Below are positions 1-36,419 of a DNA stretch of 36,419 nucleotides, one piece after another (position 1 is the first letter of the stretch; each line of letters starts with the position of its first letter). The translations under genes were made by a program, and so were the position numbers. Below the pieces are notes generated by a model. That model made no database searches, had not been told where the DNA came from, and worked only from the letters and a program-made list of their open reading frames with translations. Source of the stretch: Oscillochloris sp. ZM17-4 (GTDB lineage Bacteria > Chloroflexota > Chloroflexia > Chloroflexales > Chloroflexaceae); the NCBI RefSeq assembly GCF_019599295.1, contig NZ_JAIEWN010000018.1, positions 1 through 36,419 of the forward strand. The letters are read 5' to 3'.

Positions 1-13
1 GAGGGAGGGTGCG

Positions 14-313
14 ATGCGGCTGAGCGAGGATAAGATACGGCGGATCGCCGAGCGGCTGCACGACGATCTCGAGCAGCGCGGCCTGCTGGCCTATAAGGAG
101 CAGCCCGGGGCGAAGCGCGGCGTGGGCCGGGCCGCCCGCGTCAAGCATATCTACGAGTATATTGTCGAGGATCTGCGGCGCGAGGAGGAGATCGACGCTG
201 AGGTCGAGCAGATCCTGTCCTCGTATAGCCGTGTGATCAAAGGCACCGAGCGCGACATCCTCTTCCGCAAGCATAAAGAGGACATCGCCCGCAAGAAGGG
301 CTACATTCTGTAG
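14..313 (+). CDS. DUF507 family protein
   Basis: This is a 99-residue charged, helical protein that begins MRLSEDKIRRIAERLHDDL, the typical start of the DUF507 family, whose function is not established. It is rich in Lys, Arg and Glu, with no signal peptide or membrane segment, so it is probably cytoplasmic. The ATG follows a GA-rich Shine-Dalgarno stretch (GAGGGAGGG) at the very edge of the window, so an upstream partner gene cannot be excluded. The stop TAG is followed at once by GGAACAGGGG, the start of a repeat element. The family assignment comes from the N-terminal pattern and the length; the role is unknown. Confidence 0.85.
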   Translation: MRLSEDKIRRIAERLHDDLEQRGLLAYKEQPGAKRGVGRAARVKHIYEYIVEDLRREEEIDAEVEQILSSYSRVIKGTERDILFRKHKEDIARKKGYIL

Positions 314-422
314 GGAACAGGGGACCGCGTACAGGGGATAGGTGAACCCAGGAAGTACGGGCGTACTCATGGGCTCCGTCTGCCACCTGTCCCCTGTCCC
401 CTCCCCCCTGCCCCCTGTCCCC
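313..422. repeat. Inverted array of CCCCTGT-type heptamers
   Basis: The gap between the DUF507 gene and moxR holds copies of ACAGGGG (about 316-322 and 331-337) facing a run of CCCCTGT-like units at 384-422. The 14 bases at 331-344 pair with 384-397 with one mismatch. A small hairpin (AGTAC/GTACT, 354-367) sits between the arms. The left arm begins at the DUF507 stop codon, and the right arm ends just before the moxR ribosome binding site. Confidence 0.7.
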
Positions 423-440
423 TTGCCAAAGGAGTTCCGC

Positions 441-1403
<963 letters not shown>

Positions 1404-1408
1404 CGCGC

Positions 1409-1714
1409 CTAGAGCTGGCTGAGCTGCGCGCTCAGCCAGCTCAGCCGCTCCTCGTTCACCCGGTAGCAGACAGCCGCGCCGTCGCAGAAGCTCTCCAGCA
1501 GGCCGACCTCGCGCAGCACCCGCAGGTGCTGCGAGATCGTGCTCTGCGCGTGCGGGCCGCCGTCGGGCATGTGCAGCAGGATCTCGTTGCCGATGCAGTT
1601 GGGGTGGCGCTGGATGTAGCGCAGGATCTGCACGCGCACGGGGTTGCCTAGCGCCTTGCAGACCATCGCGAGATGTTGGTTGTCTGGGTTTGGGTCGGAG
1701 TGCGCCGTCATCAT
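1409..1714 (-). CDS. ArsR family winged-helix transcriptional regulator
   Basis: This 101-residue DNA-binding protein has the ArsR/SmtB layout: CKALGNPVRVQILRYI (helices 1-2), then a recognition region around QSTISQHLRVLREVGLL and a wing ending CYRVNEERL. Four cysteines (in CKALGN, HPNCIG, ESFCDG and AVCYRV) could bind metal or sense redox, but no classic CxC sensor is present. I use the ATG at 1714, which has GGAGG six bases upstream. The gene has its own promoter-like sequence. It is not followed by a resistance gene, so its target is unclear. It may be autoregulated through a CTCAGG/CCTGAG inverted repeat at 1726-1731 and 1751-1756 that flanks the -10. Confidence 0.88.
   Translation of the reverse strand: MMTAHSDPNPDNQHLAMVCKALGNPVRVQILRYIQRHPNCIGNEILLHMPDGGPHAQSTISQHLRVLREVGLLESFCDGAAVCYRVNEERLSWLSAQLSQL
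1412..1442. terminator. Perfect 13-bp hairpin at convergent gene ends
   Basis: GAGCTGGCTGAGC at 1412-1424 pairs perfectly with 1430-1442 around a TGCGC loop. It lies inside the last codons of the arsR-type gene (coding for its SWLSAQLSQL end), just past the moxR stop. It could therefore act as a terminator for the plus strand and fold at the end of the minus-strand message. There is no T-run. Confidence 0.45.
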
Positions 1715-1740
1715 TGTCGGCCTCCCTCAGGTGTTTGCCT

Positions 1741-1770
1741 ACTGTACAATCCTGAGAGGTCTCATGTCAA
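1741..1770 (-). promoter_or_regulatory. Promoter of the ArsR-type gene
   Basis: Reading the minus strand, TTGACA (1770-1765) and TACAGT (1746-1741) are separated by 18 bases, close to the housekeeping sigma consensus and about 27 bases upstream of the start codon. The CTCAGG/CCTGAG half-sites around the -10 are a possible operator (inference). Confidence 0.6.
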
Positions 1771-1780
1771 GATCGAATTG

Positions 1781-3787
1781 CTATGATGACAGCACGGTCG
1801 GCAGGCGCCACTCGAAGAGGTAGAGCGCCGGCTCCCCGCAGTCCTGGATGACCGTGTAGCGCCCGCCTGGGAACCAGCCGCTCAGCCGGTCAAGATCGTC
1901 CGCCCGCTCGGGCACGGCGGCGACGACCAGGCCCTGCGGGAACTTCCCCGCGAGCTCGGCGGGCCGCGCGTCGGCCAGCGGGCCATCGATATTCTGCACC
2001 GCCATCCGCCCGCTGAGAAAGTCGAGCGAGAGAAAGGGGCCGGCCCGGAAGCTGCCCGGCGTGGTCAGCACGTAGGCGGAGACGCTGCTTGGGTGGAGGT
2101 GCAGGTATTTGCCCAGCAGGCCGGCCTGGCGGGTCTGGGTCGTCTCATAGCGGCAGGCCGGCAGGAAGGTGCCGAAGTAGATGCGCATATTGAGCGCGGC
2201 GACGACGAGCAGCGCGGTCGTGAGCAGGGCCACGCCGGTCCGCCGCTGCTGGGCGGCGCCGGGCCAGCCCAGCCAGCCCAGCAGCGGGCGCGCCCAGGTC
2301 AGCAGGCTGTCGGCGGCCAGCCCGGCCAGCACCATCGCCGCCGGCAGGGCCACCAGCAGCCGGTAGTGGTAGGTCGAGGGCGGCACCGTTGTCGGGCCGA
2401 GGGCCACCACGCCGGCCCAGAACCAGCCGTTCAGCAGCAGGATGCGCCGCTCGCGGGTGCGCCACAGCGCGATCAGCAGGCCGATGGCCCACAGCCCGGC
2501 CGCCAACGGGTCGAGGGTCGGCACGCCCACCCCGTAGAAGTCGATGAATGGCCGGTGGGTGAAGGTGCCAAGGGCCTGCCAGAGTAGGTCGAGCAGGATG
2601 ACGATCTGGGGTCGGCCGGTGATCTGCGACTCATTGGCCAGCCATCCCGAGGAGATCGTGCCGTCGACGGTCATGCGCGAGTAGAACTCGGCAGGGAATG
2701 ATAGCCCCCAGATCACCATCGGCGTGATGATCAGGGCCAGGGCCAGGCCGAAGAAGGCCAGCGGCACACCGTTGCCCCGGAAGAGCGACCGGTCGAAGAC
2801 GGCCCATGCGACGAGCATGATCGGCAGCAGCAGCAGCCAGACCCAGCCGTCCACGTAGGTGTTGATGTGTAGGCCGACCATCGTCACCGCCAGGACGAGG
2901 CGCAGGGCGCTGCGGCGCTCAAGGCCGCTGAGCAGGAAGTAGAGCGCCAGGGGCACGAACAGGGTCGCGTAGATGTAGGAGACGGCCACGGTGCGGCTGA
3001 AGTGGATGTGGACGTGCGAGAAGGTGAGCAGGGCCGCCGCGATGATGGCCACCCGCTGGCCGGCGACCTGCCGGGCGAACATGTAGGTCGCCGGGATGGC
3101 CAGGGTGCCGGCGATGGCCGGCAGGAGCCGCAGGGCGAAGGCGGTCGGGCCAAACAGGGCGAAGACCTGCTGCATCGTCGCCAGGTAGAGCGTGCCGACG
3201 CCGTCCATGGCGGCGAAGGGCATGGTCAGGATGCCCGAGGCCTTGCCGATATCCTCAGCCCAGGTGCCGATCAGGCCCTCGTCGCCGTTGATGATCCGTG
3301 GCAGGGCGCCGAGCTCCCAGAGGCGCAGCGCGGCCCCGGCGAGGGTGAGCAGCCCCAGGCCGATCAGCTCGGCCCGGTGGGCGCGGAGCCATGCCAGTGG
3401 ATCCGGACGGGCGGACGGGACGAGGGCGGCGAGCAGCGCGGCAATAGTTGCCAGCCAGAGGGCCGCCGTCGCCCCGGCGAAGTCCCGGCCGATCCGCAGG
3501 AAGAGGTAGAAGCGCAGGCTGGTCAGCAGTCCCAGCCCGATAGCGCAGACCAGCAGCGGCAGGCGCACGCCGTGTCGATAGGCCCAGGGCTGAGCCTGGT
3601 GCGACCAGCGCTGCGCCGCCAGCGGGGCAGCGACGGCGGCGGCGACGACCAGCGCAAGGCCGAGCCAGGTCCAGAAGTTCACCATGCCGTGCGGCTCGTC
3701 GAGCCGGGCGGTCGCGATGGCGTAGAGGGCGAAGAGGGCGGCGCCGAGCAGCGCCGGGCGCGCGGGGGTCTGTGAGTGCATCATCAT
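1781..3787 (-). CDS. PMT/ArnT-like membrane glycosyltransferase
   Basis: This is a 668-residue polytopic membrane protein with about 12 hydrophobic segments and a C-terminal soluble part of about 130 residues. The loop LPRIINGDEGLIGTWAEDIG after the first few membrane segments carries the acidic DE pair that is conserved in GT-C fold transferases of the dolichyl-phosphate-mannose mannosyltransferase/ArnT type. Such enzymes move a sugar from a lipid carrier to protein or lipid on the outer face of the membrane. The acceptor cannot be told from the sequence. The start is one of three consecutive ATG codons (3787, 3784, 3781), with only a weak AAGG nearby. It lies 180 bases beyond kdpE and probably has its own transcript. 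Confidence 0.8.
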   Translation of the reverse strand: MMMHSQTPARPALLGAALFALYAIATARLDEPHGMVNFWTWLGLALVVAAAVAAPLAAQRWSHQAQPWAYRHGVRLPLLVCAIGLGLLTSLRFYLFLRIGRDFAGATAALWLATIAALLAALVPSARPDPLAWLRAHRAELIGLGLLTLAGAALRLWELGALPRIINGDEGLIGTWAEDIGKASGILTMPFAAMDGVGTLYLATMQQVFALFGPTAFALRLLPAIAGTLAIPATYMFARQVAGQRVAIIAAALLTFSHVHIHFSRTVAVSYIYATLFVPLALYFLLSGLERRSALRLVLAVTMVGLHINTYVDGWVWLLLLPIMLVAWAVFDRSLFRGNGVPLAFFGLALALIITPMVIWGLSFPAEFYSRMTVDGTISSGWLANESQITGRPQIVILLDLLWQALGTFTHRPFIDFYGVGVPTLDPLAAGLWAIGLLIALWRTRERRILLLNGWFWAGVVALGPTTVPPSTYHYRLLVALPAAMVLAGLAADSLLTWARPLLGWLGWPGAAQQRRTGVALLTTALLVVAALNMRIYFGTFLPACRYETTQTRQAGLLGKYLHLHPSSVSAYVLTTPGSFRAGPFLSLDFLSGRMAVQNIDGPLADARPAELAGKFPQGLVVAAVPERADDLDRLSGWFPGGRYTVIQDCGEPALYLFEWRLPTVLSS

Positions 3788-3796
3788 GCCTTGTAC

Positions 3797-3819
3797 GGGG
3801 GCGGCGCGCGCCGCGCCCC
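3797..3819. repeat. GC-rich imperfect palindrome
   Basis: A 23-base near-palindrome is centred on GGCGCGCGCC with GGGGGC and GCGCCCC flanks. It is the only structured feature I see in the 180-base gap between kdpE and the glycosyltransferase gene. It may end or attenuate transcription coming from the kdp operon. Confidence 0.35.
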
Positions 3820-3967
3820 AGCTTCAGCCGGAGGGGCAACCGGCCTCACCCTAGCACAGGCAGATGAGCATGCTGTGTACAGATCTCCTGCGGGTAGTGA
3901 AATCGCTGTCACGTATGACGCTCTGTCGTAGCGATGCCGCGCCGCCGTAGCCGCCACGCGCGGCGCC

Positions 3968-4669
3968 CTACAGATCGAGCCGCAGCCGGTAGCCCACGCC
4001 GGGCTCAGTGACGAAGTAGACTGGCCTGGCCGGGTCGGCCTCCAGCTTATGGCGCAGGTGCTGCATGTAGACCCGCACGTAGTGGCCGGCGTCCACGTAC
4101 TCCGGCCCCCACACCTCAATCAGCAGCTGGCGCTGCGTGAGCACCTTGCCCGCGTGGCGCACCAGGGTGGCGAGCAGCTTGTACTCGATCGGCGTCAGGC
4201 GGACCTCCTCGGCGCCGAGGAAGACCTGGCGCATGGCCAGGTCGACCCTGAGCGCGCCGACCTGGAAGACCGGCTCGCCCTGCCCCGGCTGGGCGAGCGC
4301 CCCTCGCCTGATCGCCGCCCGGATGCGCGCCAGCAGCTCGCCCGCGCCAAAGGGCTTCGTCAGGTAGTCGTCGGCGCCGGCGTCAAGCAGGGCGATCTTG
4401 TCCTGCTCCTGGCCGCGCGCGGTGAGCACGATGATCGGCGTCTGGGTCCAGCCGCGCAGCTCGCCGGCCACCGCCAGCCCGTCCATGTCGGGCAGCCCGA
4501 GGTCGAGGATGATACAGTCGGGCCGGGCTGCCGCGGCCAGCTGCAGCCCCTCGCGCCCGCTGGCGGCCTCGATCAGCCGGTAGCCGTTGCCGGTCAGGCT
4601 CGTGCGCAGAAAGCGGCGGATCGGCAGCTCGTCCTCGATCACCAGGATCGTGGCCTGTGGGCTAGTCAT
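3968..4669 (-). CDS. kdpE: KdpE response regulator, OmpR/PhoB family
   Basis: This 233-residue two-component response regulator activates kdp transcription when phosphorylated by KdpD. The receiver domain starts TILVIEDELP (acidic pair), has the phospho-acceptor Asp in CIILDLGLPDMDG and the conserved Lys in LTKPFGAGEL. The winged-helix effector has the typical LTPIEYKLLATL and HYVRVYMQHLRHKLE segments. I choose the ATG at 4669, which overlaps the kdpD stop by eight bases and follows a GAGGAGGAG Shine-Dalgarno inside kdpD. The alternative ATG at 4687 would consume that site. It is last in the kdp operon and translationally coupled to kdpD. Confidence 0.95.
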   Translation of the reverse strand: MTSPQATILVIEDELPIRRFLRTSLTGNGYRLIEAASGREGLQLAAAARPDCIILDLGLPDMDGLAVAGELRGWTQTPIIVLTARGQEQDKIALLDAGADDYLTKPFGAGELLARIRAAIRRGALAQPGQGEPVFQVGALRVDLAMRQVFLGAEEVRLTPIEYKLLATLVRHAGKVLTQRQLLIEVWGPEYVDAGHYVRVYMQHLRHKLEADPARPVYFVTEPGVGYRLRLDL

Positions 4670-7407
4670 GGGGCCGCTCCTCCTCATCGGGGCTCAGGTC
4701 AAGCTGCGGCGGGGCGCCCTCGATCGGCAGGGTGAAGGCGAAGATCGCCCCGCCGCCCGGGCGGTTCTCGGCCCAGATCTGGCCGCCGTGCGCGCGCACA
4801 ATCCCCTGGCTGATCGTCAGGCCAAGGCCGGAGCCGCCCCCCGCCGGTTGGCTGCCCCGGTTGAACTTCGCGAAGATCGTCGCCTCATCGCCCGGGCGCA
4901 GGCCCGCCCCCCGGTCGGCCAGCATCACCAGGATGGCGCTCGGCGGGTCGCCCTGGGCCTCGGCGCGCAGCGTGATCGGCGCGCCGGGCGGGGTGTACTT
5001 GACGGCATTCTCTAGCAGGTTGAGCAGCACCTGCTCGATCAGCACGGCGTCGAGCGGCACCAGCGGCAGGTCGGCAGGCAGGTCGAGCGTGATCTCGCGC
5101 CCGGCCAGGCGCGGCTCCATGCGGGCGATCACCGCGCCGACCACCTCCTCAATCGGCTGCCACTCCTTGCGCGCCGTCAGCCCGCCGGCCTCCAGCCGGG
5201 TCATCTCCAGCAGGTTTGTCAGCAGCCGGCTGAGCCGCTCGGCCTCATCGTAGGCGTTCTGGATCAGGTCGATCCGCGCGGCGTCGCCCAGGATCTCCCA
5301 GCTGTCGAGGGCGCTGCTCAGGGCGCCGGCCACCACCGCCAGCGGGGTGCGCAGGTCGTGCGAGACCGAGGAGAGCAGCGCGTTGCGCAGCCGTTCGGCC
5401 TCGACCTGCACGGCGGAGCGCTGGGCCGCCTCGGCCAGCAGGGCCCGCTCGAAGGCCAGGGCCGTCTGGCTCACAAAGGTCTCCAGCAGGTGCAGCTGCT
5501 CGGGGCTGAGCGCGCTGCGCCGCCGGTTCGGGCGCAGCCCCAGCACGCCGACCATGCCCTGCGCGCCCTTCAGCGGCAGGTAGATCGCGTCGGCGCCGGG
5601 CAGCGTGTTGGTGCCCAGGCCGGCCGGCTCAGCGTGGTCGTAGACCCAGCCGGCCACCCCGAGCTCGGCCTGCCCCGGCGCGAAGATCATCTGCGCGGTG
5701 ATGTCCTGGCCCCACCAGCCGCTCAGCCCGCCCCAGGGCACCACCAGCCCCGCAGAGTCGGGCAGCAGCAGGGCCACCTGCCCGTCGAAGGTGCCGCTGG
5801 TGTGCTCCACCGCGGCGCTGATCAGGTGCGCGATGCCGCGGGTGCTGGCGTAGGCCCGGCTGAGCGCGTAGAGCGCGCTCGTGCGCCGCTCGCGCTGCAG
5901 CGCGGCCTCGGCCTGCCGCCGCGTGCGCGCGGTGAGCGAGCTGATCACCAGCGCCACCAGCAGGATGACCACCAGCGTCAGCACGATCCGCGGGTTGCTG
6001 ACGAAGAGCGTCAGGTAGGGCTGGGTGAAGAAGAAGTTGAGCGCCAGCACGCTCAGCACCGAGGCCAGCACCGAGGGGCCGCGCCCGAAGCGGCTGGCCA
6101 CTAGCACGATCCCGATCAGGTAGACCAGGGCCAGGTCGGAGACGCCGAGGTGGGGCCAGAGCAGGCCGGCGATCGTGGTGCTGGCGGCCACCACGGCGAT
6201 CGCCCAGCCGTAGGCCGGGCTCGGGCTCGAGCGGGCGATGTCGACGGTGAGCGCCGGCGCGGCCTCCTCAGCCGCGCCGCTGATCGCGTACACGTCGATC
6301 TGCCCCGAGCCGCGCACGATCTCATCGACCAGCGAGCCGAGCAGCCGCTCGCGCCAGGTTGGGCTTGCGGGCTTGCCGATGACGATCTTGGAGACGTTAC
6401 GCTGGCGGGCGTAGGCTAGCAGCACCTCGCTCACCCGCCCGCCGCTCAGGGTCACTGTCTCGGCGCCCAGGCTCTCGGCCAGACGCAGATTCTGGATGAT
6501 CGCCTCGCGCGCGGCCTCAGGAAGGCGCAGGTGGCCAGGCGTCTCCACATAGACCACGACCCAGGGCGCGCGCAGGCGAGCGGCCATGCGCCGCGCGGCC
6601 CGGATCAGCCGGCCGGCCGCCGGGTTCGGGCCGACACAGACCAGCAGGCGCTCGGCGGCCGGCCACGTCTCGCTGATCGCGTGGTCCTGGCGGTAGCGCC
6701 GCATCTCCTGATCGACCCGGTCGGCCATGTGGCGCAGGGCCAGCTCGCGCAGCGCGTGCAGGTTGCCGGCGCGAAAGAAGCCGCCGGCGGCCCGCTCGGC
6801 CTGCGCCGGCACATACACCTTGCCCTCGCTGAGCCGCTGGCGCAGCTGATCAGGGGTGAGGTCGATCAGCGCGACCTCGTCGGCCTGCTCCAGCACCGAG
6901 TCGGGCACAGTCTCGCGCACGATCACGCCGGTGATCTGGGCCACCAGGTCGTTGAGGCTCTCCAGGTGCTGCACATTCAGCGTGGTGTAGACATCGACCC
7001 CGGCGGCCAGCAGCTCGCGCACATCCTGCCAGCGCTTGGGGTGGCGCGAGCCGGGGGCGTTGCTGTGGGCCAGCTCATCCACCAGGATGAGCTGCGGCCG
7101 GCGGGCCAGGGCCGCGTCCAGGTCGAACTCCTCCAGGCCTGCGCCCTGGTAGCGCACCTGCCGGCGCGGCAGCAGCTCCAGGCCGGCGAGCAGCGCCGCC
7201 GTCTCCCTGCGCCCGTGGGTCTCGATATAGCCGGCCAGCACATCGACGCCCTCGGCGGCGCGGGCCTGGGCCGCCTCAAGCATGGCGTAGGTCTTGCCCA
7301 CGCCCGCGGCGGCGCCGAAGAAGACCTTCAGCCTGCCGCGAGCCTGGCGGGCCTCGTCGGCCCGCCAGCGGGCGGATCAGGGCGTCGGGGTCAGGTCGCT
7401 GGTTCAT
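4662..7407 (-). CDS. kdpD: KdpD sensor histidine kinase, frameshifted near its start
   Basis: This is the K+/turgor sensor kinase that pairs with KdpE. The order is a KdpD N-terminal ATP-binding domain (Walker A GAAAGVGKT, then ETHGR and DELAH), a UspA-like domain, four membrane segments (DUF4118), a GAF-like region, the phospho-accepting His in SSVSHDLRTP (codon 5360-5358), and a HATPase domain with NLLENAVKYTP and SGLGLTI. The natural start appears to be ATG 7407, five bases after kdpC, encoding MNQRPDPDALIR. That frame differs by one base from the main frame. An extra G among 7370-7372 breaks it. Removing it restores RRWRADEARQARGRLKVFFG and about 914 residues. As written, translation in the main frame could start only at GTG 7301, inside the Walker A motif. 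Confidence 0.9.
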
Positions 7408-7412
7408 GGGGC

Positions 7413-7994
7413 CTATTGTAGCGCGTCGAGGGCCAGGTTGAGCGCCAGCACGTTTACGCGCGGCTCGCCCAGCACGCCGAGGGTGCGACCCTCGGTATAC
7501 TGCGCCACCAGCTGGCGCACCTGCTCCTCGCTCAGCCCACGCGCCGCCGCGACGCGCCGCACCTGGAAGGCGGCGGCCGCCGGGCTGATCTGCGGGTCGA
7601 GCCCGCTGGCCGAGGCAGTGACAAGGTCGACCGGGTATGGCCCGCTCGCCTGGGGATCGGCGGCGCGCAGGGCGTCGATGCGGGCCTGCACCGCCTCGGC
7701 CAGGGCCGGGCTGAGCGGGCCGTCGTTCGCGCCCGCCGAGGCCGCAGCGTTATAGGCCGTCGGGGAAGTGGCCGAGGGCCGGCCCCAGAAGTACTTCGGG
7801 TCGTCGAAGGGCTGGCCGATCAGGGCCGAGCCGCGCACCTGGCCGCCCACCACGATCAGCGAGCCGTTGGCCTGGTGCGGGAAGGCCGCCTGGGCGATCA
7901 TGGTCACGGCCAGCGGGTAGATCAGGCCCGTGATCAGCGTTAGGGCCAGCAGGCTGACGATGGCCGGGCGGATTTGGTTGGTCAAGGTGTGCAT
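7413..7994 (-). CDS. kdpC: Potassium-transporting ATPase subunit KdpC
   Basis: This 193-residue subunit has a single N-terminal membrane helix ([20 protein letters not shown]) and a soluble domain. It stabilises the KdpFABC complex and aids ATP and K+ coupling. Recognisable family segments are [41 protein letters not shown] and [12 protein letters not shown] start at the second of two adjacent ATGs (7994), because GGAGG at 8004-8000 is five bases from it and only two from the first. A longer reading upstream would run into a palindrome and is rejected. The kdpD start follows five bases after its stop. Confidence 0.95.
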
Positions 7995-8004
7995 CATTAC
8001 CTCC

Positions 8005-8073
8005 GTAGGGGCGCAGCAGTCAGATCGTGCCTGTCGCTGTGCGACAGGCACGATCTGACTGCTGCGCCCTTAC
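8005..8073. repeat. Long perfect palindrome filling the kdpB-kdpC gap
   Basis: A 29-base arm at 8009-8037 pairs without mismatch with 8041-8069 around a three-base loop. With one mismatch the pairing extends to GTAGGGG/CCCTTAC at 8005 and 8073. The outer part is GGGCGCAGCAG, shared with other junctions in this window, while the core (TCAGATCGTGCCTGTCGC) is private. One edge touches the kdpC ribosome binding site and the other lies one base from the kdpB stop. Confidence 0.9.
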
Positions 8074-8074
8074 A

Positions 8075-10186
8075 CTATGCGAGCCCGAGGATGTTCAGGA
8101 GCACGTCGATCAGCTTGATCCCGACAAACGGCGTCACTACCCCGCCCAGGCCGTAGATCAGCAGGTTGTGCCGCAGCATCTGGGCCGCGCCCTGCGCCCG
8201 GTAGGCCACGCCGCGCAGGGCCAGCGGGATGAGCAGCGGGATGATGATCGCGTTGAAGATCACTGCCGAGACGATGGCGCTCGCCGGCGAGCTCAGCCCC
8301 ATCACATTCAGCGCGTTCAGCTGCGGGTAGGTCGCCGCAAATGCCGCCGGGATGATCGCGGCGTACTTGGCGATATCGTTGCTGATCGAGAAGGTGGTCA
8401 GCGCGCCGCGGGTGATCAGCAGCTGCTTGCCGATCTCCACCACCTCGATCAGCTTGGTCGGGTTGCTGTCCAGATCGACCATGTTGCCGGCCTCTTTGGC
8501 GGCCTGGGTGCCCGAGTTCATGGCCACCGCCACGTCGGCCTGGGCCAGGGCGGGCGCGTCGTTGGTGCCGTCGCCGGTCATGGCCACCAGCCGGCCGCCC
8601 TGCTGGTACTCGCGGATGAGCGCCAGCTTGGCCTCGGGGGTGGCCTCGGCCAGAAAGTCGTCCACGCCGGCCTCGGCGGCGATCGCGGCGGCGGTGAGCG
8701 GGTTGTCGCCGGTGATCATCACCGTCTTGATGCCCATGCGCCGCAGCTCGGCGAAGCGCTCCTTGATCCCGCCCTTGACGATGTCCTTCAGCTGCACCAC
8801 GCCTAAGACTCTGCCCCCATCGGCCACCACCAGCGGCGTGCCGCCCTGCCGCGAGATCCCGTCCACCGTGGCCCGCACCTCGCTCGGCAGCGCGCCGCCC
8901 TGGCCCTCGACATAGCGCTGGATGGACTCGGCCGCGCCCTTGCGGATGCAGCTGGCGTTCAGGTTCACGCCGCTCATGCGGGTCTGGGCGCTGAAGGGCA
9001 CGAACTCGGCGCCCAGCTCGCCGAGGTTGCGCTCGCGGATGCTGTGGGCCTCCTTGGCCAGCACCACGATGCTGCGGCCCTCGGGGGTCTCGTCGGCCAG
9101 CGAGGCGAGCTGCGCGGCGTCGGCAAGCTGGGCCGCGCTCACCCCGTCGGCGGGGATGAAGGCGACGGCCTGGCGGTTGCCGAGGGTGATCGTGCCGGTC
9201 TTGTCGAGCAGCAGCACGTCCACGTCGCCCGCCGCCTCCACCGCGCGGCCCGAGGTGGCGATCACGTTCGCCTGGATCATGCGGTCCATGCCGGCGATGC
9301 CGATCGCCAAGAGCAGCCCGCCGATGGTGGTCGGGATGAGGCAGACCAGCAGGGCCACCAGCACCGTGAGCGTCACCGGCGCGCCGGCGCCGCTCGCCCG
9401 CACGGCGAAGAGCGAGAAGGGCAGCAGGGTGACGGTGGCCAGCAGAAAGATGATCGTCAGGGCGGCCAGCAGGATGCTCAGGGCGACCTCGTTGGGCGTC
9501 TTCTGGCGCCTGGCCCCCTCGACCATGCTGATCATGCGGTCGAGGAAGGTATCGCCGGGGTTGGCGCTGATCCGCACCACCAGCCAGTCGCTGAGCACGG
9601 TGGTGCCGCCGGTGACGGACGAGCGGTCGCCGCCGCTCTCGCGGATGACCGGGGCGCTCTCGCCGGTGATCGCGCTCTCGTTGACCGAGGCCACGCCCGC
9701 GATCACCTCGCCGTCGGAGGGGATGCTGTCGCCGGCCTCCACCAGCACCACGTCGCCGGCGCGCAGCGCGGAGGCTGCACAATGGTGAATGGTGAATGCT
9801 GAATGCTGAATGTTCGCTGCATGGTCATTCAATATTCCTAATTCAACATTCACCATTTTTTTTGCGCTCACGTCGCGGCGGGCCTTGCGCAAGGTGTCGG
9901 CCTGGGCCTTGCCGCGGCCCTCGGCCATGGCCTCGGCGAAGTTGGCGAACAGGATGGTGAGCCAGAGCCAGGCGCTGATCGCAAAGATGAAGCTGGCCGG
10001 GGCCTCGCCCTGGCCGAGCAGGGCCTGCGCCCAGAGCGCGCTGGTGAGCGCGGCGCCCACCAGCACCACGAACATCACCGGGTTGCGCAGCTGGGCCCGT
10101 GGGTCGAGCTTGGCGAAGGAGGCGATGATCGCCTGGCGGACAATCGGCCCGTCGAAGAGCGGGCGGGGCTTTGTTTCGGTGGTCAT
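8075..10186 (-). CDS. kdpB: Potassium-transporting P-type ATPase subunit KdpB
   Basis: This 703-residue catalytic ATPase of the high-affinity K+ pump carries the phosphorylation motif DKTGT (Asp about residue 328), the actuator-domain TGES ([19 protein letters not shown]), [20 protein letters not shown], and membrane segments at both ends. It is close to the usual KdpB length (682 in E. coli) plus an extra stretch at about residues 110-136 (MVNVELG...TIHHC). That stretch is translated from an AATGGTGAATG-type repeat and replaces or interrupts the normally conserved linker before [17 protein letters not shown] chose ATG 10186 ([13 protein letters not shown]). It lacks a Shine-Dalgarno, but upstream codons lie in a palindrome. 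Confidence 0.95.
9781..9857. repeat. Heptamer inverted repeat inserted inside kdpB
   Basis: Tandem GGTGAAT/GCTGAAT units (9781-9814) face ATTCAACATTCACCATT (9841-9857). AATGGTGAATG at 9781-9791 pairs exactly with CATTCACCATT at 9847-9857. The run has no stop in the kdpB frame. It is AT-rich compared with the surrounding coding sequence and resembles the intergenic array at 25272-25332. Confidence 0.8.
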
Positions 10187-10204
10187 AGATTTGTTTGTCG
10201 CCAC

Positions 10205-10263
10205 GTAGGGCCGAAGCACTCGCCTTTGTCGCGAAGAGACAAAGGCGAGTGCTTCGGCCCTAC
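10205..10263. repeat. Perfect 26-bp palindrome between kdpA and kdpB
   Basis: GTAGGGCCGAAGCACTCG and eight more bases at 10205-10230 pair perfectly with 10238-10263 around a seven-base loop. On the minus strand the kdpA stop TAG (10262-10260) is part of the outer GTAGGG arm. The kdpB ATG follows 18 bases past the other arm. Such a strong hairpin could tune or block read-through within the operon, or protect the upstream message from decay (inference). Confidence 0.9.
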
Positions 10264-12005
10264 GACTCCACAATCGGCCCCAGCGCCAGGGCCGGGACGA
10301 AGGCCAGCACGCCGACGATGATCACCACGCCGATCAGCAGGGCCACAAAGAGCGGCGTGTGGGTCGGCAGGGTGCCCGGCCCAACCGGCACAGCCTTCTT
10401 GGCGGCCAGCGAGCCGGCGACGGCGAGCACGGGCAGCATCAGCCAGAAGCGCGCGATCAGCATGACAAGGCCGCCGACGACGTTGTAGAAGGGGTTGTTG
10501 GCGCCCAGGCCGGCGAAGGCCGAGCCGTTGTTGTTGCCCATCGAGGCGAAGGCATAGAGCACCTCGCTGAAGCCGTGGGCGCCGGGGTTGTAGATGCTGG
10601 TGTAGCCCACGCCCGGGTCATAGAGCGCGCCCCGGCCCCAGGGCGTGGCCACCGCCAGGGCCGCGCCGCCGAGCACCACGGCGCAGGGGATGAGGATGAC
10701 CAGCGCGGCCATCTTCATCTCGAAGGCCTCGATCTTCTTGCCCAGGTACTCCGGGGTGCGCCCGACCATCAGGCCGGCGATGAAGACGGCGATGATCGCG
10801 AAGGCCAGCATGCCGTAGAGCCCGGAGCCCACCCCGCCGAAGATCACCTCGCCCAGCAGCATCAGGAACATCGGCACCAGCCCGCCCAGGGGCGTGTAGC
10901 TGTCGTGCATGCTGTTGACCGAGCCGTTCGAGGCGGCGGTGGTGGCGGCGGCCCACATGGCCGAGCCGACCACGCCGAAGCGCAGCTCTTTGCCCTCCAT
11001 ATTCCCGCCGGGCTGCGCGTCGCTCGCCGCCAGGTCCACCCCCTGGGCGGCCAGCTGCGGCGTGCCGGCCTGCTCCTGGGCCACCCCAACAACCAGCAGC
11101 GGCACAAAGACGATCAGCATGGCCGCGAGCAGCGCCCGGCCCTGGCGGGCGTCGCCGACCAGCGCGCCGAAGGTGGTGCAGAGGGCCGCCGGGATGAGCA
11201 GGATGGCCAGCAGCTCAAGGAAGTTCGACAGCGGCGTGGGGTTCTCGAAGGGGTGCGCCGAGTTGACGTTAAAGAAGCCGCCGCCGTTCGTGCCCAGCTG
11301 CTTGATCGCTACCTGCGAGGCCGCCGGCCCCATCGGCAGCACCTGCGCCGTCACCGGGCCGCCGTCGACGCCGGTGGTGGCCTGGAGCATCGGCGCATCC
11401 ACATAGGGGCCAAACGTCTGCACGACGCCCTGCGAGACCAGCGCGAGGGCCAGCAGCAGGGACAGCGGCAGCAGAATGTAGAGCGTCGTGCGGGTCAGAT
11501 CGACCCAGAAGTTGCCGATCGTCGCCGTGGTGCGTCGCGCGATGCCGCGGATCAGCGCGGCGACCACGGCCATGCCCGAGGCGGCCGAGACGAAGTTCTG
11601 CACGCTCAGGCCGAGCATCTGGCTGAGGTAGCTCATCGTCGCCTCGCCGCTATAGCCCTGCCAGTTCGTGTTGGTGGCGAAGGATGCCGCCGTGTTGAAG
11701 GCGGAGTCGGGGGCGACGGCGGCGAGGCCGGCCGGGTTGAGCGGCAGCGCGGCCTGGAGCCGCTGGAGCGCGTACACCACGAGCATGCCCAGCCCGCTGA
11801 AGAGCAGCATCGCGAGCGCGTACTGCCGCCACCCCTGCTCCGCGCTGGCGCCCTCGCCAAAGAGCCGGTAGAGCGGGCGCTCCACGAAGGCCAGAAAGGT
11901 GGCGCGGCCCGCGTAGACGCGGGCCATGTACCGGCCCAGCGGCATGGAGAGGGCCAGCAGGACGACCATGTACACGACAATCTGGAGCCATCCGTTGGCA
12001 GTCAT
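10260..12005 (-). CDS. kdpA: Potassium-transporting ATPase subunit KdpA
   Basis: This 581-residue polytopic membrane protein is the K+-binding and channel-like subunit, related to KtrB/TrkH. Filter-region motifs of the family are visible: [39 protein letters not shown], and [18 protein letters not shown]. The N-terminus [20 protein letters not shown] is typical, with [10 protein letters not shown] after the first helix. The ATG at 12005 overlaps the kdpF stop (TGATG), so the two are translationally coupled. The stop lies within a palindrome arm. The length is close to the family norm (557 in E. coli). Confidence 0.96.
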
Positions 12006-12094
12006 CAGAAGCGCTCCGGGTGTAGCAAGGCGACAAACAGGTAGACGATCAGCCCGAGGGCGAGCAGGCCGCCAAGAAGATAGAGCAGGCTCAT
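12005..12094 (-). CDS. kdpF: KdpF, small membrane subunit of the K+ pump
   Basis: This is a 29-residue single-helix protein, [20 protein letters not shown] followed by VALLHPERF. The C-terminal HPERF and the length are the KdpF pattern. It stabilises the KdpFABC complex in the membrane. The ATG at 12094 has GGGGGAGG four bases upstream and overlaps the stop of the preceding small ORF (CTATGAGC). The stop overlaps the kdpA start by one base. A longer in-frame reading from 12214 is rejected, because it lacks a ribosome site and would fuse a basic leader to the helix. Confidence 0.93.
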
Positions 12095-12189
12095 AGCGCC
12101 TCCCCCATCAGGCGTGCGATCAGCTCGACCATGCCCCATGACATGGCGAAGAAGAGCAGCGATAGCCCGACAAAGAATAGATCTCCCAT
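12091..12189 (-). CDS. Small single-helix membrane protein at the head of the kdp operon
   Basis: This is a 32-residue ORF starting [20 protein letters not shown] and ending [12 protein letters not shown], with one hydrophobic helix followed by a short amphipathic tail. ATG 12189 is seven bases after AAGGAGG; an ATG at 12195 is too close to that site. Its stop overlaps the kdpF ATG (ATGA), which argues for real, coupled translation. Small ORFs of this kind occur upstream of kdpF in other genomes as I recall them, usually unnamed. It may be an additional Kdp subunit or a leader peptide. It is too short for most ORF callers. Confidence 0.72.
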
Positions 12190-12213
12190 CACCATGCCTC
12201 CTTAATGCCGACA

Positions 12214-12250
12214 CCTCAGTGCCTCAGTGGCTCAAGCGTTTTGCTCAGTG
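12214..12250. repeat. CCTCAGTG octamer repeats upstream of kdp
   Basis: Two adjacent CCTCAGTG units (12214-12229), a decayed one, and GCTCAGTG (12243-12250) lie in the kdp leader region. The same octamer is found mirrored at 19052-19186. I see no convincing -35/-10 pair for the kdp operon in the rest of this 238-base divergent gap (12190-12427). Confidence 0.6.
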
Positions 12251-12427
12251 CTCTATTGAAGCAGGCCGGGCGTTAACGCGGCGTAGAAGATCTGGGCCGG
12301 GATGTAAAGGCCTTGTAAAAACTGCGCCGCGATTCGGCACGCGCGCCCGAATGATGGCAGAATCTGACCTGTATGACAGTGTAGAATAGAGCCAAGCGTC
12401 GACCATTTGTGCGAAAGGAGCCCCTCG

Positions 12428-12928
12428 ATGTCCGAGGCCCAACACCTGGCCACAGCGCTCACCGCCTACTTCAACAGCGACAAGCTGATCGCCTTCGCCC
12501 CCTTCAGCCTGGCCACCGACGGCCTGACGGCGGCCCAGGCCGCCCACGCGCCCGCCGAGCGCTTCAACAGCGTCTGGGCGGTGGTCAACCACGTCTGGTT
12601 CTGGAACGAGGTGCCGCTGCGCATGCTGCGCGGCGAGGCCGTCGAGCCCAAGGATCTCGGCGCGGAGGACTGGTCGGGCTGGCCGGGGATCGGCGACCCG
12701 GCCGACGAGGCGGCCTGGCAGGCGGCCCGCCGGCGCTGCCTGGACGCCAACGCCGCCTTCGCCGCCTTCGTGGCCGAGATGGACGCGGCCGCCCTTGAGC
12801 GCGAGGTGGCCCCCGGCTGGGGCCCGGCCCACGGGATCATCCAGGGCATGATCAGCCACAACAGCTACCACACCAACGAGGTGATCTCGGTGCGCCACAT
12901 GCAGGGGCTCTGGCTGGAAAGAACATAG
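12428..12928 (+). CDS. DinB-like (YfiT/DinB four-helix) protein
   Basis: This 166-residue protein has the DinB superfamily layout, a four-helix bundle that usually binds a metal with three histidines. The candidates are H55 (in AVVNHVWFW), H144 and H148 (in ISHNSYHTNEV), the typical HxxxH near the C-terminus. Members include thiol transferases (bacillithiol- or mycothiol-dependent) and damage-inducible proteins. The substrate cannot be told here. ATG 12428 has AAAGGAG seven bases upstream. It is divergent from the kdp operon. Confidence 0.85.
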   Translation: MSEAQHLATALTAYFNSDKLIAFAPFSLATDGLTAAQAAHAPAERFNSVWAVVNHVWFWNEVPLRMLRGEAVEPKDLGAEDWSGWPGIGDPADEAAWQAARRRCLDANAAFAAFVAEMDAAALEREVAPGWGPAHGIIQGMISHNSYHTNEVISVRHMQGLWLERT

Positions 12929-13031
12929 GGGGCGTGGGGGCGGCGTGGGCGTGCGGTGCCACGTGGCTTCGGGGGTTGATCGTAGTGCTACAATATGTGT
13001 AGCTGCGATTTTATCTCAGAAGAGGTTTGTG

Positions 13032-13742
13032 ATGCGCCGCTCACCACTCCTGCCCATCGCGATTCTCATCCTGCTTGCTGCATCCACACTGCCAGCCACT
13101 GGTGCGCAACCGACGTCCGATATCTACCTCCCACTAGTCGTTAACCCAGTGGCGAACCTTGAGGTGGTGATCACCGCCGCTAACTACGCCTGTGATGACG
13201 ACCACCCTTGTATGTCCTACCCAGGCTACATATATGTGATCGGCTATGTGCGCAACCTCACCGACGCGCCGCTCTATAATGTCGTGCTGGTGACGGAGGA
13301 GACGAACGAATTTATGTGCTGGGGAGGTAATAGCTCCCACTTCATAGTGAAGATTATCCCCGAACTCACCGCGGTGCTCCCCGGCCAGATCAACCCCTTC
13401 GCCTACGGCCATGCCGTAGGCAAGTCCTGCGATTCGTTCAACCCGGTTAGTCTCTGGGGTGGCAGCACGTACTCCCCCGATGGGCTGAGCTACTACCCGC
13501 TCACCGTGATGAGCTGGCAGCACGACAGCCAAGGGCAGGTGAGCGGGACGGTGCGCAACGACAGCGGCCACACGCTGACCAAGCTCCGCGTGGCGATTCA
13601 GCACACTACAAGTTACGAGACGCCCTCTGTGGAAGTGGCAGCCGACACCCTTGCACCCGGAGCCAGCACAAGCTTCAGCGCAAGCGACATAACAAAGAGC
13701 GGGACGGTCATGGTTGTCGGCCAGGGCACCGCCGCGCCGTGA
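13032..13742 (+). CDS. Secreted protein with signal peptide and FxLYD-like domain
   Basis: This 236-residue exported protein starts MRRSPLLPIAILILLAAST and has a likely cleavage after ATGA or nearby, then YLPLVVNP, a short motif often seen just after the signal peptide in secreted proteins of Chloroflexia. The rest is beta-rich. GQVSGTVRNDSGHTLTKLRV resembles the FxLYD-type extracellular domain, and an earlier stretch (YIYVIGYVRNLTDAPLYNVV) looks like a second copy of the same fold. There are six cysteines in the middle. I chose ATG 13032 with AGAGG upstream. The role is unknown. Base composition is lower in GC than its neighbours. Confidence 0.7.
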   Translation: MRRSPLLPIAILILLAASTLPATGAQPTSDIYLPLVVNPVANLEVVITAANYACDDDHPCMSYPGYIYVIGYVRNLTDAPLYNVVLVTEETNEFMCWGGNSSHFIVKIIPELTAVLPGQINPFAYGHAVGKSCDSFNPVSLWGGSTYSPDGLSYYPLTVMSWQHDSQGQVSGTVRNDSGHTLTKLRVAIQHTTSYETPSVEVAADTLAPGASTSFSASDITKSGTVMVVGQGTAAP

Positions 13743-13769
13743 TCTAGAGCGCAGCCCCGCTAGCGGCGA

Positions 13770-13778
13770 TGGTATAAT
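13770..13778 (+). promoter_or_regulatory. Extended -10 (TGGTATAAT) just before dus
   Basis: A perfect extended -10 (TGnTATAAT) ends eight bases before the dus ATG at 13786. Transcription from it would start at or next to the ATG, giving a leaderless message. No Shine-Dalgarno is present between the two. A good -35 is not seen, as is usual with extended -10 promoters. Confidence 0.65.
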
Positions 13779-13785
13779 GTGAGTT

Positions 13786-14811
13786 ATGACGATAACCTTC
13801 GAAGAGATACAGCAGCTCCCCGACACCTACGATGTCGGCGATATTCGGGTCAACCCGAACATTATCCTGGCCCCGATGGCCGGGGTGACAGACACGGTCT
13901 TCCGGCGGATCATCCTGGGGCTGGGCGGCTGCGGCCTGGTCAGCACCGAGATGACCAACGCCGCCAGCGTCAGCCCGAAGGCGCTCAAGCGCCACCACCT
14001 GCTCGACTTCTACCCCGAGGAGCGCCCGCTCACGATGCAGCTCAGCGGCAACGAGCCGGATCTGGTCGCGGCGGCGGCGGCCAACGTCGAGCAGCTGGGC
14101 GCGGACATCATCGACATCAACTGCGGCTGCCCCTCGCCGAAGGTGACGGGCGGCGGCCACGGCTCGGCCCTGCTGAAGGATCTGCCCAAGCTGGGGCAGC
14201 TGCTGCGCGCCGTGCGGGCCGCCGTGAGCGTCCCGGTGACGCTGAAGTTCCGCGCCGGCTGGGACGAGGCCCGCCTGAACTATGTCGAGACGGCCAAGAT
14301 CGCCGAGGACGCCGGGATCAACGCCCTGGCCCTGCACCCGCGCACCAAGGAGCAGGCCTACAAGGGCAGCGCCGACTGGCGGCGGGTGGCCGCGGTCAAG
14401 GCGGCCGTGGGCATCCCGGTGATCGGCAGCGGCGATGTCACCGACGCCGCCGACGCCCTGGCCCGCCTGCGCGACAGCGGGGCCGACGGGGTGATGATCG
14501 GGCGCGGGGCCATGGAGAACCCCTGGATCTTCCTCCAGATCGCCCAGCTGCGCCGGGGCGAGCCGGTCTTCGAGCCGACCCCGGCCGACAAGCTGGCCTT
14601 CCTCAACCAGTACTTCGACATGTGCCTCGCCGAGATGCCCGAGCGCCTGGCGCTGAACAAGCTCAAGCAGCTGATCGGCCAGTTCTCCGTCGGCCTGCCC
14701 GGCTCCGCCACCATGCGCGCGGGCGTCCACCGCAGCAACGGCGCGGCCTACGCCCGCACCGAGCTTGAGCTATTCTTCGCGCCCTACATGGCCACCTCGC
14801 TGGCCATGTAG
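13786..14811 (+). CDS. dus: tRNA-dihydrouridine synthase (Dus/NifR3 family)
   Basis: This 341-residue FMN enzyme reduces uridine to dihydrouridine in tRNA, using NADPH. The TIM-barrel N-terminus reads NIILAPMAGVTDTVFRRI, the active-site segment is DINCGCPSPKVTGGGHGSAL with the catalytic Cys expected at about residue 115, and the phosphate-binding segments are VIGSGDVTDAADA and DGVMIGRGAMENPWIF. The C-terminal helical domain contains KLKQLIGQFS. It is closest in pattern to DusB/NifR3, but I do not assign the subtype. It appears to be translated leaderless. The stop TAG begins a small hairpin. Confidence 0.94.
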   Translation: MTITFEEIQQLPDTYDVGDIRVNPNIILAPMAGVTDTVFRRIILGLGGCGLVSTEMTNAASVSPKALKRHHLLDFYPEERPLTMQLSGNEPDLVAAAAANVEQLGADIIDINCGCPSPKVTGGGHGSALLKDLPKLGQLLRAVRAAVSVPVTLKFRAGWDEARLNYVETAKIAEDAGINALALHPRTKEQAYKGSADWRRVAAVKAAVGIPVIGSGDVTDAADALARLRDSGADGVMIGRGAMENPWIFLQIAQLRRGEPVFEPTPADKLAFLNQYFDMCLAEMPERLALNKLKQLIGQFSVGLPGSATMRAGVHRSNGAAYARTELELFFAPYMATSLAM

Positions 14812-14884
14812 GGCTGTCGCCCTAAAACCCAGATCTCTGTGGTTGAAATCGCCAGCTTCGCTGGCGATTTCAACCACAGAGATC
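14809..14884. repeat. Hairpin at the dus stop plus 25-bp palindrome
   Basis: TAGGGC/GCCCTA (14809-14824) forms a short hairpin that includes the dus stop codon and is followed by AAAA. Then GATCTCTGTGGTTGAAATCG plus five bases (14832-14856) pairs perfectly with 14860-14884 around TTC. Either could end dus transcription. Confidence 0.8.
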
Positions 14885-14930
14885 ATTCATTCTGGGGGCC
14901 GCAGACCCCAACCCCTTGCCGGAGGCACGC

Positions 14931-16112
14931 ATGCAGATCGACGCAATCAGCGCGGCATACATCGGCCTGGCCTTCTCCATCGAGCAGCACATCGAGGGGT
15001 TTGTGGACGCCTACTTCGGCCCGCCGGAGCTGAAGTCCCACGTAAAGCACCGCGAGCCGGCCGCGATCGTGGCCGACCTGGCCGATCTGCGCGCCGAGGT
15101 GCGGGGCGGCGGCTACCCGCAGCAGCGCAAGGACTACCTGGAGGCTCAGCTGCGCGGCATGGAGACGACGGCGCGGCGGCTGGCCGGCGAGACGATCGGC
15201 TACCGCGATGAGGTGCGGGCCTGCTTTGACATCGAGCCCGCCCACACGCCTGAGGCCGCCTTCGAGGCGGCCAACGCCGAGCTTGAGACGCTGCTGCCGG
15301 GAAAGGGCAGCCTGGCCGAGCGGCTAGAGCTCTGGCGGCGCAGCTTTGTGGTGTCGCCCGAGGTGGCCGAGCTGATGATCGCCGTGATCGCCGCCGAGGC
15401 CCGCGCCCGCACCAGCACCGAGCTGATCGCCATGCCCGAGGGCGACTCGGTCGAGTTCGCCCTGGTCAGCGACAAGCCCTGGAGCGGCTACAACTGGTAC
15501 CTGGGCGGCGGCCGCTCGCTGGTCGAGATCAACACCGACCTGCCGATCCGCGCGAGTGGGCTGCTCGACCTCGTCTGCCACGAGGCCTACCCCGGCCACC
15601 ACGCCGAGCACGCCCTCAAGGAGCAGCGGCTCTACCGCGAGCGCGGCTGGGGCGAGCAGGCCATCCAGCTGATCAATGTGCCCGAGTGCGTGATCTCCGA
15701 GGGCATCGCCACCCTGGCCGCCGATATGATCTTCGGCGACGAGGCCTACGCCTGGGCCGCCCAGCAGATCTACCCGCTGGGCGGGATCGTCGGCGACCCC
15801 GAGCGCGAGGCGCGGATCGCCAAGGCCCAGTGGAGCCTGCGCGCGCTCAGCGGCAACGCGGCCCTGCTGCTCCACGAGCAGGGCGCCGACCCGGAGGATG
15901 TCGTGCAGTACATTATGCGCTATGGGCTGCGCAGCGAGCGCGAGGCCCGCCAGAGCCTGCGCTTCATCAGCACGCCGCTCTGGCGCACCTACACTTTCAC
16001 CTACTTCGTCGGCCGCGACCTGCTCGGCCGCTGGATCGCCCAGGGCGACCGGGTCGGGCGGTTCCGGCAGCTGCTCACCGAGCAGGTGTGCCCTTCTATG
16101 CTCGCCGCGTAA
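14931..16112 (+). CDS. DUF885-like zinc metallopeptidase
   Basis: This is a 393-residue predicted peptidase. The core CHEAYPGHHAEH (H217, E218, H223/H224) matches the HExxPGHH signature of DUF885 and related gluzincin-like enzymes. A downstream Glu (E257 in CVISEGIATLAADM) is the likely third zinc ligand. It lacks a signal peptide, so it is cytoplasmic. It is shorter than typical DUF885 proteins (about 550-600 residues), having lost much of the N-terminal region. ATG 14931 has GGAGG six bases upstream. The stop TAA begins the GTAAGGG arm of the next palindrome. The substrate is unknown. Confidence 0.78.
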   Translation: MQIDAISAAYIGLAFSIEQHIEGFVDAYFGPPELKSHVKHREPAAIVADLADLRAEVRGGGYPQQRKDYLEAQLRGMETTARRLAGETIGYRDEVRACFDIEPAHTPEAAFEAANAELETLLPGKGSLAERLELWRRSFVVSPEVAELMIAVIAAEARARTSTELIAMPEGDSVEFALVSDKPWSGYNWYLGGGRSLVEINTDLPIRASGLLDLVCHEAYPGHHAEHALKEQRLYRERGWGEQAIQLINVPECVISEGIATLAADMIFGDEAYAWAAQQIYPLGGIVGDPEREARIAKAQWSLRALSGNAALLLHEQGADPEDVVQYIMRYGLRSEREARQSLRFISTPLWRTYTFTYFVGRDLLGRWIAQGDRVGRFRQLLTEQVCPSMLAA

Positions 16113-16174
16113 GGGCGCAGCAGGGGCACGCGCTGGCGCAGCTCGCTGCGCCAGCGCGTGCCCCTGCTGCGCCC
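16113..16174. repeat. Perfect 30-bp palindrome, GCGCAGCAG class
   Basis: 16113-16142 pairs exactly with 16145-16174. The outer GGGCGCAGCAG is shared with other junctions, and the core (GGGCACGCGCTGGCGCAGC) is not. The TAA of the metallopeptidase gene (16110-16112) is continuous with the left arm as GTAAGGG. Confidence 0.9.
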
Positions 16175-16189
16175 CTGCGAGATCTCCCT

Positions 16190-16711
16190 ATGCACGACGG
16201 CTACATCTTCACGATCGGCATCTGCGGCAGCGCCAGCGACAGCGGGCTGGCCCCGGCGTGCCTGGACACGATGCTGGCGGCGCTGCCCCCGGTCAAGCGG
16301 GCGGCCCTGCTCGGCGAGGTGCTGCTCTTTACGGGCGCGCCTGACCTGGACGACCCCATGCGCGACCCGATCCGCGCCGACATCGCCGACGCCGAGCTGC
16401 TGCTGATCGTCACGCCGCTGCTCGGCGGCGGCCTGCCGGCCCGCCTGCGCGGCCTGGCCCGCGCCGTGGCGGCTTCGCCGCCGCCGGCCCGCCAGCGATT
16501 CGTCGCACTGGCGGCGGTGGGGCCGCGCGATGATGCCGCCCTCGCGCCGCTGCGCCGCCTCTGCGCCGCCGCCGGGGCCGAGATCGTCGGCGAGCTGTGG
16601 GTGGATGACGGCGCGCAGTTGGGCGATGCGGATCGAGGGCGACTGGAGGAGCTGGCCCGCGCCGCCTACGCCCGGGCGCGCACCGTAGCGCCCGAGGCGC
16701 TGCCCCGATGA
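16190..16711 (+). CDS. Flavodoxin-like / NAD(P)H-dependent FMN reductase-like protein
   Basis: This 173-residue protein is possibly an alpha/beta flavodoxin fold. It opens YIFTIGICGSASDSGLA, where GSASDSG takes the place of the GS(x)R phosphate loop of NADPH-dependent FMN reductases. It continues with ADAELLLIVTPLLGGGLPAR, like the TPxY..s.P.. segment in that family. The usual tyrosine is absent, so FMN binding is uncertain. The Shine-Dalgarno is weak. Its stop overlaps the start of the acyltransferase (ATGA), so the two are coupled. Confidence 0.5.
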   Translation: MHDGYIFTIGICGSASDSGLAPACLDTMLAALPPVKRAALLGEVLLFTGAPDLDDPMRDPIRADIADAELLLIVTPLLGGGLPARLRGLARAVAASPPPARQRFVALAAVGPRDDAALAPLRRLCAAAGAEIVGELWVDDGAQLGDADRGRLEELARAAYARARTVAPEALPR

Positions 16712-17472
16712 GCGATCGCCCCCCCCGCCCGGCCATCCCGGCCGCCAAAAGCGCCCTCGGCGACGAGCTGCTCTACCTGCTCTTCGCCCGCCGCGCGCTG
16801 CGGCGCAGCTTCGACCACGTCTGGATGCAGAGCGTCGGCCCGCTGCCCGCCCGCGGCCAGGGGCCGTTCATCTTCTACCTGACCCACACGAGCTGGTGGG
16901 ACGCCTACATGCTGATGGTGATCCACCGGCTGGCCCTGGGGCGGCCCTTCGACAGCTATGTGATGCAGGAGGAGCGCCAGCTGCGGGCCTACCGCTTCTT
17001 CACCTGGTGCGGCGCCTTCTCGATCAACCGGCGCGACCCGCAGGATGTGGAGCGATCGCTCCAGTACGCGGCGGGCCTGCTGCGCGGCCGGCGCGACCGG
17101 GCGCTCTACATCTTCCCGCAGGGCCGGATCGTGCCGAGCGACCGGCGGCCCCTCACGACCTACCCCGGCGTGGCCCGTATCGTCGCCCTGGCCGGCGAGG
17201 TGACGCTCTGCCCGATCGCGATGCGCTACGAGTTTCTGGGCGAGCAGTGGCCCCACGCCTTCATGCGGGTCGGCCCGGCCCACAGGCCGGCGGACCCGGC
17301 CGACATCGAGGGCACCCTGGCCGAGATCACTGCGGGGCTGACCGAGGCATCAGACGCCCTGCGCGACGATGTGGTCGGCGGGCGCCGCGACCGATTCCGG
17401 CCGCTGCTGCGCGGCCCGCTCGGTATCGATAAGCGCTTCGACCAGTTCCTGCGGATGTTCCGCCGGGCATAG
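16708..17472 (+). CDS. PlsC-like 1-acyl-glycerol-3-phosphate acyltransferase
   Basis: This 254-residue acyltransferase has the lysophospholipid acyltransferase fold. It carries HTSWWD (H60...D65, the catalytic HX4D box), FSINRRDPQD and FPQGRIVPSDRRP (acyl-acceptor binding, the counterpart of FPEGTR). It would transfer an acyl chain to a lipid hydroxyl. It lies next to cruF, so an acceptor in carotenoid glycoside synthesis is possible, but this is inference. ATG 16708 overlaps the previous stop. Its own TAG starts the AGGGACGCAG repeat arm, which it shares with the convergent cruF gene. Confidence 0.82.
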   Translation: MSDRPPRPAIPAAKSALGDELLYLLFARRALRRSFDHVWMQSVGPLPARGQGPFIFYLTHTSWWDAYMLMVIHRLALGRPFDSYVMQEERQLRAYRFFTWCGAFSINRRDPQDVERSLQYAAGLLRGRRDRALYIFPQGRIVPSDRRPLTTYPGVARIVALAGEVTLCPIAMRYEFLGEQWPHAFMRVGPAHRPADPADIEGTLAEITAGLTEASDALRDDVVGGRRDRFRPLLRGPLGIDKRFDQFLRMFRRA

Positions 17473-17505
17473 GGACGCAGCGCGCTGCATCCCTGCGTGT
17501 CCCTA
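17471..17505. repeat. Imperfect palindrome between convergent stops
   Basis: AGGGACGCAG (17471-17480) faces CTGCGTGTCCCT (17493-17504) with a two-base bulge, and GCAGCGCGCTGC sits inside. The outer ends supply the TAG stops of both the acyltransferase (plus) and cruF (minus). It is a plausible bidirectional terminator. Confidence 0.6.
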
Positions 17506-18372
17506 CGCCCCGCCGACCCCCTCGCCAATTCGGCCGCGCAAGATACGCACCGCGTGTGGCAGCAGGCGCCAGCCCAGGAAGAGCAGGATCAGCCCCCCGA
17601 TCGCGGCAGCCATCCCCTGGCCGCGGGCCATATTCACCAGCACAAACATCGTCAGGTTCGTCAGGTAGAGCGTGAGCGGCAGCCAGGGCCAGAAGGTGTG
17701 CGCCTGCGGGCGTGGCCGCTGGTGCCTGCGGGCGATGGCGGCAGCGCGGCGGCGGTTCAGCAGCACCAGCACCAGGATCACGCTGGTGACCCACCAGGCC
17801 GCGAAGTTGCTCGTCGGGATGCCGTAGTAGGTGCTGTGCCCGCTATCGCTCCAGACCCAGTAGTGGTTAATATTCACCGCGAAGGGCTCGATCGTGACGT
17901 CGAGCAGGAGGGCCAGCGAGGCCGCCGTGAGCACCTTGGTGACGCTCACCCGCGAGTCGGGCGAGCGCCCGGCCTGCTCAAGCACACGCTCGCTGGTGCC
18001 GACGGCGGCGCCCACGATCAGCAGCCAGGCGCAGGGGATCGCCAGGGGCACCACGCCGAAGATCTTTGGCTGGAGGACGTCCGTGTAGGTGTAGGTGCCG
18101 AAGGGGAAGCCGGTCGTCGCGCCAATATGCTCGACCAGCCAGGCCAGGAACACAATCAGCGCCGAGGCGACGACGCCCCAGCGCGCATAGTTGATGCTCA
18201 GCCAGACTCCCATGAGCGTGCCCTGGATGATCAGGAGCGCCCCGCCCATCCATGTGGCCCATACAGGCACACGGTCGAGCGCGACGAGGATGATCGATCC
18301 GGGGTACAGGAAGATGTAGACTCCGAACAGGGCGACGGATACGAGGGCCAGGCGAGACGACATCTGCTGCAT
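17503..18372 (-). CDS. cruF: CruF-type carotenoid biosynthesis protein (1',2'-hydratase family)
   Basis: This 289-residue membrane protein of the CruF/DUF422 family has about seven to eight hydrophobic segments. The family hallmark EHIGATTGFPFGTYTYTDVL is followed by KIFGVVPLAIPCAWLLI, and later by LDVTIEPFAVNINHYWVW. CruF hydrates the psi end of carotenoids at C-1',2', a step towards hydroxylated or glycosylated carotenoids. The start is ATG 18372 or the ATG at 18363. It has a perfect consensus promoter about 45 bases upstream and is transcribed alone, convergent with an acyltransferase. Confidence 0.85.
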   Translation of the reverse strand: MQQMSSRLALVSVALFGVYIFLYPGSIILVALDRVPVWATWMGGALLIIQGTLMGVWLSINYARWGVVASALIVFLAWLVEHIGATTGFPFGTYTYTDVLQPKIFGVVPLAIPCAWLLIVGAAVGTSERVLEQAGRSPDSRVSVTKVLTAASLALLLDVTIEPFAVNINHYWVWSDSGHSTYYGIPTSNFAAWWVTSVILVLVLLNRRRAAAIARRHQRPRPQAHTFWPWLPLTLYLTNLTMFVLVNMARGQGMAAAIGGLILLFLGWRLLPHAVRILRGRIGEGVGGA

Positions 18373-18419
18373 GGTTAGGCAATCCTAGATTATATGAAAG
18401 GTTTGTAGTATCACATTTC

Positions 18420-18448
18420 ATTATAGAATCGGCTTTAGAGCCTGTCAA
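18420..18448 (-). promoter_or_regulatory. Perfect consensus promoter of cruF
   Basis: Reading the minus strand, TTGACA (18448-18443), exactly 17 bases, then TATAAT (18425-18420). All 12 bases match the housekeeping sigma consensus. The predicted transcription start is near 18413, giving a leader of about 40 bases before ATG 18372. Confidence 0.88.
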
Positions 18449-18484
18449 AGCGACCTGCCACCCCTCCCCTAACAAAAATTTTAC

Positions 18485-18514
18485 TTGCAGTCACAGATTA
18501 TCGTGTGGTATGAT
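18485..18514 (+). promoter_or_regulatory. Promoter candidate for the receiver-domain gene
   Basis: TTGCAG and TATGAT are separated by 18 bases, divergent from the cruF promoter. It lies about 95 bases upstream of the first ATG of the receiver gene. The AT-rich 236-base gap holds these two promoters and nothing else I recognise. Confidence 0.55.
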
Positions 18515-18608
18515 AGATCTCCATCGCAGCAACAGCCATACCTAATTCGTAAACTCATCCCGATTGTCCACCTCGCGCACATCCGTATCGGCGCAGGGCA
18601 GGCGATAG

Positions 18609-19058
18609 ATGACACGTCCCCTGGAGAATGATATGGACGCAGCCACCGCCCACGATCATCCGATACGCATCCTGCTCGTCGAGGATGACAGCCACATCGG
18701 CCGGATCATCGAGATGTCCCTGATCGAGCTCGGCATACCCTACGAGTTCACGTCGGCGATCAGCGCCGAGGATGGGCTGGAGCTCTGGGGGCGACACGCC
18801 TTCGATGTGCTGCTGACGGACTATAACCTGCGCGGGATGAACGGGCTCCAGCTGGTCGAGGAGCTGCGCGGGCAGGGATTTCACGTCCCCACACTGCTCG
18901 TCACCGCCTATGACTCGGCCGATCTGCGCAGCGATGTGCGCAGACTCCATATCGACGCCTATCTGCCCAAGCCATTCTTTATGGATGAGCTGGTCGATAC
19001 CGTCCGCCGTCTGTTGCAAGCGCCAGCTGCACGCGAGGTGAACGGGGGGAAGCACTGA
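18609..19058 (+). CDS. Stand-alone response regulator receiver domain
   Basis: This 149-residue protein consists of one CheY-like domain. It has IRILLVEDDSHIGRII (acidic pocket), D71 in LLTDYNLRGMNG as phospho-acceptor, TLLVTAYDSADL and YLPKPFFMDEL with the conserved Lys. It has no output domain, so it probably works by protein contact or as a phosphate sink. No histidine kinase gene is adjacent. The start is ATG 18609 or ATG 18633, and the latter has GGAGA seven bases upstream. The TGA stop lies inside a CACTGAGG repeat unit. Confidence 0.88.
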   Translation: MTRPLENDMDAATAHDHPIRILLVEDDSHIGRIIEMSLIELGIPYEFTSAISAEDGLELWGRHAFDVLLTDYNLRGMNGLQLVEELRGQGFHVPTLLVTAYDSADLRSDVRRLHIDAYLPKPFFMDELVDTVRRLLQAPAAREVNGGKH

Positions 19059-19186
19059 GGCGCTGAGGCACTGAGGATGTGAGTCATACGAAAGAGGCAT
19101 GGCACCCATGGGTGCCATGCCTCTTTCGTATGACATCAGTGCGTATGGAGGCCCGATCAGTGTCTCACATCCTCAGTGCCTCAGTG
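19052..19186. repeat. Nested palindrome: CACTGAGG octamers around a 52-base perfect palindrome
   Basis: 19083-19134 is a perfect palindrome with no loop (26 bases each side, centre CCCATGGG). It is flanked by CACTGAGG-type octamers at 19052-19082 and by their complements at 19163-19186, where GCACTGAGGATGTGA mirrors TCACATCCTCAGTGC. The stop codons of both convergent genes (TGA at 19056-19058 and 19183-19181) are read from the octamer as CAC TGA. It probably terminates both transcripts. Confidence 0.88.
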
Positions 19187-20008
19187 ATCGAGGCGCTGGG
19201 TGGGCGGGCTGCGGCGCTCGGGGGCGGCGCTCTCGGCGGGCTCGCCCCGGCTGACCGCGTCGATGAAGGGCATGATCGTGTCGATCGGCAGCGGGAAGAT
19301 AATCGTGCTGTTCTTCTCGACGGCGATCTCGGTCAGGGTCTGCAGGTAGCGCAGCTGGAGCGTCACCGGCTCCTTGGCGATGATATCGGCGGCCTGGGCC
19401 AGGGCCTTGGATGCCTGGAGCTCGCCCTCGGCGTGGATAAGCTTGGCCCGCTTCTCGCGCTCGGCCTCGGCCTGCTTAGCCATCGCCCGCTGCATATTCT
19501 GCGGCAGCTCCACGTCCTTCACCTCCACGATCGTCACCTTGATGCCCCAGGGCTCCGTCTGCTCGTCGATGATCTGCTGGAGCTTCTGGTTGATCAGCTC
19601 ACGCTTGGCCAGCAGCTCGTCGAGCTCCCCCTGGCCGACCACGCTGCGCAGGGTCGTCTGGGCGATCTGCATGGTGGCGCGAATGTAGTCCATCACCTTC
19701 GTCACCGCCCAGTTCGGGTTGATCACCTGGAAGTAGAGCACCGCGTTGACCTTGATCGTCACATTGTCGAGGGTGATCACCTCCTGGACGGGCACGTCCA
19801 TCGTGATCACGCGGGTGTCCACGCGGATCATACGCTCGAAGATCGGGACGACCAGGAAGAGGCCGGGGCCGCGGGCGCCCATGAGGCGGCCGAGGCGGAA
19901 GATCACGCCGCGCTCGTACTCGGGGATGATCTTGATCGCGGAGAGCAGGACCATCAGCACAATGAATGCCAGCAGGGCGATACATGCGAGGGCAACAGCG
20001 CCACCCAT
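19181..20008 (-). CDS. Slipin (stomatin-like SPFH protein)
   Basis: This 275-residue membrane-anchored SPFH/band 7 protein has a hydrophobic N-terminus ([20 protein letters not shown]), then [24 protein letters not shown], the slipin signature. [21 protein letters not shown] follows, with a coiled region rich in Ala, Glu and Lys ([19 protein letters not shown]). Slipins form oligomers at the inner membrane. They are commonly encoded with an NfeD protein that contains a ClpP-like protease, as here. It lies downstream of nfeD, separated by a repeat. Its TGA stop falls in a repeat unit. Confidence 0.93.
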
Positions 20009-20055
20009 AGCGGGGCTCCTTCTACATCACAGAATGCACACAGCGTTGCGGGGAG

Positions 20056-20097
20056 GTAGGGGCGTGTAGGGGCGTAGCGCGCTGCGCCCGCCCCTAC
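20056..20097. repeat. GTAGGGGCG palindrome between nfeD and slipin
   Basis: GTAGGGGCG at 20056-20064 pairs with CGCCCCTAC at 20089-20097. An inner GGGGCGTAGCGCGCTGCGCCC forms a second stem. The nfeD stop TAG (20096-20094, minus) is in the outer arm. The slipin start lies about 50 bases further on. Confidence 0.75.
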
Positions 20098-21449
20098 GCC
20101 GCCTGCGGCTCATCCGGCCGATGGACGGTGAGACGCAGCTCATACACTCCAACAATACGGACATACTCGCCGACCTCGGCCTCGCCATTGTCGCAGACCG
20201 CCCGCCAGAGGGCGCCGTCCACAAACACCATGCCCTCGGGCGCGAGCCGCCGGCGCACCTCGGCCAGCCGGCCGATCAGGCCCTCCTGGCCGGTGGTGAT
20301 CGGCCGGCTGCGCGTGCGGACCACCATGTAGACCCCGATGGCGGCGAAGCCGGCGATCAGGAGTGAGACGAGGGCGATCGCCCAGAAGGCCACGGCGACG
20401 CCGGGGGCCTGCGCGGAATCGAACAGGGTGAACGCGCTTATGATGAGCACAACCAGACCAACCACTGTCATCGCTCCATGGGAGGGGACGAAGAGATCGG
20501 CGGCAACCAGGCCGAAGGCGATCAGGATGCCGAGAAAGCTCAGCCAGTTGACCGGCAGTGCGAGGAGGCCGATCAGGCTGCTGATGAGCAGGACGGAGCC
20601 GATGCCGGCGAGGATTCCGACCGTGGGCGTGGCGAACTCGGCGTAGATGGCGATCCCGGCCATCACAAGCAGCAGGAAGGCGATAGTCGGGTCGGACAGC
20701 AGCAGGAGCAGCTGCTCCCAGAGGCTCGGCTCCAGGGGCCGGCTCCCGCGCCCGAGGGTGCGCAGGACGACCTGGCTGCCGTCTTCCAGGGTCACCGCGC
20801 GGCCCTCCAGCGAGGTGAGCAGGTCCTGCTCATCGCGGGCGACGATATCGATGGCGGGCGGGTTCAGGCCGACGGCCTGCTCGTTGGTGAAGACCGCGCC
20901 CTCGCGGGCGGCCCGGTCGACCCATGCGTCGCTGCGGCCGCGGTCGCGATTCCACGTGCCGAGCTGGCGGGTCACCTCGGCGAGGAAGAGGTCGCGCACC
21001 TGCGGGGAGACGGCGCCGGTCGGCTCGGCGAGCGGCGAGGAGACGCCGAAGCTGGTGCCGGGGGCCATGGCGGCCAGGTGGGCGGCGCTGAGCAGCCAGG
21101 CTCCGGCGGCGCCCGCATCTGTCCCGCCGGGGGCGACGTAGACAACGACGGGGACCTTGGCGGCGGCCACATCGGCGGCGAGGCCGCGCACATCGCGCAG
21201 CACGGCGCCCTCGCTGCCGAGGCGGATGACGAGGGCGGTGGCCTGGGCGGCCTCGGCGTCGCGCAGGGCGCGGCGCAGGTAGCCCACGGTGTAGCGGCTG
21301 ATCACGCCATCGACCGCCACGGTGTAGATCGGCCCGTCGGCCTGAGCGCGCGCCGGCGGGGCGGCGAGCAGGGGGGCGAGGGCGATGATCAGGTAGATCG
21401 CAGCCCGGACGATGCGCCACGTAGGCCGCGGATGTGCAACATTACCCAT
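20094..21449 (-). CDS. Long-form NfeD protein with degenerate ClpP-like domain
   Basis: This protein of about 451 residues has a signal peptide (AAIYLIIALAPLLAAPPARA), a ClpP-class serine-protease-like domain (about residues 35-220), five or so membrane helices, and a C-terminal OB-fold NfeD domain (GLIGRLAEVRRRLAPEGMVF, then VDGALWRAVCDNGEAEVGEY). In active homologues the catalytic Ser sits in an AASAGTY-like motif. Here the aligned segment is DAGAAGAWLL, so the Ser is Ala, and the protease part may be inactive. I moved the start to ATG 21449, because upstream ATGs coincide with a -10 element. It is co-directional with slipin. Confidence 0.88.
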   Translation of the reverse strand: MGNVAHPRPTWRIVRAAIYLIIALAPLLAAPPARAQADGPIYTVAVDGVISRYTVGYLRRALRDAEAAQATALVIRLGSEGAVLRDVRGLAADVAAAKVPVVVYVAPGGTDAGAAGAWLLSAAHLAAMAPGTSFGVSSPLAEPTGAVSPQVRDLFLAEVTRQLGTWNRDRGRSDAWVDRAAREGAVFTNEQAVGLNPPAIDIVARDEQDLLTSLEGRAVTLEDGSQVVLRTLGRGSRPLEPSLWEQLLLLLSDPTIAFLLLVMAGIAIYAEFATPTVGILAGIGSVLLISSLIGLLALPVNWLSFLGILIAFGLVAADLFVPSHGAMTVVGLVVLIISAFTLFDSAQAPGVAVAFWAIALVSLLIAGFAAIGVYMVVRTRSRPITTGQEGLIGRLAEVRRRLAPEGMVFVDGALWRAVCDNGEAEVGEYVRIVGVYELRLTVHRPDEPQAA

Positions 21450-21489
21450 AGGCCCCTGGTATGCGGCGGAAGGCGACTTGGTAGATCTC

Positions 21490-21498
21490 ATCATACCA
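21490..21498 (-). promoter_or_regulatory. Extended -10 (TGGTATGAT) upstream of nfeD
   Basis: On the minus strand TGG (21498-21496) precedes TATGAT (21495-21490), an extended -10. It overlaps the first possible ATGs of the nfeD reading frame, which supports the downstream start at 21449 and a leader of about 30 bases. Confidence 0.5.
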
Positions 21499-21541
21499 TA
21501 CCGCAGGGCCGGGTTGCGCCCCCGCCGCGCACGGGTGAGGG

Positions 21542-21617
21542 TGTGGGAGAGCGCAGCTCTCCCACAGAAAACTGATGCTGCTGCGGCGCGCCCCCGCCGC
21601 GCCGCAGCAGCATCAGT
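21542..21617. repeat. Two tandem palindromes between flotillin-like gene and nfeD
   Basis: TGTGGGAGAGC/GCTCTCCCACA (21542-21552 and 21556-21566) is followed by a 20-base stem, ACTGATGCTGCTGCGGCGCG at 21571-21590 pairing exactly with 21598-21617. The pair resembles the double palindrome at 32736-32814. Confidence 0.88.
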
Positions 21618-21651
21618 GCAGCATGTGCCTGCTTGGCAATCTTGGGCCTGG

Positions 21652-23631
21652 CTACTCCTTCGCCTCCAGCCCCTTGCGGATCTGGGCGCGCAGGGTGTCA
21701 GCCTCGACGCTGGCCGCGCTGGCCGCGCCGTTGCTGCTGCTGGCCGAGGCGGCCTCCATGCGCTCGGAGAGCAGCATGGCCAGCAAGCCCTCCATCAGGC
21801 TGCTGCCGCCGCCGCCGTTGCCGCCGCTGCCGCCGCCGACCACCATGCGCGGGACGACATCGACGCCCGACTGCTCGATCGCCTCGGCGAAGCGGCTCAT
21901 CACCTGCTGCGTCACCTGGAACTGCGGGCCGCCGTAGGCCCGCACCTTCTCGTCGATCGCCATGGCCTCGGCGATGCCCAGGCGGGCGATCTTCTCGGCC
22001 TCGGCCTCGGCCAGCGCGCGGATCTGGGCGGCCTGCTGCAGCGCCCGCTGGTACTCGGCCTTGCCCTGGTTGCTCTGCACCGTGATGCTCAGCTCCGACT
22101 CGGTGAGCATCGTCTGCTGGCGGGCGCGCGACTCGGCCTCGCGCAGCTCGCGCTCCTTCACCGCCGCGCGCTCCTGCCGCCCGTAGGTCTCGATCTGCTC
22201 CTCGGCGATCTGCCGCGCGCGCAGCTGGGTCAGGATCTCCTCGATCTTGGTGTCGCCCTTGCTCGATGTCGGCGTGCCGATCAGCACCTCCTCAAGCTCC
22301 AGGTTGTAGTGCTCAAACTTCTCGCGCATCTGCTCGCCGGCCAGCGACTGGATCGTGCTGCGGTCCTGGAGCAGCTGGATGAGCGTGCGGGTCTGGCCGA
22401 TGTTCTTGAAGTAGGCCGCCACCATGGGGTCGAGGGTCTGCTCGACTAGGCGCTTTACGTCGCCGAAGCGCTGCACCACCAGCGGGGCCTTGCGGTAGTC
22501 GATATGGACCACCACCGAGAGCGGCAGCGAGGGCTCGAAGGCGTCGCGGGTGATCAGGGCGATCTCCGAGAGGTTCTCGTCGAGCCGGTGGGCGCCCACC
22601 TCGCCGCGGGTCCACTTCAGGATGATGTTCGTCGTCGGCACCATGATCATCTTGCCGGCGTAGGTGTTGAAGGCGTACTTGCCGGGCAGCATCGGCGTGC
22701 TCCAGACGCCCTTGCGCCCCTGGCTGACCAGCTCGCCGTGCTTGTAGTCCTCGCCCGACAGGTCGGTGCCGGTGTCGCCGGTGTAGGAGACGACCACGCC
22801 CACATTGCCGACCTCGATCGTCGTCTTGGGGATCATCTCGACGGTGGCGAAGAGCCGGTTGATATAGTAGGTGCCCTCGGTGAGCACCTGGAGCTGCCGC
22901 CCGCGCTGGCCGCCGGCGCGCAGGAAGGCGTCGGGGTCCTGGAAGTTGTTGTGGTAGATCGCCGCCTGGGCCGGGTCATCGCCGACGGTGGGGCAGATGA
23001 TCTCGCCCTGCGAGAGCGAGGGGCCGTCGTGGACGGTGACGATGCCGACCAGGTCGTCACTGCCCTTGATCACCATCGGGCGGAAGCCCTCGCGCTCGCT
23101 GATGATCGTGGCCATGCGCTTGATGATCTCGTCGTCCTCGCGGCTGAGCGGTAGCGAGAAGACCCGCTCCTCGGTGATCACGACGAACTGGATGAGGTTG
23201 ATCGCGTAGGTGCCCTCGCGCAGGACGAGGCGCTGGGGACCGCGCTGGCCGCCGGCGCGCAGGAACGCCGCCGCGTCCTGGAAGTCCACCCCATCGATCG
23301 TCTCGGCCAGGGTCTGGGTCGGGCTGAGCGGGCGACCGTCGCGGGCGAAGATGTAGCCGATCTTGCCCTGGGGGATCGTCACCAGGGGCAGCATATGGAT
23401 GGTGTACTGGAATGGTGTGACGAGGTGGATGCCGCCGCGCAGCACCTGGGGCTGGTAGCCGGCCTCGCCGCCCAGGGCGATCAGGCCGGAGCGCAGGGAG
23501 CCGCGCCCGCCGAAGCGCTTCTCGACGACGCCGATGCGGTTGTTGGGGATGATGCGCACCCAGGAGAAGAGGGCGATCAGCCCAACGAACGCGACGATGG
23601 CAATGACCACAAGCGAGATGATCCCAGCCAT
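21652..23631 (-). CDS. Flotillin-like SPFH protein with internal duplication
   Basis: This 659-residue protein has an N-terminal membrane anchor (IISLVVIAIVAFVGLIALFS), an SPFH region, a long Ala/Glu-rich coiled coil (about residues 420-560), and a Gly/Ser-rich linker (GGGSGGNGGGGSS) before a short helical tail. That is the flotillin plan; flotillins organise membrane microdomains. The SPFH region is longer than normal, because a motif of about 35 residues occurs twice. FQDAAAFLRAGGQRGPQ at about residue 115 and FQDPDAFLRAGGQRGRQ at about residue 230 are each followed by an EGTYxIN motif. ATG 23631 has AGAGGT upstream and a promoter. It probably works with the neighbouring NfeD and slipin. 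Confidence 0.88.
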   Translation of the reverse strand: MAGIISLVVIAIVAFVGLIALFSWVRIIPNNRIGVVEKRFGGRGSLRSGLIALGGEAGYQPQVLRGGIHLVTPFQYTIHMLPLVTIPQGKIGYIFARDGRPLSPTQTLAETIDGVDFQDAAAFLRAGGQRGPQRLVLREGTYAINLIQFVVITEERVFSLPLSREDDEIIKRMATIISEREGFRPMVIKGSDDLVGIVTVHDGPSLSQGEIICPTVGDDPAQAAIYHNNFQDPDAFLRAGGQRGRQLQVLTEGTYYINRLFATVEMIPKTTIEVGNVGVVVSYTGDTGTDLSGEDYKHGELVSQGRKGVWSTPMLPGKYAFNTYAGKMIMVPTTNIILKWTRGEVGAHRLDENLSEIALITRDAFEPSLPLSVVVHIDYRKAPLVVQRFGDVKRLVEQTLDPMVAAYFKNIGQTRTLIQLLQDRSTIQSLAGEQMREKFEHYNLELEEVLIGTPTSSKGDTKIEEILTQLRARQIAEEQIETYGRQERAAVKERELREAESRARQQTMLTESELSITVQSNQGKAEYQRALQQAAQIRALAEAEAEKIARLGIAEAMAIDEKVRAYGGPQFQVTQQVMSRFAEAIEQSGVDVVPRMVVGGGSGGNGGGGSSLMEGLLAMLLSERMEAASASSSNGAASAASVEADTLRAQIRKGLEAKE

Positions 23632-23653
23632 GGCACAGCACCTCTTTCGCGGA

Positions 23654-23681
23654 AGTATAGGGGCGCCACACGAGCGCTCAA
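23654..23681 (-). promoter_or_regulatory. Promoter of the flotillin-like gene
   Basis: On the minus strand TTGAGC (23681-23676), 16 bases, TATACT (23659-23654). It lies about 25-50 bases upstream of ATG 23631. Confidence 0.6.
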
Positions 23682-23720
23682 GGGTAATATACGCACGGCG
23701 GGTGAGGGGGTTGCATCATA

Positions 23721-23749
23721 GCAATGGCCCAGCGAAGCTGGGCCATTGC
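23721..23749. terminator. 13-bp hairpin after DUF951
   Basis: GCAATGGCCCAGC pairs exactly with GCTGGGCCATTGC around GAA. It lies eight bases beyond the DUF951 stop and upstream of the flotillin promoter, so it probably separates two transcription units. It has no T-run. Confidence 0.6.
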
Positions 23750-23756
23750 GGCACAT

Positions 23757-23972
23757 TTATGATGCGAGAGGGGCGTCGGGGCCGCGCTCGACGAAGCGCT
23801 TGACCCGCCGCTCGAACTCGGCGCGGGGTAGCAGCACCTTGCGCTCGCAGGTGAGGCAGCGGATGCCGATCTCGGCGCCGAGGCGCACGACGCGCCAGGT
23901 GTCGCCGCCGCAGGGGTGGCCCTTGCGCATCTGGACGACGTCGCCGAGGTAGATGTCGATCGGTGGGGGCAT
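23757..23972 (-). CDS. DUF951 family protein
   Basis: This 71-residue protein reads [20 protein letters not shown], then [20 protein letters not shown]. This is the DUF951 pattern: GDxVxxKKxHPCG and a CxxC pair. The three cysteines and one histidine suggest a small metal-binding fold. In Firmicutes and relatives the gene is often near DNA-binding or translation genes. The function is unknown to me. No clear Shine-Dalgarno precedes ATG 23972. It lies downstream of mazG on the same strand. Confidence 0.9.
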
Positions 23973-23996
23973 AGTGAGATTTAGAGGATGTCGTTG

Positions 23997-24053
23997 GGGC
24001 GCAGCAGCCCTGTGCCCTTCCGGGTAGCGGACACACCGCTGCTGCTGCGCCCT
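23997..24053. repeat. GGGGCGCAGCAG inverted repeat after mazG
   Basis: GGGGCGCAGCAG (23997-24008) faces CTGCTGCGCCC (24042-24052). The inner part is not self-complementary, so this copy looks decayed compared with others. The mazG stop TAA is the minus-strand reading of the GTAAGGG outer arm. Confidence 0.75.
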
Positions 24054-25264
24054 TACACTGCGCCCTTCGCCTCCTCCCAGAGGGCGATCATCTCGTCGAG
24101 GGAGAGGTCGGACAGGTTACGGCCCCGCTCGATGGAGGTGAAGCGGCGGCGGAACTTGGCGTTGGCCTCGCGCAGGGCGGCCTCGGCGTCCACGCCAAGG
24201 TAGCTGGCCAGGCGTGCGGTGATGAGGAGCAGGTCGCCGAGCTCCTCGGCGGTGTGGGCGGCGTCGCCGCTGTCGACCGCCGCCTCCAGCTCGGCGAGCT
24301 CCTCGCGCAGCTTCGCCCAGGCCCCGTCGGCGTCGGGCCAGGCGAAGCCGGCGCGGGCGGCCTTCTTGCCGAGCTTCTGGGCGACGGCCAGGGCCGGCAG
24401 GGCCGGCGGCACGCCGTCGAGGGCGCTGGGGCGCGAGCGGCCCTTCTCGGCCAGCTCGGCGGCCTTGATCTGCTCCCAGCTCTGGTGTACCTGCGCCACG
24501 CCCTCCACGGCCACGTCGCCGAAGACGTGCGGGTGACGCCGGATCAGCTTGCCGGCCACCTGGCCGAACACATCGGCGACGCTGAAGGCGCCGGCCTGGC
24601 GGGCCATCTCGCTGTGCGCGAAGATGCTGATCAGCAGGTCGCCCAGCTCCTCGCTCAGGCCGTGCGCGTCGTCGGCATCGAGGGCCTCCAGCACCTCATA
24701 GGCCTCCTCAAGCAGGGCGCCGCGCAGGGACTGGTGGGTCTGCCGGACATCCCAGGGGCAGCCGCCGGGGGCGAGCAGGCGGGCCACCACCCAGTGCAGC
24801 CCCTCGGGGCCGCGCAGGTCGGCGGCGATCACCAAGCTGGGCAGGTGGAGAGTGTTGAGTGGAGAGTGTTGAGTGTTGAGTGTCGCGAGGTCGGCCAGGG
24901 CGAGCCGGGTGATGTGTGTGGCCGCGCCCGACTCATCCAGGGCCAGCAGCGTGACCGGGTGATCCTGGGGGTAGCGCCAGATCAGCAGCTCGTAGAGACG
25001 CCCCGCCGGGGCGTCTGCGCCAACATCCCAGATGATCGCCGGGGCGGCGGGCAGCAGCGGGAAGGGCGCGGGCGGGGGCGCGTAGGCGCCGAGGCCCTGG
25101 GTCTCGGCGTAGGAGCGCACCTCGGCGTCGGGGCCGCCCTGGCCGCGCAGAGATGCGGCGGCGGCGAGCAGCGCCGGGGCGCGGTGGAGCTGGACTGCGG
25201 CTCCATGCTCCAGATCAAGCGCAGTGCAGCAGGCGTCGAGGATGCGACCGGGTGTCAAGATCAT
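24053..25264 (-). CDS. mazG: MazG nucleotide pyrophosphohydrolase with methylase-like N-terminus
   Basis: This is a 403-residue protein. From about residue 155 it has two MazG modules: [20 protein letters not shown] with [15 protein letters not shown], then the second [18 protein letters not shown]. These carry the ExxE...ExxD-type Mg2+ sites for hydrolysing NTPs to NMP and PPi. The first 150 residues resemble the C-terminal half of a tetrapyrrole (SAM) methylase, as in YabN-type fusions ([15 protein letters not shown], then [10 protein letters not shown]), but lack its N-terminal half. A stretch [11 protein letters not shown] inside that region is encoded by a heptamer repeat. The start is ATG 25264. 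Confidence 0.88.
24848..24883. repeat. GTTGAGT heptamer repeat inside mazG
   Basis: GGAGAGTGTTGAGT occurs twice in tandem, with a further GTTGAGT, in frame in mazG. It encodes a short polar insert ([11 protein letters not shown]) in the linker before the last methylase-like strand. The unit is related to the TTGAATG arrays at 9781 and 25272. Confidence 0.75.
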
Positions 25265-25271
25265 AGTGTTG

Positions 25272-25332
25272 AATATTGAATGTTGAATGTTGAATAGCCG
25301 AATTCAGCATTCAACATTCAACATTCAATATT
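25272..25332. repeat. TTGAATG heptamer palindrome between mazG and the foldase gene
   Basis: AATATTGAATGTTGAATG plus six bases (25272-25295) pairs exactly with 25309-25332 (24 bases, 13-base loop). It fills the whole 67-base gap. The foldase stop TAA overlaps the right arm, and the mazG ATG is eight bases from the left arm. Confidence 0.9.
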
Positions 25333-26264
25333 TATTGCTCTGGGAAGGGGATCGGCACGCTGTTGGGGTCGAAGCCCTGTGCGATCACCAGGTCGCCGCT
25401 GGTCTCGGCGTCCTGGCGCAGCTGGTCGTACCAAGGGAGAAAGGTCTCCTGGTAGAACTGCTGGCCGCCCTGGCTACTCTGGAGCTGCGCGAAGCTGTCG
25501 AAGGGGCGCTTCTCGGCGGCGGTCGGCCCGGCCTGGCGCTCCAGCACCTCGACCACCTGCCAGACGCTGCCGACCTGGAGCTTAGCGGGCGTGTTCAGTG
25601 CCAGCGAGAAGCCTGCGGAGTCCAGCTCGGCGGGCGAGTCGCCCTTGGGGAGCCAGCCCAGGTCGCCGCCCTTGGCGGCGCTGACGGGGTCCTGGGATCG
25701 CGCGGTGGCGAGGTCGGTGAAGTCGTTGCCGGCCTGGAGGTCCGCCAGCACCGCGTCGGCGTCGGCCTCGCTGGCCAGCTGGATCACGCGGGCGTGGAAC
25801 ATATCGGCGCGGGTGTTGCGGGCCAGCACCTCAAGGGCCAGCTGGCTCTGGGCCTGGCCGAGGCGCAGGGCGGCGCCGCCGTCGGCGGGGCCGCCCTGGG
25901 CGAGCACAGCGCTATCCACGGCGGCCGGGTCCACGCCGATGCCGTGGCTGCGGGCGTACTGGAGCAGCAGGGCGTCCTGCACCATGCGGTCGAAGATCCC
26001 GCCGCGGATATTCTGCTGCTCGACGAGCTGCTGGATCTCCTCGCGGGTCTGCCCCTGCGCGAGCAGGTTCTCCACGCCCGCGCCGATCTCGAGCTGGAGG
26101 CGGCTGGAGAAGTCGGCGGACGTGTAGACATCGCCGCCGACGCGGAAGATCTGCGGGTTGTCGGGCGTGACCTGGAGGGCGACGCCGTTTGCGGTGCTCT
26201 GGCAGCCGGCCAGGGCGATCGTCAGGATGAGGGCGCCGAGCGCCCAGGCGAAACGTCTCACCAT
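25332..26264 (-). CDS. Lipoprotein foldase, parvulin/SurA-like peptidyl-prolyl isomerase
   Basis: This 310-residue secreted lipoprotein has a lipobox LAGC (Cys21) after a hydrophobic signal (WALGALILTIALAGC). The N-terminal half is helical, like SurA/PrsA chaperone domains. The middle part has the parvulin signature FTDLATARSQDPVSAAKGGD followed by LGWLPKG. Parvulins catalyse cis-trans isomerisation of proline bonds and help exported proteins fold. It has no Shine-Dalgarno stronger than ATGG context. It lies in a minus-strand run with lepA upstream and mazG downstream, each separated by a palindrome. Confidence 0.88.
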   Translation of the reverse strand: MVRRFAWALGALILTIALAGCQSTANGVALQVTPDNPQIFRVGGDVYTSADFSSRLQLEIGAGVENLLAQGQTREEIQQLVEQQNIRGGIFDRMVQDALLLQYARSHGIGVDPAAVDSAVLAQGGPADGGAALRLGQAQSQLALEVLARNTRADMFHARVIQLASEADADAVLADLQAGNDFTDLATARSQDPVSAAKGGDLGWLPKGDSPAELDSAGFSLALNTPAKLQVGSVWQVVEVLERQAGPTAAEKRPFDSFAQLQSSQGGQQFYQETFLPWYDQLRQDAETSGDLVIAQGFDPNSVPIPFPEQ

Positions 26265-26292
26265 AAGCCTCCATAATCACAGCTACCGGGAC

Positions 26293-26329
26293 GTAAGGGC
26301 GCAGCAGCGCCGCGCTGCTGCGCCCTTAC
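26293..26329. repeat. 18-bp palindrome, GTAAGGGCGCAGCAG class
   Basis: GTAAGGGCGCAGCAGCGC (26293-26310) pairs exactly with 26312-26329 around one central base. It lies in the lepA-foldase gap. It is the shortest complete copy and shows the conserved arm almost alone, without a long private core. Confidence 0.88.
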
Positions 26330-26345
26330 CGTGTGGAGTGCGTCG

Positions 26346-28166
<1,821 letters not shown>

Positions 28167-28225
28167 GGTGACCTGTTCAGGCCGGGGGCTGTGCCGGCGC
28201 GTAGCGTACCATCTGTTGCGCTGCC

Positions 28226-28254
28226 AGTATACCAGCCCCATGCGGTGCGTGCAA
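28226..28254 (-). promoter_or_regulatory. Promoter of lepA
   Basis: On the minus strand TTGCAC (28254-28249), 17 bases, TATACT (28231-28226) with a TGG just before the -10 (extended -10). The leader would be about 50-60 bases. Confidence 0.7.
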
Positions 28255-28281
28255 AAGGTGAGCTTGGGCGGCATACAGGAC

Positions 28282-28311
28282 TTGACGAATCAGTTATAGG
28301 CAGGTTACTAT
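28282..28311 (+). promoter_or_regulatory. Plus-strand promoter into the long leader region
   Basis: TTGACG and TACTAT are separated by 18 bases, pointing away from lepA. If active it would transcribe about 415 bases before the solute-binding-protein start codon, giving either a long leader or a separate RNA. Confidence 0.5.
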
Positions 28312-28317
28312 AGGGTT

Positions 28318-28700
28318 GTAGGGTTATTCAAAGATATTTCCCCCATTGAACTTCTCATAGTTCGATCTCATACCTGTCGGCTTCGCCGCAACGCAGCCGC
28401 CTGTCACTGTCAGGCCACCTGCTAGGGCGTCGCAAGACCGCCACCCGCCACGATTCAGCGGGCTCCGATCTTCCACTCTTTTTGAAGGCATCGCCTCAGG
28501 GGCATCCGTGCATCCTGGCCGCGACTGCCAGCCGCAGGGCGTACCTTCCAAGGGCTGCCACACCAACATAGTGGGCCGAGGCTCCGCTCGCAGGGGGCTG
28601 ACTCGCCATATTGTCGTGCGGGAGCGGCCGTACGTTCTGCACATGGCCACGTATATCGCCCCCATCATGATGTTCCTTCCACGCAGCGCTGCGTGAGGGT
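28318..28700. other. Structured region without a recognisable gene
   Basis: This stretch of about 380 bases separates lepA from the ABC operon. Open frames exist on both strands (for example minus 28668-28324), but neither protein looks like a real family. It contains a hairpin TTGAAC/GTTCGA (28347-28366), GCCTG/CAGGC around 28400-28416, and a perfect 16-base palindrome CACGCAGCGCTGCGTG (28680-28695). Hairpins near both ends and no credible protein are compatible with a remnant of a small transposon such as an IS200/IS605-type derivative. They are also compatible with a structured RNA or a long leader. I cannot decide between these. Confidence 0.35.
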
Positions 28701-28733
28701 TATACAGATTCCCCTAGTCCAAAGGAGAGCGTG

Positions 28734-30344
28734 ATGTCAGAGCGCCGAGACCGAGTGCATCCGGCCGTGCCCGAGGCCCAAGAGCAGCTTCGCCAGGGGC
28801 GGATCAGCCGCCGCGAGTTCCTGCGCGTGGCGACCCTGCTGGGCGTGAGCGCGCCGGCCGCCTATGTCCTGGCCGCCTGCGGCACCCCCACCGCGACCGC
28901 ACCCACCGCCGCCCCGGCCGCCGCCGCCGCCACCGAGGCTCCCGCCGCCGCCGCCACCGCCGCCCCTGCAATGGGCGCGATCAAGCGCGGCGGCACCCTG
29001 CGCGTCGGCATACAAGTACCGGCCGTGGACCACCCGGCCCGCTTCTCGTGGGTCTTCGACTCCAACGAGTTCCGCCAGGTCTTCGAGTACCTCACCGAGA
29101 CCGGCGCGGACAACATCACCCGGCCCTACCTGCTGGAGAGCTGGGAGGCCAGCGACGACCTGAAGACCTGGACGCTGAACCTGCGCAAGGGTATCAAGTG
29201 GTCGAACGGCGACGAGCTCACCTCCGAGGATGTGCTCTTCAACTTCAAGGAGTGGCTGGCCCCCGAGACCAAGTCGTCCATCCTGGGCCTCTGGGAGGGC
29301 TTCCTGACCATCGACGGCGTGGAGGCCAAGGACGACTACACCGTCGTGCTGAACCTGGCCGCGCCGAAGCTCGACGTGCCGGAGACCCTGTTCCACTACC
29401 CGGCCCAGATCATGCACCGCAGCTTCAACGGCGACCTGACCACGCTCAGCAACCCGAGCACCGGCCCGATGAAGCTGGACGAGTTCAAGGTCGGCGAGCG
29501 GGTGAAGGTCTCGAAGCGCGAGGGCTACTGGCAGAACGGCGAGGACGGCAGCCCGCTGCCCTACCTAGACGCGATCGAGTACATCGACCTGGGCAACGAC
29601 CAGACGGCCTACGTGGCCGCGCTCCAGGGCGGCCAGATCGACACGATCTACGACCCGACGGTCGACACCTTCCTGGCCCTGCGCAATAACGACAAGATCA
29701 CCGTCGAGCCGCTGCCCACCGCGCAGGTGCGCCTGCTGCGCATGCGGGTGGATATCGAGCCATGGACGGACGTGCGGGTGCGCAACGCCCTGAAGATGTG
29801 CCAGGACCGCCAGGCCATCCTGGACAACGCCTACTTCGGCCAGGGCGATCTCGGCCAGGACGTCCACGTCGCCCCGGTTCAGCCGGAGTACGCGCCGATG
29901 GACGTGCCGGCCTACGACCCCGAGGGGGCCAAGGCGCTGCTAGAGGAGGCCGGCGTCACCACGCCGCTAGACGTGTCGATCGCCGTCGGCACCGGCTGGA
30001 CCGATGTCGTGACCTATGCCGAGTCGCTCAAGGAGCTGGCCACCCCGGCCGGTTTCAACATCACCCTGGACACAATGCCCAACAGCTCGTACTGGGATAA
30101 GTGGGCCGAGGTGCCGGTGGGCATTACGCCCTGGACGCACCGGCCCCTGGCGGTGATGCTGCTGCCGCTGGCCTACATCGCCGACGCCGAGGGCACCCCG
30201 GTGCCGTGGAACGAGACCCGCTGGGTCGATCAGGAGTTCACACCCCACCCACTACCAGATCTGGCGCGACACCTGGTACGACCCGGACAAGGCGGCGTAG
30301 GTTGGGGGTTGGGGGTTGGGGGTTGGGGGTTGTGTACCGTATGA
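28734..30344 (+). CDS. ABC transporter solute-binding lipoprotein (family 5), 3' end disrupted
   Basis: This is an extracellular peptide/nickel-type binding protein with a twin-arginine signal (SRREFLRV) and a lipobox (VLAAC, Cys49), then an Ala/Pro/Thr linker. Family segments are ESWEASDDLKTWTLNLRKGI and KWSNGDELTSEDVLFNFKEW. ATG 28734 has AAAGGAG six bases upstream. The 3' end is damaged. After RWVDQEFT (about 30240) the frame changes. The normal ending HPTHYQIWRDTWYDPDKAA with TAG at 30300 lies in another frame, and the roughly 50 residues that homologues carry between these points are missing. As written, translation runs on into TTGGGGG repeats and ends at 30344. Confidence 0.85.
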   Translation: MSERRDRVHPAVPEAQEQLRQGRISRREFLRVATLLGVSAPAAYVLAACGTPTATAPTAAPAAAAATEAPAAAATAAPAMGAIKRGGTLRVGIQVPAVDHPARFSWVFDSNEFRQVFEYLTETGADNITRPYLLESWEASDDLKTWTLNLRKGIKWSNGDELTSEDVLFNFKEWLAPETKSSILGLWEGFLTIDGVEAKDDYTVVLNLAAPKLDVPETLFHYPAQIMHRSFNGDLTTLSNPSTGPMKLDEFKVGERVKVSKREGYWQNGEDGSPLPYLDAIEYIDLGNDQTAYVAALQGGQIDTIYDPTVDTFLALRNNDKITVEPLPTAQVRLLRMRVDIEPWTDVRVRNALKMCQDRQAILDNAYFGQGDLGQDVHVAPVQPEYAPMDVPAYDPEGAKALLEEAGVTTPLDVSIAVGTGWTDVVTYAESLKELATPAGFNITLDTMPNSSYWDKWAEVPVGITPWTHRPLAVMLLPLAYIADAEGTPVPWNETRWVDQEFTPHPLPDLARHLVRPGQGGVGWGLGVGGWGLCTV

Positions 30345-30364
30345 GCTTCGCCCCCAACCCCCAG
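30302..30364. repeat. Four TTGGGGG heptamers with inverted partner
   Basis: TTGGGGG occurs four times in tandem at 30302-30329. A CCCCCAACCCCC stretch at 30351-30362 can pair with it. The four G5 runs on the plus strand could form a G-quadruplex in DNA or in the message. It lies between the binding-protein gene and the first permease gene, whose ribosome site begins at 30369. Confidence 0.82.
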
Positions 30365-30380
30365 CCCCGGAGGTTTTGCA

Positions 30381-31688
30381 ATGATCACATTTCTTCTGCG
30401 CCGCGCGTTCTACCTGATTCTGACGCTCTTCGCCGTCTCGATCGGGATTTTTGCAATGAGTGAGATCGCGCCCGGCAACATTGCGATCAACTCGCTAGGC
30501 AACACGATCACCCCGGCCCAGGAGGCATCGTTCAACGCGCAGAACGGCCTGGATCAGCCCGCCGTCACGCGCTACATCCGCTGGATGATCGGCAGCGACT
30601 GGCGGGCCGCCGGCCTGATCGGCTACCCGGTGCGCCAGATCTACGAGGCCGACCTGAACCGCTGGAGCTGGTGGGGCGCGCTGCCCGACGGCACGCTGTT
30701 CCAGAACTACACCGACGACGGCGAGAACATGATCCGCGTCGAGCGCCTGGCCGACGGCAGCACCCGCGATGTTCCGCTCGGCCCCGAGGTCTGGAAGACC
30801 GACGCCGAGGGCTTCCCGGTGTTCTGGGGCGTGGATCGCGAGGGCCGCGCGGCCATGTGGGTGCGGGGTGATGATAACGAAGCGTGGACGCTGGGCAAGA
30901 GCACCTGGAGAAGCTCGAAGGGCGCTCCGCGCGCGTACATCCCGCTCCAGAAGGGCCTGCTACGCGGCGACCCCGGCGTGTCCTTCTTCACCCGCCGCCC
31001 GGTGGCCGAGACGCTGGTGCCGCGCCTGATGAACACGCTGCTGCTGGCCGGGATCGCCTTCGTGGTGGTGATGCCGCTGGCCCTGGCGCTGGGCATGCTG
31101 GCCGGCCTGAACGAGGGCCGATTCCTCGACCGGCTGCTCTCGATCAGCAGCCTGGTGGCCACGGCCACGCCCGAGTTCGCCTCGGGGGTCTTCCTGATCT
31201 TGATCTTCTCGACCTGGCTGAAGTGGCTGCCCGGCGCGGTGGTAGTCACCAGCGACACGGCGATCTTCGAGCGCCCGCAGATGCTGGTGCTGCCGATCAT
31301 CACCCTGACCCTGATCGAGCTGGGCTATGTGCTGCGGATCACCCGGGCCAGCATGGTCGAGGTGATGCGCACGAACTACATCCGCACGGCCACGCTCAAG
31401 GGCCTGCCGCAGTGGCGGATCGTGACGAAGCACGCCCTGCGCAACGCGCTGATGGCCCCGATCACGGTGATCATCCTGCATGTGAACTGGCTGATCGGCG
31501 GGATCGTGGTGGTCGAGACGCTCTTCGGCTTCCCCGGCCTGGGCCGCTATGTGATGGAGGCCGCCCTGTTCAAAGATGTGTTTGCGATCGAGGCGGCGAC
31601 GATGGTGCTGGTGGTGATCGCGGTCGGCACGCAGCTGGTGGCCGACCTGATCTACACCTATATCAACCCGAGGATCCGGTACACTTGA
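30381..31688 (+). CDS. ABC transporter permease, DppB/OppB type, with a periplasmic insert
   Basis: This 435-residue inner-membrane permease has an N-terminal helix (FLLRRAFYLILTLFAVSIGI) and, near the C-terminus, the coupling motif in RTATLKGLPQWRIVTKHALRN and the final FGFPGLGRYVMEAALFKDV, as in DppB. Typical DppB proteins have 306-340 residues. The extra length is a soluble segment of about 100 residues between helices 1 and 2 (about residues 70-180). It contains DGTLFQNYTDDGENMIRVER and VDREGRAAMWVRGDDNEAW and is predicted to lie outside. ATG 30381 has GGAGG nine bases upstream. It is the second gene of the transporter operon. Confidence 0.92.
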   Translation: MITFLLRRAFYLILTLFAVSIGIFAMSEIAPGNIAINSLGNTITPAQEASFNAQNGLDQPAVTRYIRWMIGSDWRAAGLIGYPVRQIYEADLNRWSWWGALPDGTLFQNYTDDGENMIRVERLADGSTRDVPLGPEVWKTDAEGFPVFWGVDREGRAAMWVRGDDNEAWTLGKSTWRSSKGAPRAYIPLQKGLLRGDPGVSFFTRRPVAETLVPRLMNTLLLAGIAFVVVMPLALALGMLAGLNEGRFLDRLLSISSLVATATPEFASGVFLILIFSTWLKWLPGAVVVTSDTAIFERPQMLVLPIITLTLIELGYVLRITRASMVEVMRTNYIRTATLKGLPQWRIVTKHALRNALMAPITVIILHVNWLIGGIVVVETLFGFPGLGRYVMEAALFKDVFAIEAATMVLVVIAVGTQLVADLIYTYINPRIRYT

Positions 31689-31691
31689 GCG

Positions 31692-31759
31692 ATTGCAGAT
31701 TGCAGATTGCAGATTGCAGATTGCCGGCAATCTGCAATCTGCAATCTGCAATCTGCAAT
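31692..31759. repeat. Perfect 68-base palindrome of GCAGATT heptamers
   Basis: The left half is about five tandem GCAGATT units and the right half is their exact complement, with the centre TTGCCGGCAA and 34 bases in each arm. It fills the gap between the two permease genes, three bases after the first permease's TGA and just before the AGGAG of the next. Confidence 0.93.
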
Positions 31760-31773
31760 TAGGAGAGAGAACC

Positions 31774-32730
31774 ATGGCCGTCATCGAGCAACCGGCCACC
31801 CTGACCGCGCCGGCCCGGCCCTCTGTGTGGGGGCGGATCGCCGCCGTGCTGGCGCTGCTGGGCCGCTCGCGGGTGGCCATCGCCGGCCTGATCCTGGTTG
31901 GGTTCTGGGTCGTCCTGGCGATCTTCGCCGACGACTGCATCATCCGCCCGGCCTGCTGGGTGGGCGGTGGCAGCGATGGTACGGTGGTGAGCACGCCCTG
32001 GCTGGCCCGCTACTCGCCGTTCGAGCAGTTCCGCGGGCGCAACCTGGAGGGGCCGTCGGCCGACCACTGGCTGGGAACCGACCGCAACGGCCGCGACCTG
32101 TGGGCGCGCATCGTGCAGGGCTCGCGGATCATCCTCGTCCTTGCCCCGATCTCGGTGCTGATCGCCCTGGCGATCGGCGGGACCCTCGGCCTGATCGCCG
32201 GCTACTTCGGCGGCCAGATCGACGAGCTGCTGATGCGCGTCCTCGACGCGCTCATGGCCTTCCCGCAGATCTTGCTCTACCTGATCATCATCGCCGCCCT
32301 CGGCCCCTCGGCAGTCAATGTGGTGCTGGCGATCACGATCGCCGGCGCGCCCGGCATCGCCCGCCTGGTGCGCTCGCTCACCCTCGACATCAAGACCCGC
32401 GACTACGTGGCGGCCGCGCAGACCCGCGGCGAGAGCCCGTGGTACATCATGTTCGTCGAGATCCTGCCCAACGCCCGCGGCCCGATCATCATCGACGCCA
32501 TGCTGCGGGTCGGCTACGCGGTGTTCGCCATCGGCACCTTGGGCTTCCTCGGCCTGGGCCTGCCGCCGCCCTCGCCCGACTGGGGCAGCATCGTCAACAC
32601 CGGGCGTAAGTTCATCCAGGCCGGCCACCCCTGGGACGCGCTGTGGGCCTCGCTGTCCATCGCCTCCCTCGTCGTCGGCCTCAACCTGCTCGCCGACGGG
32701 CTCTCCGAGGAGTTGGGACGCTACCGCTGA
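31774..32730 (+). CDS. ABC transporter permease, DppC/OppC type
   Basis: This 318-residue inner-membrane permease has a cytoplasmic N-terminus (VWGRIAAVLALLGRSRVAIA), helix 1, then an external loop ending DHWLGTDRNGRDLWARIVQGSR, the classic DppC entry motif. Membrane segments follow, and the coupling loop DYVAAAQTRGESPWYIMFVE with ILPNARGPIIIDA. The loop after helix 1 carries two cysteines (DDCIIRPACW). ATG 31774 has AGGAG eight bases upstream. An earlier ATG lies in the heptamer palindrome and is rejected. It would form the translocation pore with the preceding permease. Confidence 0.93.
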   Translation: MAVIEQPATLTAPARPSVWGRIAAVLALLGRSRVAIAGLILVGFWVVLAIFADDCIIRPACWVGGGSDGTVVSTPWLARYSPFEQFRGRNLEGPSADHWLGTDRNGRDLWARIVQGSRIILVLAPISVLIALAIGGTLGLIAGYFGGQIDELLMRVLDALMAFPQILLYLIIIAALGPSAVNVVLAITIAGAPGIARLVRSLTLDIKTRDYVAAAQTRGESPWYIMFVEILPNARGPIIIDAMLRVGYAVFAIGTLGFLGLGLPPPSPDWGSIVNTGRKFIQAGHPWDALWASLSIASLVVGLNLLADGLSEELGRYR

Positions 32731-32735
32731 GGGTT

Positions 32736-32814
32736 TGGGAGCGGCTGCGCCGCTCCCACGAATAATTCTTCGTTTGCTGCGGCGCGGCTGAGCCGCGCCG
32801 CAGCAAACGAAGAA
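32736..32814. repeat. Two tandem palindromes before the ATPase gene
   Basis: TGGGAGCGGC/GCCGCTCCCA (32736-32758) is followed by a 24-base perfect stem (32766-32789 with 32791-32814, one central base) whose core is GCTGCGGCGCGGCT. Only ten bases separate its end from the next ATG, so the hairpin may hide the weak ribosome site of the ATPase gene. Confidence 0.9.
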
Positions 32815-32824
32815 ATGAGTAATT

Positions 32825-34927
32825 ATGGAACTTCCTAAAGGAAAACATAACGAGCCCGTCGTGCGGGTGCAGAACCTGGCGATCGCCTACGAGACCCACG
32901 GCGGCGACGTGAATGCCGTGCGCGATGTCTCGTTCGAGATCCACCGCGGCGAGACGCTGGGCCTGGTGGGCGAGTCGGGCTGCGGCAAGAGCACGGTGGC
33001 CTACGGCCTGGTGAACTACCTGGGCCGCAACGGCAAGATCGTCCACGGCGAGATCATCTTCCAGGGCGAGTCGCTGGTCGGCCGCTCGCCCGAGGAGCTG
33101 CGCCGGCTGCGCGGCGACCAGATCGCCATGGTCTACCAGGACCCGATGACCTCGCTCAACCCGGTGCTGCGGGTCGGCCAGCAGATGACCGAGGTGCTGA
33201 CGGTTCACCGGGGCATCAGCGAGGATGCGGCCCGCGCCCGCTGCGTCGAGATGCTGCACCGCGTGTATATGCCCGACCCCGAGGCGGTGATGGGCCGCTA
33301 CCCGCACCAGATCTCGGGCGGCCAGCAGCAGCGTGTGGTGATCGCGATGGCGCTGCTGAACAACCCGGCTCTGCTGGTCATGGACGAGCCGACCACCGCC
33401 CTGGACGTGACCGTCGAGGCCGCCGTGCTCGACCTGATCGCCGACCTGCGCCGCGACTTCGACACGGCCATCCTGTTCATCAGCCACAACCTGGGCGTGG
33501 TGGCCCGCGTGAGCAGCCGGGTGGGCGTGATGTACGCCGGCGAGATGGTTGAGCAGGCCCCGGTGCGCGAGATCTTCGCCCACCCGCGCCACCCCTACAC
33601 CCAGGGCCTGATGCGCTGCGTTCCGCGCCTGGGCGCCGACAAGGCCGGCAGCGTGCTCTACCCCATCCGCGGGCGTGTGCCCGCCCCCAACCACCTGCCG
33701 CCCGGATGTGTCTTCGAGCCGCGCTGCGACTACGCCACCGAGCACTGCCGCCAGGAGCGGCCCGCCCTGCGCCAGATCAGCAACCGGCATATGGTGTCAT
33801 GCCTGCGCGCCGAGCATATCCGCGCCAGCGAGTGGCGGCCGACCGAGGATATCATCCCGCTGCTGCCCGCCGCAGACGCGGCCGAGCCGGAGACGATCCT
33901 CAACGTCGATGGCCTGCGCACCTACTACAGGCAGAGCGGCGGCTCGCCCCTCGACCTGATCGGGCTGGGCAAGAAGCGCTACGTGCGCGCCGTGGACGGC
34001 GTCAGCTTCACCATCCCCCAGGGCAAGACCCTCGGCGTGGTGGGCGAGTCGGGCTGCGGCAAGTCCACCCTGATCAAGACCCTGATCGGCCTGGAGCCGA
34101 TGACCGGCGGCGAGGCCCAGTTCCTCGGCTTCGACCTGGAGAAGAAGGCCAGCCAGCGCGACATGGGCCTCATCCGCGAGCTGCAGATGGTCTTCCAGAA
34201 CCCCGACGCGACGATGAACCCGAGCTACAGCGTGGGCACGCAGATCGAGCGGCCGCTGCGCCGCTTCAAGGTGGTGCCGACCAATCAGGTCCACGCCGAG
34301 GTGGTGCGCCTGCTGCGCGCCGTCAAGCTCGACGAGCACTACTACGACCGCCGGCCGCGCCAGCTCTCGGGCGGCGAGAAGCAGCGCGTCGGCATCGCCC
34401 GCGCCTTCGCCGGCCGGCCCGACCTGGTGCTCTGCGACGAGCCGGTCAGCGCGCTGGACGTGAGCGTGCAGGCGGCAGTGCTCAACCTGCTGCTGGAGAT
34501 CCAGCGCGAGCAGGGCACCACCATGATCTTTATCGCCCACGACCTGAGCGTGGTGCGCTTCTTCTCGGACTATGTGGCGGTGATGTACCTGGGCCAGATC
34601 GTCGAGATCGGTCCGGCCGAGGCGATCTACGCGCCGCCCTACCACCCCTACACCGAGTCGCTGCTGGCGGCGGTGCCCATCCCCGACCCGTCGGTGGCCC
34701 AGCAGCACATCCGCCTGGAGGGCAGCGTGCCCAGCCCGCTCAACCCGCCCAGCGGCTGCCGCTTCCACACCCGCTGCCCGCGCCGCCAGCTCCTGCCCGA
34801 CGGCGGCGCGATCTGCGAGCGCGAGGTGCCGCCGATGCAGGACGCCGGCGACGGACACCAGATCCACTGCCACATCCCCCTGGAGACCCTGCACGACCTG
34901 GAGCCCGTGGTGACAATTGCGGCGTAG
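32825..34927 (+). CDS. Fused double ATPase of a peptide-type ABC transporter (DppD-DppF)
   Basis: This 700-residue protein has two complete ATP-binding cassettes. Cassette 1 has Walker A GESGCGKST (49-57), signature ISGGQQQR and Walker B LLVMDEPTTALD. Cassette 2 has GESGCGKST (407-415), LSGGEKQR and LVLCDEPVSALD. Each ends in the oligopeptide-transporter C-terminal motif (PPGCVFEPRC and PPSGCRFHTRC). In most bacteria these are two genes (dppD, dppF). Here one polypeptide would energise both permeases. ATG 32825 has little Shine-Dalgarno and lies just after a hairpin. The TAG stop is part of the next palindrome. Confidence 0.94.
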   Translation: MELPKGKHNEPVVRVQNLAIAYETHGGDVNAVRDVSFEIHRGETLGLVGESGCGKSTVAYGLVNYLGRNGKIVHGEIIFQGESLVGRSPEELRRLRGDQIAMVYQDPMTSLNPVLRVGQQMTEVLTVHRGISEDAARARCVEMLHRVYMPDPEAVMGRYPHQISGGQQQRVVIAMALLNNPALLVMDEPTTALDVTVEAAVLDLIADLRRDFDTAILFISHNLGVVARVSSRVGVMYAGEMVEQAPVREIFAHPRHPYTQGLMRCVPRLGADKAGSVLYPIRGRVPAPNHLPPGCVFEPRCDYATEHCRQERPALRQISNRHMVSCLRAEHIRASEWRPTEDIIPLLPAADAAEPETILNVDGLRTYYRQSGGSPLDLIGLGKKRYVRAVDGVSFTIPQGKTLGVVGESGCGKSTLIKTLIGLEPMTGGEAQFLGFDLEKKASQRDMGLIRELQMVFQNPDATMNPSYSVGTQIERPLRRFKVVPTNQVHAEVVRLLRAVKLDEHYYDRRPRQLSGGEKQRVGIARAFAGRPDLVLCDEPVSALDVSVQAAVLNLLLEIQREQGTTMIFIAHDLSVVRFFSDYVAVMYLGQIVEIGPAEAIYAPPYHPYTESLLAAVPIPDPSVAQQHIRLEGSVPSPLNPPSGCRFHTRCPRRQLLPDGGAICEREVPPMQDAGDGHQIHCHIPLETLHDLEPVVTIAA

Positions 34928-34979
34928 GGTCGCAGCAGTGGGGGCGCTGCATGCAGCGCCCCCACTGCTGCGACCCTAC
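34924..34979. repeat. 56-base perfect loopless palindrome, GTAGGGTCGCAGCAG class
   Basis: 34924-34951 is the exact complement of 34952-34979, with no unpaired centre (TGCATGCA). The arm GTAGGGTCGCAGCAG is close to other copies, and the core (TGGGGGCGCTGCA) is private. The ATPase-gene stop TAG is bases 34925-34927 of the element. Confidence 0.94.
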
Positions 34980-34993
34980 CAAGGAACATACCC

Positions 34994-35665
34994 ATGCTCG
35001 TCAAAGATTACATGACCCGCCACCCGATCATGGTCGAGCCCGGCCGGCGGGTGGTGGACGCCCAGCGGCTCATGGCCGAGAGCAAGGTCGGCCACCTGCC
35101 GGTGGTCGCCGACGGCAAGCGACTGCTCGGCATGGTCTCCCGGGCCGCCCTCTCGCTGCGCCCTGAGCAGCTGGAGGGGCTGAGCTTCTGGGATCTGACC
35201 GACTACATGGCCCGGCTGACCGTCGGCCGGGTGATGACGCCGCTGAGCGACATCCACACCATCAGCCCAAGCTCGACGCTGGAGGAGGCCGCCGACCTGA
35301 TGATCGCCGGGCATGTCACGGCGCTGCCGGTGGTCGAGGATGGCGGCGTGGTGGTCGGCATCATCACCCAGACCGACCTGCTCGTCGAGCTGCGCAACCT
35401 GCTCGGCGCGATCGAGCCCGGCTGGCGGGTGGTGGTGCGTATGCCCGACATCCAGGGAGAGTTCGGCAAGGTTATGCAGGTTATCACAGCCCGCGGCTGG
35501 GGCGTGATGGCCATGGGCTGTGTGCGCTCGCCGCGCCGCGCCGAGCTCTGGGATGTGGTGCTGAAGGTGCGCTACTGCGAGCGCGATGAGCTGGTGGCCG
35601 AGCTGAAGAAGATCCCCGGCCAGGAGATCATCGACATCCGCGAGACGACCTCGTACACCCAGTAG
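34994..35665 (+). CDS. CBS-pair protein with C-terminal ACT-like domain (AcuB-like)
   Basis: This 223-residue cytoplasmic protein has two CBS domains (LVKDYMTRHPIMVEPGRRVV and VGRVMTPLSDIHTISPSSTL), each ending with GxL/VxxxDLL-like strands. A C-terminal region of about 75 residues (WRVVVRMPDIQGEFGKVMQV) resembles an ACT domain, as in AcuB-type proteins. CBS pairs bind adenosine nucleotides and regulate partner proteins; the partner here is unknown. It lies downstream of the transporter operon after a palindrome. AAGGA lies eight bases before the ATG. Confidence 0.88.
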   Translation: MLVKDYMTRHPIMVEPGRRVVDAQRLMAESKVGHLPVVADGKRLLGMVSRAALSLRPEQLEGLSFWDLTDYMARLTVGRVMTPLSDIHTISPSSTLEEAADLMIAGHVTALPVVEDGGVVVGIITQTDLLVELRNLLGAIEPGWRVVVRMPDIQGEFGKVMQVITARGWGVMAMGCVRSPRRAELWDVVLKVRYCERDELVAELKKIPGQEIIDIRETTSYTQ

Positions 35666-35666
35666 A

Positions 35667-35684
35667 GACGGAGCACGCTCCGTC
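35667..35684. terminator. Short hairpin between convergent genes
   Basis: GACGGAGC/GCTCCGTC with a two-base loop sits one base after the CBS-gene stop and just before the convergent small-protein stop. The flanks (GTAGAGACGGAGC...GTCCCTAC) look like a reduced copy of the palindrome class. Confidence 0.55.
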
Positions 35685-35685
35685 C

Positions 35686-36093
35686 CTACCGCCGGGTGTA
35701 ATTCCACACGCTGGAGCGGTCCACAAACATCATCTGGCCGTTTGGGGTGGCGCAGACGGTGACGGTGATCTGCTCTTTGATCACCCAGAGGGTGGTGAAG
35801 GAGCGGCCCATGAGGATACAGCTGCCCTGGGCGTGGCTCTCGGGGCCGAGGCTGAAGCGCCTGGAGTACCAGTTGTACACGTCGGGGAAGGGGTCTCCGG
35901 TGCGGTAGCTGCTGGTGCGCCGCAGCACCAGGCTGGGCAGGTAGCGTATCCGCGTGTCGCTCGCCGAGCGCGAGGCGCCCGGGTAGTCGGCCGGCATGTA
36001 GGCCGCCCAGAGGCCCAGGCCGCCCAGGGAGATCAGGGCGGATAGGGCAAGGATGCCGATCAGCACGGCGCGACGGCGGGCGAATGATCGCAT
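35686..36093 (-). CDS. Small membrane-anchored protein of unknown function
   Basis: This protein of about 135 residues has one N-terminal membrane helix (RRAVLIGILALSALISLGGL) preceded by a basic stretch, then an outside domain of about 100 residues with a single pair of cysteines (QGSCILMG, TVCATPNG). I do not recognise the family. I chose ATG 36093 (MRSFARRR), since the basic-hydrophobic start fits a membrane anchor. A longer start at 36165 is possible. The Shine-Dalgarno is weak in both cases. Confidence 0.55.
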   Translation of the reverse strand: MRSFARRRAVLIGILALSALISLGGLGLWAAYMPADYPGASRSASDTRIRYLPSLVLRRTSSYRTGDPFPDVYNWYSRRFSLGPESHAQGSCILMGRSFTTLWVIKEQITVTVCATPNGQMMFVDRSSVWNYTRR

Positions 36094-36194
36094 AGTAGGA
36101 CCAAACCTTAAGCCATTCCGAGAGCCTGCGGCCCCAGCTTTCATCCAGGGGATAGTATTCATCATACCAGGAAATCATTGAGGGACACCCCGCT

Positions 36195-36269
36195 ATGAGC
36201 GCAGCGTCCTACTATATCTGGCCCGGCCAGGTGCATCTCGGATTCGGAGCGGCCGCCCGCGTCGGGTAG
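36195..36269 (+). pseudogene. Short N-terminal gene fragment (iron-type alcohol dehydrogenase-like)
   Basis: ATG 36195 opens a 24-residue reading (SYYIWPGQVHLGFGAAARVG) that stops at TAG 36269. Its pattern, a Tyr/Trp-Pro start then HxGxGAxxxVG, recalls the first strand and turn of iron-containing alcohol dehydrogenases. A GAGGG site precedes it. It seems to be the stump of a gene cut off here. The family call is tentative. Confidence 0.3.
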
Positions 36270-36312
36270 GAGCCCCGCGCTGGTGAGGTGCAGGCCAGCG
36301 GGGCGATCTACC

Positions 36313-36408
36313 GCGCCCTTCGTCGAGTTTCCCTACGACCCGCCCGGCTGGACGATTGACTGGGCGGCCCTGGAGCCGCTGCGTATCCATATGGGGACGA
36401 TGGAATAA
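36313..36408 (+). pseudogene. C-terminal fragment, mandelate racemase/enolase-superfamily-like
   Basis: Frame 36313-36408 reads APFVEFPYDPPGWTIDWAAL and ends after MGTME at TAA. The VEFPYDPPGWT segment resembles the C-terminal part of enolase-superfamily epimerases and dehydratases. The upstream catalytic barrel is absent, so only the tail of a gene remains. Confidence 0.4.
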
Positions 36409-36419
36409 TGACTCAGATT
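36408..36419 (+). CDS. Possible start of the next gene (cut by window edge)
   Basis: ATG at 36408 overlaps the TAA of the fragment before it (TAATG) and begins MTQI before the window ends. GGGGA lies about ten bases upstream. Too little is visible to name it. Confidence 0.25.

Follow-up and report, generated by a model that had tools for sequence, protein, structure and literature searches.

A heptamer palindrome between two permease genes

The stretch of DNA analysed here (the window) comprises 36,419 nucleotides from Oscillochloris sp. ZM17-4. It contains two genes that both encode ABC permeases of a dipeptide-type transporter (Pfam BPD_transp_1), and which follow one another on the forward strand: a dppB-like gene at 30381..31688, with its TGA stop codon at 31686-31688, and a dppC-like gene at 31774..32730. 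Three nucleotides after the TGA there begins a palindrome (31692-31759), after which the AGGAG of the dppC-like gene follows at once, with the ATG 14 nt further on. The Shine-Dalgarno region, AGGAGAGAG (31761..31773, forward strand, as read from the sequence), therefore abuts the palindrome.

The palindrome (ATTGCAG...CTGCAAT) is 68 bp long, identical to its own reverse complement, and the longest perfect palindrome in the window. Its arms are five-fold GATTGCA arrays, opposed around a CG centre. The left arm (31691..31724, forward strand) is (GATTGCA)4.9, with the G-rich strand leading, and the right arm (31727..31759, reverse strand) is the mirrored array (TGCAATC)4.7. TRF assigns both arms a period of 7 and a 100% match, in agreement with the preliminary description of this DNA as holding a perfect palindrome of tandem heptamers. 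As RNA the palindrome is predicted to fold strongly, with -61.8 kcal/mol for a 111-nt stretch (z -10.4). A search of the window against Rfam gave no match over the gathering score, and neither a GTAG nor a CGTC tag is found beside the palindrome at this locus. There is no T tract 3' of it, where TAGGAGAGAG comes next, and so it does not qualify as an intrinsic terminator.

The window contains several further period-7 arrays, as had also been described, with different units and the same unit length. TRF confirms those previously named and adds one more (AATGGTG/AATGCTG, 9781..9812, forward strand). The others are a second mirrored palindrome with GAATGTT units (25267..25332; TTGAATG/CATTCAA in the TRF output), a GAGTGTT array (24845..24883, forward strand) whose orthologous place in strain ZM16-3 holds GAATGGT, an ACAGGGG array with its C-rich strand on the forward strand (380..423, reverse strand; CCTGTCC by TRF), and a GGGGGTT array (30300..30332, forward strand; GGTTGGG by TRF) at the end of a solute-binding-protein gene. 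It is worth adding that this last ORF (28731-30344) has a terminal reading frame different from that of its ZM16-3 orthologue (...DTWYDPDKAA-stop), the frame change upstream of the GGGGGTT array being either real or an assembly error. Perfect symmetry is not confined to the heptamers: the window also has perfect palindromes of 56 bp (34924..34979, between genes; GTAGGGTCGCAGCAG...CTGCTGCGACCCTAC) and 52 bp (19083..19134) that are free of heptamers. The former belongs to another class of gene-end palindrome.

Abundance of period-7 arrays

The statistics on arrays and gaps are based on 1.22 Mb of the ZM17-4 genome together with 0.40 Mb of ZM16-3, with genes called by a custom script. In the 6.69-Mb genome of ZM17-4, the 21-mer consisting of three GCAGATT units occurs 569 times, compared to zero for the reversed control. 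A count over 160 kb of intergenic DNA gives 229 period-7 arrays, with none in first-order Markov simulations and between 2 and 7 for periods 5, 6, 8 and 9, so that the proposed check of period 7 against other periods comes out clearly in favour of seven. Within the 1.22 Mb there are 317 exact period-7 arrays. Of these, 236 lie in gaps, which account for just 14% of the DNA, and 81 in genes. The other single periods give 0-9 intergenic arrays, and period 14 gives 16, which are mostly heptamers in two variants.

An assembly artefact, which had been raised as a possibility, is ruled out by ZM16-3. This genome was assembled independently and has the palindrome at the same dpp site, with fewer units in the right arm. 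The excess of period 7 and the palindrome in the second assembly together show that the repeats are due neither to chance nor to artefact.

A long period-8 array, CACCTCAT, was also seen between two genes following a GATTGCA array in ZM17-4 (C1:108284 region, near 8284-8500 of the extract; C1 is a contig of that genome), and the corresponding site in ZM16-3 has a different palindrome.

Geometry of arrays and palindromes

A mirrored partner within 120 bp was found for 92 of the 243 array groups (about 40%) in the gaps of the two genomes, and so the partners that the preliminary description had suggested looking for are common. In a first set of arrays the search recovered partners for 44/83 and 45/101 real units, against 13/415 and 4/505 trials with scrambled ones. 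The order within the mirrored groups is almost invariant: 87 begin with the G-rich arm and one with the C-rich arm, and four are neutral. For GATTGCA across the whole ZM17-4 genome, there are 181 G-first pairs and one C-first (these being pattern matches, which partly overlap), and that one is the sole C-first match in the 15 genomes scanned. Unpaired arrays occur as frequently as pairs, with identical polarity.

The polarity is related to the genes. For arrays no more than 50 nt from an ORF edge, the G-rich strand is directed away from the ORF 201 times and toward it 25 times, with starts and stops behaving alike. The arrays also have preferred starting phases (ATTGCAG or GATTGCA, AGGGGAC, AGGGTAC, AATGTTG), and the ends of GATTGCA and GAATGTT arrays tend to be ...GATTG and ...GAATG respectively. 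In gaps between co-directional genes, the palindrome starts at a median of 6 nt past the stop codon, with 22 nt left between its end and the next start, which lies less than 40 nt away in 46 of 70 cases, including dppB-dppC.

Many inverted repeats in the gaps contain no heptamers. Considering arms of at least 12 bp, 192 of these are G-first and 30 C-first, compared to 20:28 in a coding control. Among array-free gaps they are present in 68% of those between convergent genes, 54% of those between co-directional genes and 24% of those between divergent genes, compared to 7% of coding windows. Polarity and gene-end placement are thus common to all palindromes between genes in this genome, with or without heptamers, and the heptamer palindrome is one class within a wider population of gene-end palindromes.

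These positions bear on whether the palindromes act as bidirectional terminators, ending transcription of one or both adjacent genes. Starts at 0-10 nt from stop codons would suit such a role, as would the great stability of the hairpin and the fact that the heptamer-free repeats are commonest in convergent and rarest in divergent gaps. However, the heptamer palindromes themselves are not enriched in convergent gaps, and the short distance to the next start in those 46 co-directional cases leaves no room for a promoter and argues against strong termination in general. At the dpp locus strong termination is unlikely because the hairpin lies inside a transporter operon, and the T tract is missing. 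Nor are changes on the sense strand biased towards keeping G.U pairing (68 pairings kept, 83 broken), so that no selection on pairing at the RNA level is detected. We consider it improbable that the palindromes are terminators.

Comparison of the same sites in related genomes

Contig C1 is syntenic with ZM16-3 over its first 360 kb, at roughly 80-95% identity. The 144 orthologous gaps comprise 14 with arrays of one and the same unit in the two strains, 7 with different units, 91 with no array in either, and 32 with an array in one species only (10 and 22). Overlap by chance predicts about 4 different-unit sites compared to the 7 seen, which is weak on its own, and for this reason it is the co-occurrence of palindromes described below that carries weight, rather than the count of 7.

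Exchange of units, with the flanks aligned, is found at C1:31742 (ACAGGGG vs GATTGCA), at C1:164128 (ACAGGGG vs GGAGTCG), at C1:233563 (GAATGTT vs AGGCTGA) and at the second mirrored palindrome of the window (25267-25332), where GAATGTT is opposed by ATGCAAA in ZM16-3. In those gaps that have an array only in ZM16-3, ZM17-4 usually holds a different palindrome that is also strong (median fold z -4.8), for example one of the GGGCGCAGCAG family. In gaps between co-directional genes, finding a palindrome in one species makes it more likely that the other species also has one there, with arms unrelated to the first (OR 7.4, p 3e-4; 28 gaps with both, 19 and 5 with one only, 25 with neither). Restricting the comparison to pairs in which neither gap is shorter than 45 nt gives an OR of 6.2 (p 0.001), which controls only partly for gap length. 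Longer gaps favour both exchange at one site and repeated independent gain.

At C1:31742 the palindrome of G003 (numbers of this form denote genomes of our comparison set) is unrelated to either of those in ZM17-4 and ZM16-3, so that the sequence differs in each of three species. At C1:33576 ZM17-4 and ZM16-3 have a palindrome in common and G003 has another, with none in G001, G002 and G004. Since several relatives have none at a given site, the palindrome is dispensable. It would appear that a site tends to keep a palindrome while its sequence is exchanged, although repeated independent gain at a favoured place fits equally well. The comparison argues for conservation of palindrome and geometry rather than of sequence.

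A MITE-like inverted element, GGCAATACCGC... (inner part TGAGCGAAGCGAAG), is seen in gaps between heptamer arrays, as if it had been inserted into palindrome loops. It occurs in ZM17-4 at C1:51169 and C1:231389-231563, and in ZM16-3 at the site orthologous to C1:164128.

Distribution across genomes

GATTGCA arrays are abundant in G004 and ZM16-3, of the same genus, and in G007 and G016, of other genera; G002, also of the same genus, has none. At the dpp site itself, ZM17-4 has 5+5 units, ZM16-3 has 5+3, and G016 has no array. The unit GAATGTT shows no spread across phyla, with 86 occurrences in ZM17-4, 33 in ZM16-3, one in G001 and none elsewhere. A 20-kb sample (C1:1-20000) of G026, from another family of the order, contains 11 period-7 arrays with other units (AGAGCAT, AACATAG, ACCCCTG).

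The mirrored pair GCAGATTGCAGATT-N-AATCTGCAATCTGC has, among the matches listed, records labelled Planctomycetota, Armatimonadetes, Anaerolineae, Peregrinibacteria and Fluviicola, together with a cyanobacterial record, Microseira wollei NIES-4236. Genomes of other phyla with GATTGCA have 1-4 pairs each, and no C-first pair in those tested. A match labelled 'Gracilibacteria' was rejected because its label is wrong: the genome belongs to the same GTDB family as ZM17-4, the contig coordinates of G050 being the same as those of G021. The foreign matches are mostly metagenome bins and one label is wrong, and therefore the case for occurrence in several phyla depends mainly on a number of independent bins and on Microseira. 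Along the Microseira contig (837-2747) several other heptamer arrays (AATGGCT, AATTAGC) lie alongside the GATTGCA palindrome.

A plasmid search for the GATTGCA palindrome gave nothing. In IMG/VR, two contigs only, labelled viral, have such palindromes; with a GC content of 0.67-0.70, these may be misassigned Chloroflexales DNA.

Origin and possible function

Copy number at the dpp site changes by whole units: ZM17-4 and ZM16-3 both have five in the left arm, and differ by two in the right. This speaks against the active correction of arms that had been proposed earlier, as does the comparison of arms within pairs, where variant units are shared 17 times compared to 14 in permuted arms (no signal of arm-to-arm gene conversion) and arm lengths are uncorrelated.

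The occurrence of one unit at hundreds of sites, with a preferred outer phase and inverted arms, resembles what might be expected of a mobile miniature element (MITE- or REPIN-like), inserted at gene ends, whose heptamer arrays would be subterminal transposase-binding sites. Orthologous sites that have no palindrome in relatives, and the GATTGCA palindrome in genomes of other phyla, could be explained in the same way. However, for target-site duplications of 2-9 bp the observed numbers are not above permuted ones beyond noise, and a search for PF01797 (Y1_Tnp; RAYT/IS200) gave no match in ZM17-4, the genome with most copies, so that a transposase of this type was rejected as the motor. Most spacers are locus-specific, the exceptions being orthologues, neighbouring copies and array-like stretches, and arrays are found unpaired as often as paired, with polarity alike. 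We therefore regard a mobile element as unlikely.

Two further candidates were rejected. Loss of SbcCD does not account for the long palindromes, because SbcD is present in 41 of 41 genomes. A reverse transcriptase is found in ZM17-4 and is absent from the array-rich G007 (88% complete), with no correlation with arrays.

Alternatively, the palindromes could be neutral products of replication, made by heptamer slippage and hairpin template switching, functionless, and intergenic simply because selection purges them from genes. The dispensability of the palindromes, the length changes by whole units and the failure to detect either arm correction or G.U bias are all consistent with this. On the other hand, random slippage would not be expected to give a fixed polarity to ORF edges, phase-locked ends or one unit common to many loci, and a palindrome is kept at orthologous gaps despite its new sequence. 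Neutral origin alone seems to us rather unlikely.

The null results on duplication, Y1_Tnp, arm sharing and spacers speak against classical transposition and active correction. The best remaining route, if an unproven one, is slippage with copying between dispersed arrays. The explanation towards which we lean, with modest confidence, is that the palindromes form REP-like intercistronic hairpins, whose arms arise by 7-bp slippage, which are recopied between sites, and which are probably weakly favoured at gene 3' ends. Arms would lengthen and shorten by 7-bp replication slippage. New palindromes would be generated not by cut-and-paste transposition, but by copying of arm sequence from one site to another, whether by template switching or by gene conversion among arrays at different loci, as suggested solely by shared units, one unit occupying dozens to hundreds of sites. 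Gene 3' ends would tolerate the products, and probably favour them weakly, since a strong transcript hairpin could serve there as a barrier at 3' ends or between cistrons in the manner of REP hairpins. At the dpp locus, the likeliest putative effect is that the upstream dppB message is protected or that dppC expression is damped.

A broader proposal is that several phyla share a previously undescribed process, independent of transposases, that writes inverted 7-bp arrays into gene-end gaps and later rewrites the sites with other units; this is speculative and we think it doubtful. We are equally hesitant about a geometric rule within such a shared process, by which the G-rich strand would point away from the ORF in fixed phase, with GATTGCA recurring across phyla.

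Relation to known repeats

The cyanobacterial STRR (short tandemly repeated repetitive) sequences are tandem heptanucleotides of high copy number. We know of no description of mirrored palindromes among them. The preliminary description had mentioned cyanobacterial heptamers; the host belongs to the Chloroflexales and is not a cyanobacterium.

It had also remarked that the mirrored form with varied units seemed different from these. As regards mirroring, the form is not wholly new, since mirrored pairs are known in Xanthomonas. Rehm et al. (2015; PMC4692102) described GGGAATC heptamers there, with 70-75 convergent inverted pairs in each of two genomes. These are 89-93% intergenic, rare between divergent genes, and vary in length between related genomes; in the 50 bp that follow stops their G-rich strand is on the coding side, and ahead of starts it is on the non-coding side (PMC4692102). 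The arrays described here resemble them in being mostly intergenic, in having convergent G-first pairs, and in directing the G-rich strand away from the ORF. As regards the varied units, the distinction stands: Xanthomonas and Nostoc have one G-rich unit type per genome, whereas many units coexist here and are exchanged at orthologous sites, and heptamer-free palindromes here have matching place and polarity.

For the Xanthomonas repeats, quadruplexes were proposed and a function was not found, with Nostoc GGGGA(C/T)T and Calothrix heptanucleotides also being mentioned (PMC4692102). The matching architecture (PMC4692102) and the G-rich nature of some units here (GGGGACA, GGGGGTT) might suggest that the present palindromes are likewise G-quadruplex or i-motif switches. 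Quadruplex-forming capacity is, however, limited to some of the less common units; the commonest, GATTGCA and GAATGTT, have no GGG and yet follow identical rules. This argues that the idea cannot be general, and we consider it very improbable.

The TAACTGA heptamers of Beggiatoaceae, cyanobacteria and Bacteroidetes (MacGregor, 2015; PMC4679880) are intergenic direct arrays, which are likewise low in copy number per array and patchy across phyla. In contrast to the arrays here, they comprise one unit, lie just upstream of start codons, and are almost never inverted (one case). A literature search by unit sequence found no paper with a GATTGCA array. What is new relative to known heptamers is the coexistence of many units, the exchange of units at one site, and the recurrence across phyla. 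Bacterial heptamer repeats have been noted for decades, and why they have seven bases, lie near gene ends and are inverted has been left without explanation. The present pair of genomes makes the question testable: within one genus there are hundreds of copies and many units, in the sister species these sites hold different units, and few or no copies are found in relatives.

Short high-copy palindromes between genes, often near stop codons, are also characteristic of the GTAG- and CGTC-tagged REPs and REPINs, and in this respect the palindromes described here are similar. They differ in having arms made of heptamer arrays, with array starts such as ATTGCAG, AGGGGAC and AATGTTG in place of the tag. 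GTAG REPs have been reported in Chloroflexi among other phyla and are linked to RAYT transposases (PMC3733652), unlike the present repeats in view of the Y1_Tnp result. In this genome GTAG-ended palindromes occupy sites in common with heptamer palindromes. We note finally that the 56-bp palindrome at 34924-34979 is flanked by GTAG/CTAC, and in this resembles GTAG-tagged REPs.
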